Assembly (NCBI GenBank): GCA_903881505.1
Contig: CAIRTM010000015.1
Span: 1 to 58,006 of the forward strand
From: an uncultured delta proteobacterium
Lineage (GTDB): Bacteria > Desulfobacterota > WTBG01 > CAIYCZ01 > CAIRTM01
Reading direction: 5' to 3'
Length of the DNA: 58,006 bases
Shown: positions 1 through 58,006 of the stretch, one piece after another
Layout: every line of letters starts with the position of its first letter
How positions within the stretch are numbered: position 1 is the stretch's first letter
Made by a program: the position numbers and the translations under genes
The notes under the pieces: model-generated
What the model was told of the DNA's origin: nothing
Seen by the model: the letters and a program-made list of their open reading frames with translations, nothing else
The model's database searches: none

Positions 1-769
<769 letters not shown>

Positions 770-803
770 AAAAAAACCCCGGCCATGCATGGCATGGCCG
801 GGG
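770..803 (-). terminator. Rho-independent terminator of the rpsP–rplS operon
   Basis: A GC-rich hairpin with arms CCCCGGCCATG and CATGGCCGGGG lies at 777–803. On the minus strand it is followed by a T-run (A at 771–776 on the plus strand). It sits about 30 bases beyond the rplS stop codon, the expected place for the end of the operon. Confidence 0.85.
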
Positions 804-832
804 TAACAAGCAGCGTTATAAACTGTACGAAA

Positions 833-1183
833 TTAGTTCTCGTATCTGCGGGTTTTGACGCGGGCGGCTTTGCCGCGCAGGCCGCGCAGGTAGTACAGCC
901 GTGAGCGGCGCACCTTGCCGGGCTGCACCATCTCGATTTTGTCGATGGCCGGCGAGTGCAGCGGGAACACGCGCTCAACGCCCACTCCGTAGGACACCTT
1001 GCGGACGGTAAAGGATGATTTCAGGCCGCTGTTGTGGCGCCCGATCACGACTCCCTGGAAGACCTGGATGCGGTCTTTTTCGCCTTCGCTGATCTTGACA
1101 TGCACTTTCACGGTATCGCCGGTCCGGAACTTCGGAATGTCGATCCGCATCTGCTCTCGTTCCAACCTATCAATCGTATTCAT
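833..1183 (-). CDS. rplS: 50S ribosomal protein L19
   Basis: The 116-residue protein is full length for L19, a large-subunit protein at the interface with the 30S subunit. The sequence shows the family core [46 protein letters not shown] and the basic tail [23 protein letters not shown] lies upstream of the ATG. It is the last gene of rpsP–khpA–trmD–rplS, 6 bases after trmD and before a strong hairpin terminator. Confidence 0.98.
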
Positions 1184-1189
1184 GTGCTT

Positions 1190-1930
1190 CTACTCCGTTT
1201 CTTGCCTGTGTTTATAGTTCAACAGAACCTTCCTGTCTTCATCGCTCAGTTTGGCGCTCTCCAAAAGATCCGGCCGCCTGGCCAGTGTGCGCTCAAGCGA
1301 GGCCGCGCGGCGCCACCGCTCTATTTTTTTATGATCGCCCGAGAGCAGCACATCGGGCACGCCAGCGCCGCGAAACTCGGGCGGCCTGGTGTACTGCGGG
1401 TATTTCAGCAGGCCGTTTGCAAGGCTGTCGCCGGCAACGCTTTCCTCATCGCCGACAACGCCCGGCACATGGCGCGCGACCGCGTCCACGATCACCATTG
1501 CCGCCAGCTCGCCGCCGGTTACGACATAATCTCCGAGCGAGATCTCCTCATCGACATAGCCGAGCACGCGCTCGTCAAAACCCTCGTAGCGGCCGCAGAC
1601 GATCACTACCTGCTCAAAACCGCTCAGGCGGCAGGCTGCTGCCTGCGTAAACTTTTCTCCCTGCGGAGAGGTCAAAACCGTCCGGGTTTTCCCGGAGGGC
1701 GACCGGATTGCCTCAATTGCCGCGACCAGCGGCTCAACTTTGAGCACCATGCCCGCGCCCCCGCCGTACGGGGTGTCATCGGCGGTGCGGTGCCGGTCGC
1801 GGGTATACTCCCGTAAATCGTGCAGCCCGACTGCAATCAGCCCTGCCTGCCGGGCCTTATAGAGAATGCTTTCCTGCAGCGGCGAATCGAACATCCGCGG
1901 AAACAGGGTTATGATGTCAAAACGCACCAT
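1190..1930 (-). CDS. trmD: tRNA (guanine-N1-)-methyltransferase
   Basis: TrmD makes m1G37 in tRNAs and prevents +1 frameshifting. It is a SPOUT-class enzyme with a trefoil-knot SAM site. The 246 residues are typical in length. Visible motifs are [14 protein letters not shown] at the N-terminus, [14 protein letters not shown], and the knot segment [14 protein letters not shown] followed by [15 protein letters not shown]. The C-terminal domain shows [17 protein letters not shown]. The gene usually follows rimM, but here it follows khpA by 39 bases and no rimM is present. Confidence 0.97.
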
Positions 1931-1969
1931 CTCGCAGGAAAACCTGGGCCCGGGCTGCGGGCCCGTACA

Positions 1970-2200
1970 TTATTCAACTATTTCAAGCACCGCGCGCTTT
2001 TTATGCTTGGCCGACGCGGCTGAAAGAATCGTCCTGATCGACTGGGCGGTACGGCCGTGTTTGCCGATAATCTTGCCCAGGTCCTCCTTGGCGACACGCA
2101 GTTCAATCACTGATGTCTGCTCTCCTTCGACTTCGCTCACCACAACGGCATCCGGACTGTCAACAAGCGCCTGCGCGATATACCTGACTAACTCTTTCAT
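1970..2200 (-). CDS. khpA: KH-domain RNA-binding protein KhpA
   Basis: This small protein (76 residues) is a single type II KH domain with the RNA-binding loop [18 protein letters not shown] (GxxG is GKHG). KhpA proteins bind RNA, often with KhpB/Jag, and affect translation and cell-envelope growth. The gene lies between rpsP and trmD, its usual position. GGAGG lies 6 bases before the ATG. The last residues ([11 protein letters not shown]) are typical. Confidence 0.93.
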
Positions 2201-2275
2201 TGGTAGCCTCCATATCCGTTAGTAACCACGTGAAAACGCGAATTAACCTGAGGAGAGCTCTGCTGCCTGTCCCGG

Positions 2276-2524
2276 CTAGGCCTTATACACGCCCTGTCTG
2301 CGCAGCAGCTGGCCGGCCGTCTGCGTGGCATTGGCGCCTTTTTGCAGCCATTCCTGGGCGCGTTCCTTGTTGAGCGTAACCTGGGCCGGATCCGTACACG
2401 GATTATACGTGCCCAGCACTTCAATAAATCTCCCGTCGCGCGGGGATGTTTCGTTCGCGACGACGATACGGTAGATGGGGCTCTTCTTTTTGCCGCCGCG
2501 CGCAAGTCTGATTTTTACTGCCAT
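2276..2524 (-). CDS. rpsP: 30S ribosomal protein S16
   Basis: S16 is a small-subunit assembly protein. The start MAVKIRLARGGKKK is the conserved N-terminus, so the upstream in-frame ATG is rejected. The core PIYRIVVANETSPRDGRFIE and LGTYNP follows, then NKERAQEWLQKGA. A GGAGG sequence lies 13 bases before the ATG, somewhat far. It is the first gene of the operon; the promoter should lie between here and the divergent yjbQ gene. Confidence 0.97.
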   Translation of the reverse strand: MAVKIRLARGGKKKSPIYRIVVANETSPRDGRFIEVLGTYNPCTDPAQVTLNKERAQEWLQKGANATQTAGQLLRRQGVYKA

Positions 2525-2741
2525 TGCCTGTTTGCATCCTCCGTTGTGGGTGTGTTGTTCCTGACAGCCCCGCACGTAGCCGGGCCTGAAAACTCCTTTT
2601 TTCCAAAACGGATAGTTTATATGTATTGATAACTCCTTGTCAAGTTAAAATCAGGTCCAAATGCCTTGAAAAGACCCAAGGCCTGTGGTACTCATGTTCA
2701 GGATGTAAAGCATATTATTTTTATATAAAAAATAACCGGCA

Positions 2742-3155
2742 ATGGCAATTAAAACTTTCCGGCTGCAGGTGGCAACAAGCGCCGGGACCGACATTATCAA
2801 TATTACGCCGCAGGTTGCACGGATTGCCTCGGGTTTGGGCGACGGCGCGCTGCTGCTGTTTGTGCCGGGTTCAACCGCCGCGCTGACGACCATCGAGTAT
2901 GAAAAAGGCGCGGTGTCTGACCTGAAAGCGGCCCTTGAGCGCCTGGCGCCGCGCGACATGGCCTACGCGCACGACAGCCGCTGGGGCGACGGCAACGGAT
3001 ACGCGCATGTGCGCGCCGCCCTGCTGGGCCCGTCGCTTAGCGTTCCGCTTGCGGACGGAAAACTGCTGCTGGGCGCCTGGCAGCAGATCGTTGTCTGCGA
3101 TTTCGACAACCGGCCGCGCACCCGGGACGTGATCGTTCAGCACCTGCCTGCCTGA
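2742..3155 (+). CDS. YjbQ/UPF0047 family protein
   Basis: The 137 residues match the YjbQ family: an early INITPQV segment, VPGSTAALTTIEYE, the central GDGNGYAHVRAALLG and the signature LLLGAWQQIVVCDFDNRPR. Members are trimeric beta-sandwich proteins with a metal site; some have weak thiamine-phosphate synthase activity and the physiological role is unsettled. One family histidine segment reads AYAHDSRWGDGNG, still with a His. No Shine–Dalgarno sequence is visible before the ATG, so translation may be weak or leaderless. The gene is divergent from rpsP. A CCTGCCTGCCTGA element is duplicated around the stop codon (about 3144–3178). Confidence 0.88.
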   Translation: MAIKTFRLQVATSAGTDIINITPQVARIASGLGDGALLLFVPGSTAALTTIEYEKGAVSDLKAALERLAPRDMAYAHDSRWGDGNGYAHVRAALLGPSLSVPLADGKLLLGAWQQIVVCDFDNRPRTRDVIVQHLPA

Positions 3156-3281
3156 GAAACGACGCCTGCCTGCCTGACCGGGATGCAATTTTTTTATGTT
3201 CATCTTCGCGCGATTGGCATATACTTCAGGGACACCTCAACAAACCAAAACCGCCACATAATCGGATGCTGATTATTTTGT

Positions 3282-4277
3282 ATGAGCGATACAGTCGAAG
3301 ACCAGAGCGGCGGATATGCCGAAAGCCTGCAGTTTGACGATATCGGTATTGTCAAGATACTGTGCGGCGAACATGACCGCAACCTGAAAACCATTGCCCG
3401 GGAGATGAACGTCACGATGCGGGCGCGCGGCAACCGTATCATGATCACGGCCGACGCCGAAAAAGCGCGCCAGGCGCGCACGTTCCTGCAGGACCTCTAT
3501 TTTCTGATTGAATCCGGGTTCCGGATGCAGCATTCCGACGTGATCCACGCGCTGAAAATCGTCGCCCATGACGAGTCCGTGCATTTGAAGGACGTGTTTC
3601 TCGACACGGTTGTGCTCTCGTCGCGGGGCCGCACCATAACGCCGAAAAGCCTGGCGCAGAAGCTCTACGTGGAGGCGATCCGCACCCACGATATCGTGTT
3701 CGGCATCGGGCCGGCGGGCACCGGCAAAACCTACCTTGCCATGGCCATGGCCGTGGCGGCGTTCCTGCAGAAAAAGGTCGACCGCATCATATTGACCCGG
3801 CCCGCGGTCGAGGCCGGCGAGAAGCTCGGCTTTCTGCCCGGCGACCTGGCCGAAAAAATCAACCCGTATTTGCGGCCGCTCTATGACGCGCTGCATGACA
3901 TCATGGAAATGTCGAAAGTATCGGAGATGCTGCAGCAGGGCATCATCGAGGTCGCGCCGCTGGCCTTCATGCGCGGGCGCACGCTCAACGACTCGTTCGT
4001 GATCCTGGACGAGGCCCAGAACACGACCCCCGAGCAGATGAAGATGTTTCTCACGCGCATCGGATTTCACTCGCGCGCCATCATCACCGGCGATATCACG
4101 CAGGCCGATCTGCCGCCCGGGGCCCTGTCCGGGCTCGTGCAGGCGCGCACCCTGCTCGCCCGTGTTCCGGGCATACAGTTCTGCTATTTTTCGAGCCGCG
4201 ACGTTGTGCGCCACCCCCTGGTGGAAAAAATCATTAAAGCCTATGAAGCCGCGGCCGGCGGAGATACGGACGTATGA
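3282..4277 (+). CDS. phoH: PhoH family ATPase
   Basis: This is a predicted cytoplasmic ATPase linked to RNA metabolism. The 331 residues are typical of the PhoH/YbeZ group. An N-terminal KH-like region (residues 15–75: LCGEHDRNLKTIAREMNV) precedes the P-loop domain with Walker A GPAGTGKTYLAMAMA, then RPAVEAGEKLGFLPGDL, and Walker B FVILDEAQNTTPEQMKMFL. The sensor segment is SRAIITGDITQADLP. It overlaps the next gene by 4 bases (ATGA), so translation is coupled. The phoH–HD–ybeY order is a known conserved cluster. Confidence 0.95.
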   Translation: MSDTVEDQSGGYAESLQFDDIGIVKILCGEHDRNLKTIAREMNVTMRARGNRIMITADAEKARQARTFLQDLYFLIESGFRMQHSDVIHALKIVAHDESVHLKDVFLDTVVLSSRGRTITPKSLAQKLYVEAIRTHDIVFGIGPAGTGKTYLAMAMAVAAFLQKKVDRIILTRPAVEAGEKLGFLPGDLAEKINPYLRPLYDALHDIMEMSKVSEMLQQGIIEVAPLAFMRGRTLNDSFVILDEAQNTTPEQMKMFLTRIGFHSRAIITGDITQADLPPGALSGLVQARTLLARVPGIQFCYFSSRDVVRHPLVEKIIKAYEAAAGGDTDV

Positions 4278-6700
4278 AAATCAACGCGCTGAAAGCGCTT
4301 CTGCCGCCCGTCAAAAAGGCCCGGACCTCAAAAATCGAGGATTCTCCGGGCAGGCTCCGCGTGCTTGAAAGACTGCTTGAGTCCCGCAATCTGAAAATCA
4401 TCCTCTGGGCTGTGCTGGCGCTGATCATGGCCGTTTTGATTACGCCCCGGCTGGTCGTGCCCGGCCACGCCTATCAGATCGATGACGTCGCCCTGCATAC
4501 CGTCTACGCGCCGTGCGATTTTTCCGTCGAGGACCAGAAGGCCACGGACATCAGGCGCGACGAGCGCCTGCAGTCCGTGCGCGCGGTCTATGATTTTAAT
4601 TCCCGCTTTGACGGCGAACTGGAAGAACGCATTACCCGCGCCTTTACTGCCGTGCGCGAGCTTCTTGAGCGCGGAGGCGCCGATGAAAATCTGCCTGCGC
4701 AGGCGCGTGCCCTGTTTCAGGCCCAGTTGAAAGCCCAGATACTGGAAAGCGATTTCAACCTGCTGATCGAGCGGGAATTCAAAAAGGAAATTGAAGAGTA
4801 CCTGCTTGATCTGGTCATGCCCTTTGCGCAGAGAGAGATCGTGCCCTCGAAGGCCCAGCTCTTCCGGGAGCGCGGCCGCGGTATCGTGCTGCGCAATATA
4901 CATACGCAGGATGAGATTATCCTGGATGATTTCGCCCCGTTTATCGACCTGAAGGAGGCCGAGCTGCTTGTCCGGCGGGAGGCCCGCCAGCGGCTTAACA
5001 ACGTGCGCGCCGACGTAAGCCGCATTATCGTGGACCTGGCCCTGAAGCTTGTCACGCCGACCATAACGCTCAACAGCGTTGAAACCGGCGCGCGGCGCGC
5101 GGCCGCGCTTCAGGAGGTGAGCCCGCTGTACTACAATGTAAAAAAGGGCGAAGCAATCATCCAGGCAGGCGCCAAAATCAATGAGGCGGCCCTGGTGAAG
5201 CTGCGGGCGCTTGCGGCCATGAACGACCGCCCCGGCATGCTCTGGGCTTTGACCGGCAACTTCATGCTGGCGCTTTTTTCGCTCTACGCCCTGTACCGTT
5301 TCTCGGGCGCCGTGCGCGTGCGCGGCCTGCCGGGCGTGCTGACGGCAAGGGATGTGGGCTTTATTTTCGCCGTATTGATTATCACCTTTGCTGTCATCAA
5401 AATCTGCATCGCGCTCATCCGGGGGCTTGAGCAGGGGGCGCTCGGCATTGAACCCGACTGTTATCTGTACGGTCTGCCGTTCGCCTTTGCCGCTATCGTG
5501 ATCAGCGTTGTGCTCTCGCCGCGTATCGCGGCCCTGAGCTCCCTGGTTGCCGCCATGTTCGTGTGCATGGCGCTCGACAACCGCTTTTCATTTTTTATAT
5601 ACAGCTTCCTGGGCTCCATCATCGCCGCCCAGGAGGTCTCCCGCACCCGCGAGCGCAAAAACATCATCCGCGCCGGTCTTGTCGCCGGCGGCGCCAATGT
5701 CCTGCTGGTTGTGGCGCTGGGCCTTGTCAGCGACACCCTTTTCACGCCCGGCGCTGCCGTGTGCCTCGGCATGGCCGTGCTGGGCGGCGTGCTTTCGGCC
5801 GTGCTTGCCGTTGGCATTATCCCCATCATTGAAATGGCGTTCAACTACACGACCGACATCAAGCTGCTCGAGCTGGCCGACCTCAACCAGCCCGTGCTGC
5901 GCCAGCTGCTGATCAGCGCGCCCGGAACCTACCATCACAGCATCCTGGTCGGCATCATGTCCGAGGCGGCGGCCGAATCGGTCCAGGCCAATCCCCTGCT
6001 GGCCCGCGTGGCCTCCTACTACCACGACATCGGAAAGATCAAAATGGCGCAGTATTTCATCGAAAACCAGACCGCGGGAGAGAACCGGCACGACGCGCTC
6101 AAGCCCAGCATGAGCAGCCTGATCATTGCCAAGCATGTCAAGGACGGCGTTGACCTTGCCCGGCAGTACCGCCTGGGCAGGCCCATCATCGACATCATCC
6201 TGCAGCATCACGGCACCTCCTGCATGAACTATTTTTACCGGAAGGCCCAGGAAATGAGCGATGCGGACCAGCCCGTCAGCGACAAGGACTTCCGCTATCC
6301 CGGCCCCAAACCCCAGACCAAGGAGGCCGGCATCGTCATGCTGGCCGACGCGGTCGAGGCCACCTCAAAGACCCTTGCCGAGCCCACCGCCGCGCGCATC
6401 CAGGGCATGGTGCAGCGCATTATCAACAATATTTTCGTCGACGGCCAGCTGGATGAATGCGAGCTTACGCTCAAGGACCTGCACCTGATCGCCCTGAGCT
6501 TCAACAGAATATTGAACGGTATTTTCCATTCGCGCATTGATTATCCGGCGCAGCCCGAGAAGGAGACCAATGGCAAGGGTTCAGATAAAAAACCGTCAAA
6601 AGACGGCGATCGACCGGGTGCTGCTCAGGCGGACAGTGAATTTGATCTTGGCAAACGCATTGGAATCAGCAAAGCCCGAGGTAAGTTTACTGCTGCTTGA
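4274..6700 (+). CDS. Membrane HD-domain phosphohydrolase (7TM-HD, PgpH-like)
   Basis: Proteins of this architecture hydrolyse c-di-AMP in some Firmicutes; the substrate here is not shown by sequence. The 808 residues comprise a TM helix near 40–55, a large extracytoplasmic 7TMR-HDED domain to about 310, a membrane block of roughly seven helices (about 325–530) and a cytoplasmic HD domain (about 540–730). The HD domain has HHSILVGIMSEAA, SYYHDIGKIKMAQYF and HH in ILQHHGTS. After the normal family end (FHSRIDYP) there is a charged tail of about 50 residues, whose codons overlap ybeY by 131 bases in another frame. That overlap is unusual. Confidence 0.92.
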   Translation: MKINALKALLPPVKKARTSKIEDSPGRLRVLERLLESRNLKIILWAVLALIMAVLITPRLVVPGHAYQIDDVALHTVYAPCDFSVEDQKATDIRRDERLQSVRAVYDFNSRFDGELEERITRAFTAVRELLERGGADENLPAQARALFQAQLKAQILESDFNLLIEREFKKEIEEYLLDLVMPFAQREIVPSKAQLFRERGRGIVLRNIHTQDEIILDDFAPFIDLKEAELLVRREARQRLNNVRADVSRIIVDLALKLVTPTITLNSVETGARRAAALQEVSPLYYNVKKGEAIIQAGAKINEAALVKLRALAAMNDRPGMLWALTGNFMLALFSLYALYRFSGAVRVRGLPGVLTARDVGFIFAVLIITFAVIKICIALIRGLEQGALGIEPDCYLYGLPFAFAAIVISVVLSPRIAALSSLVAAMFVCMALDNRFSFFIYSFLGSIIAAQEVSRTRERKNIIRAGLVAGGANVLLVVALGLVSDTLFTPGAAVCLGMAVLGGVLSAVLAVGIIPIIEMAFNYTTDIKLLELADLNQPVLRQLLISAPGTYHHSILVGIMSEAAAESVQANPLLARVASYYHDIGKIKMAQYFIENQTAGENRHDALKPSMSSLIIAKHVKDGVDLARQYRLGRPIIDIILQHHGTSCMNYFYRKAQEMSDADQPVSDKDFRYPGPKPQTKEAGIVMLADAVEATSKTLAEPTAARIQGMVQRIINNIFVDGQLDECELTLKDLHLIALSFNRILNGIFHSRIDYPAQPEKETNGKGSDKKPSKDGDRPGAAQADSEFDLGKRIGISKARGKFTAA

Positions 6701-7046
6701 CGATGCCGGCATGGCGGAGCTGAACCGGCAGTATCGCGGCAGGCCGCGGCCCACCGATGTGCTGTCATTCCCGCTCTACAGCGCAGAAGAGCTGGGCGGC
6801 ATGCAGCCCGATGTGCTGGGCGATGTGGTTATCTCGGTTGAGACGGCCGCGCGCCAGGCACAAAAGGCCGGATGCCCCCTGTGGGAGGAGATGACCCGCC
6901 TGCTCATTCACGGGATGCTGCACCTGCTGGGCCATGACCATGAAAACAACACGGCTGCCGCGCGCGGCATGCGGGCCCGGGAACGCGCGATACTGAAGGC
7001 CGTTCTTGCCGACAGCCGCGTGGCCGCCGCCATGCGGCAGGGCTGA
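6570..7046 (+). CDS. ybeY: Endoribonuclease YbeY (rRNA maturation factor)
   Basis: YbeY is a zinc metalloprotein needed for 16S rRNA 3'-end maturation and ribosome quality control. The sequence shows the substrate segment RGRPRPTDVLSFPL and the metal motif HGMLHLLGHDHE (three His). The start at 6570 is chosen because AAGGAG lies 5 bases before that ATG and the family begins close to it; an upstream ATG at 6537 is less likely. The first 131 bases lie inside the 3' end of the upstream HD-phosphohydrolase gene. The protein is 158 residues, a normal length. Confidence 0.95.
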   Translation: MARVQIKNRQKTAIDRVLLRRTVNLILANALESAKPEVSLLLLDDAGMAELNRQYRGRPRPTDVLSFPLYSAEELGGMQPDVLGDVVISVETAARQAQKAGCPLWEEMTRLLIHGMLHLLGHDHENNTAAARGMRARERAILKAVLADSRVAAAMRQG

Positions 7047-7075
7047 CCCGGGCGGTACCGGAAGCCGTGTCGCAC

Positions 7076-7327
7076 ATGAACTTCGAGACCGTTGCCGTGC
7101 AGGCCTATTCCGGGTACAAGGCAAACGAACGGCCCGTGTCCTTCACCTTCAGGGGCAGGCATTACCGGGTCATTGAAATAACTGACAGGTGGTATGAGGG
7201 CTCCGGCGGGCCTGCCCCCCTTGATTACTTCAAGGTCGCTGCCGACGACGGGCGGGAATATCTGCTGCGGTACAACGGCCTGTTCGACGCCTGGGCGCTG
7301 ATGACTGCCGGCGGGGAAACGCGGTAA
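7076..7327 (+). CDS. Small protein of unknown function
   Basis: I do not recognise this 83-residue protein with confidence. It is compact and beta-rich: FTFRGRHYRVIEITDRWYEG, then DYFKVAADDGREYLLRY, ending with FDAWALM. The pattern (Arg-Gly turn, Tyr-Arg-Val strand, Trp, then an ADDG turn) loosely recalls DUF6504-type small proteins. It has no signal peptide or membrane segment. A GTG at 7067 is an alternative start. It lies 29 bases after ybeY and may share its transcript, and it converges on the transglycosylase gene. Confidence 0.65.
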   Translation: MNFETVAVQAYSGYKANERPVSFTFRGRHYRVIEITDRWYEGSGGPAPLDYFKVAADDGREYLLRYNGLFDAWALMTAGGETR

Positions 7328-7340
7328 CGCTAGCCGATGC

Positions 7341-8450
7341 TTACGGCCTGAGCCTGAGTTTCTGGCCGGGGCGTATGACGGGCTTTTTGAGGCCGTTGAG
7401 TTCCTGCAGCCGCTTGACGGACACGCCCGTGCGCTCGGCGATGTGGCTGAGCGTATCGCCGGGCCTGACCGTGCAGTAGCCGTCATCGCCGGCCGGCTCC
7501 GGGGCAGGCCGTTGTGGCGCCGCCGCGCAGATGGCAAGCTGCTTTGAAAATTCCGGCCCCAGGCCGGCGGGCACCTTGATTGTGTATGACCCGGCGGGCA
7601 GGTAGTAATCCCTGAACTGCGGATTGAGCTCGCGTATTGTCTTGTAATCGGTCCCGGCGCCGACCGCAGGATCGACGATGCCCACGGGTGCGGCGATATT
7701 CACGGCGACGATATCGCATTCCAGTTCAGGATAGAGCTGATCGCGGGGGATTCTATAGCCGTACTTTTCCGGGTTCTCAAGGATGGCCTTGATGGCCGCG
7801 ATCCTGAACACATAGCGTTCGGTTTCCAGCGGCAGCTTCAAGCGATAGAAATCAGCGACCTTCTGCCTGTCGATTGCCTGCTGCACGCGCTGTTCGCCGC
7901 AGTTATAGGCGGCCATGGCAAGCGCCCATGAACCGAATAAGCCGTGGTTTTCCTTAAGGTATCCCAGGGCGGCCGCGGTGGAGTGCTCAAGGCTGAAGCG
8001 CTCATCGGCAAGCCTGTCCCTGCGCAGGCCCTTTGAATCGGCTGTTTTCGGCATAAACTGCCAGTAGCCGCCCGCCCCGGCCGAAGAGTTCGCATGAGTT
8101 AAAAGCGAGCTCTCGGCAACGGCCAGGTATTTCAAGTCATCCGGCAGGCCGGCGGCGGCAAGCTGCTGTTCGATGTAGGGGAAATAGCGGTGCGCCCGCT
8201 TGAGCCACATGAACACCTGGGGCCTGTCCCACACAATAATGGTAAACTCCCGGTCAAAACGCTCCCGGACCGGCTGCCGCTCAATCGGCACGGGCTCACC
8301 GCACAGGGCGACCGCATCCGGAAGCGGGATGCTTTCGACGACGGGCACGTTCGTCGCAGGGGCTTCGTGCGCGAAGCAGATCATTGCACAGGCGCAGTCG
8401 ATCACCAGAAGTGCGCAGAAAAAACGGCATGGGATGGTCAAAAAATGCAT
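7341..8450 (-). CDS. Lytic transglycosylase with LysM domain (MltD-like)
   Basis: This predicted periplasmic enzyme cleaves the glycan strands of peptidoglycan. The ATG at 8450 has GAGG 11 bases upstream and starts a signal peptide (MHFLTIPCRFFCALLVI). The SLT domain carries the catalytic Glu in LAVAESSLLTHANSSAGAGG, then YWQFMPKTADSKGLR and AMAAYNCGEQRVQQAI. A middle linker with a LysM-like VPAG segment leads to a C-terminal LysM repeat (YCTVRPGDTLSHIAERTGV, LNGLKKPVIRPGQKLRL). The domain order matches MltD; the length is 369 residues. Confidence 0.9.
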   Translation of the reverse strand: MHFLTIPCRFFCALLVIDCACAMICFAHEAPATNVPVVESIPLPDAVALCGEPVPIERQPVRERFDREFTIIVWDRPQVFMWLKRAHRYFPYIEQQLAAAGLPDDLKYLAVAESSLLTHANSSAGAGGYWQFMPKTADSKGLRRDRLADERFSLEHSTAAALGYLKENHGLFGSWALAMAAYNCGEQRVQQAIDRQKVADFYRLKLPLETERYVFRIAAIKAILENPEKYGYRIPRDQLYPELECDIVAVNIAAPVGIVDPAVGAGTDYKTIRELNPQFRDYYLPAGSYTIKVPAGLGPEFSKQLAICAAAPQRPAPEPAGDDGYCTVRPGDTLSHIAERTGVSVKRLQELNGLKKPVIRPGQKLRLRP

Positions 8451-8545
8451 GGTTCGCAACGCCTCATGGTGTTTACATCGCATGGATTCCGGCGGCTGAC
8501 ACAGGCCGCTGAAAAACACACGCCCCGGGCTGAGGTCAGCAGAGT

Positions 8546-9079
8546 TCAGCCGGTCTGGTCCAGAGCCCCTTCCCGCAGCACCCGGAACGTGTTGGCCTCG
8601 ATGTCAAGGTCGTAGATATTGAAATTGGTCCGCATGTCTATTCCCGGCAGCCGCACCGCGAAGTTGAGAGATGCCGAGCCGTGCGGTCCGCTTTGGATAC
8701 GGTGAAACACGCGGGTCGGCCACACCAGCATGGCCGGGCCGTCATACAGCAGCGTTCCGTTTTTTATAATGCGGTCCGGCTCCACCACGAAGGTCAGCAT
8801 GCGGCGGTGCTCCAGCGTATAGATGTCGACCGTTCGCACGCCGCTCAAAACGATCAGATTGTCTTCCTGAAGGGGGTGCATGTACCAGGGACGCGCAACC
8901 CCCTCGACCGGCCCCGGCGACACCGCGTCGTTTGCATGCATCACGCGGTCGATCCCGTCAATCTTCGGCAGGAACTGCATCGGGAACATATCGAAGGCAA
9001 CGCCCGGGGTGCGCCTGAACGGCACCAGGGATATAACGCGGTAAAAACCGGCAATTTCATCAACAATGTGCTTGTCCAT
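8546..9079 (-). CDS. Cupin-like protein of unknown function
   Basis: I cannot name this 177-residue protein. The centre reads like a cupin fold: RPWYMHPLQEDNLIVLSGVRTV is a His-containing beta segment, and LYDGPAMLVWPTRVFHRIQSG, followed by GSASLNFAVRLPGID, looks like the second metal-binding strand. There is no signal peptide. The start at 9079 has CGGAGG four bases away; an in-frame ATG 15 bases upstream is an alternative. The gene is alone on the minus strand between the transglycosylase and the AsmA-like gene. A sugar- or small-molecule-binding role is possible but not shown. Confidence 0.6.
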   Translation of the reverse strand: MDKHIVDEIAGFYRVISLVPFRRTPGVAFDMFPMQFLPKIDGIDRVMHANDAVSPGPVEGVARPWYMHPLQEDNLIVLSGVRTVDIYTLEHRRMLTFVVEPDRIIKNGTLLYDGPAMLVWPTRVFHRIQSGPHGSASLNFAVRLPGIDMRTNFNIYDLDIEANTFRVLREGALDQTG

Positions 9080-9305
9080 ATGGCCTCCGCACATACTGTT
9101 CCATATCGGCGCGGCCATGTCAATAGCGCCGCCGGCATGCCGGTCCGGATATGCCATGTTCCCGTTGACACACACCCGCAACAGAACCTATACTGTACAC
9201 ACAGCAGCGTACAAACGCATTACCAATGATTAGTTTCCGGATGCGGATCGGTGCGATCCGCATATGCGCCGGACAGATACTGCACCGCTGAAAGGAGACT
9301 GGCCC

Positions 9306-10073
9306 ATGAAGAAAGTATTACTTGCCGGTGTGCTGCTCATTGCCGTCATTGCCGCCGCGGCGGTCATCGGGGCCTCGAAGCTGGGCCCGATCATCAAGAC
9401 CGCGGTAAACACCTACGGCCCGCAGCTGACCAAAACCGATCTGAGCCTCGGCGATGTCAGCATTTCGCTGCTGTCGGGCACGGCAAAGCTCAGTGATTTT
9501 TCCCTCGGCAACCCAAGGGGATTTTCGTCCGTTGAAGCCGTGAGAGTCGGCTCGATCTTTATCGATATCGATGAAAAGTCCATAACCGGCGACACGATTG
9601 TCATCAACACGATCGAAGTGGTCGCCCCGGCGATCACCTATGAAAAAACGCGCGGCACTGACAACTTCCAGACGATCGCCAATAACGTGAGCACGCCTTC
9701 CGGCGCCGCTGCGCCCGAAAAAGAACGCCCGAAGCAGGGGGAATCAGGGCCGGGGAAAAAGATCCTGATCAAAAATTTTATCCTGAAACAGGGCACGGTG
9801 ACGCTGGCCTCTGCGCTTGCCGGCGGCCAGGCAATCACCGCCCGGCTTCCCGACATGCACCTGAAAAACATCGGCGGCACGGGAGCTTCCCCGCAGCAGG
9901 TGTTCGGGGAAATTTTCAGGGCCCTGCAGCAGCAGATAACCTCCGGCTCCGTACACGATGCGCTCAACCAGGGCCTGAAAGAGCTGGGGAAAAACCTTGA
10001 CGCCATCGGGGAGGACGTAAAAAAACAGGCCGGGGACATGAAAGACACATTCAAGGGCCTGCTCGGCAGATAG
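9306..10073 (+). CDS. AsmA-like envelope protein
   Basis: An N-terminal signal anchor (MKKVLLAGVLLIAVIAAAAVIG) is followed by an AsmA-type beta segment: LTKTDLSLGDVSISLLSG, AKLSDFSLGNPRGF, then VGSIFIDIDEKSI and IVINTIEVVAPAITYE. AsmA-like proteins are inner-membrane anchored and some bridge the periplasm to move lipids. At 255 residues it is short for the family, a single AsmA module. The C-terminal part (about 200–255) is helical with a possible coiled coil (GLKELGKNLDAIGEDVKKQ). AAAGGAG lies before this ATG, so the upstream in-frame ATG at 9264 is rejected. Confidence 0.8.
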   Translation: MKKVLLAGVLLIAVIAAAAVIGASKLGPIIKTAVNTYGPQLTKTDLSLGDVSISLLSGTAKLSDFSLGNPRGFSSVEAVRVGSIFIDIDEKSITGDTIVINTIEVVAPAITYEKTRGTDNFQTIANNVSTPSGAAAPEKERPKQGESGPGKKILIKNFILKQGTVTLASALAGGQAITARLPDMHLKNIGGTGASPQQVFGEIFRALQQQITSGSVHDALNQGLKELGKNLDAIGEDVKKQAGDMKDTFKGLLGR

Positions 10074-10118
10074 CCCGGTCCCTGCAGGAAACGGAAACAA
10101 AAAGAATGGCTGCCCCGC

Positions 10119-10151
10119 GGGCGCGCCGGTTCCGGCGCGCCCTTCAGTTTT
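10119..10151 (+). terminator. Rho-independent terminator after the AsmA-like gene
   Basis: Inverted repeat GGGCGCGCCGG and CCGGCGCGCCC (10119–10142) is followed by TTCAGTTTT. It lies between the convergent AsmA-like gene and mscL. The T-tract is interrupted, so efficiency may be moderate. Confidence 0.7.
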
Positions 10152-10196
10152 AATGGAGCCGTAAAAAGTCCGGACAGGCCCTTTTGCAGGAGCGGG

Positions 10197-10538
10197 TCAG
10201 GTTTTGTCCGCGGGCGGTTCCTTTGTGCGCCGCAGGGAATTCATGCCCTTGATCATGAGAAACACCGCCCAGGCCACAATCAGAAAGTCCACGACCGACT
10301 GAATGAACATGCCGTAGTTCAGCATGACCGCCGGCGCATCGCCCGCGGCGGCCTTGAGCGTAATCGACAGGTCCGTGAAATTTACGCCGCCCATTACAAC
10401 GCCGATCGGGGGCATGATGACGTCATTGACCAGCGAGGAAACTATTTTGCCGAAGGCGCCGCCGATGATAATGCCCACGGCCATGTCCACCACGTTGCCC
10501 TTGACAGCAAATTCGCGAAATTCGCTTACCATGCCCAT
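10197..10538 (-). CDS. mscL: Large-conductance mechanosensitive channel MscL
   Basis: MscL opens under membrane tension to release solutes after osmotic downshock. The 113-residue sequence contains the N-terminal amphipathic helix and TM1 ([19 protein letters not shown], then [20 protein letters not shown]), the periplasmic loop with [10 protein letters not shown]2 ([20 protein letters not shown]) and the cytoplasmic end RRTKEPP. It is slightly shorter than the E. coli protein. It stands alone, convergent with the AsmA-like gene. Confidence 0.96.
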
Positions 10539-10828
10539 GCCGTTCCCCTTTCGTGTGAAGTGTCTGCCGGTTGCGCGCGCTCCGGCCGGGGGGCTTTTTT
10601 CACAAACGTGAAGCTCCCGGACAGTTTTTTATTGCGCGCAGGTATGCGCAGATCAAAGCATACATTGACCATAAAATCAATTATTGATAACCCGGCGGGC
10701 ATACGCACCCGGAGCAGAAGCGGCCCGCCCGGCAGCAGCGCGGGTAAAAAAATCTGGCAACGGGGCTTTTTTTGTGGTCTACCTATGGCCGTACCCGGCC
10801 CCGCCCCGGTGAATCATCAGGAGCGCAC

Positions 10829-11629
10829 ATGCATATCACCGTTTCAATTGCCCAGCTCGATGTCATCGAGGCAGAACCGGAGCGCAATCTTGAGCGCGGC
10901 TTTGCAATGATTGCAGAGGCGGCAAGGCGGGGCGCCGACCTCGTATGCTTTCCTGAACTGTGGACCACCGGGCTTGACTGGAACCGCAACCGGCAGCTTG
11001 CCGCCGGACATGCCTCCGCAATCGAGGCGATGGCCGCGCAGGCAGCCCGGAACGCGATCTGGATCAGCAGCCCGATGCTGCGCCTGTCCGCGGACGGCGC
11101 CCTGCACAATTCGTCCTTTCTGTTCGCGCCCGACGGCGCACAGGCTGCCTGCTATGATAAAATCCACCTGTTCTCCCCGCTGCATGAGGACCGCTGCATC
11201 AGCGCGGGCTCCAGTCTGTGCGTTGCCGAAACGCCCTGGGGGCAGACCGGCCTGTCCGTGTGCTATGACCTGCGCTTCCCCGAGCTGTTCCGCGCATGCG
11301 CGCTTCGCGGCGCCGTGCTGCAGATATGTTCGGCCGCGTTTCCGCACCCCCGGCAGGAGCACTGGCGGGTGCTGGCCCGGGCGCGCGCCATCGAAAACCA
11401 GTTTTTCATGCTGGCCGTCAACAGAGTCGGCAGCGAACACACGGGCGCGCAGGGGAACATATCGTTTTGCGGATCATCGGCCGTGATCGACCCCTGGGGC
11501 ACTGCGCTGGCGGAGGCCGGGGAACAGGAGTGCCTGCTGACGGCACGCATCGACATTGATCAATGCGCCGCGGCGCGCAGCGCCATCCCGGTCCTGCGCG
11601 ACCGCAGGCCTGAAACCTATGAGACGTGA
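10829..11629 (+). CDS. Carbon-nitrogen hydrolase (nitrilase superfamily amidase)
   Basis: This is a cytoplasmic hydrolase with the Glu-Lys-Cys triad: CFPELWTTG (Glu), YDKIHLFSPL (Lys) and LSVCYDLRFPELFR (Cys). The ENQFFMLAVNRVG segment and the SAVIDPWG turn are also typical. The CYDLRFPELFR context and the 266-residue length fit the omega-amidase/Nit2-type branch better than nitrile hydrolases, but the substrate is not certain. The ATG at 10829 has AGGAG five bases upstream, so the upstream in-frame start is rejected. Nine bases separate it from the next gene. Confidence 0.9.
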   Translation: MHITVSIAQLDVIEAEPERNLERGFAMIAEAARRGADLVCFPELWTTGLDWNRNRQLAAGHASAIEAMAAQAARNAIWISSPMLRLSADGALHNSSFLFAPDGAQAACYDKIHLFSPLHEDRCISAGSSLCVAETPWGQTGLSVCYDLRFPELFRACALRGAVLQICSAAFPHPRQEHWRVLARARAIENQFFMLAVNRVGSEHTGAQGNISFCGSSAVIDPWGTALAEAGEQECLLTARIDIDQCAAARSAIPVLRDRRPETYET

Positions 11630-11638
11630 GGAGACTGC

Positions 11639-13318
11639 ATGCCCCTGACGCCCCGCCCCCGTCCCCGGTACCGTCTTTATGCGGCAGCCGCCGCAGTGTG
11701 CGCGGCTGCTGTCATCCTGCTCGCATCCACAACCGATGACATGGGCTGGACCTGCGACGAGGTTTACTACTTCCTGTCGGCCGAATATATAACGGAATGG
11801 TATCACGGGCTTGTCGGCAGCATTCAGACGCCGGGCCTCTCCTTTGTGCTTTCGCGCGAGATCGTTGATGAATACTGGCTGTGGGATCTCGAGCATAACC
11901 CCCATCCGCCCCTGTATAAAATATTCTCTGCGGCCACGCTTGCCTTGTTCAAGGACCGGCTGGGCGCTTTCGCGGCTTTCAGGCTCTCGTCCCAGATCCA
12001 ATGCGGCATCCTGCTGGCCGCGCTGTTCATCGCCCTCGCAGGGAGCCGGGGCCTGGCGGCCGGGCTGTGCGGCGCAGCCTGCCTGCTGCTGATGCCGCGC
12101 GTATTCGGCGATGCGCATTTCGGCACAACCGAGCTGCCGCTGATGACCCTGTGGTTTTTATGCGTCTGCGCGTTCTGGCGCGGCCGGGAGCAGGCGGCCT
12201 TTTCCGTGCTGCTGGCGGTGCTGTGGGGCATGGCTCTGGCAACGAAATTTACGGCGGTGCTTATACCCGCGCCGCTGGTGCTGTGGGCCCTTGTCTGCCG
12301 CGACCGCGCAAGCCTGCGCAACTTCGTTCTCCTGCTGCTGATCGGTCCGCTTGTCGCCATTGCCCTTAATCCGGGCTGGTGGTATGACCCTGTCACGAAA
12401 ATCAGCCAGTACGTGGCGACAAGCCTCAGCCGCAAAGACCATATTCCGATTCCGACCCTGTATTTCGGCCAGGCGCTGCCGTTTCGGCCGCACTGGTCGT
12501 ATGCGCCCGTCATGACCGCGCTGACCATACCGGTCAGCACGCTCGTGCTGTTTTTCATCGGCTGCGGCGGCCTTGCGCTGAAAAACGACCGGCGCTCCTA
12601 TGACCTGCTGATGTGCATGACCGTTCCCGCGCTGCTGCTGATCGTCATGCTGACCAACGCGCCCGTGCATGACGGCGTGCGCCAGTTTATCTATATCATG
12701 CCCTTTATCGCCTACATGGCCGGAGCGGGATTTGATCTGCTTGTCAGTGCACTTGCGCGCATCCTCTCCGGAGCCCGGCTGCGCGGCTGCGTGACGGCGG
12801 GCCTGCTGCTGGCCGCGCTCGCCTACCCGGCCCTTGAAACCGCGCGCAGCCATCCGTTTGAGCTGTCCTATTACAACCGGCTGATCGGCGGCCTGCCCGG
12901 CGCCTACCGCAGGGGCATGGAGGTGACCTACTGGTATGATGCAATCACCGACGATATGCTCTCCGCGATCAACCGGACCGCGCATCCGGGCGCACGGGTA
13001 AGCTCATTTCCCGTCGCAGCGCATTATTTTGAATTCCTTCAGCAGCACGCCAAAATCCGCAGCGACATCACCTTCATCATGCCCGATATCAAGGCGCGCG
13101 TATCGGGCTCCGGCCAGCAGATCACTTTTTCCCCGCAGACGCCGGACTACCTTGTGCTGGTGTTCCGCTTCGGCATGTTTAATGATTTCTACCGGCGGCT
13201 TTTCCAAAACAATACGCCGGTTTTTCTGGTGCAGCACCAGGGCGTGCCGCTTGCGGCGCTGTACCGCTGGAAAGACATTACGCTCCGGGAAGCGCCCGTG
13301 AAACGGCCGGGCCGGTAA
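11639..13318 (+). CDS. Membrane glycosyltransferase, GT39/ArnT-like (GT-C fold)
   Basis: A polytopic protein of 559 residues, probably using a lipid-linked sugar donor. A first TM helix (AAAAVCAAAVILLAST) is followed by the acidic luminal loop TTDDMGWTCDEVYYF, whose Asp-Glu pair is characteristic of GT-C enzymes, and by ten or so further hydrophobic segments. The conserved ALATKFTAVLIPAPLVLWAL helix is of the PMT/ArnT type. A soluble periplasmic domain closes the protein (from about 420). Acceptor and sugar are unknown. It follows the amidase by 9 bases and may be cotranscribed, though with no clear functional link. Confidence 0.8.
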   Translation: MPLTPRPRPRYRLYAAAAAVCAAAVILLASTTDDMGWTCDEVYYFLSAEYITEWYHGLVGSIQTPGLSFVLSREIVDEYWLWDLEHNPHPPLYKIFSAATLALFKDRLGAFAAFRLSSQIQCGILLAALFIALAGSRGLAAGLCGAACLLLMPRVFGDAHFGTTELPLMTLWFLCVCAFWRGREQAAFSVLLAVLWGMALATKFTAVLIPAPLVLWALVCRDRASLRNFVLLLLIGPLVAIALNPGWWYDPVTKISQYVATSLSRKDHIPIPTLYFGQALPFRPHWSYAPVMTALTIPVSTLVLFFIGCGGLALKNDRRSYDLLMCMTVPALLLIVMLTNAPVHDGVRQFIYIMPFIAYMAGAGFDLLVSALARILSGARLRGCVTAGLLLAALAYPALETARSHPFELSYYNRLIGGLPGAYRRGMEVTYWYDAITDDMLSAINRTAHPGARVSSFPVAAHYFEFLQQHAKIRSDITFIMPDIKARVSGSGQQITFSPQTPDYLVLVFRFGMFNDFYRRLFQNNTPVFLVQHQGVPLAALYRWKDITLREAPVKRPGR

Positions 13319-13334
13319 GGATGGCGCGGATAAA

Positions 13335-13366
13335 AAAATGCCGCGCGGGCGAACCGCACGGCATTT
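13335..13366. terminator. Bidirectional terminator between GT39-like gene and cspA
   Basis: AAAATGCCG-c-GCGG and CCGC-a-CGGCATTTT form a hairpin with an A-run on one side and a T-run on the other. It can therefore end transcripts from both convergent genes. The plus-strand stem begins 16 bases after the glycosyltransferase stop codon. Confidence 0.85.
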
Positions 13367-13418
13367 TATCTGGGTCTGTTGTACGATGTTGCAGCTGAAA
13401 GCTGGAAAACCCGCCGGA

Positions 13419-13619
13419 TTATTTCGGCACCACTTTTACAGCCTGCAAACCCTTCTGCCCCTTTTCGACTTCAAAGGTAACCGCCTGACCGTCGCTCAGG
13501 GTCTTAAAGCCGCTGCCCTCAATCGCGCTGAAGTGCACAAACACATCACCGTGCTCGGCGCATTCGATAAAGCCGAAACCCTTTTTGTCGTTGAACCACT
13601 TCACTTTTCCCTCTGGCAT
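13419..13619 (-). CDS. Cold shock domain protein (CspA family)
   Basis: A single cold shock domain of 66 residues that binds single-stranded RNA and DNA. Both nucleic-acid motifs are present: KGFGFIE (RNP1) and DVFVHFSAI (RNP2). The start [14 protein letters not shown] is the family norm. GGAGAC lies before the ATG. The 5' untranslated region is about 60 bases if the promoter at 13687–13714 is used, which leaves room for thermosensing structure as in other csp genes. Confidence 0.97.
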
Positions 13620-13686
13620 AATACTGTCTCCTGAAAAAATAAAAAATTGCGCCGCCCGCCTCCTGACGCAGCGCTCACCGCTGCAG

Positions 13687-13714
13687 ATTATATATCCGCA
13701 AACATAAAGTGCAA
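13687..13714 (-). promoter_or_regulatory. Probable sigma-70 promoter of the cold shock gene
   Basis: On the minus strand TTGCAC and a perfect TATAAT are 16 bases apart. The -10 box is a full match; the -35 box matches at three positions. It lies 68 bases before the cold shock start codon. Confidence 0.5.
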
Positions 13715-13770
13715 TCTTTTTTTAGATGTGCGGCGCATGCAAAACAGCGGCGCGGGACATGCCTGCCGCG

Positions 13771-15030
13771 CTATCGACGCGGGGCATGAACGGTGCGGAC
13801 GGTCAGCGAGCCGCCCGCTCCCACAATCAGGGCGGCTGCGCCTGCAATTACAAACGCGACGGAAAAAGACTGTGTCCCGTCCGCGAGCGCTCCGGCGCAG
13901 TACGGTCCAAGCGCCTGTCCGATGCCGAATATAATCGTCATAAGGCCGAGCGCGGCCGGTGCCAGCCGGGATCCGAAGGTATCGCCTGCTATCGCGGCCA
14001 TGAGCGCCGGAATACTCCAGGCGGTCAGCGCAAAAAGCAGGGCGGAAACATACAGTGCGGCAGGCGAGAGGCTTATACCGAACAACGCGAAAGAGGCGGC
14101 CTGCAGCACGAATACGCATACCAGCGCAATCCTGCGGCCGAAGCGGTCTGAAAGGCTTCCCCAGACAAGCCCGCTCGGGAGCGATACGATGCCGACCTGC
14201 ATCCACAGCAGCCCGGCGGCAGCCGGAGTGAAAGCGGCTTGCCTCACAAGGTGCGCGATAAAAAACGTTGAGTAGATGATGTAGGAAAACCCGAATGCGC
14301 AGTATATCATGGCCAGATGCCACAGCAGGCCCGACCTGTAAATGCCGCTCCAGTCGAGGCCCGTCGATGCCGGTTCATCCCGGTTCCGGGCCTTTTCATC
14401 CGCGCTCCCGCCAATCAGGGCATGGCCCGTTTCCTCGGGCCGGTTGCGGAGAAAAAGAGCGCACAGGCCGCAGGCAACAAGCCCCAAGCCCCCGAGCGCG
14501 TACCAGCTCAAGCGCCATCCCTCGGCCCCGCCTGCGGCAATGATCGCGGGCACAAGCGGCCCCGTCACGATCAGGGCCAGACTCGAGCCGGTCACGCCAA
14601 TGCCGGAGGCAAGCCCGCGCCTGCGCGCGCCGAACCATGCCGACACCAGGCCCATGGCCGGAATATTGCCGCCCGCGCCCCCGACACCTGCAAGGAAACG
14701 CCCTGCGCAGGCAGCCCCGAACCCAGGAACAAGCCCGGTCAGCAGCATGCCGAGGCTCACGATAAGGAGCGACACGGAAATGACCACGCGCGGCCCGAAC
14801 CGGGCCGCAAGCAGTCCGGCAGGCACAACGGCCAGCAGGTAACCGAAGAGGTTGAGCGTCTGCAGCTGGCCGGTCTGCGTGTTTGAAAGCCCAAGACCCT
14901 GCTGCATGGCGGGCAGGATGCTCGTGTAGCCGAACCGGGCGAGCCCCAGCGCGCTGAACACCGCGAGCACGACCAGCGCCAGGACAACGATGCCGTAGTG
15001 CAGGCCGGAAACTCCCTTTTCCTGGTCCAT
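13771..15030 (-). CDS. MFS transporter (YbfB/YjiJ-like)
   Basis: A 419-residue major facilitator protein of the inner membrane with twelve predicted helices. The loop 2–3 motif appears as AARFGPRVV; loop 8–9 repeats it as GSLSDRFGRRIALV. The opening LALVVLAVFSALGLARFGYT, then SILPAMQQGLGLSNTQTG, is characteristic of the YbfB/YjiJ and related groups. The substrate is unknown. I start at MDQEKGVSG; the longer frame upstream is Arg/Cys-rich and does not look like protein. The Shine–Dalgarno sequence is poor. It is the last of several minus-strand genes. Confidence 0.85.
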   Translation of the reverse strand: MDQEKGVSGLHYGIVVLALVVLAVFSALGLARFGYTSILPAMQQGLGLSNTQTGQLQTLNLFGYLLAVVPAGLLAARFGPRVVISVSLLIVSLGMLLTGLVPGFGAACAGRFLAGVGGAGGNIPAMGLVSAWFGARRRGLASGIGVTGSSLALIVTGPLVPAIIAAGGAEGWRLSWYALGGLGLVACGLCALFLRNRPEETGHALIGGSADEKARNRDEPASTGLDWSGIYRSGLLWHLAMIYCAFGFSYIIYSTFFIAHLVRQAAFTPAAAGLLWMQVGIVSLPSGLVWGSLSDRFGRRIALVCVFVLQAASFALFGISLSPAALYVSALLFALTAWSIPALMAAIAGDTFGSRLAPAALGLMTIIFGIGQALGPYCAGALADGTQSFSVAFVIAGAAALIVGAGGSLTVRTVHAPRR

Positions 15031-15088
15031 AAAAATCCGTTGCGGGGGTAAGGCCCTATGCTGCAGGCAGCGTGGACGATGCCTCTTT

Positions 15089-15466
15089 CTAGGGTTTTCT
15101 TCGCAGGGCCTCAAGGTTTTTGCGGGCCTCAAGATCGTCCAACGGACCCATTTCGAGCACACCGGACAGGAACTCAAAGCCCCGCTGCAGCCGCGGGCAG
15201 ACATACTCGCCGCATTCCGCACAGGTCGCAATGTGTTTTTCAGCGCAGCAGGTGCGGATGCCGCAGACGGCGCAGTATTCAAGATGTTTGCCGGCAGTCT
15301 GCTGGCAGCCGTCGCAGTTTATGTAATCCGCTTCAACCGGCACGCCGTGCTGGCGCGACCAGCGCGCCGCTGTGCTGCGGCGCATAGCATCATTATTTGT
15401 GCGGCTTGCAATGTAGGCGTCACAGGCCGCACAGTCAACCCCGCAACAGGCGATCTTTTTTGCCAT
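15089..15466 (-). CDS. DUF3795 family cysteine-rich protein
   Basis: A 125-residue cytoplasmic protein with many paired cysteines: CCGVDCAACDAY at the N-terminus, NCDGCQ, EYCAVCGIRTCC and CAECGEYVCPRL. This spacing is that of DUF3795 proteins, which are probably zinc binding and are common in anaerobes; function is unknown. The C-terminal helix (LDDLEARKNLEALRR) is also typical. It lies 58 bases upstream of the MFS gene on the same strand, so they may be cotranscribed. Confidence 0.88.
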   Translation of the reverse strand: MAKKIACCGVDCAACDAYIASRTNNDAMRRSTAARWSRQHGVPVEADYINCDGCQQTAGKHLEYCAVCGIRTCCAEKHIATCAECGEYVCPRLQRGFEFLSGVLEMGPLDDLEARKNLEALRRKP

Positions 15467-15521
15467 AATCGACCCTCTGATTATACATCGTCCGCGGCTG
15501 GCACGCCGGGAACACGACCGG

Positions 15522-16286
15522 CTACAGCCTGATTCCGCCGCTGAGTTCGATCAGCTGCCCGGTAATGAAGGAGGCCTCATCGGAGGCCAGGAACAGGGCG
15601 AGATTGGCCACATCCTGCGGCTGCCCGATCCTGCCCAGCGGGTAGCGTGTTTTGCAGTCCTCCATCAGGCCTTCCCATATCTCGGTGCCCATGCCCTGCT
15701 TGAGCGCCTCGACTTCGACCAGCGCGGGCGCGATCGCGTTCACGGTTATGTTGAACATGCCGAGATTGATTGCCAGGCTGCGGGTAAAGGCAAAAACCCC
15801 GCCTTTGGCTGCCGCGTAGGACATCTGCATCGGGGAAGATGCGCCGCGGTACATGATGGATGCCATGTTGACGATCCTGCCGTATTCCTGCGCCATCATC
15901 ATCTGTGCGGCCTCGCGGCAGCAGAATATGCAGGACTTGAGGTTGGCATCGATGTTGCGGTTGATGCCTGCGTCGCTGATGTCTTCAAGGCCGGTCAGGG
16001 GTTCTAGGTCCCCGCCGGCGATATTGGCAAGGATGTCGAGCCGAGGATGGGCGTTTTTGATCGCCGCGAACATCTCGACAACCTGGTTCTCCTTGCCGAG
16101 ATCGGCCGCGAAGTCCGCTGCCCGCAGTCCCTGGGACTGCAGCTGCGCGCACCTGCCGGCGCAGGCCCGCGCGTTGATGTCGGCAAGCAGCACGGTTGCG
16201 CCTTCCAGGGCAAAGCGCTGCGCTGTTGCAAACCCGATGTCGCCTGCCGCGCCCGTTACCAGGGCTGTTTTGTCCTTCAGTCGCAT
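15522..16286 (-). CDS. Short-chain dehydrogenase/reductase (SDR)
   Basis: A classical SDR oxidoreductase (254 residues) using NAD(P)H. The Rossmann motif is TGAAGDIG, the NAG-type segment is NIAGGDL, and the catalytic Ser-Tyr-Lys appears as NMASIMYRG and SYAAAKGGVF. The cofactor loop has ADIN after the second strand; the Asp suggests NAD preference. The end LASDEASFITGQLIELSGGI is typical. The start at 16286 has GGAAGG upstream. The substrate cannot be told. It lies between a DUF3795 gene and a heme/flavin gene. Confidence 0.92.
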   Translation of the reverse strand: MRLKDKTALVTGAAGDIGFATAQRFALEGATVLLADINARACAGRCAQLQSQGLRAADFAADLGKENQVVEMFAAIKNAHPRLDILANIAGGDLEPLTGLEDISDAGINRNIDANLKSCIFCCREAAQMMMAQEYGRIVNMASIMYRGASSPMQMSYAAAKGGVFAFTRSLAINLGMFNITVNAIAPALVEVEALKQGMGTEIWEGLMEDCKTRYPLGRIGQPQDVANLALFLASDEASFITGQLIELSGGIRL

Positions 16287-16444
16287 GGATTGTTTTCCTT
16301 CCGGGGTGGGTCCGCCCACGGGCGGGACGTGGATAATCAGGGCGCCGGGTTTGCGGTACCGGCAAAATTTTATGTTACCCGTTCAGCAGAGTCAACGTCA
16401 AGTAGCGTTTTCCAGGGGTCTGTCCGCGGGGCGGAGCATGCGTT

Positions 16445-17218
16445 TCATCTGGGGGCCCGCGGCTCCCATATCTGCTTGCGGTGCAGGCCCCGGCGGATAA
16501 AATCGCCGCTGGTGATGACGATACGCTCGGGTATCACCTTTGTGATCAGCTGGTTTTTGCGGATGTTGGCCATCATCGCCTCGCGGGTCATTTTCTGCTT
16601 CATGGCCTCGGGCATATGGTTCATCGCTGTTTCAAGGCACAGGTCCGCGGCTTCGTCAAAGCCGGGATCGCCGTCCTTGAGCTGCACGGCCCTGCCCCTG
16701 ATCTGCACGCCTGTCGGGTCGGTAAAGTACATCATGTCGCTGCGCTGGCGTACATACACAAGCGATACGCGGGGGTTTGCCGCTATATGAAAAAGTTTCT
16801 CCGTCTGCTTTTCGGATGAGGCGTAGAGCGTAAGTGTTTCGGGGTCAAGGATGAACTCGGCGCAGGTCGCCAGCGGCTCGTCGTTGAACGATGTCGCCAG
16901 GGCGTACATCTCGCGGTAGTCGCCTGAGCCCTTGAGCGTTTCGAGGATCGCTTTTTTTATTTCATCCTGCGGCAACCGCCCCTTGGCGCTTTTCTTCAGC
17001 GACATCGTGGCCGACGTGTAGGCATCGACGCCGTCCCAGCCGTGGCAGTCCGCGCACTTCATGCCCTCATCATAGGGCATGTGAAACGGCGACTTCTGCG
17101 TCGGCTTGACGTAGATGTAGGCGGGCCCGCCGTCCTGCCAGCCGTCATATCCGGCACAGCAGCTGGTCCAGCAGAAAAACAGGCTGACGCCGCACGCGAT
17201 CCAAGGCCATCGTCTCAT
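16445..17218 (-). CDS. Exported CxxCH heme-motif protein fused to FMN-binding split barrel
   Basis: The 257 residues start with a signal sequence (WIACGVSLFFCWTSC; a lipoprotein-type Cys is possible), followed by a single c-type heme motif CADCH at 55–59. From about 100 the chain reads as a pyridoxamine 5'-phosphate oxidase-type split barrel: ATCAEFILDPETLTLYASS, EKLFHIAANPRVSLVYV, and VQIRGRAVQLKDGDPGFDEA. Such barrels bind FMN, sometimes F420 or heme. An exported heme-plus-flavin protein suggests electron transfer in the periplasm, with unknown substrate. It depends on cytochrome c maturation, present at 29.8–32.1 kb. Confidence 0.82.
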   Translation of the reverse strand: MRRWPWIACGVSLFFCWTSCCAGYDGWQDGGPAYIYVKPTQKSPFHMPYDEGMKCADCHGWDGVDAYTSATMSLKKSAKGRLPQDEIKKAILETLKGSGDYREMYALATSFNDEPLATCAEFILDPETLTLYASSEKQTEKLFHIAANPRVSLVYVRQRSDMMYFTDPTGVQIRGRAVQLKDGDPGFDEAADLCLETAMNHMPEAMKQKMTREAMMANIRKNQLITKVIPERIVITSGDFIRRGLHRKQIWEPRAPR

Positions 17219-17607
17219 GAGTGCATCCTTTCCGAAGGCTGCTTTTTCCGGAGCAAAGCCCGCTGACTTAACAACGGCGAGTATAAGCTCCCGGCACGTG
17301 CCTTGTCAACAAAACCATCCATAAAGCCGGACAGAACAGCATTATTGCCCGGCATATACCTGCCTGCTGCGGGGATGAGAAGAAAAAGGCCGGGGTTTGG
17401 TGCTGTTGACAGAAAAAGACCTTCGCCCGCATGAACTTTTCTTAATCGGCCTGTAAGGCTTTTGTCATATTTGTTTGCTATTTATAGAATAGATTTTATA
17501 GATTAATTAAGGAGCTTAGCAGGCCACATTAAAAAAATGGATTCAGCGGATTATGTTTGTATGGTGTGCGTTCTGCTCAAAACGCAAGAACTGTGCTATT
17601 AAACATC
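17219..17607. other. Long AT-richer intergenic region
   Basis: This divergent region separates the heme/flavin gene from the YceI operon. It is visibly AT-richer than its surroundings from about 17430. It contains TATAGAATAGATTTTATAG and an AAGGAG at about 17510 with no convincing reading frame behind it. An ATG at 17537 opens a 21-codon frame, which I do not accept. Regulatory sequence for both genes is the likely content. Confidence 0.4.
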
Positions 17608-17636
17608 TTGACAAGAAAACGTTTCGGTTTTAGGTT
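17608..17636 (+). promoter_or_regulatory. Probable promoter of the YceI–isoprenoid operon
   Basis: A perfect TTGACA at 17608–17613 is followed after 17 bases by TAGGTT, a weak -10 box (three matches). A GCGGC/GCCGC hairpin lies just downstream (about 17640). It is 71 bases upstream of the first start codon. The weak -10 could mean activator dependence. Confidence 0.45.
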
Positions 17637-17706
17637 TGCGGCGGCAAAGCCGCGCATATCCTGCCGAGCGTAAAAAATGAACAATCGTATCGGGAGAACC
17701 AGGCCT

Positions 17707-18375
17707 ATGAAAAAACACCTCCGCACAATCCTTGCCGGCATTATTGCTGTTCTTTGGGCCTGCCAGCCCGCCTTCTCTGCGGCTGCAGACGCTCAACAGC
17801 ATACGTTTCCCGCGCCCGGGAAATGGGAGTTCGGCTTCAAGCCCGGCGCCAGCTACATTTCCTATTTTTTGAAAGGCAACGTGCATGACACGCTCGGCTA
17901 CGTGCGCACGATCAAGGGCGGCGCCGCAGCCGTTATCGGCGACGAGGGAAATATGGCGAAAGCCTCCGTTCAGTTCAGCTTTTTAGCAGACGTGATGACC
18001 AGCGATGATGAAGCCCGCGATGAGCGGATGGATAAAAAATTCATGGAAATACACCTGTACCCTGAAGTCTCCTTTGGGGGCTCTTCAGCAGCCGCCGGCC
18101 TGAAGCAGCAGGCTGAACTTGCGAAGGCGGACAAAGAACACCCCGTTGCCTTTGACCTTGAGGGCAAACTGACCATCCACGGCACGACACGGCCGGTCAC
18201 CATCCCCGTTACCGTGTATCCTGAAAACGGCCTCCTGATTACCGAAGGCACAACCACCCTGCAGCTGCAGGACTATACTATCAAAAATCCGTCGCTGCTT
18301 TTTTTGCGCACGGAAAACACCGTCAAAATAGATTTTCACATCGAGCTTCAGCCCGCGGGCAGCCCGGCACCCTGA
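17707..18375 (+). CDS. YceI-family periplasmic lipid-binding protein
   Basis: YceI proteins are lipocalin-like barrels; known structures hold polyisoprenoid chains or quinones. This 222-residue protein has a clear signal peptide (MKKHLRTILAGIIAVLWACQ, cleavage near AFSAAA). The barrel region contains KFMEIHLYPEVSFGGSS, FDLEGKLTIHGTTRPVTIPV and LQLQDYTIKNPSLLFLRTEN, and the family's typical charged strands. GGGAG precedes this ATG, so the in-frame ATG at 17677 is rejected. It is the first gene of a six-gene operon with an isoprenoid enzyme, which fits a carrier role. Confidence 0.85.
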   Translation: MKKHLRTILAGIIAVLWACQPAFSAAADAQQHTFPAPGKWEFGFKPGASYISYFLKGNVHDTLGYVRTIKGGAAAVIGDEGNMAKASVQFSFLADVMTSDDEARDERMDKKFMEIHLYPEVSFGGSSAAAGLKQQAELAKADKEHPVAFDLEGKLTIHGTTRPVTIPVTVYPENGLLITEGTTTLQLQDYTIKNPSLLFLRTENTVKIDFHIELQPAGSPAP

Positions 18376-18392
18376 AAGAAGGCGGCACGACC

Positions 18393-19049
18393 ATGCATTC
18401 CGGTTCCATACCCACCAGGGGACGCACCCTCGACTATGCGGCCCCGGTTTATGACTTCTGCGAGCCCCTGCTGCTCATGGGGCGCCTGGCCTCCTATAAC
18501 CGTGCCATGATTGAGCTGCTGGGCCTTGAGCCGGGCCATCGCGTGCTTGACATCGGCTGCGGGACCGGCACCCTGACGAGGGCCATCGCCGACAGGCTGG
18601 ATCCGGCTGTTGGCGGCTGTGCGACAGGCATCGACGCCGCCGCAGCCATGATCGATGTCGCGCGCAAAAAACGCTCCTGTGCAGCCTGCCGGTTCGAAGT
18701 CGCGGCCGCCGAGCAGCTCCCCTTTGAAGACGGCTCGTTTGACGCAGCGGTCTCGAGCCTGTTTTACCACCATGTGGACCGGGACCTGAAAGAGCGCTCC
18801 CTGCGCGAGGCGTTCCGGGTGCTGCGGCCGGGCGGGCTGCTGGTGGTGGCCGACATGCACAGGCCGACCACGTTCATGGGCAGGCTCATATCGCATGCGG
18901 CGCGCTGGTTTCTGATGCAGCCCCAGATAGGAGAAAACATCGCGGGGCTGCTGCCGGAGCTGATGCTTCGGGCAGGCTTTGAACAGCCGCGCCTGCACGC
19001 CATGTTCATGGGCTATATTGCCCTGTTTTCAACACGAAAGGATCAGTGA
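18393..19049 (+). CDS. SAM-dependent methyltransferase (UbiE-like class I)
   Basis: A class I methyltransferase of 218 residues. The SAM-binding motif VLDIGCGTGTLT is at 51–62, with ATGIDAAAAMI as the acidic post-strand-2 loop, AAEQLPFEDGSFDAAVSSLF as motif II and EAFRVLRPGGLLVVADM as motif III. It resembles the UbiE/menaquinone methylase group in layout, but the substrate is not determined. It begins 17 bases after YceI and ends 6 bases before the isoprenoid enzyme gene, so a methylated prenyl product is a reasonable inference. Confidence 0.88.
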   Translation: MHSGSIPTRGRTLDYAAPVYDFCEPLLLMGRLASYNRAMIELLGLEPGHRVLDIGCGTGTLTRAIADRLDPAVGGCATGIDAAAAMIDVARKKRSCAACRFEVAAAEQLPFEDGSFDAAVSSLFYHHVDRDLKERSLREAFRVLRPGGLLVVADMHRPTTFMGRLISHAARWFLMQPQIGENIAGLLPELMLRAGFEQPRLHAMFMGYIALFSTRKDQ

Positions 19050-19055
19050 GCAGCT

Positions 19056-20102
19056 ATGAATATTTTTGACCTGATACGGCACGGAACGCGGCAGTGCGCT
19101 TCAGACGGGAGCGCTCCCGACGCTTTCGGCCTGCTTGAGCAGGAGCTGTCCGAGGCCTTGAATCTGTTCTGGGTCACCGCTCAGGAAATCCTGACCGGCA
19201 GCGGTATACGGCTGCTTGAAAAACCGGCCGGTTTTTTAAAACTGGAAAATAATTTTTTTTCAGCAATGTTCCTGTATTCCTATCACCGGGCCGGCCTGCC
19301 CCGTGTGCGGCGGGTGATGCACGCCGCCTTAAACCACTGCCTGCGTGGCATGGTGACGGGCTGTGACAATATCCTTGATGACGAGTACAAGAAAACGCTT
19401 GAAACCGACCTGCCCGAGGGCGCAGCGAGCTTTCGCTCGATCATCGATATCATGGCCTCCGACCGGGTTCTGTTCAGCATTCTCATGGCCGCCTTCGGCA
19501 GGGACGAGCTTTCCGCCAATCAGGTGCTGAAGGCAAGCACCGCCTCGCTGCATGCCCTGACCCAGAGCGGCATCCAGGAGTCAACCGAGGAGCAGGGCAT
19601 ACAGGAAATCCTGCCGCCCGCTGACGTTCTGGCCAGGGTTCATCATTATAAAACCGGCCTGCTGTTTAACTGCACCTGGGCCATACCCGAGGCTATCGGC
19701 GACGTGCGGCCCGGCGCAGCCGACGCCCTGAAGCAGGCGCTCTACCGCGTCGGCATCGGCTGCCAGATCATGGACGACATGGCCGACCTGGGCCGCGATG
19801 TGCGCGAAAAGCGCCACAATTACGTTGCCTCGCTTGTGTATCACGAAGGAGGCCTTCAGCAGTGGCAGCAGCTCAAACGTACGGCCGCGCATGAATCAGG
19901 AAGCCATGACCGGGCCGTGCTGCTGCATGAGTTCCCGCAGGCCCTGCAGGCATCTGCCCGCCTGGCCCGGAGCTATCTTGCTGAAGGCCTGGGCAGCCTG
20001 TTTGAGGACGCACACCAGGCCGCCGTTGAGCCGGCCATTTCGTTTCTGTACCGGCGCATCGGCACCGAACACTTCATGGCAGAGGCGGGCCTGTGCAACT
20101 AA
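19056..20102 (+). CDS. Class I isoprenoid biosynthesis enzyme (prenyl synthase-like)
   Basis: An all-helical, 348-residue protein with two aspartate-rich motifs in the right order for class I prenyl or terpene enzymes: CDNILDDEY at 103–111, where the usual DDxxD reads DNxxDD, and CQIMDDMADLGRD at 236–248. HYKTG at 197–201 matches the mid-protein KT. The arginine pair that follows the first motif in chain-elongating synthases is missing (KKTLETDLP instead). I therefore infer a divergent enzyme acting on a prenyl diphosphate, not a housekeeping synthase. There is no signal peptide. It is in the middle of the operon. Confidence 0.72.
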   Translation: MNIFDLIRHGTRQCASDGSAPDAFGLLEQELSEALNLFWVTAQEILTGSGIRLLEKPAGFLKLENNFFSAMFLYSYHRAGLPRVRRVMHAALNHCLRGMVTGCDNILDDEYKKTLETDLPEGAASFRSIIDIMASDRVLFSILMAAFGRDELSANQVLKASTASLHALTQSGIQESTEEQGIQEILPPADVLARVHHYKTGLLFNCTWAIPEAIGDVRPGAADALKQALYRVGIGCQIMDDMADLGRDVREKRHNYVASLVYHEGGLQQWQQLKRTAAHESGSHDRAVLLHEFPQALQASARLARSYLAEGLGSLFEDAHQAAVEPAISFLYRRIGTEHFMAEAGLCN

Positions 20103-20112
20103 AAGGCATCCC

Positions 20113-21285
20113 ATGCTGAAATCTCAGGGATTCTGGCTGAAAACCGCGGGGCTTTTTCTGCTGCGCTCGGGCCGCTCGACCGCGGCCCTGTCGCTGATGG
20201 TCGTGAGCGCTGTGGCCATGCTTGTTTTCCTTTCCGCGCTTGACGTGGGTGTCAACGACACCATGATCCGCAGCTCGACAGGACTTTTTGCCGGGCACAT
20301 TTCAGCTGCCGGACTCCCTGCAACGCTTGCGCCCGGGGTGCTTGCGGTTACAGGCGTCAAGGGAGTTGCCAGGCGCGTGCCCGCAGCAGGCATGCTGTCC
20401 GGCAACGGACAGTTTTCAAGCGTCGTGCTGTTCGGCATCGATCCGGAAGCCGAGCGCAGCACAAGCGCGTTCTGGAAAAAAACCCTTGCGGGCTCTTTCC
20501 TCTCGCCCGGGAGCAGGGGCCTGTATATCAGCCGGCAGCTTGCCGACGCTCTCCGTGCCAGCACAGGCAGCGTGCTCAGCTTCAGCGCCGGCGGCATGGC
20601 GCATGCAAAAAACTTTACGGTCGAAGGGATTTATGAAACCGGGATCGATCCGCTTGACAGGGGCATAGCGTTCTGCAGCCTCGCCGCTCATCCGGAACCT
20701 CAGCAGCCCTGGACCGCTGCCGTGTTTCTCCATGACGGCGTTGACCCCGCCGATGTCATCGCCCGCTACCGATCCGCTTTGGCTGAGGGCGAAGCGTTCA
20801 AGTCCTGGAGCGAACTCATGCCCGATTTGCGTCAGCTGATCGACCTTAACTATTTTTCCATGTCCCTTGTCATGGTGCTCGTGTTCGGGGTCGTTTCGCT
20901 GGGCATTGCCTGCGCCTTTGTCATTTTTATCATGAAGCATGTGCGCGAATACGGCATCATGAAAGCCATGGGCGTTACTCCTGCTGAAATGATGCGCCTG
21001 ATCGTCATGGAAATCATGCTCATGAACTGCGCGGCATCGCTTGCGGGCATTGCGTGCGGGGTCACAGCTGTCCTGCTGGTCGGCAGCACGGGGGGTATCG
21101 ACCTTACGGCATTTACCTCCTACAACCGCTACTTTGCCGTGTCCGGGGTGATCTATCCGCGCCTGACGCCTTTTTCGCTGTGCTCTCCGCCAGCACTGGC
21201 GCTCGCGTTCAGCCTGGCAGCGGCCCTGTGGCCGGCCGTGCTCGTTGCGCGCAAAAAAGCCGCTGATATTCTCAGGCTGGGGTGA
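20113..21285 (+). CDS. ABC transporter permease, FtsX/LolCE-MacB type
   Basis: 390 residues with one N-terminal TM helix (AALSLMVVSAVAMLVFLSAL), a large periplasmic domain (about 50–245) and three C-terminal TM helices, the FtsX/LolE layout. The cytoplasmic coupling segment MKHVREYGIMKAMGVTPAEM is the family signature. Members move lipoproteins, lipids or peptides using periplasmic shape change. AAGG lies before the ATG; the longer upstream frame overlaps the previous gene and is rejected. It ends within 4 bases of the ATPase start. Confidence 0.88.
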   Translation: MLKSQGFWLKTAGLFLLRSGRSTAALSLMVVSAVAMLVFLSALDVGVNDTMIRSSTGLFAGHISAAGLPATLAPGVLAVTGVKGVARRVPAAGMLSGNGQFSSVVLFGIDPEAERSTSAFWKKTLAGSFLSPGSRGLYISRQLADALRASTGSVLSFSAGGMAHAKNFTVEGIYETGIDPLDRGIAFCSLAAHPEPQQPWTAAVFLHDGVDPADVIARYRSALAEGEAFKSWSELMPDLRQLIDLNYFSMSLVMVLVFGVVSLGIACAFVIFIMKHVREYGIMKAMGVTPAEMMRLIVMEIMLMNCAASLAGIACGVTAVLLVGSTGGIDLTAFTSYNRYFAVSGVIYPRLTPFSLCSPPALALAFSLAAALWPAVLVARKKAADILRLG

Positions 21286-21290
21286 ACGCC

Positions 21291-21968
21291 ATGGTCGAAT
21301 GCCGCAGTGTTACGAAAACCTACCATTCCGGCCGGGGAACGCTGCAGGCACTGCGGGGGATTTCCCTTGCAATCGCGCCCGGCACCGCGGCGGCGATCGC
21401 GGGCAAGTCGGGTTCGGGCAAAACAACGCTTCTTAACTGTATGGGAGGGCTTGACTGGCCCGACAGCGGACAGGTGTTCGTCAACGGCATCGATTTGCAC
21501 ACCCTGCCGCAGCGCGGGCTCAGCCTGTTCCTGCGGCGCGACATGGGGTTTGTGTTCCAGTTCGGAAACCTGCTCTCCTATCTCACGGTGTTCGAAAACA
21601 TCGCGTTTCCCCTGAAGCTTAATAACATCCCGAAGCTCGAACTGGAGCGCCGCACGCAGGAGCTGCTCGAGCGCATCGGCCTTGCCGGTGCAGGCCCCGC
21701 GCTTGCGCACGAGCTTTCCGGCGGCGAGGTTCAGCGCGTGGCCGTGGCGCGGGCGCTTGCGCACCGCCCGAAGCTGCTGCTTGCCGATGAGCCCACCGCC
21801 AGCCTTGACAGCGCCACCGGAACAAGCCTTGTCCGGCTCATGTTCGAACTGGGCCGGGAGAGCGGCTGCACCATGGTGCTCTCGACCCATGACAGCGAGG
21901 TCATGGATCTGGCCGACCAGCGTCTGCATATCCGCGACGGGATGCTGCAGGAGCATCCGGGGCAGTAA
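21291..21968 (+). CDS. ABC transporter ATP-binding protein (LolD/MacB type)
   Basis: The nucleotide-binding partner of the upstream permease. Walker A is AGKSGSGKTTLL, the Q-loop region is MGFVFQFGNLLSYLTV, the signature is LSGGEVQRVAVARAL, and Walker B is LLLADEPTASLD, followed by the H-loop in VLSTHD. The 225 residues are normal. The ATG at 21291 is preferred; a GTG at 21282 overlaps the permease stop (GTGA) and would allow coupled translation. With LolD-type features it probably drives extraction or export of a lipophilic cargo. Confidence 0.93.
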   Translation: MVECRSVTKTYHSGRGTLQALRGISLAIAPGTAAAIAGKSGSGKTTLLNCMGGLDWPDSGQVFVNGIDLHTLPQRGLSLFLRRDMGFVFQFGNLLSYLTVFENIAFPLKLNNIPKLELERRTQELLERIGLAGAGPALAHELSGGEVQRVAVARALAHRPKLLLADEPTASLDSATGTSLVRLMFELGRESGCTMVLSTHDSEVMDLADQRLHIRDGMLQEHPGQ

Positions 21969-22717
21969 TGGGGATTGTTTTTTCACCATCAACGGCCGCT
22001 GTGCGCTTCTGCTGCGCGGCTTTTCTCGTCCTGGGCGCGGCGTGGCTCAGCGGCTGTGTTTTTGTCGGCACGCTGAGTTCCGGCCGCCCCGTGTATCCCG
22101 CAACCTGGCCCGCCCTTGATACCGCGCGCGCATGTCCAGACATTTCCGGCACGTACCGTGCCGTGAGCGAGGAGGCGGCACCGCTGGTCTATCCGCCCGG
22201 AGCGCAACCCGTGAAGGTATTTTTTCTGATCCCGTACGGAAGGCCGAAACCAGCGCCGCTTGGCCGCCGCATACTGCCCTGGCATCTCGCGGGCGCTTTT
22301 CCTTCCAGTAACAAGGAGGACTGGTGCGCCCTTACCCGGTATGCTGCCGCCCTTGAGAAAAACAATGGCGCAGGCTGGGTCAGGGTGCAGCAGACCGGCG
22401 CCGGCTTTGGTGTCAGCGCCGGCCTTGAGGACGAAACACTCTTTCACGTGATGCTCAACAACGAACCGCAGGAGCTGTGGGGGAACTATACAAGCCACGC
22501 CTTCGAATGCGGCAAAGGCGGGATAGCGGTGGTCGGCTGTTTTCCTCCACCCGGGGCTGAGAATCCCGAGGGCCTGTCCAACGCTGTCGTCAACGCTTAT
22601 TTCACGTTCTACCGCGCCGTCGATGGATCGCTGGTTGCGCTCGAAGAGGCGGTCGGCGGACTGCCGGGCGGCAACCCGGAGTTCAGCAAGTGGTGGCGCT
22701 GGCAACCGGTCAAGTAG
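21968..22717 (+). CDS. Putative outer-membrane lipoprotein of unknown function
   Basis: The start codon overlaps the ATPase stop by one base (TAATG), so it belongs to the operon. A signal peptide ends in the lipobox WLSGC (Cys at about 30). The mature part is rich in Trp, Pro and Gly (SGRPVYPATWPALDTARACP, CPDISGTY, WWRWQPVK at the end) and has Cys residues that may form disulfides. I do not recognise a family. As last gene of a YceI–methyltransferase–isoprenoid–ABC operon, it could be the outer-membrane receiver of the exported product. Confidence 0.7.
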   Translation: MGIVFSPSTAAVRFCCAAFLVLGAAWLSGCVFVGTLSSGRPVYPATWPALDTARACPDISGTYRAVSEEAAPLVYPPGAQPVKVFFLIPYGRPKPAPLGRRILPWHLAGAFPSSNKEDWCALTRYAAALEKNNGAGWVRVQQTGAGFGVSAGLEDETLFHVMLNNEPQELWGNYTSHAFECGKGGIAVVGCFPPPGAENPEGLSNAVVNAYFTFYRAVDGSLVALEEAVGGLPGGNPEFSKWWRWQPVK

Positions 22718-22773
22718 CCGGGTAGTAGGGGCATCCCTATATCTTTACTATATCTGGTGCAGCGCGCTTCCGG

Positions 22774-23319
22774 CTACGGCTTCACCGCATAGGCTGCGTG
22801 TTTTTCTTCAGCCGTGAAGCCGATTTTGCGTTTCGGTTTTTCCTCGGCGGCCAGCAGATGATCGAGCGTTTCGAAGACAACCTGAAAACGGTCATTGGTC
22901 TGACGTTTAAGCTCATCAAGCTCGCGCCTGAGCTCAGAACTGTTCACGCGAAGCTCCCTAAGCCGCGTAAACACCCTCATGATCATAATATTCACCTGTA
23001 TGGCCCGGGCGCTGGTAAGCACGCTCGACAGCATTGCAACACCCTCCTCGGTAAACACATATGGCACATATCGCCGCCCGCCGCGCTCATTTTTTGAGGT
23101 GCCAGTCTGGCACCTCAAAAGGGCAGCCGCTTCTTGCGTGATTTGAAACATGAAATCAGCAGGAAATCGCTCGCTGTTGCGCTTAACCGCCCTGTTCAGC
23201 TGCTTGGTTTCAACCGCATACAGCCCTGCCAAGTCGCTGTCGAGCATAACCCTATGCCCTCGGATGATATGGATTTTTTGTTCGATGTGTTCAAGCGGAA
23301 TTGGAACCTGCAGGTCCAT
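22774..23319 (-). CDS. ORF6N domain-containing protein
   Basis: ORF6N domains occur in phage antirepressor-like DNA-binding proteins and in stand-alone chromosomal genes. The domain is at residues 8–95: IRGHRVMLDSDLAGLYAVET, LNRAVKRNSERFPADFMFQI, and YVPYVFTEEGVAMLSSVL. A coiled-coil follows (VNSSELRRELDELKRQ), then a basic tail. GGAGGGG lies before the ATG. The gene is alone; there are no phage structural genes, so it may be a relic or a domesticated regulator. The target is unknown. Confidence 0.88.
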   Translation of the reverse strand: MDLQVPIPLEHIEQKIHIIRGHRVMLDSDLAGLYAVETKQLNRAVKRNSERFPADFMFQITQEAAALLRCQTGTSKNERGGRRYVPYVFTEEGVAMLSSVLTSARAIQVNIMIMRVFTRLRELRVNSSELRRELDELKRQTNDRFQVVFETLDHLLAAEEKPKRKIGFTAEEKHAAYAVKP

Positions 23320-23458
23320 GCGTTGCCCCTCCGTATAAAATATTTTATCCTAACGTCTGTGCTGTATTTCCCGTGGATGCCCCGGTTGATGTCTGGGGAA
23401 AGTTACGCACGACCACATCTATTTAAAAACAGCACGCCTGTCAAACAAAAATATTCTC

Positions 23459-26107
23459 TCAATGCGCATCCCGCCAGGAGTCGCCCGAGCCCACATCGAC
23501 TTTCAGCGGCACGCGCATGGGGTAGACGCCCTCCATCTCCTGCCTGACCAGCGCGGCCATTGTTTCGAGTTCTTTTTCCGGAACATCGAAGACCAGCTCG
23601 TCGTGCACCTGCATGATCATGCGGCTTGCAAGTTTTTCTTCCCGAATGCGGCGGTTGATGTTGAGCATGGCGATCTTGATGAGGTCGGCGGCAGTGCCCT
23701 GGATGGGCGCGTTGATGGCGGTGCGCTCGGCGAACTTGCGCTCCTGCTGGTTTGAGGCATTGATGTCGGGCAGGAAGCGCTTGCGGCCCATGAGCGTTGC
23801 GATCCATCCCTGCGAACGGGCCTGCTCAACAATGCCGTCGAGGAAGGCTCTCACCCCGCTGTAGCGCAGGAAATACTGGTCGATGTATTCCTGCGCTTTT
23901 TTGGGCGCAATGCCCAGCTCGCGGCTCAGCCCGAAGCCGCTCATGCCGTAGATGATGCCGAAGTTGATCACCTTGGCGTCGCGCCGCCTCTGGCTGTCGA
24001 CCGTGCCGCCCCAGATCTCGGCAGCCGTGCGCGCGTGAATGTCCTCGTCCTTGAGGAATGCGTCGATCAGGGTTTCATCGCCCGACATGTGCGCCAGGAT
24101 GCGCAGCTCGATCTGCGAGTAGTCAGCGGAAAGTATCCTGCAGCCTTTCTCGCCCACGAACGCCTCGCGGATGCGTATACCCTCCTCGGTGCGGATGGGG
24201 ATGTTCTGCAAATTCGGGTCGCTCGAGCTCAGCCGTCCCGTGGCGGTCACGGTCTGGTTGTAGGAGGTGTGGATGCGCCCGGTCGCCGGGTTGATCAATT
24301 CGGGCAGGCTGTCGACATAGGTCGAGACCAGCTTTGACAGGCTGCGGTATTCGAGCACTGCTTCGGGCATGGGATGCATGTGGCGAAGCTCGCCCAGGGT
24401 GTCGACATCGGTCGCGTACCCGGTCTTGGTTTTCTTGAGGACCGGCAGGCCCAGCTTTTCAAACAGCACTTCGCCCAGCTGCTTGGGCGAGTTGACGTTG
24501 AACTGCACGCCGGCAAGTTCGTGCACGCGTTTTTCGATCTCATCGAGCCGTGCATGAAACTCCTTTGAGAGCGTGCCCAGGCGCTGCGGGTCCACGCGCA
24601 CGCCCGCCATCTCCATGTCGGCCAGCACCGTGACAAGCGGCATTTCCATGTCGCGGAAGAGCTCCTCAAATCCTTCCGAGCGAACCTGCGGCAGCAGGAG
24701 CCTGCAGAGCATGTTCGTGATGTCTGAGTCCTCGCAGGCGTACTCAACCGCGCGCGAAAGCGGCACGAGGTCGAAGGTGATCTGCTTCTTGCCTGAGCCG
24801 GCAACGTCCTTGAACGAGATCATCCTGTGGTTGAGCCGGTCAAGGGCCACGTCGTCGAGGTTGTGGCGGTAGCGCGAGGGATTGAGCACGTAGGATGCGA
24901 CCATGGTATCGCAGTAAATGCCCTGCAGCTCGATGCCGTATTTTTTCAGGACAATGTATTCGTACTTGATGTTGTGGCCGATCTTGCCGATCGCCGGGTT
25001 CTCGAGGATGGGCTTCAGGCGGCTGAGCACTGCCGCGCGTTCGGGCTGGTTTGCGACGCCCTGGTGGGCAAGGGGAATATAGACCGCCGCGTGGTCGCTC
25101 CAGGCAAACGATATGCCCACAATCTCGGCCAGCATCGCGAACTGCGAGGTTGTCTCAAGGTCGAGCGTGAAGCGCGCAAGGCCGGCAAGGGTTTCGTAGA
25201 GCTGCTCAAGTTCCTGCTGCTCGATAAGCGCACGGTAGTTTTTCTCCGGCCGCGGCTCTGCGGCAGCCTGGGATTTCAGCAGGCGCGTGAACTCAAATTT
25301 TTTATACAGTTCCTGAAGGGCATGGCTGTCGGGCGGAACAAGCCTGCAATCCTGCCACGCGCAGTCGAGTTCCACGCCGGTGTCGATCGTTACGAGGCGT
25401 TTGCTCAAATAGGCCAGCTCGCGGTTTTGCTCGAGCGCAGTCCGGGCTTTCTTTTGCGTAACCTCATCAAGGCGCTCATAGATCCCGTCGAGGCTGCCGA
25501 ACTGCTCGAGCAGGCTTTGCGCGGTCTTGGGCCCGATGCCGGGAACGCCGGGCACGTTGTCGCTCGAGTCCCCGGTGAGCGCCAGCATGTCCACGATATG
25601 GGCGGGGTCAAGGCCGTATTTTCCCCTGACCGCTGCCGGGTCCATGACCTTGTCCTTCATGGTGTCGAGCATGGTGACGCGCTCTCCGATCAGCTGGCAG
25701 AGGTCCTTGTCCCCGGAGATGATCACCACCTCGCAGCCGTCTGCTGCAGCCTTGAGCGCGAGCGTGCCGATGATATCATCGGCCTCGAATCCCGCTTTGC
25801 CGATTGCGCGGATATTGAAGGCTTCGATCACGTCCCTGATGTGCGGGATCTGCGCCTGCAGGTCATCGGGCATCACGGCCCGGTTGGCCTTGTACTGATC
25901 GTAGGCCTGGTGCCTGAAGGTGGGCTCGGGCCGGTCGAGCACGGCCGCAATGTGGGTGGGCGTGTGCTGCTCGAGCAGCTTCAGCAGCATGGTCGTGAAC
26001 CCGTAGATCGCGTTGGTCGGAAGTCCTGCCGAGGTCGACAGCGGGGGCAGGGCAAAATAGGCGCGGTAAAAGTACGCGCTCGTGTCGATTAAAAAAAGTC
26101 TGTCCAT
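23459..26107 (-). CDS. polA: DNA polymerase I
   Basis: 882 residues with all three domains. The 5' nuclease domain opens LFLIDTSAYFYRAYF and contains TGDSSDNVPGVPGIGPKTA. The 3'-5' exonuclease (about 300–490) has Exo I LDLETTS and Exo III YACEDSD, but Exo II reads NIKYEYIVL, with Glu in place of the usual Asp. The polymerase domain has DPNLQNIPIRTEEG, SADYSQIELRILAHMSG, RRDAKVINFGIIYGMS and MQVHDELVFDVPE. The start MDRLFLIDT with GAGG upstream is preferred over an earlier in-frame codon. It fills gaps and removes RNA primers. Confidence 0.97.
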   Translation of the reverse strand: MDRLFLIDTSAYFYRAYFALPPLSTSAGLPTNAIYGFTTMLLKLLEQHTPTHIAAVLDRPEPTFRHQAYDQYKANRAVMPDDLQAQIPHIRDVIEAFNIRAIGKAGFEADDIIGTLALKAAADGCEVVIISGDKDLCQLIGERVTMLDTMKDKVMDPAAVRGKYGLDPAHIVDMLALTGDSSDNVPGVPGIGPKTAQSLLEQFGSLDGIYERLDEVTQKKARTALEQNRELAYLSKRLVTIDTGVELDCAWQDCRLVPPDSHALQELYKKFEFTRLLKSQAAAEPRPEKNYRALIEQQELEQLYETLAGLARFTLDLETTSQFAMLAEIVGISFAWSDHAAVYIPLAHQGVANQPERAAVLSRLKPILENPAIGKIGHNIKYEYIVLKKYGIELQGIYCDTMVASYVLNPSRYRHNLDDVALDRLNHRMISFKDVAGSGKKQITFDLVPLSRAVEYACEDSDITNMLCRLLLPQVRSEGFEELFRDMEMPLVTVLADMEMAGVRVDPQRLGTLSKEFHARLDEIEKRVHELAGVQFNVNSPKQLGEVLFEKLGLPVLKKTKTGYATDVDTLGELRHMHPMPEAVLEYRSLSKLVSTYVDSLPELINPATGRIHTSYNQTVTATGRLSSSDPNLQNIPIRTEEGIRIREAFVGEKGCRILSADYSQIELRILAHMSGDETLIDAFLKDEDIHARTAAEIWGGTVDSQRRRDAKVINFGIIYGMSGFGLSRELGIAPKKAQEYIDQYFLRYSGVRAFLDGIVEQARSQGWIATLMGRKRFLPDINASNQQERKFAERTAINAPIQGTAADLIKIAMLNINRRIREEKLASRMIMQVHDELVFDVPEKELETMAALVRQEMEGVYPMRVPLKVDVGSGDSWRDAH

Positions 26108-26283
26108 GGCTGACCTCAGGTTTGTAACGGATGTGCGGCCTCGGGTTTGCATGCATAGTAGCACATTCTTTTGTCAGTTAAAGCAAAATAACCCGCGTTC
26201 TGCCGGGCGCATTCGCGCTTGTATTTTAGGTGCGGCTGTGAATACAATCCTGACCGGAAGACACCACACCCGCGGGCCTTCGC

Positions 26284-27195
26284 ATGATTCGATTCATCAT
26301 CCTTTCTTTTTTTTCAAGCATGCTGTTCCTTGCGACTGCTGCGGCCGCCGGACCTGAAAAGATCGAAACCCGCTGCTGCACAATCGAGAGCGCAGAAGGA
26401 GATCGCACCGCGCGCTTTCTGGCCGGACAGGCCGACGCGCTCGTCGAGCGCGTTTCAGCCCAGCTCGGTATTGAGCCGGGCGGGCGCATGCGCGTGGTTA
26501 TCGCCTCCGACCGCCGGGGCTTTCTCGCGGTCCAGCCGGAGAACAGCCGCGTGCCAGAGTGGGCCGCCGGTATTGCATGGCCGGGCCAGAACCTGATCGT
26601 TTTGCTCAAGAACGCGGGCGGCGATATTCTGCAAACCTTCGAGCATGAGGTCTGCCATATTCTGCTGGCGCAGGCGTTCGGCCCTGGGCACAGCGTGCCG
26701 CGCTGGCTGGAGGAGGGCCTGGCCGTGATGATCGCGGGACAGTGGAGCCTGCAGCGCATGAGCACCATGAGCATGGCCGTGCTGACCGGCAGGGTGCTGC
26801 CCATGGACGCACTCGCGCGCGGTTTTCCCGCGGATGCTGCCCGGGCGGAAATCGCCTACTGCCAGAGTTTTTATTTTATTTCGTTTTTGAAAAACCGGTT
26901 CGGCGAACAAGATTTCCGCGCGTTTCTGGGCGCATACAGCCGGTGCAGAGATTTCGAACAGGCGCTGTGGAAAGCCTATTACCTTCGCTGGGACGAAATC
27001 GAGGGCATGTGGCTCGACTTCCTGAAGGTGCGCTTCGGCTGGCTGCCGCTGCTGTCGAGCACCGGCACCCTGTGGTTTTGCGCAAGCCTGCTGTTTGTCT
27101 GGGGCTATATCAAAAAAAAGCGCGCCGCCCGCGAGAAACTGCGCCAATGGGATCTTGAAGAAACAGGCACGAACGAAAATACAACCCTTCAGTAG
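26284..27195 (+). CDS. Exported membrane-anchored zinc metallopeptidase (gluzincin)
   Basis: 303 residues: a signal peptide (MIRFIILSFFSSMLFLATAA), then a peptidase domain with the zinc motif HEVCH at 121–125 and the third ligand in PRWLEEGLAV (about 143). The pattern HExxH plus WxxEG is that of the gluzincin 'peptidase MA-like' group. A C-terminal TM helix (LLSSTGTLWFCASLLFVWGY) and a basic tail anchor it with the catalytic part in the periplasm. The substrate is unknown. It is divergent from polA and is followed by a cytochrome gene. Confidence 0.8.
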   Translation: MIRFIILSFFSSMLFLATAAAAGPEKIETRCCTIESAEGDRTARFLAGQADALVERVSAQLGIEPGGRMRVVIASDRRGFLAVQPENSRVPEWAAGIAWPGQNLIVLLKNAGGDILQTFEHEVCHILLAQAFGPGHSVPRWLEEGLAVMIAGQWSLQRMSTMSMAVLTGRVLPMDALARGFPADAARAEIAYCQSFYFISFLKNRFGEQDFRAFLGAYSRCRDFEQALWKAYYLRWDEIEGMWLDFLKVRFGWLPLLSSTGTLWFCASLLFVWGYIKKKRAAREKLRQWDLEETGTNENTTLQ

Positions 27196-27289
27196 CTCTT
27201 TTATGCTTGAAAACAAAGCCGGTTTTCACATAAGATACTGGGGCGCGGGACAACGGGCGCGCAATGCTCATTATAAAAGGAGACTTGCT

Positions 27290-27556
27290 ATGAAACGTAC
27301 GATTGTTGCGGCATCATTGGCGATTGGTTTCTTTCTTGCGGGCAGCGCGCACGCGGGCTGGAGTGTCTGCAGCGGCTGCCATAACGGCGCAATGGCCATC
27401 AACAAAGACGGCATGCTTGCCAAGTACACCAGCGTGGAGGCGCTCATTAAGGGCGCCCAGGCAGTGGAGAACCCCATGATGGTCAAAATCAAGCAGGATG
27501 TCGAGGGCCTGAAGGCGGCAGCGCTTGAGCTCGGCCTGAAGCCTGAAAAACAATAG
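27290..27556 (+). CDS. Small exported c-type cytochrome
   Basis: 88 residues with a signal peptide (MKRTIVAASLAIGFFLAGSA, cleavage near AHAG) and one heme motif, CSGCH, right after the cleavage site. A Met late in the chain (ENPMMVKIK) is a possible sixth ligand. The pattern is that of small class I monoheme cytochromes (cytochrome c553-like). The start is chosen because AAAAGGAG lies before this ATG; the longer upstream frame overlaps the peptidase gene. It would need the CcsA/ResB system encoded at 29.8–32.1 kb. Confidence 0.85.
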   Translation: MKRTIVAASLAIGFFLAGSAHAGWSVCSGCHNGAMAINKDGMLAKYTSVEALIKGAQAVENPMMVKIKQDVEGLKAAALELGLKPEKQ

Positions 27557-27595
27557 CACTGCATGCAGGCTCAGTGCATGACCTCCGAGGCTACA

Positions 27596-28330
27596 ATGCA
27601 GCAAGCGCCGCAGGCATGGAAATATTGTTACTGGCTCGACCGGGAGCGCTTTGAAACCCTGCGCATGGAACTGGCCGTTCAGGGAAAAGACATGCGCAGG
27701 GCCGAGAAAAACCCCTGCGAGGCGTTTCTCGCCGATATCGGATGCGCCGGACCCGAGTGCTGGCCGGTCATCTGCAAATTTGACGCGCGGCCATGGTTCG
27801 AAGCCTCGGCGTTCAAGGACAAAACGCTGGTTATTTCCTCGAAGCCGCTGGGTGCGGCATACGAGGACTGCCTTGAAACGGCCATAACCCCGGTCACATT
27901 CAAGCCGGGCAGGATGCCCGGCAGGGCAGCGCGGGAAGAGCTGATCAGCGAACCTGAGTTTCTCAAGCGCAAGCCCGATGCATGGGACCGGTTCCCGCGG
28001 GACATGGGCCAGCAGATCGTCAACGGGCTGGCGCGCATGGGCCCGCGCACGCCTAAAAACTGGGACGATCTGTTTCTGTCATGGACGTCCGTGCACGCGA
28101 ATTTTGTCTCGCCGCGTTTCAGGGCCGATGATGAAACGGCGGCTCCCTACTCGATCGGCGACAGTCTTTCGATCAGCAGCTGCTGCGTTGAGCTGTTCAA
28201 CCTGCTCGGTTCCTGCGAAAAGGCGCTGCTGGTACGGCCATGCACGGGCGCGGCGATCCTGCAGGCCCTTGAGCGCGACCGGTACTACCTCGTGCGTCTG
28301 GTAAAAAACACGAAACGGGCCTTCGCCTGA
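27596..28330 (+). CDS. Protein of unknown function
   Basis: I do not recognise this 244-residue protein. It has no signal peptide or TM helix. Three in-frame ATGs (27563, 27578, 27596) are possible; the last has GAGG at good spacing. The sequence has several Cys (PCEAFLADIGCAGPECWPVIC) and a conserved-looking GDSLSISSCCVELFNLLG near the end. It lies 39 bases after the cytochrome gene and before a terminator, so the two probably form one transcript. Ligand or metal binding is possible but not shown. Confidence 0.6.
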   Translation: MQQAPQAWKYCYWLDRERFETLRMELAVQGKDMRRAEKNPCEAFLADIGCAGPECWPVICKFDARPWFEASAFKDKTLVISSKPLGAAYEDCLETAITPVTFKPGRMPGRAAREELISEPEFLKRKPDAWDRFPRDMGQQIVNGLARMGPRTPKNWDDLFLSWTSVHANFVSPRFRADDETAAPYSIGDSLSISSCCVELFNLLGSCEKALLVRPCTGAAILQALERDRYYLVRLVKNTKRAFA

Positions 28331-28362
28331 GCCTGATCCTGAGCGCCCCGGGACAGGGCGCC

Positions 28363-28386
28363 CGCTTGCAAAGCGCTTTTTTTTTC
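28363..28386 (+). terminator. Rho-independent terminator
   Basis: The hairpin CGCTT-GCA-AAGCG is followed by C and a run of nine T. A second, GC-rich hairpin GCGCCC/GGGCGC lies immediately upstream. It ends the peptidase–cytochrome–unknown group, 33 bases after the last stop codon. Confidence 0.8.
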
Positions 28387-28439
28387 TGTACACTTGCGCC
28401 AGTCACCGCAGATTCATTATCCTACAGAAGGAGAAGGGT

Positions 28440-29771
28440 TTGGATCCGGAAGCCCTGTATCAGCTGGCTGCCATTATTGCGTGCCTGATCGGCTCGGCCC
28501 TTTTTTCAGCAACGGAAACCGCGCTCACGAGCCTGACGCACAGCCGCATCCACCAGATGCTCGAGAGCGGGCAGACGTGCCGCCTGCTTGACCTGTGGCT
28601 GAAAAAGCCCAACAACGTCCTCACCACGGTTCTGATCGCCAACAACATCGTCAACATCCTGGCCGCCTCGCTGGCAACGGCCCTCAGCCAGCAGCAGCTC
28701 ATGCGCCTGGGCCTCGGCGAGCGCGAAGGCTTCGCGGTAGGGCTGGCGGTCGGTGTCATGACGATCGTGATCCTGGTGTTCGGCGAAGTCGTGCCGAAAA
28801 CGTTCGCCAAGCACAACGCCGAAAAAATCATTCCGTTTTTCCCCCTCATGTACGCGCTGTATTTCGTTTTTCAGCCGCTGACCCGTGTGCTGGTGCTCAT
28901 CAGCGCCGGGGTTGTCCGGCTTACCGGCGGCAAGCTCGGCCACCACGGCCCGCTGGTGACCGAGGAGGAGCTCGAGTGGATGATTCACCGCGGGCGCAAG
29001 GAAAAGGTGCTGCACAAGGAGATCAGCAGCATGCTCGCCGGTGCGCTCGATCTGGAAAACACGGTTGCCCGCGAAATCATGGTGCCCCGCACCCGGATGA
29101 TCATGTTCGAGGCCAACGAGCCCTTTGAGGAGGTCTGGCAGCAGCACCGCGAGCATAACCATTCGCGCTATCCCGTGTATGAGGAAGTGCCCGACAAAAT
29201 CATCGGCATTCTGTACATCAAGGACCTGCTTCAGTTTCTGGTTGAGCGGGCCGGCAGCACGGTCAGCCTGCGGTCCCTGATGCGCACCGATGTCTTTTTC
29301 ATCCCGGAATCCAAGAACGTGCGGGAACTGCTCACCGAGCTTAAAAGCAGGCGGGTCGGCATGGGTATCGTGGTCGACGAATTCGGGGGCGTTTCGGGCA
29401 TGGTCGCCCTGGAGGACGTGCTGGAGGAAATGGTCGGCGAGATCTATGACGAATACGACGAGCCCGACACGCGCTTCATCGAGGAAAAGCCGGGCTGTTT
29501 CCGCATCGACGCCCAGTACCTGCTTGCCGATTTAGAGCACCAGCTGCACGATAAGGCCGCCTTCCCGCTAGACCGCGGCTACGACACGGTCGGCGGCCTG
29601 CTGATGGATCTGGCCGGCCGGGTTCCGCAGCCCGGCGAGGTATTCACCTGGCCTGAAGACTCCGGTACCGGCGATACAGACACCGAGCCCCCCCCCGTGC
29701 TGCTGTCCTTCACCGTGCTTGCCGCGACCGAGACCTCGGTCGATGCAGTGCGCATGGAAATTGTCCGATAG
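28440..29771 (+). CDS. CNNM/CorC (HlyC) family membrane protein
   Basis: 443 residues: an N-terminal DUF21/CNNM transmembrane domain (about 5–190, opening ALYQLAAIIACLIGSALFSA), two CBS domains (about 205–330; EIMVPRTRMIMFE) and a C-terminal CorC_HlyC domain (about 345–440; RFIEEKPGCFRIDAQYLLAD). Members are linked to magnesium or cobalt efflux. The start is TTG at 28440 with the strong Shine–Dalgarno sequence AAGGAGAAGG; no ATG or GTG is near. Its terminator is not clear; ccsA converges from the other side. Confidence 0.92.
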   Translation: MDPEALYQLAAIIACLIGSALFSATETALTSLTHSRIHQMLESGQTCRLLDLWLKKPNNVLTTVLIANNIVNILAASLATALSQQQLMRLGLGEREGFAVGLAVGVMTIVILVFGEVVPKTFAKHNAEKIIPFFPLMYALYFVFQPLTRVLVLISAGVVRLTGGKLGHHGPLVTEEELEWMIHRGRKEKVLHKEISSMLAGALDLENTVAREIMVPRTRMIMFEANEPFEEVWQQHREHNHSRYPVYEEVPDKIIGILYIKDLLQFLVERAGSTVSLRSLMRTDVFFIPESKNVRELLTELKSRRVGMGIVVDEFGGVSGMVALEDVLEEMVGEIYDEYDEPDTRFIEEKPGCFRIDAQYLLADLEHQLHDKAAFPLDRGYDTVGGLLMDLAGRVPQPGEVFTWPEDSGTGDTDTEPPPVLLSFTVLAATETSVDAVRMEIVR

Positions 29772-29853
29772 CGAACGTTATTTGCTGTGCCCTGACCGCG
29801 CTGCGCGGCCCTGCTTTCCGTGCACGACCCCGCACAGAGGACATATCATACCC

Positions 29854-30684
29854 TCAGCCTGCGTAGCTGTGCAGGCCTGAGAGCAGGTAATTTACCCCCA
29901 GAAATGTGAACAGCACGCAGGCGAACCCGATAATGGAAAGCAGGGCCATGCGCTTTCCGCGCCAGCCGCGCGTGATGCGCGCGTGCAGCACCGCCGCATA
30001 CACGAACCACGTGATCAGGGACCAGGTCTCCTTGGGGTCCCAGCTCCAGTAGCTTCCCCAGGCATAGTTGGCCCACACCGCGCCGGTGATGATGCCGAGC
30101 GAGAGCATCAAAAACCCGATGGCAACCATGCGGTACATGATTTCATCGAGCCGCTCCTCGGCGGGGAACAGGCCGTCGGAGGCACCGGGCCTGCGGCCGG
30201 CTTTGAATAGATAGACGAGGGCCGTGCAGAAGGAGACCGCAAACGCCGAATAGCCCAGAAAGCAGGTGATCACATGATAGGTCAGCCAGTTGCTCTGCAG
30301 GGCCGGAATGAGCGGCTCGATCGTATTCGCAACGCGGGGTGAAAGCGAGGCATAGGCCATGGAAATCGAAATAATCGGCAGCAGCAAAACGCCCAGGGCC
30401 CTGGTTTTGTAGCGCAGCTCGATGTAGAGATGCAGCAGCACGGTTGTCCATCCAAGGGCGATCAGGGCCTCGTACAGGTTCGTGAGCGGAATGCGGCCGT
30501 GCCCCATATCGTAGGACTCCCACCAGCGCAGGCCCAGGCCGGCCGTGTGAATCGCGGCCACAAGCATGACAAGCGCGGTAATGACGCGGCCGAATTTTTC
30601 ATTGCGGAAAAACAGGTACCCGAAATACAGGGTCATGCACAGCAGATATCCTATCGTGGTGATGCCCAGCAGTGTTGAACTCAC
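29854..30684 (-). CDS. ccsA: Cytochrome c biogenesis protein CcsA (heme exporter, system II)
   Basis: The multi-pass partner of ResB in heme delivery to apocytochromes. The WWD-type motif is WGSYWSWDPKETWSLITWFVYA, given here as WGSYWSWDPKETW followed by SLITWFVYA; flanking helices carry heme-ligating His (HARITRGWRG and HTAGLGLRWWE). The start is GTG at 30684 with AAGGAG five bases upstream, which makes 276 residues and avoids overlap with resB; a longer in-frame ATG start at 30717 lies inside resB. The 11-base gap implies cotranscription. Confidence 0.93.
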   Translation of the reverse strand: MSSTLLGITTIGYLLCMTLYFGYLFFRNEKFGRVITALVMLVAAIHTAGLGLRWWESYDMGHGRIPLTNLYEALIALGWTTVLLHLYIELRYKTRALGVLLLPIISISMAYASLSPRVANTIEPLIPALQSNWLTYHVITCFLGYSAFAVSFCTALVYLFKAGRRPGASDGLFPAEERLDEIMYRMVAIGFLMLSLGIITGAVWANYAWGSYWSWDPKETWSLITWFVYAAVLHARITRGWRGKRMALLSIIGFACVLFTFLGVNYLLSGLHSYAG

Positions 30685-30695
30685 AGCCTTCTCCT

Positions 30696-32081
30696 TCAGT
30701 TCAGCAGGCGGCCGCACAGCGCCGAAAATTCTTTTTTAAAGGCGGCTTTATGTTTATTGGCCTCTCCGGCAACCGTCAGCCGGACGCCATCCCCATCCGG
30801 CTCGCAGCGCACCCACACCCGGCGGTGCGAGCAGAAAAACGCGCTGTACATGCCGGCCATCAGCAGGGCGCACCCGATCCATACAAGCTCAACACCGGGA
30901 TCCCGCGTGACCTGCAGGCCGGTAAACATGCGCGGCTCAAAGTCAGTAATCCTGATCCGGTAGGGGGCGGTCTGCTGCCCGTGAAAATCAGGGAAACGCG
31001 CGAACAGCCAGGACGTGAACAGGTGCTCGCCGCCGCGCTGGCATCGCAGCCGCACGGCCGGGTTGTTCAATTCATTCGAGCGCGAAAAGGGCCGGTTGGC
31101 ATCGTCCAGGCCGAAATCCGGCAGGAAACGGTCAACGAAAAGCTCGTCGCCCGTTTCCTGCAGCACGATGGAGGAGCCGACATCAAGGCGCACGGTGCGG
31201 GGCCCGGGCGTGCCGGGGGAGTTGATCTCGAGTTCCACGACACCCCTGCCGGAGGGATCCTTGCCGTAACTCGACTGGTAGAAGTATATGCCGTTGTAAA
31301 CCAGCGGATCATTGACCCGGATCTGCTTTGTCAAAACCTCGCTGCCGTTTTCGATGACCGTCAGGCTGCTGACGTAGGATTTGGGGCGGCCGCTGTTTTC
31401 ATAAAACGACACATCAAATGCATTGCAGCGCAGGCTGAAACCAAGCTGCTCGAAGCCCGTCCGGTCGCGCAGGCTTACGCTGTCAGACTGCTCGCCTTCG
31501 TAAAGCTGCATGTACCCCTGGAAACCGAACCGTCCCATGAGTGCGCCTCCGATGACCAGCAGCAGGGCCGTGTGCGTGAACAAAAATCCCAGGCGCGACC
31601 AGCGGCCCCTTTCGGCAAAGAACGTGACGCAGCCGTCCTGCCGCCTGATCTCGGGGCGGCCGTATGCCGCGCCCAGTTCGCGCACGAAACGGTCTTCCCG
31701 GGCGGCGTCAAAGCTGCCGGATGGTACGATCCGGCAGCAGCCCAGGGCAGCGAGATGTTCCGGACCGGGCATGGTGCTGCCGGATCGCAGCGAGCGCCAG
31801 ATGCGCGGGGCGCGGTGCAGCGTGCAGCAGACCAGGTTCAGGCAGAAAACGCCCATCAAGCCCTGAAACCACCAGGAACCGAACAGGTCGTCGAAGCGGC
31901 AGGCCGTGATCAGACGCGAAACCGTTTCACCAAACAGCCTGGTGTACTCGGCATGTGCCGCTTTCTGGGGAACGACGGTGCCGATGATGCAGGCGCCGGA
32001 GAGAAGCAGCAGCAGAAACAGGGTCAGCCGCAGGGAGATGCAGAAGCGCCAGAGTGCGGTAAGTGTTGTTCGGGCGGGCAT
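30696..32081 (-). CDS. resB: Cytochrome c biogenesis protein ResB (Ccs1)
   Basis: 461 residues. The opening LRLTLFLLLLLSGACIIGTVVPQ is the first TM helix with the family IGTVxPQ turn; further TM helices lie near 75–95 and 145–165, then a large periplasmic domain and a last TM helix (VELVWIGCALLMAGMYSAFF). ResB and CcsA together export heme and hold apocytochrome for ligation in system II. AGGA lies before the ATG. It is the first gene of resB–ccsA. The thiol-reducing partners ResA/CcdA are not in the window. Confidence 0.92.
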   Translation of the reverse strand: MPARTTLTALWRFCISLRLTLFLLLLLSGACIIGTVVPQKAAHAEYTRLFGETVSRLITACRFDDLFGSWWFQGLMGVFCLNLVCCTLHRAPRIWRSLRSGSTMPGPEHLAALGCCRIVPSGSFDAAREDRFVRELGAAYGRPEIRRQDGCVTFFAERGRWSRLGFLFTHTALLLVIGGALMGRFGFQGYMQLYEGEQSDSVSLRDRTGFEQLGFSLRCNAFDVSFYENSGRPKSYVSSLTVIENGSEVLTKQIRVNDPLVYNGIYFYQSSYGKDPSGRGVVELEINSPGTPGPRTVRLDVGSSIVLQETGDELFVDRFLPDFGLDDANRPFSRSNELNNPAVRLRCQRGGEHLFTSWLFARFPDFHGQQTAPYRIRITDFEPRMFTGLQVTRDPGVELVWIGCALLMAGMYSAFFCSHRRVWVRCEPDGDGVRLTVAGEANKHKAAFKKEFSALCGRLLN

Positions 32082-32422
32082 TGAACGGTCCTGTTGATGT
32101 GCGGTGCCATGGCCGTGTGAACAAAGTTCAGGTATTGTGCCGTTTTTTCGCTTCGTTGTCCAGATTAAAGAGCAGACAGGGCCGGGCCGCGGCCCTGGAA
32201 ACCGGTTGACATGTTGAATAAAAAAGAGATATGCATCGTGTACATCAGCATGTTTTTGTTTTCAGCGGGGGCTCGGCCGGGTGATCAGTGTGTATCCGCG
32301 GGTGTGACCCGGTTGACCGAATTGACTTCATTGACATATGGCATGACTTGGGGGAATGCGAGCCACGCCAGGTTTCCAATCCCGGCAATGGTAAGCGGGC
32401 CGCACGTAAAAGGAGGGGCGTT
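32082..32422. other. Intergenic region with TTGAC-rich repeats
   Basis: A divergent gap of 341 bases. At 32312–32335 the string GTTGACCGAATTGACTTCAT continues TGACA, that is three TTGAC units about nine bases apart. A related TTGAC array lies at the 3' end of the following gene (33178–33221). GC-rich stem GGGCC/GGCCC at about 32178–32196 lacks a T-run. An ATG-opened frame from 32211 runs into the next gene in a different frame and is not accepted. Confidence 0.45.
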
Positions 32423-33181
32423 ATGCGGGAATTATTGGATAAAAAAGGCGGTTTCAGGAAACTTCATTCCTTTACGCTGGCCACGATCATTCAGCTCGAA
32501 ACACTGCGTTACTGCCGCCGATTTATCACACACGACATTCGCGAAGCCGGGGAAAAATTTTACGATCCCCGGGGGCGGCAGTATGACCAGATGGTTCAGG
32601 CCGCCCGCAGCGGACGGCAGAACATCATTGAGGGTTCCGAGCGTTCCGCGACATCCAAGGACACCGAGATGAGGCTCACCGACGTGGCACGGGCAAGCCT
32701 CAGCGAACTGCGCGGCGATTATGAGGTTTTGATCCTCGATACGGGCGACCTGCCCTGGTCGGTGCACTCGGCGGATGCACAGGCGGTGAATGCTGTTTCG
32801 CTCGACCCGGCCCCGTTCACGGACGACATGGTCCACGAGTCAGCCAGGCACGCGCTGGAGCAGCGTAAAAAATATGCCCGCTGGCTTGATTGCGATGATG
32901 GCGTTGTGGTGGCCAACGCCATGCTTGTCATCATAGGACGCGCCCTGAATATGCTTAACCGCCAGATCGAGGCGCAGGGCAAAACATTCGAAAAAACAGG
33001 CGGGTTCAGCGAACGGCTTACCGCCCGGCGCATGCAGGCGCGCGGCCGCAGCACGGAACCGCCGCCGGATTGCCCGCTGTGCGGCCGGGCCATGCGCAAA
33101 CGTTCGTCGATACAAGGGGATTTCTGGGGCTGCCCGGATTTTCCGGACTGCAGGGGAACACGGCCGGCAGGACGCCGTTGA
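32423..33181 (+). CDS. Four-helix-bundle protein with C-terminal C4 zinc finger
   Basis: 252 residues. Residues 15–185 form a four-helix bundle like the 23S-rRNA-intervening-sequence/Avd group (DQMVQAARSGRQNIIEGSER, the signature of that family, and DVARASLSELRGDYEVLI). Residues 217–243 hold a topoisomerase-type zinc finger: CPLC, then GDFWGCPDFPDC (Cys 217, 220, 237, 243). AGGAGGGG lies before the ATG, so the longer upstream frame is rejected. Function is unknown; nucleic-acid binding is likely. TTGAC repeats flank it on both sides. Confidence 0.85.
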   Translation: MRELLDKKGGFRKLHSFTLATIIQLETLRYCRRFITHDIREAGEKFYDPRGRQYDQMVQAARSGRQNIIEGSERSATSKDTEMRLTDVARASLSELRGDYEVLILDTGDLPWSVHSADAQAVNAVSLDPAPFTDDMVHESARHALEQRKKYARWLDCDDGVVVANAMLVIIGRALNMLNRQIEAQGKTFEKTGGFSERLTARRMQARGRSTEPPPDCPLCGRAMRKRSSIQGDFWGCPDFPDCRGTRPAGRR

Positions 33182-33221
33182 CCTCATTGACGGCTTTGTC
33201 AATTGGGTCAATATGGTCACT
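33178..33221 (+). repeat. TTGAC-rich repeat at the 3' end of the four-helix-bundle gene
   Basis: TTGACCTCATTGACGGC is followed by TTTGTCAATTGGGTCAATAT, that is two direct TTGAC units and two inverted GTCAA units. The stop codon of the upstream gene lies in the first unit. A similar direct array is at 32312–32335. The pair could be a hairpin-forming REP-like element or a terminator-like stem. Confidence 0.55.
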
Positions 33222-33265
33222 AGCGTCAGAAAGGCTTCCGGTTTTTAGTGTGGCTTTTTAATAAT

Positions 33266-34372
33266 TCAATCCCAGTCGCGCAGGAAGTGGCAGGTATAGC
33301 CGCCGGGGTTTTTGCGCAGGTAATCCTGATGATAGCCTTCGGCGACCGACCAGTTGCGCACCGGCTCGACCGTCGTCACGATCGGCGCGGGCCAGCGGCG
33401 GGCCGACTGAACCTCTTTGATCGCCTCCAGGGCTTCCCGCTTCTGGGTCTCGTTGAAATAAAAAATCGTGCTGCGGTAGCTGCTGCCGATATCGTTTCCC
33501 TGGCGGTTGAGGGTCGTGGGATCGTGCATGCGGAAAAACCAGTCCGTCAGCAGCCGCCTGAAGCTGATGCGCGCCGGGTCGAAGACGATTTCTACCGACT
33601 CGGCATGGCCGGTTTCGCCGCGGCCGACATCTTCGTAGGTAGCGTTTGGAAGGTTCCCGCCGCAGTAGCCGACCCGCGTTTCAAGTACGCCGTCGATATC
33701 GCGCAGCAGCTCCTGCATGCCCCAGAAGCAGCCTCCGGCCAGAATGGCGGTTTCGCGCTTCGGCCCGGGCACGGCAATGCCCGCTGCCCGGAAGCGCTCA
33801 AGCCAGGCGCCGTAGCCCTGCGCCTGCATATCTGCGAGCGGCACGAAGCGCAGCGCTGCCGAATTTATACAGTAGCGCAGGCCCCCGGCGTCCGCGGGGC
33901 CGTCTTCAAACACGTGCCCCAGATGCGAATCGGCCTGTGAGCTGCGCACTTCGGTCCTGCGCATGCCATAGGAGGTATCTGCCCGCTCGACCAGGGCCGT
34001 GCTTTCAGCCGGGCGGGTGAATGCCGGCCAGCCGCAGCCGGAATCAAACTTGTCGAGGCTGGTAAACAGCACCTCGCCGGAAACGACATCAACATAGATG
34101 CCGGGCGCGAAATGCCTGTCATACTCTCCGCTGTAGGCCGGTTCGGTTCCGGCCTGCTGCGTCACCCGGTACTGTTCCGGCGTCAGGCGCTTTTTCAATT
34201 CGGCATCCGAGGGCTTCATAAATGCGCTCCTTTCAGCGGCTGCCGTCAACGCATCGGCGCCGGCGCCGGATGGCTGTGCCTGCTCATCGGCTGACGTTGA
34301 GCAGGCCTGCAGAATAGCTGCCAAAAGCAGCACAAACAAAACTCGATACAGCAGTGCGGCAGATGATTGCAT
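33266..34372 (-). CDS. Lipoprotein methionine sulfoxide reductase, MsrB–MsrA fusion
   Basis: 368 residues. A lipoprotein signal ends at LQAC (Cys24). The MsrB domain (about 55–185) has [10 protein letters not shown] and the catalytic Cys in [11 protein letters not shown] (168); it lacks the CxxC pairs that bind zinc in many MsrB. The MsrA domain (about 205–360) has the catalytic GGCFWG (Cys215), GYCGG and [12 protein letters not shown]. The B–A order differs from the PilB-type A–B order. It repairs oxidised Met in exported proteins. The ATG at 34372 is used; the upstream in-frame codon is TTG. Confidence 0.93.
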
Positions 34373-34535
34373 AAATATATACCACAATAAATCGTTTAGA
34401 TACGTTATTGAAAACGTTTTTGACAGATATACGCCCGCCGTCAGGCAAACATTTTTGCGTGGCGGAAAGACATATGATAGGATGCCTTCACTATAACGAT
34501 AGATCTGGACCCGACATACTCAAAAAGGATCGACC

Positions 34536-34760
34536 ATGAAAAAGTTACTGATACCCGCGCTGTGCCTGTGCGTATCGCTCAGCCTGGCGGCCTGCTCAAC
34601 TCCTGAGGAACCGGCAGAAGAAGAGTCAGGGGGACGCGTCGAAGAATTTAACCATACGGTTGCCCGGGACGCGACCAATGCAATTAAACGTCCGCTCGAC
34701 AAGGCCCGCAACGTGCAGGAACGTTCACGCCAGAGGGAGCAGGACATGCCGCAGGAGTGA
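34536..34760 (+). CDS. Small lipoprotein of unknown function
   Basis: A 74-residue protein with a lipoprotein signal (MKKLLIPALCLCVSLSLAAC, lipobox LAAC, Cys20). The mature chain is charged and probably helical or disordered (EEPAEEESGGRVEE, then ATNAIKRPLDKARNVQER). No known domain. AAAGGA precedes the ATG. It is divergent from the Msr fusion gene and convergent with ubiX, and may stand alone. Confidence 0.75.
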   Translation: MKKLLIPALCLCVSLSLAACSTPEEPAEEESGGRVEEFNHTVARDATNAIKRPLDKARNVQERSRQREQDMPQE

Positions 34761-34773
34761 CCGCGGCTACCCG

Positions 34774-35346
34774 CTACTCAGCCTGCCCGTCCCAGCGCCT
34801 GAACAATTGATGCGGGATCTTCAGCAGGTCAAGCACCTTGCCCACGCTGTGATCGACGATATCGCCGATTGTCCGGGGGTGATGGTAGAACGCGGGAACC
34901 GGCGGAACGATAATGCCGCCCATTTCGGCGATGCGGGCCATGTTTTTCAAATGCCCCAGATGCAGGGGCGTTTCGCGTACCATCAGCAGCAGGCTGCGCC
35001 TTTCCTTGAGCATTACGTCAGCGGCGCGCGTGATCAGGCTGTCGGCGTAGCTGTGCGCGATGGCCGACATGGTCTTGACGCTGCACGGAGCCACCACCAT
35101 CGCGTCGAGCAGGCATGAGCCGCTGGCCGGCGCAGCGCCCACATTTGAGTTTTCATGTACGTGTGCCGCCAGTTTTTCAATCTCACCGGCCGCGCCGGGG
35201 CCGAGTTCATGCGCGATAATAGCGCGGGCCGACGCGCTGATGATCAGGTGGATTTCAACGCCCGGGGTCTGCGCAAGCACTTCCAGCAGGCGCCTGCCGT
35301 ACACTTGGCCACTTGCCCCGCTCAGGGCAACGACGATCTTAGTCAT
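34774..35346 (-). CDS. ubiX: Flavin prenyltransferase UbiX
   Basis: UbiX attaches a dimethylallyl group to FMN to make prenyl-FMN, the cofactor of UbiD-type (de)carboxylases. 190 residues with the FMN-site motif ALSGASGQVYG, SNVGAAPASGS, VVAPCSVKTMSAIAHSYADS, and the prenyl-site tail RETPLHLGHLKNM and PPVPAFYHHP. It overlaps the upstream LpdD-like gene by 8 bases, so they are co-translated. No ubiD gene is in the window; it must lie elsewhere if the cofactor is used by one. Confidence 0.95.
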   Translation of the reverse strand: MTKIVVALSGASGQVYGRRLLEVLAQTPGVEIHLIISASARAIIAHELGPGAAGEIEKLAAHVHENSNVGAAPASGSCLLDAMVVAPCSVKTMSAIAHSYADSLITRAADVMLKERRSLLLMVRETPLHLGHLKNMARIAEMGGIIVPPVPAFYHHPRTIGDIVDHSVGKVLDLLKIPHQLFRRWDGQAE

Positions 35347-35722
35347 GGGCCTGGCTCCGTAATTTTCCTATGATCTTTTGAATCAGCAGGTCCGTATTGG
35401 CCAAAACGGCTTCAATGCCTTCCGGAGTTATATCTGGAACATGAATACCGGCGCTGGCAGCGACCGTGCGCTGCAGCCGGGCTGCAACCCGTTCGGCAAC
35501 CCGGCGCGCGACCGCCTCGTCCCGGTGCCCGGGAAAGCTGAACTGCAGCACGGTTGAGCTGCGCTCCCGCTCAGGGGCGCTCTGCGGGTGCGGGATCGCA
35601 ACAGCAAGCGAGCCGATATGCGGACGGGTGCCGCCCCACAGCGTGATCAGCACGTCCGCGCCGATTGTCTGCAGCGAGGCGCTCACGGCAAACTGCCCTG
35701 TTCCTGCGATCAGTGTATCCAT
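35339..35722 (-). CDS. LpdD-like prenyl-FMN chaperone/associated protein
   Basis: 127 residues that resemble the LpdD family, small proteins found with UbiD-type decarboxylases and thought to aid prenyl-FMN handling. Shared features are WGGTRPHIGSLAVAIPHPQ, the Ser/Thr-rich VLQFSFPGHRDEAVARRVAE and SAGIHVPDITPEGIEAVL. GGAGAAGG lies before the ATG at 35722, so an in-frame ATG 16 codons upstream is rejected. It overlaps ubiX by 8 bases and the MoaD-like gene by 13 bases. The assignment rests on pattern recall, not on a search. Confidence 0.72.
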   Translation of the reverse strand: MDTLIAGTGQFAVSASLQTIGADVLITLWGGTRPHIGSLAVAIPHPQSAPERERSSTVLQFSFPGHRDEAVARRVAERVAARLQRTVAASAGIHVPDITPEGIEAVLANTDLLIQKIIGKLRSQAHD

Positions 35723-35976
35723 GCCTTCTCCGCCGAACCGCCCGCGATCGGCGGAAACACCGTTATGCAATCATCGTCATCGAGCGCCGGGTTATCGCTG
35801 CGCTGGACCCCGTTGAGCAGCACCACCCTGGGCACATCAGCCGGAAGCTCCGCACACATCAGTGCATCGCCCAGCCGCGCGCCCGGCGCAAGCTCGAATG
35901 TACGCGACCCGTCCGCGCGTGATTCGCCGGCGGATGAGCGAAACGGCCCGAGCAGCTTAAGCTTAACACAGGGCAT
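35710..35976 (-). CDS. MoaD/ThiS-like ubiquitin-fold protein
   Basis: 88 residues: VKLKLLGPFRS opening strand, a helix, then LNGVQRSDNPALDDDDCITV and FPPIAGG, the end of a beta-grasp MoaD/ThiS protein. MoaD and ThiS end in Gly-Gly, which is adenylated and thiolated; here eight residues (SAEKAWIH) follow the Gly-Gly before the stop. It may need processing or may act differently. AAAGGA precedes the ATG; the much longer upstream frame is rejected. First gene of the operon with LpdD-like and ubiX. Confidence 0.85.
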   Translation of the reverse strand: MPCVKLKLLGPFRSSAGESRADGSRTFELAPGARLGDALMCAELPADVPRVVLLNGVQRSDNPALDDDDCITVFPPIAGGSAEKAWIH

Positions 35977-36147
35977 GGATATCCTTTCCCCCTGATTGTC
36001 ACGGTAATGGGCGTCGCAGGGCGCCCGGCACGTGTCGCCGATTGCCTTGACAACTGCGTCCAGTCCTGCAATATACACTTGGATTGGTGTTTTTGAAAAT
36101 ACTTTTTTCCTGCGGTCCCGCCCGGACCGCCGCAGAGAGGACCCAGC

Positions 36148-37386
36148 ATGCGCCCGAACACTTCGCAATCCGAGCCCCTTGCACATGGTCCGCTGAGCGG
36201 CATACGCGTGGTTGAATACGGCGTTTTTCATGCCGGACCCGGCGCGAGCGCGATTCTGGGCGACCTGGGGGCGGAAGTCATCAAGATAGAAACCGGGAGC
36301 GGCGACCCGGAGCGTTTCTGGAACGTGGTTGGCGGGGTTGACATTACCGTCCCGGGCGGCGAGAGCATCATGTTTGAAATCTCAAACCGCAACAAGAAGG
36401 GGCTGCATCTCGACATCAGAAAAGAAAAGGGGCGCGAGGTTTTCGAGCGGCTGATCGCCACCGCGGACGTGTTTCTCACCAATCTGCGGCTGGGCACCAC
36501 GGCTGCGCTGGGCATTGACTATGAAACCGTGCGCCGGATCAACCCGTCGATTATTCACGCCGGGGTGTCCGGCTACGGCGAGAACGGCCCGGCAGCCGGC
36601 CTGGGTGCATTTGATCCCATGGGCCAGGCCCGCTCGGGCATGATGTACCTGTACGACGATCAAAATCCGGCCCTGATTCACATGGCGGTGTTCGATCAGG
36701 CCGCAGCCATTACCGCCAGCCATGCCATTTTGGCCGCGCTGCTGGCGCGCGAGCGCCACGGCATTGCCCAGTCCGTGCACACATCGCTTTACAGTGCCGG
36801 GCTGTGGCTGATGTACTGCAACCTGTACGCCAAGAGCGTGCTGAACCGCGACACGGCCTTTGCCTGGAAACGCCATGAGAATTCCCCCCTGCGCAACAGC
36901 TTTCAATGCGCTGACGGCCGATGGATCATCGGCGTGCATCATCCAGAGGAAAAGTACTGGGCGCGCTTCTGCGAAATCACCGGCATGCAGGAGCTGCTGA
37001 GCGACCCGCGGTTCGCGGATGCGCAGTCGCGCCGCAAAAACGTCAGGGAGCTGGTGGACATTTTTGACCGGATTCTGGCTACACGCACCCGCGATGAATG
37101 GATTGCGGCGTTTCAGGAAAACGGCCTGATGTTTACGCCGGTTCAGCGCATCGGCGAGGTGCTTGACGACCCTCAGGCGCTGGAAAACTCCTACGTGGTG
37201 GAATTCGACCATCCCGCGCACGGTCGCGTACGGCTGCCGGGCTATCCGGCCCGTTTCAGCGCTGCGCAGGCCTGCATGCGTGCGGCCGCGCCGGCTCCCG
37301 GAGAACACAGCCGGGAAATTCTGCTCAGCCTCGGATACTGCGACGATGACGTTGCAGCATTTCGTGCGCAGGACGTTGTGCGCTGA
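36148..37386 (+). CDS. CaiB/BaiF CoA-transferase family protein
   Basis: 412 residues of a class III (formyl-CoA transferase type) enzyme that moves CoA between carboxylic acids. The N-terminal SGIRVVEYGVFHAGPGASAI, LGDLGAEVIKIETGSGDPE and the active-site region LGAFDPMGQARSGMM followed by VFDQAAAITASHAILAALLA are visible. The C-terminal HREIL-like end (GEHSREILLSLGY) is typical. AGAGAGGA lies before the ATG. It is divergent from moaD–lpdD–ubiX, which suggests a shared role with carboxylate metabolism. The substrate is unknown. Confidence 0.9.
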   Translation: MRPNTSQSEPLAHGPLSGIRVVEYGVFHAGPGASAILGDLGAEVIKIETGSGDPERFWNVVGGVDITVPGGESIMFEISNRNKKGLHLDIRKEKGREVFERLIATADVFLTNLRLGTTAALGIDYETVRRINPSIIHAGVSGYGENGPAAGLGAFDPMGQARSGMMYLYDDQNPALIHMAVFDQAAAITASHAILAALLARERHGIAQSVHTSLYSAGLWLMYCNLYAKSVLNRDTAFAWKRHENSPLRNSFQCADGRWIIGVHHPEEKYWARFCEITGMQELLSDPRFADAQSRRKNVRELVDIFDRILATRTRDEWIAAFQENGLMFTPVQRIGEVLDDPQALENSYVVEFDHPAHGRVRLPGYPARFSAAQACMRAAAPAPGEHSREILLSLGYCDDDVAAFRAQDVVR

Positions 37387-37421
37387 ACGTGCGGAAGCGC
37401 TCGCCAGATCCCGCAAATAAT

Positions 37422-37450
37422 TTGGCGGCTCGCGCCTTTCGTGCTATACT
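37422..37450 (+). promoter_or_regulatory. Sigma-70 promoter of the rho-like gene
   Basis: TTGGCG and TATACT are separated by 17 bases. The start codon lies about 140 bases downstream, leaving a leader with a GGCCCCC/GGGGGTCC pairing (about 37451–37484) that could be involved in autoregulation, as is known for rho in other bacteria. Confidence 0.65.
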
Positions 37451-37596
37451 GGCCCCCTGAAAAGGGGAAAACCGCTTGGGGGTCCCTGCCGGTACTGTTC
37501 CTTCACAGAAACACCGACTCATCAAAGCTGCGCTTGGAAACTACGGCGCGAGCCCCGGCCGCGTCAATCAGGCACAATCTCAACCAGGGGAATAGC

Positions 37597-38715
37597 ATGA
37601 CGCAATCAGTATGCGGCGTTTTTAAGCCGCTGAAAAACGGCTCCGGCGTCCTGCGCGATCCCGCCAGTTCATTCCGACGGCAGCCCGATGAGGTCATGGT
37701 GCCGCAGGCGCTTGTGGGGCGCTACGGGCTCGTGAGCGGCGCAACGCTTGCAGGCACGGCCCGGGCCGGGTAGAAAGGCAGGGTCCTGGCAGCGGTTGAA
37801 ACAATCAACCTGAGAGATCCCGCGCGGTTCAAAGAGCGCACGCCGTATACCCGGCTGACGGCCATTGACCCGCATGAGCGTTTTGATCTTTCAGCCTGCG
37901 GCCTGACGAGCATGCGGGTCATAGACCTGGTGGCGCCCATCGGCAAAGGCACGCGCGGCCTGATTGTCGCTCCGCCCAAGGCCGGTAAAACAACGCTGCT
38001 GGAAAATCTTGCCACGGCTATTCACCACGCCCACCGGAGCGCGCGCATTCTCGTGCTGCTGGTTGATGAGCGTCCCGAGGAGGTAACGCATTTCAGGCGC
38101 TCGGTTGCGGCCGAGGTGCTGCACAGCAGCAGCGACCAGAGCGTACAGGAGCATGTCGAACTTGTCGAAATGACCATGGCCTGCATCCGCACCGAACTTG
38201 AATGCGGCGGTGATGTCGTAGTGCTGGTTGACAGCCTGACACGCATGGGCCGGGCATTCAACCAGCGCGGATCGCGCACGGGCCGCATCATGTCGGGCGG
38301 ATTGGAGACCGGGGCGCTTGAAATACCGCGCCGGTTTTTCGGCCTTGCGCGCGCCGTGGAAGGCGGAGGATCGGTAACGATTCTGGCCACGGCGCTCGTT
38401 GATACGGGCTCGCGCATGGATGAGCTCATTTTCGAGGAATTCAAGGGCACCGGCAACAGTGAGATCGTTCTGGAACGCAGCCTTGCCGAGCGCGGCGTGT
38501 TCCCGGCTGTCAATATACGCACGAGCGGCACGCGCAAGGAGGAGCGCCTTTTTACGCCGGAAGAACGTGCTGTGATGACGAACCTGCGCCGCCGCTTTGC
38601 CGATATGCGGCCGAAAGAGGCCCTGGAAGAGCTGCTGACGCTGATCGCCCGCTATCCCACGAATTGCGAGATGATTGCCGGATGTGCCGGCGCTTCACCA
38701 CGGAAACGCCCATAA
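37597..38715 (+). pseudogene. rho: Short transcription termination factor Rho, interrupted by in-frame TAG
   Basis: The first 58 codons encode the Rho RNA-binding fold (GVLRDPASSFRRQPDEVMV, LVGRYGLVSGATLAG). Then TAG at 37771–37773. The same frame continues with KGRVLAAVETINLRDPARF and the complete ATPase domain: VIDLVAPIGKGTRGLIVAPP, KAGKTTLL, LLVDERPEEVTHF, VDSLTRMGRAFN, ATALVDTGSRMDELIFEEFK, GTRKEERL. One base change would restore about 371 residues. The helical N-terminal Rho_N domain is absent. AGGGGAA precedes the ATG. It may be a nonsense-mutated paralogue, an assembly error, or a readthrough case. The ATPase part alone could start at 37912. Confidence 0.85.
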
Positions 38716-38924
38716 GACCCCGAACAATTTCTGCGCTATAGCACCATGCCTGCAGTCTGTTTCAATGGCGTTACAGCATCCGCAGTGCGCGCAACACGGT
38801 ATATTTACTTTACAAGATATAATATTTTATTTTATAAGACTGTTTCAGACAGGCAAACCCGGCACAGGCCCCGCCATCATGGCAAGGGCCGGCGGCAGAC
38901 CGTCCCGCAGGAGCACAAGGCACG

Positions 38925-40337
38925 ATGGGATACCTTTCAAAAGCAGCACGGACACCCTACACCTGCTGTGTGGAATCCGGCTATCAGATTCTTGCTGCCG
39001 TAACCCCCTGCCGCGCATGGTCTCATTTTCTTGAGCTTCAAAAAAACCAATGGCTTACCCGGCAGGAACTCGATGATCTCAGGTGGCAGCGTCTGAAACA
39101 GTTATTCACTGTTACCCATGAAACGATTCCTTTTTACCGCAACCTGTGGAAAAGCTGCAATGTTGATCCCCGCAAGTTCGATGATCTCAGCAACCTTTTG
39201 GACCTGCCCGTTGTCGATAAGCAGATTTTGACCCGTGCACAGCAGGAGGACGGTTTCGGCCTCAGCGCGCACAAGGGCTACGATGTTGCTCATACATCCG
39301 GAACAACCGGCATACGGTTCCAGATTCCGTTCACGTTTGCCACGTTTCAAAAAAAATACGCAAGCCATCTGAGGCAAATGTATGCCTGCGGCTGGCGCCT
39401 TGGTGTTTCCTCGGCAACCCTGCATTACTCCGGTCACTCCCAGTTCAGGGGCAAGTATACCGGCAGGGCCGACGATCGCGAGCCGTTCATGAATATGCGA
39501 GAAAGCGCCCTGTCTGTCGCCCACAGGCGCCGTGTTCTGGTTCCCTATCACGGCCGGGAGACCGGCGACGATGAACAGGTCCGCGCATGGTACACCACAC
39601 TCGCGGCATGCAGTCCGTACATGTTTGAAACCCTTGATTTCAATCTGCCGATACTGAAAGACTTTATTGAACGCTACAATTTACCGCGCCTGCATATTCC
39701 CAAAACCTTTGTACTGGGGACATACAGCCCGTCGCTGCGCTGCGAGCTGCAGCGGTTTTTTTCAACCGAGCTGTTCAACCGCTATTCACCTCATGAAATT
39801 GAAGGCGTTGCGTTCTCGTGCAATGTCCACCGCGGCATGCACATGGCGATTGACTGCTACCATACTGAATTTCTTGATCGCCGGAACCGCCCGGTTGGCC
39901 CGGGAGAAATCGGCGAAATCGTCGTGACGGACATGGAAAATTACCTGATGCCGCTGATCCGCTACCGGGTAGGCGATGTGGGGCATTATTATGAGGAGCC
40001 ATGCACCTGCGGCCGCCCTATGCCCCTGATGGGCGATTTAGACGGCCGCACCCGCGACTGCTTTCAAACCGCTGCTGGTTTGATGGTCGCGCCCTCGCAG
40101 GTTGCCGCTATCCTGCAGGATGAGCCGGAGGTGGTTGTGTTTCAGGCCGCGCAGGATCAAAGCCTCGCGGTATCCATACAAATTGTCTTTCGAAACACTA
40201 CAGGCATCGAGGAGACCGGCGCTCGCATCAGGCGGCGCCTCGAAAAACTGCTCGGCGCGGGAATACCGCTCAGTTTGAACCCTGCGCGCAGTATCCGCCT
40301 TGAGCAGAACGGGAAATGCTGTTTTGTTAAACGCTGA
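38925..40337 (+). CDS. PaaK-like AMP-forming adenylating enzyme
   Basis: 470 residues related to phenylacetate-CoA ligase and CapK-type proteins of polysaccharide loci. Motifs: TSGTTGIRFQIPFT (ATP loop), FNRYSPHEIEG, the hinge region VTDMENYLMPLIRYRVGDVG and DLDGRTRDCFQTAAG. Such enzymes adenylate a carboxylate, and in sugar clusters may load acyl groups. The N-terminus (about 1–40) has no clear homology. It starts a group with DegT, a methyltransferase, GT2 and a GT-C protein, so a surface glycan or lipid role is likely. Confidence 0.82.
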   Translation: MGYLSKAARTPYTCCVESGYQILAAVTPCRAWSHFLELQKNQWLTRQELDDLRWQRLKQLFTVTHETIPFYRNLWKSCNVDPRKFDDLSNLLDLPVVDKQILTRAQQEDGFGLSAHKGYDVAHTSGTTGIRFQIPFTFATFQKKYASHLRQMYACGWRLGVSSATLHYSGHSQFRGKYTGRADDREPFMNMRESALSVAHRRRVLVPYHGRETGDDEQVRAWYTTLAACSPYMFETLDFNLPILKDFIERYNLPRLHIPKTFVLGTYSPSLRCELQRFFSTELFNRYSPHEIEGVAFSCNVHRGMHMAIDCYHTEFLDRRNRPVGPGEIGEIVVTDMENYLMPLIRYRVGDVGHYYEEPCTCGRPMPLMGDLDGRTRDCFQTAAGLMVAPSQVAAILQDEPEVVVFQAAQDQSLAVSIQIVFRNTTGIEETGARIRRRLEKLLGAGIPLSLNPARSIRLEQNGKCCFVKR

Positions 40338-40358
40338 GTACATCAGGGGATTTGCACC

Positions 40359-41477
40359 ATGACTATTCCGATGGCACGGCCCTCCACCGGGACTGCTGAG
40401 CTCAAACAGATTCAAGCGGTTTTTAAAAGCGGATGGCTCGGAGAAGGCCACGTTACCGAATTATTCGAAAAAGCGCTGGGCGAATTTACCGGGGCACGGC
40501 ATATCGTTGCCGTTAATACCGGGACATCGGCGCTGCACCTTGCCCTGCATGCCCTGGGCGCAGGCCCCGGGGACGAAGTAGTTCTGCCGTCCATGACATT
40601 TGTCAGCGACCCGCAGGCGGTCCTGATGTGCGGGGCGCGGCCGGTGTTCTGCGACATTGAAGAGAACACGCTGAATGTTGATCCACACAAAATCAAGCCG
40701 CTTCTGACGCCGAAAACCCGCGCGGTCATGCCGACAGACTTTGCCGGGCTGCCCTGCGATGTGCGCGCCATCCGGCGCGCCATCGGACGCTCCGATATCA
40801 AGATCATCCGGGATGCATCCCATTCCTTCGGTTCAAAGATCAAGGGCAAGCCGGTTGGCATACGGGCCGGAGAGGATGCCACCTGCTTCAGCTTTGATCC
40901 CATTAAAAATCTGACCTGCGGTGAGGGCGGAGCGATTCTCGTCAAAACAGCTTCAGCTGCCGCGCGCCTGCGGTCCCAGAAAATGCTGGGCATCATCCGG
41001 AGCACATGGCAGAGCTTTTCCAAAAAAAAGGTCGAAGACCGCCGCGTCGTCCAGCACGGATTCCGCTATCATATGAGCAATATAAATGCGGCGATCGGGC
41101 TTGCGCAGCTGCAGCAGTTTGCCGCCTTTGCTGAAAAGCGCCAAAAACTGGCGGTACTCTATGATGAACTGCTGCAGCCGCTTCCGGATATTACGCTGTT
41201 TAAGCGCGACTACGCTGCTGTCGTCCCGTTTATGTATATCATCCGGGTCGCTGCCCGTGAGCGCGACAATCTGATAAGCTTTCTGGTTGCCAACGGCGTA
41301 CATGCAGGCCTGCGGTATTTCCCCTGTCATCTGCAGCCGTTTTTCAAACATGCTGGCGCGGCCCTTCCGGTCACCGAACAGCTCGCGCAGGAAATGCTGA
41401 GCATACCGCTGTATCACGGGATGCGCGAATCACAGGTGCACGCTGTTGCTGCGTTGATAAAAAAATTCTTCTCTTGA
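40359..41477 (+). CDS. DegT/DnrJ/EryC1/StrS family aminotransferase
   Basis: PLP-dependent sugar aminotransferase, 372 residues, that usually converts a keto nucleotide sugar to the amino sugar. The PLP-binding segment is CFSFDPIKNLTCGEGGAILV (Lys in PIKNL). The start MTIPMARPSTGTAELKQI and EFTGARHIVAVNTGTSALHL, PSMTFVSDPQAVLMCGARPV are typical. It follows the PaaK-like gene by 21 bases. No nucleotide-sugar dehydratase is nearby, so the sugar must be supplied from genes elsewhere. Confidence 0.93.
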   Translation: MTIPMARPSTGTAELKQIQAVFKSGWLGEGHVTELFEKALGEFTGARHIVAVNTGTSALHLALHALGAGPGDEVVLPSMTFVSDPQAVLMCGARPVFCDIEENTLNVDPHKIKPLLTPKTRAVMPTDFAGLPCDVRAIRRAIGRSDIKIIRDASHSFGSKIKGKPVGIRAGEDATCFSFDPIKNLTCGEGGAILVKTASAAARLRSQKMLGIIRSTWQSFSKKKVEDRRVVQHGFRYHMSNINAAIGLAQLQQFAAFAEKRQKLAVLYDELLQPLPDITLFKRDYAAVVPFMYIIRVAARERDNLISFLVANGVHAGLRYFPCHLQPFFKHAGAALPVTEQLAQEMLSIPLYHGMRESQVHAVAALIKKFFS

Positions 41478-41493
41478 GGGCACGCTGCGCGCC

Positions 41494-42162
41494 ATGACGG
41501 AAAAACACCTGATCAGAATCGCGGACTGGGGAGTAACGGAACAAACGGTGGTTTTCGCCGACGACTTTGTTCTTGAGCGGCTGCCTGCAGGCGGCGATGT
41601 TCTCGATATCGGCTGCGGGCGCGGTATTTTTGACGCAAAAGCAGCCCAGCGTGTCCGCTCTATAACCGGTATCGACATAACCCTGTCAGAAGTAGAAGCC
41701 GCCCGGTCTTTGTGCCGCAATACTAACATACGGTTTGTGGTGCATGACGCCGAAAAGCTCTTTGAGCTTGAAGGTACATATGATGCCATGTTTTCGCGTT
41801 TTTGTTTTCATCACCTGAATATGGAGAAAACCGCTGCCGGCATTCACGCACGGCTCAAATCCGGCGGACGCCTGGTGGCGGTTGACTGCCTTGAGGATTA
41901 CTGGAAACTCTCCGGCAGTTTTTATATCCTTTTTGACGCAACCAGGCGCCTTGGCATTGGGCGTATGATTGCCCTGATACCCCGGCTCATGTTTTTTTTC
42001 ACGCCCAAACGCTTTCAGCATGTAAAGAGCGATATAGCTCGGATTAAACGGGAAAAAAGATACCATTTCGAGGATTTTAAAAATTTTTATTTGCGCCTGT
42101 TCCCTGGCGCGCACATCGGCATGATCGGCTGTGCAGCATACATTGACTGGCGTAAACCCTGA
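41494..42162 (+). CDS. SAM-dependent methyltransferase
   Basis: Class I methyltransferase of 222 residues with motif I VLDIGCGRGIFDAKAA, SITGIDITLSEVEAARSL and DAMFSRFCFHHLNMEKTA, then GRLVAVDCLEDYWKLSG. The tail (FPGAHIGMIGCAAYIDW) is hydrophobic but not a TM helix. It starts 16 bases after the aminotransferase gene, so it is part of the glycan group. The substrate could be a sugar or lipid-linked intermediate. Confidence 0.86.
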   Translation: MTEKHLIRIADWGVTEQTVVFADDFVLERLPAGGDVLDIGCGRGIFDAKAAQRVRSITGIDITLSEVEAARSLCRNTNIRFVVHDAEKLFELEGTYDAMFSRFCFHHLNMEKTAAGIHARLKSGGRLVAVDCLEDYWKLSGSFYILFDATRRLGIGRMIALIPRLMFFFTPKRFQHVKSDIARIKREKRYHFEDFKNFYLRLFPGAHIGMIGCAAYIDWRKP

Positions 42163-42244
42163 GTCGTTCTCCGGAACGCATGCAGGAACGTGCCCTGCTC
42201 AAAAGCCGAACCATTGATCGCGGAAACCCGCGGGGAGAGATAAT

Positions 42245-43000
42245 ATGCTGCTCGGCAAACGCATCGGTGCAATAATTATTGCTTACAACGCAGAGCGCAC
42301 GCTCGAGGATACGGTCAAGCTGGTCCCCCGCGACATTGTCGATTATGTCATCATCTGCGATGACGGCAGCACGGACCGCACCCGGGAAATTGGACTTTTC
42401 CTGGGCGTTGACACATTTTCGCATGAAAAAAACAAAGGCGCCGGTGCAAACACGGCCCGGGGATTCGATATCATGCTGCAAAAGGGCGATATCGATATCG
42501 CCGTGCTGCTGCACGGCGACAACCAGTACGATCCGGGCAGGCTCCCTCAGGTTATCGCCCCCATCGCCGAAGGCCGCTGCGACATGGTGCTTGGCAGCCG
42601 CGTTGACTGGCAGCAGGGGAACATGCCTCTCTATAAACAGCTTGGCAATGCGCTGTTAACCGGAATCCAGAATATTATTTTCAGTCAGAATCTCTCCGAC
42701 TATGCCACCGGCTACAAAGCGTTTACCCGCGAAATTTTGCAGACCATCAATTACCGCGAGAATAAAAATAATTTCGAATTTGACCCCCAGTTCAACGTGC
42801 AGGTACTGATGCACGGCTTCCGGGTGATGAATGTCGAAGTGCCGACAAAATATTTTGCCGAGGCAAGTTCGGTCACATTTTCAAAATCAGTTTTATACGG
42901 CTATCAAACACTGAAAGCCGCGTTCGCGTACGGTTTTTATAAAATCGGTATTCGAACTGCATACGCACAAAAGCTGTTCAAAAAAGTGCATAACTCCTGA
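42245..43000 (+). CDS. Glycosyltransferase family 2 (DPM1-like)
   Basis: 251 residues, GT-A fold. IGAIIIAYNAERTLEDT opens the nucleotide site, VIICDDGSTDRT is the first Asp motif, and AVLLHGDNQYDPGRLPQVI the metal-binding region, with DMVLGSRVDW beyond. A helical C-terminal tail (ALAYGF-like KAAFAYGFYKIG) could touch the membrane. This type transfers a sugar to polyprenyl phosphate in many cases. It lies 82 bases after the methyltransferase, upstream of a GT-C protein that could use the product. Confidence 0.9.
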   Translation: MLLGKRIGAIIIAYNAERTLEDTVKLVPRDIVDYVIICDDGSTDRTREIGLFLGVDTFSHEKNKGAGANTARGFDIMLQKGDIDIAVLLHGDNQYDPGRLPQVIAPIAEGRCDMVLGSRVDWQQGNMPLYKQLGNALLTGIQNIIFSQNLSDYATGYKAFTREILQTINYRENKNNFEFDPQFNVQVLMHGFRVMNVEVPTKYFAEASSVTFSKSVLYGYQTLKAAFAYGFYKIGIRTAYAQKLFKKVHNS

Positions 43001-43033
43001 GCGGAACCGCCGCCGCCCCGGCAGCATACCCGC

Positions 43034-44980
43034 TTGTGCCCGGAACATGCCGTGAGGTTTGCCAAATACGGACCTGCCGCAGCCGCGCTTGCGACCTATC
43101 TTTTGTTTGGTTCCCTGCTGTGTACACAGGTGCCCCTGTGGATACCGCCCGACGAGGAATTGCATGTCGCCTACTGCCAGTACATAGCACGCAACAGCAC
43201 GCTCCCGCGGGCTGCAAGCACCGGCTCGAAAGAACCGGTCATCATGGCCTTCCATCCGCCGCTTTACTATATCGCGGGGTCAGTTTTTTTTGACGATCTA
43301 TCCGAACGCGTAGAAAACATCGTTCGTATTCATGACGGGCCCGGGTACGCTCTGATCAGCGCCGGGGCAGAAAACAAAAATTTTTCATCCTCTGTTTTAA
43401 GGCTCCGCTTTTTTACCCTTGTATGCGGCGCTGCAATAGTTATTGCAGCCTACGCAAGCATCCGCGTACTTTCTCCGCGAACAGTGCTTCCTGCTGCCGT
43501 GGGTTCTTTTTTCGTCGCCGCCAACCCGCAATTGCTGCATGTTGCGGCAGGCATATCAAACGAGGTCCCTGCAGCGGCCCTGTCGTCGATTTTCCTGTTC
43601 ATGCTGCTGCTGTATTGCCGCCAGCCCTTGAGCGCCGGCAAATGCCTGCTGATGGGATGTTTGCTGGGCTTAAGCCTGCTCACAAAAACGTCAACGGTTT
43701 TCCTGGTACCGCTGGGGTTTCTTGTTATCGTGTTTACCCAAAGACGGCGCCCTGCGCGCGCCGTCCGAGACCTGGCCCTGGTGTTCGGCATCGCTTTGAT
43801 TATAGCAGGATGGTGGTATGCTGTTAACTGGCAGACACTACAAACCATCCAGACATCACAACCCTGGTTTAACCGCACGGCCCCCATTTCTTTTGAATAT
43901 CTGGCAGCCATCTGCCGTGTAACCTTTATTTCTTTTTTCGGTTTTTTCGCCTCACAACAGATTGCACTTCCACCGCACTATTTTATTATCTATGCGCTGA
44001 TCATTGTTGCTGGAATGTGCGGCGTTCTACGGGCAGTTGTCTGTAAAGAATACTCCCGGCCTTCCTGTGCGCCAGTTCTGGTCCTCATCACGGCATTTGC
44101 CGGTGGAGCAGGAGTTTTTGCACTGCTCAACTATACCTACTATGCGCCCCAGGGTAAATATCTCTATCCGGTGATTGTGCCGGTTGCGGCCCTCGTCGGG
44201 GCTGGCTCTCTGTGCCTGCTCAACGACCGCCAAAAAAAAACCGCTGCCGTGATGTTGAGTACCGTGATGGTCATGGTATGTGCGCTCGCGCTTTTTTTAG
44301 TATTTTTACCTGCAGTTCAAGAGCCACGCCTGAAGCGGATTGCTTCACAGTCCGATTTTAATTGTATAACCGGGCACATTACCGTTAAACAACCGCTTAT
44401 ATATTCATTCAAGGTCTCTGAGAACGGCCTGTGTGGAATACGTGTTCTTTTTTCTAAAACCTGTGAAACCAGGGCGGGCTCGCTTTTGCTTCGGCTCGTG
44501 CAGCAGGGACCGGATGAAAGCGAAGTCTGCAGAATTTTACTTCCCGTGCGCGATATCAGGGACAGCCACTGGCAGTATTTCGGCTTTCCTCCACTTTCGA
44601 ATTCAGCAGGAAAAAATTTTTCAGTTCAGGTGAAGGCGCAAGACATTTCGCCCGAAGCCCGTCTTGCCCTGTGGTGCGCTCAGCAGGCATCTTTCGACTA
44701 CAATGCCGACCCATTACATATAGATGGTATCGGGTGTGTGCCGTTTTTTGAGGCATATGCCTTTACCGGCACTGTTCCAAAAACGATATGGGAAGGGTGT
44801 ACAACGGCCACTGTCCGCGAACAGCTGTACGTCAGTGTGCGTGAAATGCAGCTGTTTTCCCAGTGCCTTCCCGGATCCGCGAACAAAGAAAAAATCAGCC
44901 GCAAATGGCACCGGCTCGAAAAGGCAGCCATCAACAGGCAGAACGGATCTTGTGGGCCGCCCGTCAGCTCCCGCAGATAA
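43034..44980 (+). CDS. Polytopic membrane protein, probable GT-C glycosyltransferase
   Basis: 648 residues with about 10 TM helices to residue 430 and a soluble C-terminal domain. After the first helix the luminal loop LWIPPDEELHVAYCQY has the Asp-Glu pair expected for GT-C enzymes; HPPLYYIAG is another typical segment. The middle has ISNEVPAAALSSIFLFMLL and LLTKTSTVFLVPLGFL, as in DUF2142/ArnT-like proteins. The start is unclear: the given TTG, or GTG at 43052. It follows the GT2 gene by 33 bases and may use its lipid-linked sugar. Confidence 0.78.
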   Translation: MCPEHAVRFAKYGPAAAALATYLLFGSLLCTQVPLWIPPDEELHVAYCQYIARNSTLPRAASTGSKEPVIMAFHPPLYYIAGSVFFDDLSERVENIVRIHDGPGYALISAGAENKNFSSSVLRLRFFTLVCGAAIVIAAYASIRVLSPRTVLPAAVGSFFVAANPQLLHVAAGISNEVPAAALSSIFLFMLLLYCRQPLSAGKCLLMGCLLGLSLLTKTSTVFLVPLGFLVIVFTQRRRPARAVRDLALVFGIALIIAGWWYAVNWQTLQTIQTSQPWFNRTAPISFEYLAAICRVTFISFFGFFASQQIALPPHYFIIYALIIVAGMCGVLRAVVCKEYSRPSCAPVLVLITAFAGGAGVFALLNYTYYAPQGKYLYPVIVPVAALVGAGSLCLLNDRQKKTAAVMLSTVMVMVCALALFLVFLPAVQEPRLKRIASQSDFNCITGHITVKQPLIYSFKVSENGLCGIRVLFSKTCETRAGSLLLRLVQQGPDESEVCRILLPVRDIRDSHWQYFGFPPLSNSAGKNFSVQVKAQDISPEARLALWCAQQASFDYNADPLHIDGIGCVPFFEAYAFTGTVPKTIWEGCTTATVREQLYVSVREMQLFSQCLPGSANKEKISRKWHRLEKAAINRQNGSCGPPVSSRR

Positions 44981-45086
44981 TTGCCCCGGCGTGACGCTGT
45001 CATGCAACGCTTCAAGGTTACGGGAGCGCTCCTTGCATCTGAACGTTGTTGGACAGCCTGTATAAAAAGGATTTTTCAACAGCCCG

Positions 45087-45689
45087 CTAGAGCTGGATTT
45101 CTCCCTTGCCCTGCCGGGTGATTTCAAAATCATCGCCGGTCAAATCGACTATGGTAGACGGCTCTGAAATCAGCACGCCGATATCAAGCACCAGGTCAAT
45201 CTGCCGGCCGAAATACTCGTCAATGACTTCGCCGGAATTTAAAAAATGTTCGCGCCACAGGGGAACACTGGTGGAAATAAGGGGGTTGCCGAGCTGTTCG
45301 CTCAGCATCTGGCACACATTGCTGGCAGGCACCCGGAAGCCTATATTTTTTCTTTTGTAGAGCATATAGCGGTTGACTTCGCGCGTCGCAGGCAGAATAA
45401 ACGTGTAGGGACCCGGCAGGTACCGGTTGATAAGCCGGTAGGCGCGGTTTGAAACCTGGGCATATTCTGAAACGTGGCTCAGGTCGTGCGAGATAAAGCT
45501 CAGCGGGCTCTTCTCATCAAGACCCTTCATGCGGTAGAGCTTTTCAAGAGCTTTTTTGCTGTGCAGATCGCAGCCAAGCCCGTAAATGGTGTCGGTCGGG
45601 TATACCACAAGCCCGCCTGCACGCAGAACCTCGACGGCCTTTTCAATGATCCGCGCCTGCGGGTGGGACTCATATATACGCATTAACAT
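45087..45689 (-). CDS. L-threonylcarbamoyladenylate synthase family (Sua5/YciO/YrdC)
   Basis: 200 residues, the length of YciO-type members without the Sua5 C-terminal domain. Motifs: LRAGGLVVYPTDTIYGLGCD, KGLDEKSPLSFISHDLSHV, RLINRYLPGPYTFIL and NIGFRVPAS. The family makes threonylcarbamoyl-AMP for tRNA t6A37; YciO branch members may have another role. Which branch this is cannot be decided by eye. Two ATGs (45689 and 45683) are possible starts; upstream spacing does not settle it. Confidence 0.9.
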   Translation of the reverse strand: MLMRIYESHPQARIIEKAVEVLRAGGLVVYPTDTIYGLGCDLHSKKALEKLYRMKGLDEKSPLSFISHDLSHVSEYAQVSNRAYRLINRYLPGPYTFILPATREVNRYMLYKRKNIGFRVPASNVCQMLSEQLGNPLISTSVPLWREHFLNSGEVIDEYFGRQIDLVLDIGVLISEPSTIVDLTGDDFEITRQGKGEIQL

Positions 45690-45797
45690 GGCGGCCGTTC
45701 CGTTACCTTCCCCGCGGACTGAAGCTCGCGTCCATGGCCGCGCATCCGCAAGGCAGTCGCAGGCAGCCCTTCAGCGTGCATATAAAAATACAGCGTA

Positions 45798-46871
45798 CTA
45801 AGCCACAATGGTTGTCCAGCCGAAAGGGTCGGTTATTCTACCGTACTGAATGCCCGTCAACGCTGCATACATTTTCAGGCTGAACGCTCCGGGCTCGTTC
45901 CCGCCCACTGTATAGTCGCGGTTTTTATAGCGCAAGGCGCCGACAGAGGAAATTACCGCGGCTGTACCTGAGCCGAAAATCTCCTCAACCCGGCCGGCCT
46001 CTATGTCCGCACACAGCGCATGAATGCTTATTTTTTCCTCATCAACCTGCATGCCCCAGGAACGTGCGATCTGTATGACGGAATCACGGGTAATGCCCGG
46101 CAGAATGGAGCCGTTGAGCTGCGAGGTAACCAGGCGGTCTTTATATTTAAAGAATATGTTCATGGAGCCCACCTCTTCAACATATTCAAGGCCGACACCG
46201 TCAAGCCACAGTACCTGGTCATATCCGGCGACCTCGGCCTTTTTAGCCGGCAGCAAAGAGGCGGCATAGTTGGCGGCGGTCTTTGCAAAGCCCACGCCCC
46301 CCCGGACCGCGCGCACGTAGCTGTCTTCCACGATAATGCCGGTCGGCTTCATACCGTTGGCGTAGTAGTGTCCGACCGGCGAACAGATAATATAAAACAT
46401 ATACGTCGAAGAGGCTTTCAGTCGGATCAGGGGATCCGTGCCAATCATGGTCGGGCGGATATAAAGCGATGCGCCTTCATCATGCGGCACCCAGTTTTTT
46501 TCCAGGGCAATGAGTTGCGCCATGGCATCATAGGTTTCCTCCACATCGACTGTCGGCATGCATATGCGCTCGGCGGACGCGTTCATGCGTGCAAGATTGT
46601 CCCGGGCCCGAAACAGCCCGATCCGGCCGTCCTGCCGGCGATAGGCTTTCAGCCCCTCAAAAATAAGCTGCCCGTAATGCAGGCACATGGTTGCAGGGGA
46701 GAGCGAAAAATTGCCGAATTTTTTTATACAGGCATTATGCCAGCCCCTGTCCGGGGCATAGTTCATGATCAGCATGCGGTCGCTGAATGCCTTGCCGAAG
46801 TCAAACGCCTGTCCGGGTACGACCCCGCCTTTGAGCTCGCCGGCCGGAATCGTTTCTATTCTTACATCCAT
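45798..46871 (-). CDS. ilvE: Branched-chain-amino-acid aminotransferase
   Basis: A fold-type IV PLP enzyme of 357 residues, which is the longer BCAT type (class II). The sequence has LHYGQLIFEGLKAYR, the PLP lysine region GVGFAKTAANYAASLL, and GVGLEYVEEVGSMNIFFK, then ILPGITRDSVIQIAR and FGSGTAAVISSVG. It performs the last step of Leu, Ile and Val synthesis. GAGG lies six bases before the ATG. It is alone on the minus strand. Confidence 0.96.
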   Translation of the reverse strand: MDVRIETIPAGELKGGVVPGQAFDFGKAFSDRMLIMNYAPDRGWHNACIKKFGNFSLSPATMCLHYGQLIFEGLKAYRRQDGRIGLFRARDNLARMNASAERICMPTVDVEETYDAMAQLIALEKNWVPHDEGASLYIRPTMIGTDPLIRLKASSTYMFYIICSPVGHYYANGMKPTGIIVEDSYVRAVRGGVGFAKTAANYAASLLPAKKAEVAGYDQVLWLDGVGLEYVEEVGSMNIFFKYKDRLVTSQLNGSILPGITRDSVIQIARSWGMQVDEEKISIHALCADIEAGRVEEIFGSGTAAVISSVGALRYKNRDYTVGGNEPGAFSLKMYAALTGIQYGRITDPFGWTTIVA

Positions 46872-47076
46872 TCGTCACCTCATATGCAAGCTGTTATATT
46901 AATATGCTATAGCGCCGTTTCCCGCTCTTTCATGACGGCCGCCGGTCTGGACACGAACCCCTATTGCGCTCGGCCCGTAAGGCGGGCTGAAGCATAACAA
47001 AAAATACCTAAAAAATCAAACAGGCCGCCATAGATATGCCACGGCGCAGTCTTTCTGCGCCAAATGTATTTATCGA
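46872..47076. other. Divergent intergenic region between ilvE and tRNA-Ala
   Basis: I see no gene. A GCCC/GGGC pairing (about 46974–46990) may be the ilvE leader structure or chance. The ilvE promoter should be here on the minus strand, but I found no clear pair. The tRNA promoter follows at 47077. Confidence 0.35.
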
Positions 47077-47104
47077 TTGACACAAGAAAATTTTCTGATA
47101 AAAT
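47077..47104 (+). promoter_or_regulatory. Promoter of tRNA-Ala
   Basis: Perfect TTGACA at 47077–47082, 16 bases, then TAAAAT (five matches) at 47099–47104. The predicted start is about 25 bases before the mature tRNA 5' end, a short leader typical of tRNA genes. Confidence 0.75.
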
Positions 47105-47133
47105 TTTTTGGTTATATGCGGCTATAAACATGT

Positions 47134-47209
47134 GGGGTTGTAGCTCAGCTGGGAGAGCGCATGACTGGCAGTCATGAGGTCAGGGGTTCGATCCCCCTCA
47201 GCTCCACCA
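47134..47209 (+). tRNA. tRNA-Ala (anticodon GGC), with encoded CCA
   Basis: A 76-base cloverleaf. The acceptor arm GGGGTTG pairs with CAGCTCC and includes the G3:U70 pair that identifies alanine tRNA. The anticodon arm is CATGA-CTGGCAG-TCATG, anticodon GGC; the T-arm has GGTTCGATCC. CCA is encoded at 47207–47209. A strong terminator follows 11 bases later. Confidence 0.98.
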
Positions 47210-47220
47210 CAACATATAGG

Positions 47221-47254
47221 GCACTTATGCAGTCTGTGCATAAGTGCTTTTTTT
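47221..47254 (+). terminator. Rho-independent terminator after tRNA-Ala
   Basis: A perfect 11-base stem GCACTTATGCA/TGCATAAGTGC with loop GTCTG is followed by seven T. It lies 11 bases after the tRNA CCA end. Confidence 0.93.
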
Positions 47255-47326
47255 CTGCTGCACGCTTACCCCCCACCGTTTGTCTTTGCAGGCAACACAA
47301 GACGTTTCCCGGCCCCAATACCAACT

Positions 47327-47357
47327 AAAAAGGCAGGGCCGATGACGGCCCTGCCTT
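47327..47357. terminator. Bidirectional terminator downstream of the Cys-rich secreted protein gene
   Basis: AAAGGCAGGGCCG and CGGCCCTGCCTTT form a hairpin with loop ATGA. It has an A-run and a T-run on its sides, so it can act on both strands. It is 30 bases beyond the stop codon at 47387 on the minus strand. Confidence 0.85.
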
Positions 47358-47386
47358 TGTTGCCTCTTCCAAACTGGAACGGGTTT

Positions 47387-48226
47387 CTACTGTAGCTCAA
47401 TCTCTCCGGGGCATTTGCCGATGCGCACCGGAATCGGGCCAGGTGCAAGTTCGGTTCCCGCAGATATTCTAAGTTTCAGCAGTTTTTTCCTGACCTCTCT
47501 ACCGGAGGGATTTGTTAAAAAGAACGTATTCTTGTAATCTTCGGGACCAGCAGGATATCCCGGGACATAATTGGGGTCTTGTACAAAACTCTGATCAAAA
47601 ACAACAGTAATCTCGCACTTGCTGCCAATGCATGTTTCGCCCGATGCGCATTCACTGTCCGACCTGCACGCATTCCCCGAGCCCTTCGGAGCAAAATTTT
47701 CATTGCCCGAAGTGCGCAGCAGTTTAATTAAAAAGGGCTTTTTCTGCTTGCCGCTTATTTTGATTCTGGTAGGCCTGATGCGCATATCACAGTCATCAAA
47801 AAGCACGCACTTGTCGCGTTCGCAGAAAGCTGCTTCGGTGCAGTTATCGTCTGTAAGACATTCAACACACTGCCCCGTGCTTAGGTTGCATATTTCGCCA
47901 TCGGGGTTTCCGGCGCAGTCTGCATCGCTTTCACATTCTGCAAAATCCGAGCAAATGCTCGTCTCCTGACAAGACGATCCCACGTCGCAGTCATCATCAG
48001 TCGTACACGACGCGCTTGTCGGCATAGACGTTACATCATCAATACACACCTTCGCACTGACGCATTCGGCGCCGGTTACACAATCACTATTGGACGAACA
48101 AATAACTACCGTTGTCGCCGCGGGCTCTGAACTCACGCCGAAAACATCTTCCGGCTCCTTTGCCTGTACAGTAAAGGCACACAGCAGGAATGCCACGCAG
48201 ATTAACCCCCCTGTTAATTTTTTCAT
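47387..48226 (-). CDS. Secreted cysteine-rich repeat protein
   Basis: 279 residues. Signal peptide MKKLTGGLICVAFLLCAFTV, cleavage near VQAK. The region 35–150 has four repeats of the pattern C-x5-C (CSSNSDC, CTTDDDC, CESDADC, CLTDDNC), with further Cys pairs, and a fifth (CRSDSEC) near 195. Such modules resemble the small disulfide-rich units (Dickkopf-N-like) common in myxobacterial secreted proteins. The C-terminal region (about 210–279) is beta-rich with no known domain. GGGAGG lies before the chosen ATG; the longer frame is rejected. Function is unknown. Confidence 0.82.
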   Translation of the reverse strand: MKKLTGGLICVAFLLCAFTVQAKEPEDVFGVSSEPAATTVVICSSNSDCVTGAECVSAKVCIDDVTSMPTSASCTTDDDCDVGSSCQETSICSDFAECESDADCAGNPDGEICNLSTGQCVECLTDDNCTEAAFCERDKCVLFDDCDMRIRPTRIKISGKQKKPFLIKLLRTSGNENFAPKGSGNACRSDSECASGETCIGSKCEITVVFDQSFVQDPNYVPGYPAGPEDYKNTFFLTNPSGREVRKKLLKLRISAGTELAPGPIPVRIGKCPGEIELQ

Positions 48227-48550
48227 TGTGTTTCCTCCCTGGTTTTTATTTATTGTAGACAGTACCTGATAGTTACAGGTTTCTTTAACAGGCTCACAAG
48301 GGCTCGACGCCATACCCTACCTATTAACAGATTATAAAAATATATACCCTTAAAATTTTGTTAGTGCAAGCACTCGTTGCATGCATGCGAGGCTTTTTCG
48401 GGGCATCCTTTTTGCTTTTGTTCTGCTTGCTTCCTCCTCAATGCAGCAATTGCGCTATTCCTCAAACCACTTTTTGGGCCACCGCGGAACTGGCGCAAGC
48501 CGCAAAAGGCATGCGGAAAGTCCCCCGGCCCCTTTTGGGAACCGTCACCT
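48227..48550. other. Intergenic region upstream of the Cys-rich protein gene
   Basis: No gene is supported. It holds the promoter at 48341–48369. The reading frames on the plus strand (for example from 48358) have GC-rich codon bias of a shadow and no Shine–Dalgarno sequence. Confidence 0.45.
48341..48369 (-). promoter_or_regulatory. Probable promoter of the Cys-rich secreted protein gene
   Basis: On the minus strand TTGCAC and TATATA are separated by 17 bases, within an AT-rich stretch. The start codon is about 115 bases downstream, giving a long leader. Confidence 0.45.
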
Positions 48551-48967
48551 TCAGGCCTGTGCCCCGATCAATCCCCCTGAAATTCCAGAAAGAATTCCTG
48601 CCCGGGCCTGCTCCAGAAGAAGCTCTTTTCCTGCCGGATCCATAAACAGCACGTCGCTGCCGGCGCGCTGTAATAAAGAGCCATTTTTGCGGTTTTGCAC
48701 CCAGGCAAGCTTGGCTATGGCGCTGACCGGCTGCCGACGAGGGTCGACGGCTATGCTCAGCAGAACAATCTGCCCGTTGAATACTCTGGCCGGAGTCTCA
48801 AGCTCAAGGCCGAGTCCCCGGCTGCTGATATCGATTATCCTGCAGCTTTCGCTCAATTCACGGACATTGTAGTAACATTCCGCTTTCAAGGAAAGGGGAA
48901 ACCGCAAATACTTGCGGTGTTGTTCTCGGAGAGATCCTTCAAGGGCCTGATCACCGCGGACATCCAT
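48551..48967 (-). CDS. PilZ domain protein
   Basis: A single PilZ domain of 138 residues, the c-di-GMP-binding fold. The RxxxR motif is HRKYLRFPL, and the second motif is IDISSRGLGLEL, with DxSxxG. After the barrel there is a helix ending GGLIGAQA. The start at ATG 48967 is chosen; a GTG at 48988 would add 7 residues. It stands alone. No diguanylate cyclase is nearby, so it likely senses the global pool. Confidence 0.9.
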   Translation of the reverse strand: MDVRGDQALEGSLREQHRKYLRFPLSLKAECYYNVRELSESCRIIDISSRGLGLELETPARVFNGQIVLLSIAVDPRRQPVSAIAKLAWVQNRKNGSLLQRAGSDVLFMDPAGKELLLEQARAGILSGISGGLIGAQA

Positions 48968-49141
48968 AGTATGTACCACCAAGCGCACTTTGTATTTAAC
49001 AGTTTTTCCTGAGAATCTGCGTGTGAGGAAAAGTCCCTATCGATCATTATGTGTCTGGCAGTATAAAACCCGACCCCAGGATAGTCAATAGTAATTTTGC
49101 ACCCCGTTACAGAAGCACACGCAGACAGGCTCGCTGGAAAA

Positions 49142-50200
49142 TCAGGCCGACTTGGCAATAAACTCCCTGAGGTATATACGTATCATTGCGAGCATCATGG
49201 CGACGATAACCGGACCGATGATGAAGCCTATGGCCCCAAGCCACAGGCTGCCGCCTATGATGGCTATGGCCAGCAGCACCGGGTGCACGTTGACCTTGCC
49301 GCGCATAACAACGGGCTTTATGACATTATCAGCCATGGAGACCAGCACCAGGCCCCAGACAAGCAGAAATACGCCCCTGCCCATGCTGCCGCCGAGAAAA
49401 AGCGCTGCAGCCGGCGGCAGATACATGGCCAGCGCCCCTATTACCGGAATGAGGGTTACGCCGATAGCAACCACGCCCCAGACAAAGGCATTGTCAATGC
49501 CCGCGATCCAGTAGCCGATGCCGATCAGCAGGCCTTGGGCCAGGGCGGTTACGATCATGCCGGCAAAGGTGCCCGTTATTACACCGGAGACCTCCTTTGT
49601 CAAAATCTGTTTGTGCTCGGGGTCAAGGGGTATCAGGCTCAGAAGCACATGCTGCAGCCGGTCGCCTTCGGCGAAAAACATCAGCAAAAAGAGCACAATC
49701 AGCAGAATCCCGGTAAAAAAGCCGGCCGTTGCCGTAACCACCTTCGGGGGATATTCGTAGGCGACTTTGCCAGCCGCTCCCACAAATTCAAGCAGTTTCG
49801 CCCGGATATTGAGCTCAGAGGGAACAAACTGCGGAAAGGCGGCCATCTTGCCCTGAATCCACAGGTTTGCCTGATCAATAACCTGGGCAATCGCGCCGGC
49901 TTCAAGGTTCGAAACAACCGCCCTGACCGCACCGACAGCATTCATGGCGGCAACGGTGATAACCGCGCTCAAGGGGCCGAGTATGCACAGTGACACCAGC
50001 AGAGTCGCAAGAGCTGCGGCAGCATAGCGTTTGCCCCGGCATACCCGCGCGCACAGCCTGTTAACGGGCCAGCAGATAACCGTTATGATAAGCGCCACAA
50101 TGGCCGGCACGATAAACGGCCGGATTATGACGACAAAGGCCGCCATCAGCAGTACCAACAGCACGAGGAAGCTTATTTTTGAAGCCCGGGCCGGATCCAT
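49142..50200 (-). CDS. AI-2E family transporter (PerM/UPF0118)
   Basis: 352 residues with about eight TM helices in the family layout. Visible are the N-terminal helix pair (FLVLLVLLMAAFVVIIRPFI and IVALIITVICWPVNRL), a long amphipathic periplasmic segment and the C-terminal GVTLIPVIGALAMYLP followed by VIGGSLWLGAIGFIIGPVIV. Functions differ, from autoinducer-2 export to Na+/H+ exchange. No partner gene in the window points to a specific substrate. Confidence 0.92.
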   Translation of the reverse strand: MDPARASKISFLVLLVLLMAAFVVIIRPFIVPAIVALIITVICWPVNRLCARVCRGKRYAAAALATLLVSLCILGPLSAVITVAAMNAVGAVRAVVSNLEAGAIAQVIDQANLWIQGKMAAFPQFVPSELNIRAKLLEFVGAAGKVAYEYPPKVVTATAGFFTGILLIVLFLLMFFAEGDRLQHVLLSLIPLDPEHKQILTKEVSGVITGTFAGMIVTALAQGLLIGIGYWIAGIDNAFVWGVVAIGVTLIPVIGALAMYLPPAAALFLGGSMGRGVFLLVWGLVLVSMADNVIKPVVMRGKVNVHPVLLAIAIIGGSLWLGAIGFIIGPVIVAMMLAMIRIYLREFIAKSA

Positions 50201-50280
50201 ATTTATTTATATGATTGAATAAAACACACTCGCTGCGCGACAGACGTACCGCCCCGCCGTCCCTCCCCCAACTGCACCTC

Positions 50281-50946
50281 TCAGACAGCGTTGCGGGTGC
50301 CTGCGTTGCGCCCGTTCGCGATCATGCCGCGGGCTTTCAGCCTCCGGCGGCGTATAAGCTCACGCAATACTAGCACGGCGATGACCAGCGCCAGCAGCAG
50401 GGAAATCAGCTCTTTGTATGGTTCTATAATATCCTTTGCACATGTTCCGAAGCGGTAGCCGACCCAGATCGAAATGGGGCAGGTCAGCAGCGTGCGCACA
50501 CTGTCCCAGAACAAAAAATGGGAAAAACGCACCCCCATCGTTGAACTCATAAAAAAAACTGTGGCCCGTATCCCGGCAAAAAACCCCGCAAGGAAAATTG
50601 TCTTGGATCCATGGTTCGCAAAAAAACGCCGGCCGCGGACCAGCCTTGCGGGCGTAAAAAGGAGCCTGAACGGCCAGACTGCAAGAAGTTTTTCCCCGTG
50701 CCTGCGGGCCAGCACGAAAAGGAGAACATCGCCCAGCAGAACGCCGGCAACAGCCGCAACAATCATCAAGCCGAGCGAGCCGTTTGTTTCCTCGGCCAGA
50801 TAGCCGCCCAGCAGAAAGGATATCTCCTCGGGAACCGGCAGGCCAATCCCGGAGAGAAACAGTGCGAAAAATATTAAAAAATAGGCGCCCTGTTCCATCC
50901 AGGCGGGCAGGTTTGCAAACCACTCCATACTGCTCAGGCGCTCCAT
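50281..50946 (-). CDS. DedA family membrane protein
   Basis: DedA proteins act as lipid scramblases or undecaprenyl phosphate transporters. 221 residues with the family segments SGIGLPVPEEISFLLGGYLA, GVLLGDVLLFVLARRHGE, FANHGSKTIFLAGFFAGIRA and FFMSSTMGVRFSHFLFWDSV. It lies downstream of a divergent Nif3-like gene. The C-terminal tail is basic and cytoplasmic. The upstream region is short, with no Shine–Dalgarno sequence that decides the start. Confidence 0.92.
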   Translation of the reverse strand: MERLSSMEWFANLPAWMEQGAYFLIFFALFLSGIGLPVPEEISFLLGGYLAEETNGSLGLMIVAAVAGVLLGDVLLFVLARRHGEKLLAVWPFRLLFTPARLVRGRRFFANHGSKTIFLAGFFAGIRATVFFMSSTMGVRFSHFLFWDSVRTLLTCPISIWVGYRFGTCAKDIIEPYKELISLLLALVIAVLVLRELIRRRRLKARGMIANGRNAGTRNAV

Positions 50947-51114
50947 TGCCGTTTAATAAAAGCCCATAGAACAATGCTGGGCAGTATAGGCGGGCCATAA
51001 GGCCATGTCAATAAAAAGAATTCCCCTGCGCAGGGTCCAATCTCATTGACAGACCGCTGTTTTTTCTCTACCATACCCTCAGGGAGCAGAACGGACGGCA
51101 CAGGAACCGGACAC

Positions 51115-51885
51115 ATGGAATTGGATACGATTGCAGCTTTTCTTGACGAACTGCTTGACTGCACGGCATTCCAAGACTCATCAGCCAATGGTGTGCAGGT
51201 TGAAAACCGTGTTGCTATACACAAGGTGGGGCTTGCGGTTGACGCCTGCCGTGAGGCGATCGAAAAGGCGGCTGCGCAGAAGTGCAATCTGCTGATTGTT
51301 CATCACGGACTTTTCTGGGGCGCGCAGCAACTGGCTCTGGAACCCCACTACGGCCGCATCAGGGCGCTCATGGAGGCCGACATGGCCCTGTATGCCGCGC
51401 ATCTGCCCCTTGATGCCCATCCGCAACTCGGCCACAATGCTCAAATTGCATGTGCTCTGGGGCTGGGACGTACAGAACCGTTTGCTCCCTGGAACGGAAA
51501 GCCAATCGGGATAAAAGGGATCCTTGCCCAGCCTGCCTCGATACGCGGGTTGGCGCCGTTTTTGAAAGAAAAAATCGGCGGCTGCCAGGCGTGTTTCACC
51601 TATGGCCCCGAGACCGTTCAAACCGTCGGAATCATAGCCGGATCAGCCACTGACGCCGATCTTTACCGCGAGCTGAAACACAAGGGCATAGACCTCTTCA
51701 TTACCGGTGAGCCCAAACACGGTGCCCGGTACATGGCCCGCGAACTTGGACTTAATGTTTTTTACGGCGGGCACTATCAGACCGAAACGTTCGGCATGAA
51801 GGCCTTGGCAGCGCACCTGCGCGAGCGGCTCAATCTGACGGCGGTTTTTATTGATACGCCCTGCGACCCGGGTGCTTGTACCTGA
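51115..51885 (+). CDS. Nif3-like dinuclear metal-center protein
   Basis: 256 residues. Family motifs are visible: SANGVQVENR, LLIVHHGLFWG with the His-His pair, AHLPLDAHPQLGHNAQIA, and the C-terminal HYQTETFGMKALAAHL. Members form toroidal hexamers with two metals; some act as GTP cyclohydrolase I, but the role of most is unclear. The start at 51115 fits the family N-terminus (ELDTIAAFLDELLD) better than the upstream in-frame ATG. It is transcribed with fbp (90-base gap). Confidence 0.93.
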   Translation: MELDTIAAFLDELLDCTAFQDSSANGVQVENRVAIHKVGLAVDACREAIEKAAAQKCNLLIVHHGLFWGAQQLALEPHYGRIRALMEADMALYAAHLPLDAHPQLGHNAQIACALGLGRTEPFAPWNGKPIGIKGILAQPASIRGLAPFLKEKIGGCQACFTYGPETVQTVGIIAGSATDADLYRELKHKGIDLFITGEPKHGARYMARELGLNVFYGGHYQTETFGMKALAAHLRERLNLTAVFIDTPCDPGACT

Positions 51886-51975
51886 TGCGCTGTTCCTGCG
51901 GGCCGCTTTCGGGCCCGCTGCCCACGGTTATATGTTAATCTTGATGACGGACGCCACGTCCGGAAGGAGGCTGTA

Positions 51976-52968
51976 ATGAAGTTTGAACAAACACTGCTGG
52001 ATTTCTTGATGCGCCACCAGGAAAAGCACAACCGCACATTTCATTTTCTGGTTTTGATGGACGCCATTGTTTCGGCTGCCAAGCGCATCGAGCTGTATTA
52101 CCGCACCGGTGCGTTGAAGGACAATCTTGGCCTGGCAGGCAGCACCAACGTCCAGGGCGAAGAAGTCATGAAAATGGATGACATAGCCCATGAAATCGTT
52201 CTGCACTATTTAAAATCAACCGAGCGCGTTATTCAGGTTGTCAGCGAAGAAGTGGAAGAGATTATCGACGTTAATAAGGGGGGCGGCCGCTATTTTGTCT
52301 ACTTTGATCCGCTGGACGGCTCCTCAAATGTTGCCCACGGCCTGCCGGTCGGATTCATGTTCGGGATTGCCAAAAAAAACCTGGATGGCAGCATGCAGGG
52401 CTCTGAAGATTACCATTTGCGTGCCGGCAATGAATATATTGCCGCCGGCATGTTTGTTATTCCAACCGGCATGTTTACCCTGGCGCTGCGCGACGCCGGG
52501 TGCTGGCGGTTTCACATGGATGAAACCAGCACGTTTGTGAAGCCCGTCAGGATGCTGCTGCCGGATGTGGAAAAAAAATGGGAGCTTTCCTATAACGCGG
52601 GCAATACGGAAACATTCGGCAAGAACATTCAAAAATGGATTGCTGAAAATCAGTCCAAATATGTCTTCCGGTATCTGGGCGCGCTGGCCGGTGACTTCCA
52701 CCGGTTACTGGCCAATGGCGGCATGTTTATGTACCCGGCCATTGTAAACCATCCTGATCCGAAAAAAAACAGGCCGCAGGGCAAGCTGCGTCTCATGTAT
52801 GAGGCCAATGTTGTTGCGTTCATGTGCCGCGAGGCTGGCGGCGACGCCCTTGATGAGAGCGGAACGCCTATTCTGGACATAAAGCCAAAGACTCACCACC
52901 AGCGCACGGCCCTGTATGTCGGATCGAAAAAGCTGATCGACAGCGTGCAGAAGGCACTGAAGGCCTGA
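51976..52968 (+). CDS. fbp: Class I fructose-1,6-bisphosphatase
   Basis: 330 residues that hydrolyse fructose-1,6-bisphosphate in gluconeogenesis. The metal and substrate motifs are VSEEVEEI, FDPLDGSSNVAHGLPVG, GDFHRLLANGGMFMYPA and the C-terminal GKLRLMYEANVVAFMCREAGG. The start has AGGAGG seven bases upstream. It is followed by a terminator at 52999. Confidence 0.96.
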   Translation: MKFEQTLLDFLMRHQEKHNRTFHFLVLMDAIVSAAKRIELYYRTGALKDNLGLAGSTNVQGEEVMKMDDIAHEIVLHYLKSTERVIQVVSEEVEEIIDVNKGGGRYFVYFDPLDGSSNVAHGLPVGFMFGIAKKNLDGSMQGSEDYHLRAGNEYIAAGMFVIPTGMFTLALRDAGCWRFHMDETSTFVKPVRMLLPDVEKKWELSYNAGNTETFGKNIQKWIAENQSKYVFRYLGALAGDFHRLLANGGMFMYPAIVNHPDPKKNRPQGKLRLMYEANVVAFMCREAGGDALDESGTPILDIKPKTHHQRTALYVGSKKLIDSVQKALKA

Positions 52969-52998
52969 CGCGCGCTCATGTATATGCAGCTTCAGGTG

Positions 52999-53032
52999 CC
53001 GGCCCCGGGGGCAATCCCGGGGCCGGTTTTTA
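52999..53032 (+). terminator. Rho-independent terminator after fbp
   Basis: CCGGCCCCGGG and CCCGGGGCCGG form a hairpin with loop GGCAAT-like bases, followed by TTTTTATT. It lies 30 bases after the fbp stop codon. Confidence 0.87.
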
Positions 53033-53093
53033 TTGCCTGCCTGCGGCAGACGGCGGGCGCTCCGGCGGGGCTGCGGAAGAGGTGCGGGCCCGA

Positions 53094-54377
53094 TCAGGCC
53101 CTGAGGGCATGCACGACCGTGCCGCCGACAATGGTGTAGACGGCCCGACCGGTGAAGGTGCGGCCGAAAAACGGGGTGTTGCAGCTCAGGGAATACAAAC
53201 GGCCACGCTCAAGGGTCCACAGCATATCCGGGTCGATGATGGTGATATCGGCAACAGAGCCGGCCTTCAGCCGGGCGCGCCCATAGCCCAGAACCGCGGC
53301 AGGGTTACAGGTAAATTTTTCAACTGCCTGCGCCAGGGTCAAAACGCCTTCACTCACGAGCGCCAGCGTGAGCGGCAGCATGGTTTCAAGCCCGACAATA
53401 CCGAAGGCCGCATGATCGAACTCAACATCTTTTTCAAGCGAGGAGTGCGGGGCATGGTCGCTTGCGATCACGTCAATGGTTCCGTCGGCAAGGCCCTGCC
53501 TGATCGCAGCCACATCCGATGCACTCCTCAGCGGGGGGTTCATCTTGGTGTTGGTGTCGAATCCGCGTACGGCCTCATCGGTGAGCGTGAAGTAGTGCGG
53601 GGCGGTTTCAGCCGTAACCCGGACCCCGCGGGCCTTGGCCTCCCGGATAATGCGCACCGATCCGGCCGTACTGACATGCTGGATATGGACGCAGTGCCCG
53701 ACCCACTCGGCCAGCGCGATATCGCGCTGCACAATCAACTCTTCGGCGGCCGGGGCTATTGGCCGCAGACCCAGAACGGCCGAAACCGCACCCTCATGCA
53801 TGACGCCGCCGAAAGACAGGCTGCTGTCTTCGCAGTGGCATAGCACCGGCATCTCAAAGCTGCGCGCATATTCAAGCGCAAGCCGCATAACCTGCGCGTC
53901 GGCAATGCTGCACCCGTCGTCGGAGAGCGCCACAGCGCCTGCCTCTTTCAGGTCCCCCATTTCCGTCAGCGCGGTTCCCTTCAGCCCGACGGTCAATGCG
54001 GCGACCGGCAGTACACGCACGCAGGCTTCGCGGGCCCTTTCAAGAATGTAGCGGGTTGTCGAGGCATTGTCGTTGGCCGGGTAAGTATTGGCCATGCAGG
54101 CCACTGCCGTGAATCCGCCGGCAGCGGCTGCGCGCGCGCCGCTTGCAATGGTTTCCTTGTACTCCTGCCCGGGTTCGCGCAGATGGGTGTGCATATCGAT
54201 CAGGCCGGGCGCGGCTATCAGGCCGGCGGCGTCTATTACATCGCAGTCACCGCCTGCAGGCGCTTCAATATCACGGCCGAGCGCCGTTATACGGCCGCCT
54301 TCAACAAGGATATTCAGGATCTCATCAAGGCCCTCGGAAGGGTCAAGCGCGCGTGCGGTGCGTATCAAAAGCGCCAT
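53094..54377 (-). CDS. pyrC: Dihydroorotase
   Basis: 427 residues, the type I/III enzyme that closes carbamoyl-aspartate to dihydroorotate. Metal ligands are visible: DMHTHLREPGQEYKET, LCHCEDSSLS, VHIQHVSTAGSV and IASDHAPHSS, as well as MNPPLRSASDVAA. C-terminal end (RTFTGRAVYTIVGGTVVHAL) is complete. It follows pyrB by five bases. Confidence 0.97.
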   Translation of the reverse strand: MALLIRTARALDPSEGLDEILNILVEGGRITALGRDIEAPAGGDCDVIDAAGLIAAPGLIDMHTHLREPGQEYKETIASGARAAAAGGFTAVACMANTYPANDNASTTRYILERAREACVRVLPVAALTVGLKGTALTEMGDLKEAGAVALSDDGCSIADAQVMRLALEYARSFEMPVLCHCEDSSLSFGGVMHEGAVSAVLGLRPIAPAAEELIVQRDIALAEWVGHCVHIQHVSTAGSVRIIREAKARGVRVTAETAPHYFTLTDEAVRGFDTNTKMNPPLRSASDVAAIRQGLADGTIDVIASDHAPHSSLEKDVEFDHAAFGIVGLETMLPLTLALVSEGVLTLAQAVEKFTCNPAAVLGYGRARLKAGSVADITIIDPDMLWTLERGRLYSLSCNTPFFGRTFTGRAVYTIVGGTVVHALRA

Positions 54378-54382
54378 AGCGT

Positions 54383-55300
54383 TTACTTTCCGGTTAAAAG
54401 ATACATCAGGGCCATGCGTACGGCCACCCCGTTGGTCACCTGGTCCAGTATAATGCTGTAGGGCAGCGACATCACATCGGGAGAGATTTCAACCCCCCGG
54501 TTCACCGGTCCCGGATGCATGATCAGAACGTCCCCGCGGGCATGCCGCAGCACCGCGCGATTCAGCCCGAAAAACCGGGAATATTCGCGCTCGTTCGGGA
54601 ACCTGGCCCCCTGCTGGCGTTCTTTTTGAATGCGCAGCATCATGATCACGTCCGCATCCCGGACCGCATCCGTGAGGCAGGGCACATATTCCACGCCGAG
54701 CTGTTCTACAGCGCGCGGCATCATGGTGAGGGGGCCGCACACGCGCACGGCAGCGCCCATTTTATTCAGCAGCAATATGTTCGAGCGCGCAACCCGGCTG
54801 TGCAGGATATCGCCCACGATCAGAACGCTGCGCCCCGCAAGCGTCTCCAGCCGCTCCCGGATGGTGAAGGCATCAAGCAGAGCCTGGGTCGGATGCTCAT
54901 GGGAGCCGTCTCCGGCATTGATAACCGGTGTAGGCAGCGCGTCGGCCAGCAGCTTCGGAGCGCCGGCGCAGGCGTGGCGCACGATCAGCAGGTCCGGATT
55001 CATGGCCTGCAGGTTTCGGCCGGTATCCTCAAGGGTTTCGCCCTTGACCACGCTGCTGCTCGAGGCTGAAATGTTGATGACGTCGGCGCTCAGGCGCTTG
55101 CCGGCTATCTCAAACGAGGTGCGCGTGCGCGTGCTGGGTTCGTAAAACATGCTGATGATGGTTTTGCCGCGCAGGGTGGGGACTTTTTTTATCTCGCGCG
55201 CCGACACCTCCTTCATGGAAACCGCGGTGTCAAGAATCAGGCTGATTTCCTGCGCGGTCAGCTGCTCAATGCCCAGAAGGTCCTTATGACTCAGCTCCAT
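54383..55300 (-). CDS. pyrB: Aspartate carbamoyltransferase catalytic subunit
   Basis: 305 residues, with the carbamoyl phosphate motif [35 protein letters not shown], and [13 protein letters not shown] in the Asp domain. No regulatory pyrI subunit follows. It overlaps the 3' end of pyrR by 17 bases and is therefore co-translated. Confidence 0.97.
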
Positions 55301-55838
55301 TAATCTCGCCTCGGGTGATAATTACCTGATCGATTCCATCATCTTCGGCCAGCATGACCTCAACGCTCTCATCCCGTGAGGTTGAAACAACCGTGCCGAC
55401 ATAATTGGGCTGTATGGGCAGCTCGCGGTGCCCGCGGTCGATGAGCGCAAGCAGCCGGATAACCTGCGGCCGGCCCATGTCGATAATGCCGGCAAGCGCG
55501 GCCCGGATGGTGCGGCCGGTAAAGAGCACGTCGTCGCAGAGCAGAATTTTTGCGCCCGTAACCGGAAACGGTATCTCGGTTTTTTTTATCACCGGCTGGG
55601 AGGCGATCTCCGAGAGATCATCGCGGTACAGGTTGATGTCAAGCGCGCCGACCGGAATGGTTACCCCTTCGAACTCCTGCAGCTTGCGGGCTATGCGGTT
55701 GGCAATGGTGACGCCGCGGCGGCGGATGCCGATCAGATAAAAGTTATCGCCGCCCCGGTTGCGCTCCCAGATCTCATGCGCCATGCGCTTCAGGGTCCGG
55801 TCAATATCAGGTCCATCCATAATGATGATCTGTTCCAT
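55284..55838 (-). CDS. pyrR: Bifunctional pyrimidine regulator/uracil phosphoribosyltransferase PyrR
   Basis: 184 residues. The PRPP site is [20 protein letters not shown]-terminal [15 protein letters not shown] and the [13 protein letters not shown] segment are typical. PyrR binds the pyr leader RNA in response to UMP and can also act as UPRTase. The start is the ATG at 55838, with a weak Shine–Dalgarno sequence (GGGA); the longer in-frame start would lie in the terminator hairpin. It is the first gene of the operon. Confidence 0.95.
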
Positions 55839-55848
55839 GATTTTTCCC

Positions 55849-55885
55849 AAAAAAAAAGCCTCCATCCTAACGGGATGAAGGCTTT
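55849..55885 (-). terminator. Leader terminator/attenuator of the pyr operon
   Basis: On the minus strand, stem AAAGCCTTCATCC/GGATGGAGGCTTT with loop CGTTA is followed by a T-run just before the pyrR start codon. A terminator in this position suggests attenuation by PyrR. Upstream, at about 55900, GCGAGAGAC resembles the GAGAG core of PyrR-binding loops, but this is not certain. Confidence 0.75.
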
Positions 55886-56048
55886 GTATGCGGCTGTTGA
55901 GTCTCTCGCACGGTAATCATTTCAAATGAACGCGCAGTGGTTTGCGTCTTGCGTTGCACGGAATCGAGGAGTTAATAGCACAGGCGCGCGCCCCGGGTCA
56001 AGCAAAAAACCGTGCGCCCGGCCGGCATCGCCTGAAGGGCGTTTGCGC
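55886..56048. other. Divergent region between pyrR and aroK
   Basis: The pyr leader and promoter (minus strand) and the upstream part of the aroK promoter lie here. A reading frame from 55926 is the aroK frame extended upstream and is not accepted. I found no clear -10 box for pyrR. Confidence 0.4.
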
Positions 56049-56078
56049 TTGACAGCAACAGAGCGCATCTCCTATACT
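56049..56078 (+). promoter_or_regulatory. Sigma-70 promoter of aroK–aroC
   Basis: Perfect TTGACA, 18 bases, then TATACT. It is about 85 bases before the shikimate kinase ATG. Confidence 0.72.
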
Positions 56079-56162
56079 GGCTCTGTCCGCGCGCTCAAGC
56101 CGGGGCAGCCCGGCAGGGCTTTATTTCCGCATGAACCGCCCCTTTTACTTGAACAGCCGCCT

Positions 56163-56705
56163 ATGAATATCGTGTTGATCGGATTCGCCTCGTGCGGAAA
56201 AAGCGCCACGGGGCAGGAACTTGCCCGGCGGCTTGCGCTCAGGTTCATCGATATCGACCGTGAGATCGAAAACCTGTACGCGCGCGCGTGCGGGAGCAGG
56301 GTCCACTACCGGCAGCTTATCGAAAAAGAGGGCATGCAGGTTTTTTTTGAGCTGGAACACGAGGCCCTCTCCGGCCTGGCAAACGAGGACGGCTGTGTCA
56401 TAGCTCCCGGCGGCGGGGCTCCGATGCGCGAGAACAACCGCGCGCTGTTGCACGCTCTCGGCACCATACTATATTTGCGCACCGATCCGGCGGTCGTGTT
56501 TGAACGCATGCAGGCCAAGGGCCTGCCCCTTTTCCTGCGCGACGATCCGAGCCCGGAACATCTGGAGCGCCTGTGGAATGAGCGCCATGCGGTTTACCAG
56601 CAGCTGGCCGATTGCACTATTGATAATACGCACCTGAGCATTGTAGAAACTGTTGACAGTGTAATGGCAGCGCTGCGGCTGGGCGGCCGCCCAGCCGCAC
56701 CATAA
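56163..56705 (+). CDS. aroK: Shikimate kinase
   Basis: 180 residues, P-loop kinase for the fifth step of the shikimate pathway. Walker A GFASCGKSATG, then FIDIDREIENLYA (Asp of the shikimate site), EHEALSGLANEDGCVIAPGGG and LYLRTDPAVVFERM. The start at 56163 is the family N-terminus; a longer frame upstream crosses the promoter. No clear Shine–Dalgarno sequence. The gene precedes aroC by 30 bases. Confidence 0.94.
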   Translation: MNIVLIGFASCGKSATGQELARRLALRFIDIDREIENLYARACGSRVHYRQLIEKEGMQVFFELEHEALSGLANEDGCVIAPGGGAPMRENNRALLHALGTILYLRTDPAVVFERMQAKGLPLFLRDDPSPEHLERLWNERHAVYQQLADCTIDNTHLSIVETVDSVMAALRLGGRPAAP

Positions 56706-56735
56706 AACCGACCTCCGTGAACAGGAGACCAGTAT

Positions 56736-57815
56736 ATGTCAAGCACCTTCGGAACCCTGTTTAAAGTGACAACCTTCGGCGAATCGCACAGCCCGGCGCT
56801 GGGCGGCGTCGTCGACGGCTGCCTGCCCGGCCTGGAACTGAGCGAAGCCGATATCCAGGCCCAGCTTGACCGCCGCCGGCCCGGTCAGAGCGCGCTTGCA
56901 ACGCAGCGCGCGGAAGAAGACCGGGTTGAAATTCTCTCCGGCATTGAGCAGGGCATAACCCTGGGAACGCCCATCGGATTCATCATTCGCAACCGTGACC
57001 AGCGGCCCGGCGATTACGCCGATATGCGCGCTGTTCCCCGGCCCTCGCATGCTGACTACACCTATGTACAGAAATACGGCCTGAGGGCTTCCAGCGGCGG
57101 CGGCCGGGCCTCGGCCCGTGAAACCGCCGCGCGGGTGTGCGCCGGGGCTATCGCTGAGAAGATGCTGCGCGAGCGTGCGGGAATCGACATCGTCGCATGG
57201 GTAAGCTCTGCAGGCGATATTGAATGCGCAGGAGTTGATCCGGAAACAATTTCACGCCCCCGGGTCGATGCGCACCCGAGCCGCTGCCCGCACCCGGAGA
57301 GCGCCCGCGCAATGGAAGCCCTGATAGCGCAGGCGCAATCGGAGCAGGACTCGCTTGGCGGCACCGTGACCTGCGTATGCCGCAATGTCCCTGCCGGACT
57401 GGGAGAACCGGTGTTTGATAAACTTGAAGCCCTGCTTGCACAAGGCATGCTGTCAATTCCGGCCGCAAAAGGCTTTGAAATCGGGTCCGGCTTTGCGGGC
57501 GCGCGCATGAGAGGGTCGCAGCACAACGATCTTTTTATTAAAAAGGGCGACCGGCTGGGTACGCGCACTAATTACAGCGGGGGCGTGCAGGGAGGCATCA
57601 CCAACGGCGAACCGGTTATCTTCCTCGTTGCCTTCAAGCCGGTTGCAACCATCGGCCAGCCGCAACAAACCGCTGACTTTGACGGCAACCCCGTAACCCT
57701 TGCAGCCAAAGGCCGCCATGATCCCTGCGTTCTGCCGCGTGCGGTTCCCATAGTCGAGGCCATGGCGGCCCTGGTGCTTGCCGACTGTTACCTGCGCCAG
57801 CTGCAGCGGCGCTGA
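56736..57815 (+). CDS. aroC: Chorismate synthase
   Basis: 359 residues, the FMN-dependent last enzyme of the chorismate pathway. Family motifs: [19 protein letters not shown] (the Gly after GESH is Ser here), RRRPGQS-like [45 protein letters not shown] and [24 protein letters not shown] lies before the ATG. It is the last gene in the window. Confidence 0.97.
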
Positions 57816-57892
57816 TTTTATCAGTTTTATGGTATGCATGCTTACGGCCCGCCTTCTGTTCTAACTCCCGAGTCCTAACGCCTGGCTCCCGG

Positions 57893-58006
57893 CTATCCAC
57901 AGCTTATGTGAATAAGCTGTTGAAAAGGTTGTGAAAAACCTCTATCGTGCCTGAAAATAAGGGGGTTGAACAAATCGCTTCAATATTGAGCATTTTTTGA
58001 AAAACC
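57893..58006. other. DnaA-box-like cluster, possible edge of a replication origin
   Basis: CTATCCACA at 57893–57901 differs from the DnaA box TTATNCACA at one position. TGTGAATAA at 57907–57915 is an exact reverse DnaA box. They overlap a perfect inverted repeat CAGCTTAT-GTGA-ATAAGCTG at 57900–57919. TTGTGAAAAACC (57929–57940) and a T-run with TTGAAAAACC at the end follow. The stretch is AT-rich and noncoding. Confidence 0.45.

Follow-up and report, generated by a model that had tools for sequence, protein, structure and literature searches.

Canonical trans-isoprenyl diphosphate synthases (IDS; PF00348) have their fold, second acidic motif and KT motif in common with an enzyme encoded in the locus described here, whereas in the latter the first motif is DNxxDxExK instead of DDxxD, and both GGKxxRP and the Arg pair are missing. 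The trans-IDS-like prenyltransferases ComQ, PalQ and Ord1 are likewise IDS-derived proteins in which chain elongation has been lost; Ord1, which farnesylates free tryptophan, is among the best fold matches of our enzyme (PMC13290415). Unlike these prenyltransferases, the enzyme of the locus is accompanied by a Lol-type transporter, has no peptide substrate in sight, and is only 16-21% identical to Ord1. In gene content, the locus can be likened to the sodorifen cluster, in which an FPP C-methyltransferase is found with a terpene synthase, i.e., a methyltransferase beside an enzyme that uses a prenyl diphosphate (PMC7862628). No Lol-type transporter or haem lipoprotein is described for that cluster.

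The transporter genes of the locus fall into the same fold and sequence group as the lipoprotein-releasing ABC transporters LolCDE and LolDF. In E. coli LolC the Hook is essential for the recruitment of LolA, and it is predicted to be universal among LolC and LolF proteins (PMC10865981). In contrast, the permease and ATPase of the locus remain far below the curated cut-offs, the Hook is missing, and both come consistently with an isoprenoid enzyme and a methyltransferase. Lipocalins of the YceI family bind isoprenoids, including ubiquinone-8, and in the BcnA-LcoA pair such a periplasmic lipocalin is encoded with a haem protein, BcnA being adjacent to cytochrome b561 (PMC9113575). Neither a synthase nor a methyltransferase nor an ABC transporter is dedicated to this pair, whereas in the cassette YceI and a di-haem lipoprotein occur in different lineages. 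Lipocalins of the NE1406 type (PF09410) are linked by genome context to LolD-like ATPases and have a suggested role in lipid transport (PMC2954199); the lipocalin fold and the LolD-like link are as in our locus, but the lipocalin family is not YceI and no prenyl enzyme is included.

Organization of the locus

The window, i.e., the whole stretch of DNA analysed, comprises 58,006 nucleotides of a contig from an uncultured delta proteobacterium. Positions 17707-22717 carry six intact open reading frames, all on the forward strand. These, together with a putative promoter, are as follows:

17462..17490, +, possible sigma-70-type promoter of the operon (TTGTCA-17-TAGAAT), weak, from a consensus scan only
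17707..18375, +, YceI-family lipocalin with a signal-peptide-like N-terminus (PF04264, 2.5e-19); lineage-specific addition
18393..19049, +, SAM-dependent methyltransferase, UbiE/CpaM-like (Methyltransf_25, 1.3e-24; Pfam/NCBIfam); core
19056..20102, +, isoprenoid-synthase-like enzyme (polyprenyl_synt PF00348, 3.4e-6, borderline; alignment; fold); core
20113..21285, +, LolF/LolC/LolE-like permease without the LolA-docking Hook (FtsX/MacB_PCD; TIGR02212); core
21282..21968, +, LolD-like ABC ATPase (ABC_tran, 1.8e-31; TIGR02211); core
21968..22717, +, orphan lipoprotein of 249 aa with a lipobox-like LSGC (Cys at residue 30), of no Pfam or NCBIfam family

The first four genes are separated by gaps of 17, 6 and 10 bases, the permease and ATPase genes overlap by 4 bases (the ATPase starting with GTG), and the ATPase and lipoprotein genes share a single base (TAATG), all as described in an earlier reading of the sequence alone (hereafter, the sequence-only reading). 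The promoter scan returned 4 sites versus 1.8 expected. Upstream and divergent from the operon (16445-17218, reverse strand) lies a gene for a pyridoxamine-oxidase-like split-barrel protein with one CxxCH motif (CADCH) near its N-terminus, a 78% identical piece of which occupies the same place in a genome of the same genus (locus L008). Directly downstream, on the opposite strand (22774-23319), an ORF6N-domain protein is encoded, a member of a phage-type, DNA-binding family.

Conservation and distribution of the core cassette

The methyltransferase, the isoprenoid-synthase-like enzyme, the LolF-type permease and the LolD-type ATPase form a real and undescribed core cassette. In tblastn and HMM searches of the loci, these four middle genes kept their adjacency and order in about 15 further genomes of Deltaproteobacteria, many of them from sulfate-reducer-like bacteria; the cassette is therefore more than a chance arrangement. 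The enzyme, used as query against bacterial and archaeal genome contigs, retrieved 18 loci in Deltaproteobacteria MAGs and one Myxococcota MAG, and nearly all loci of sufficient length preserve the order methyltransferase-enzyme-permease-ATPase. One carrier (L011/L057) has no methyltransferase next door and two (L012 and L023) have no transporter nearby; frame breaks, left uncorrected, occur in several loci from draft assemblies (L008, L018). Among sampled genomes and partial contigs, to which these counts apply, a strong match (E below 1e-30) was present in 18 of 395 genomes of the window's phylum, and the spread is thus patchy. In the phylum of the Myxococcota genome, 2 of 237 genomes had a match at E 1e-8 or better.

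Sequence identity across the loci is 44-79% for the permease and 55-75% for the methyltransferase, and that of the enzyme exceeds 40% throughout the first clade. The pairwise distances of the four core proteins correlate with one another (r 0.86-0.95 over 18 loci; 0 of 2000 permutations), which supports co-transfer but does not prove it, since the common descent of the hosts contributes to the correlation. No described counterpart of the cassette was found in the open-licence literature. The sequence-only reading, which knew of no characterized system with this gene set, is supported in that a conserved cassette links a class I prenyl enzyme of divergent sequence to a methyltransferase and to a transporter of Lol-like type. 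That reading had, however, taken all six genes for one unit, to be tested by their being neighbours in other genomes. Four of them are indeed kept together in the other genomes, and five (with YceI) in two relatives, but the complete set of six is confined to the genome of the window. An ancient unit of all six genes was accordingly rejected, YceI and the 249-aa lipoprotein being late, local additions. A mobile or plasmid origin was also considered and rejected; in the plasmid collection the sole relative, from Fusobacterium, was very distant and shared none of the neighbours.

Several loci (L016:198-2370, L017, L018 and L023) contain two-component regulator genes or their remnants near the front of the cassette, for which control by envelope or redox stress is possible. 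In the nearest relative, a FAD-dependent phytoene-desaturase-like oxidoreductase and an MFS transporter adjoin the cassette (L008:5581-8444); the window has an MFS homologue at 13771-15282, with no FAD oxidoreductase beside it. The oxidoreductase was not counted as an enzyme of the pathway, the best match in the window's genome being 35% identical and located on another contig.

The isoprenoid-synthase-like enzyme

The enzyme scores 26.9 bits against PF00348 when searched alone (cut-off 27) and 28.1 bits in a whole-genome search that included neighbouring pieces. Its AlphaFold model, built with 14 sequences (pLDDT 84, pTM 0.86), has the all-helical isoprenoid-synthase fold, and the best Foldseek matches are GGPP and octaprenyl-PP synthases (E about 1e-5, TM 0.5-0.67), with Ord1 also among them. 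The sequence-only reading had named a closed metal-binding cavity as a test of its proposal, which the model answers only by half: the fold is as expected, but confidence is low (pLDDT below 50) in the loop that carries the first acidic motif.

Examination of the motifs shows a consistent pattern. The first acidic motif reads CDNILDDEYK (residues 103-112), with no Arg pair following DNILDDEYK, as the earlier reading had noticed. DNxxDxExK replaces DDxxD in all 22 of the 22 relatives aligned; it occurs without RR in every member of three clades, and also in the Fusobacterium relative. The canonical synthase of the same genome that served as reference (L076) exhibits GGKRLRP and DDVIDHADIRR in the corresponding positions. 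In the cassette enzymes, the IPP-binding GGKxxRP is replaced by (E/K)NFFS or its relatives, and since both this motif and the Arg pair are absent, the IPP site is lost. The KT motif is represented by KTG at residues 199-201; KT is characteristic of clade 1, and KGG or RGG of the other clades. The second acidic motif, QIMDDMAD (residues 237-244), has Q237, D240, D241 and D244 invariant in the family alignment. The glutamine just before this motif is not diagnostic, because the canonical synthases aligned carry it as well. From these residues we infer that the enzyme would handle a prenyl diphosphate, without elongating it by IPP. Elsewhere the genome encodes two polyprenyl synthetases of canonical type as well as a LolF of that type, so that the cassette copies are specialized; with their motifs also different, simple duplication of polyprenyl synthetase or LolCDE genes was rejected as their origin.

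Divergent clades and distant relatives

A second, divergent clade (L062-L067 and L074) shows the order enzyme-methyltransferase-permease, followed directly by the ATPase in L062, L063 and L074, and a PEMT/ICMT-type membrane methyltransferase stands in front in L062, L063 and L065. Enzymes of a third clade (L070-L073) occur alone, behind PtsP-like and HtpG-like genes and beside a DAHP-synthase-like gene (names assigned by eye), and two genomes (G136 and G163) contain a third-clade copy as well as a second copy beside a Lol-like transporter. A relative that is more distant still, from a genome of the same family as the window, is located between an MMPL-family exporter and two multihaem cytochrome genes (L075:4347-10960). 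In L068 (4026-7382), the permease and ATPase follow a PAP2 lipid phosphatase and an exported protein of 213 aa, in convergent orientation to the enzyme gene. A "hypothetical protein" of Fusobacterium varium plasmid AP017969.1 (L026:8938-9846) is a distant member of the family with DNxxDxExK. The isoprenoid-type enzyme thus recurs beside membrane exporters, several times near c-type haem proteins.

The Lol-type transporter

The permease reaches 81.8 bits against TIGR02212, below the LolC/E cut-off of 362, compared to 385.7 for the other copy in the genome; the ATPase has LolD (TIGR02211) as its best NCBIfam model, at 211.5 bits versus a cut-off of 307.75. The best solved relatives of the permease profile are LolF (E 1e-21), LolE (1.2e-16) and LolC, in that order, and its model matches LolCDE best in Foldseek (E 5.7e-18), followed by MacB. 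The Hook is deleted in every cassette permease aligned, in both clades. The LolF-type protein that this genome encodes beside lysS does have a Hook, PTGMLAPSGMVPRWK. Because the permease lacks the element that recruits LolA, the known Lol hand-over is unlikely, and the loss may signify a different cargo or a different acceptor.

The methyltransferase and the flanking genes

In NCBIfam the methyltransferase is UbiE/CpaM-like, reaching no cut-off. Its nearest solved chain is 5gm1 (E 1.2e-16), that of TleD, an enzyme by which a terpene chain is both methylated and cyclized. Unrelated class I methyltransferases follow close behind, and since they score nearly as well, the match is a hint only.

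The YceI protein is well above its family threshold (PF04264, 70.6 bits versus 23.7). It is found upstream of the core only in the window, in L008 (same genus) and in L009 (same family), so that its link to the cassette is limited to three closely related genomes. YceI lipocalins bind isoprenoids and the BcnA gene adjoins that of cytochrome b561, which makes YceI a reasonable candidate acceptor in the window's lineage.

The 249-aa lipoprotein, which the sequence-only reading counted as part of the unit, has no homologue in 28 related genomes and no family in Pfam or NCBIfam, and that view is not supported. In 13 other loci the gene after the ATPase codes instead for a conserved lipoprotein, about 80 aa long, in which two CxxCH (c-haem) motifs are accompanied by further invariant histidines; it scores slightly below the Paired_CXXCH_1 cut-off and has only weak cytochrome matches among solved structures. 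No homologue of this di-haem lipoprotein occurs in the window, the gene being missing from the window's own lineage, and the orphan stands in its position, the two proteins being unrelated. In L008, L009 and L058, the transporter is likewise present without the di-haem lipoprotein.

Possible functions of the cassette

The cargo of the transporter could be lipoproteins rather than a lipid: a dedicated LolDF paralogue would direct the cassette's di-haem lipoprotein (or the orphan) to the outer membrane, and an unusual prenyl or methyl modification might come first. The affinity of permease and ATPase to LolF/LolE/LolC and LolD fits such a role, as does the lipoprotein gene behind the ATPase in the 13 loci and in the window. 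The Hook for hand-over to LolA is, however, absent in all members, the lipoprotein of the window is unrelated to the di-haem protein, three loci have the transporter without the latter, and a LolF already exists in the genome; we consider this explanation unlikely.

A methylated-terpene pathway, comparable to those for sodorifen and 2-methylisoborneol, would have the methyltransferase C-methylate a prenyl diphosphate, the IDS-like enzyme cyclize it and the ABC transporter act as an efflux pump. Loss of the IPP site with retention of the acidic motifs would suit cyclization, the best solved relative of the methyltransferase, TleD, methylates a terpene chain, and in the sodorifen cluster, too, genes for a methyltransferase and a terpene synthase are neighbours (PMC7862628). 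Yet class I methyltransferases of many functions resemble the protein nearly as closely, volatile terpenes do not need a Lol-type extractor, and YceI and the di-haem lipoprotein are left unexplained; we regard this pathway as improbable. The fold match to Ord1 (PMC13290415) and the glutamine preceding the second motif recall the prenyltransferases of the ComQ, PalQ and Ord1 type, in which case tryptophan or a peptide would be prenylated, then methylated and exported. The same glutamine is found in canonical synthases, identity to Ord1 is low, and the surroundings of the core showed no conserved precursor peptide with a Trp; we view this possibility as very improbable.

The reading that we prefer, with about an even chance of being correct, is that the cassette is a dedicated make-and-export unit for a non-canonical isoprenoid. 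The isoprenoid-synthase-like protein would bind a preformed prenyl diphosphate via its two acidic motifs and ionize it; no IPP would be added, and the prenyl group would be transferred to another acceptor or cyclized. The methyltransferase would add a methyl group to the product or its precursor. A homodimer of the Hook-less LolF-type permease, powered by the LolD-like ATPase, would then draw the product out of the inner membrane, in which it resides, and hand it to a partner other than LolA, which in the window's lineage may be the YceI lipocalin. In most other carriers the di-haem lipoprotein may perhaps be the receiver, and this would suggest a redox-active product. In favour of this reading are the conserved order and matched divergence of the four core genes, the second clade with its additional membrane methyltransferase, the canonical copies elsewhere in the genome, the fold and motif pattern of the enzyme, the deleted Hook, the ligands of YceI lipocalins, and the haem proteins of the 13 loci and of L075. 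Against it stand the low-confidence loop of the first acidic motif, the PF00348 score just short of the cut-off, the narrow distribution of YceI, the absence of the di-haem gene from the window's lineage, the carriers without a neighbouring methyltransferase or transporter, and the possibility that lipoproteins are the cargo. Gene order, conservation, the fold, the altered motifs, the missing Hook and the haem motifs are observed; the reaction and its substrate, the direction and destination of export and any redox role are inferred. The sequence-only reading, according to which an isoprenoid lipid is made and moved to the outer membrane, is plausible in its general sense; the outer membrane as destination is unproven, the permease having no Hook and the known Lol hand-over being unlikely.

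More specifically, the cassette might make a so far undescribed methylated isoprenoid that serves as electron carrier or antioxidant in the periplasm or outer membrane, delivered by the Hook-less LolDF and held or recharged by YceI or the two-haem lipoprotein. We rate this extension as distinctly improbable; if true, anaerobes would possess a quinone-like lipid of the envelope that has no known precedent. Apart from lipoproteins, phospholipids and LPS, little is known of how hydrophobic molecules cross the periplasm. If the make-and-export reading is true, a Hook-less Lol-type transporter tied genetically to an isoprenoid enzyme would be direct evidence for the recruitment of such transporters to small isoprenoids. 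With its invariant DNxxDxExK, the IDS-like family offers a source of new prenyl chemistry that can be tested, and it occurs in bacteria for which electron transfer in the envelope is important.
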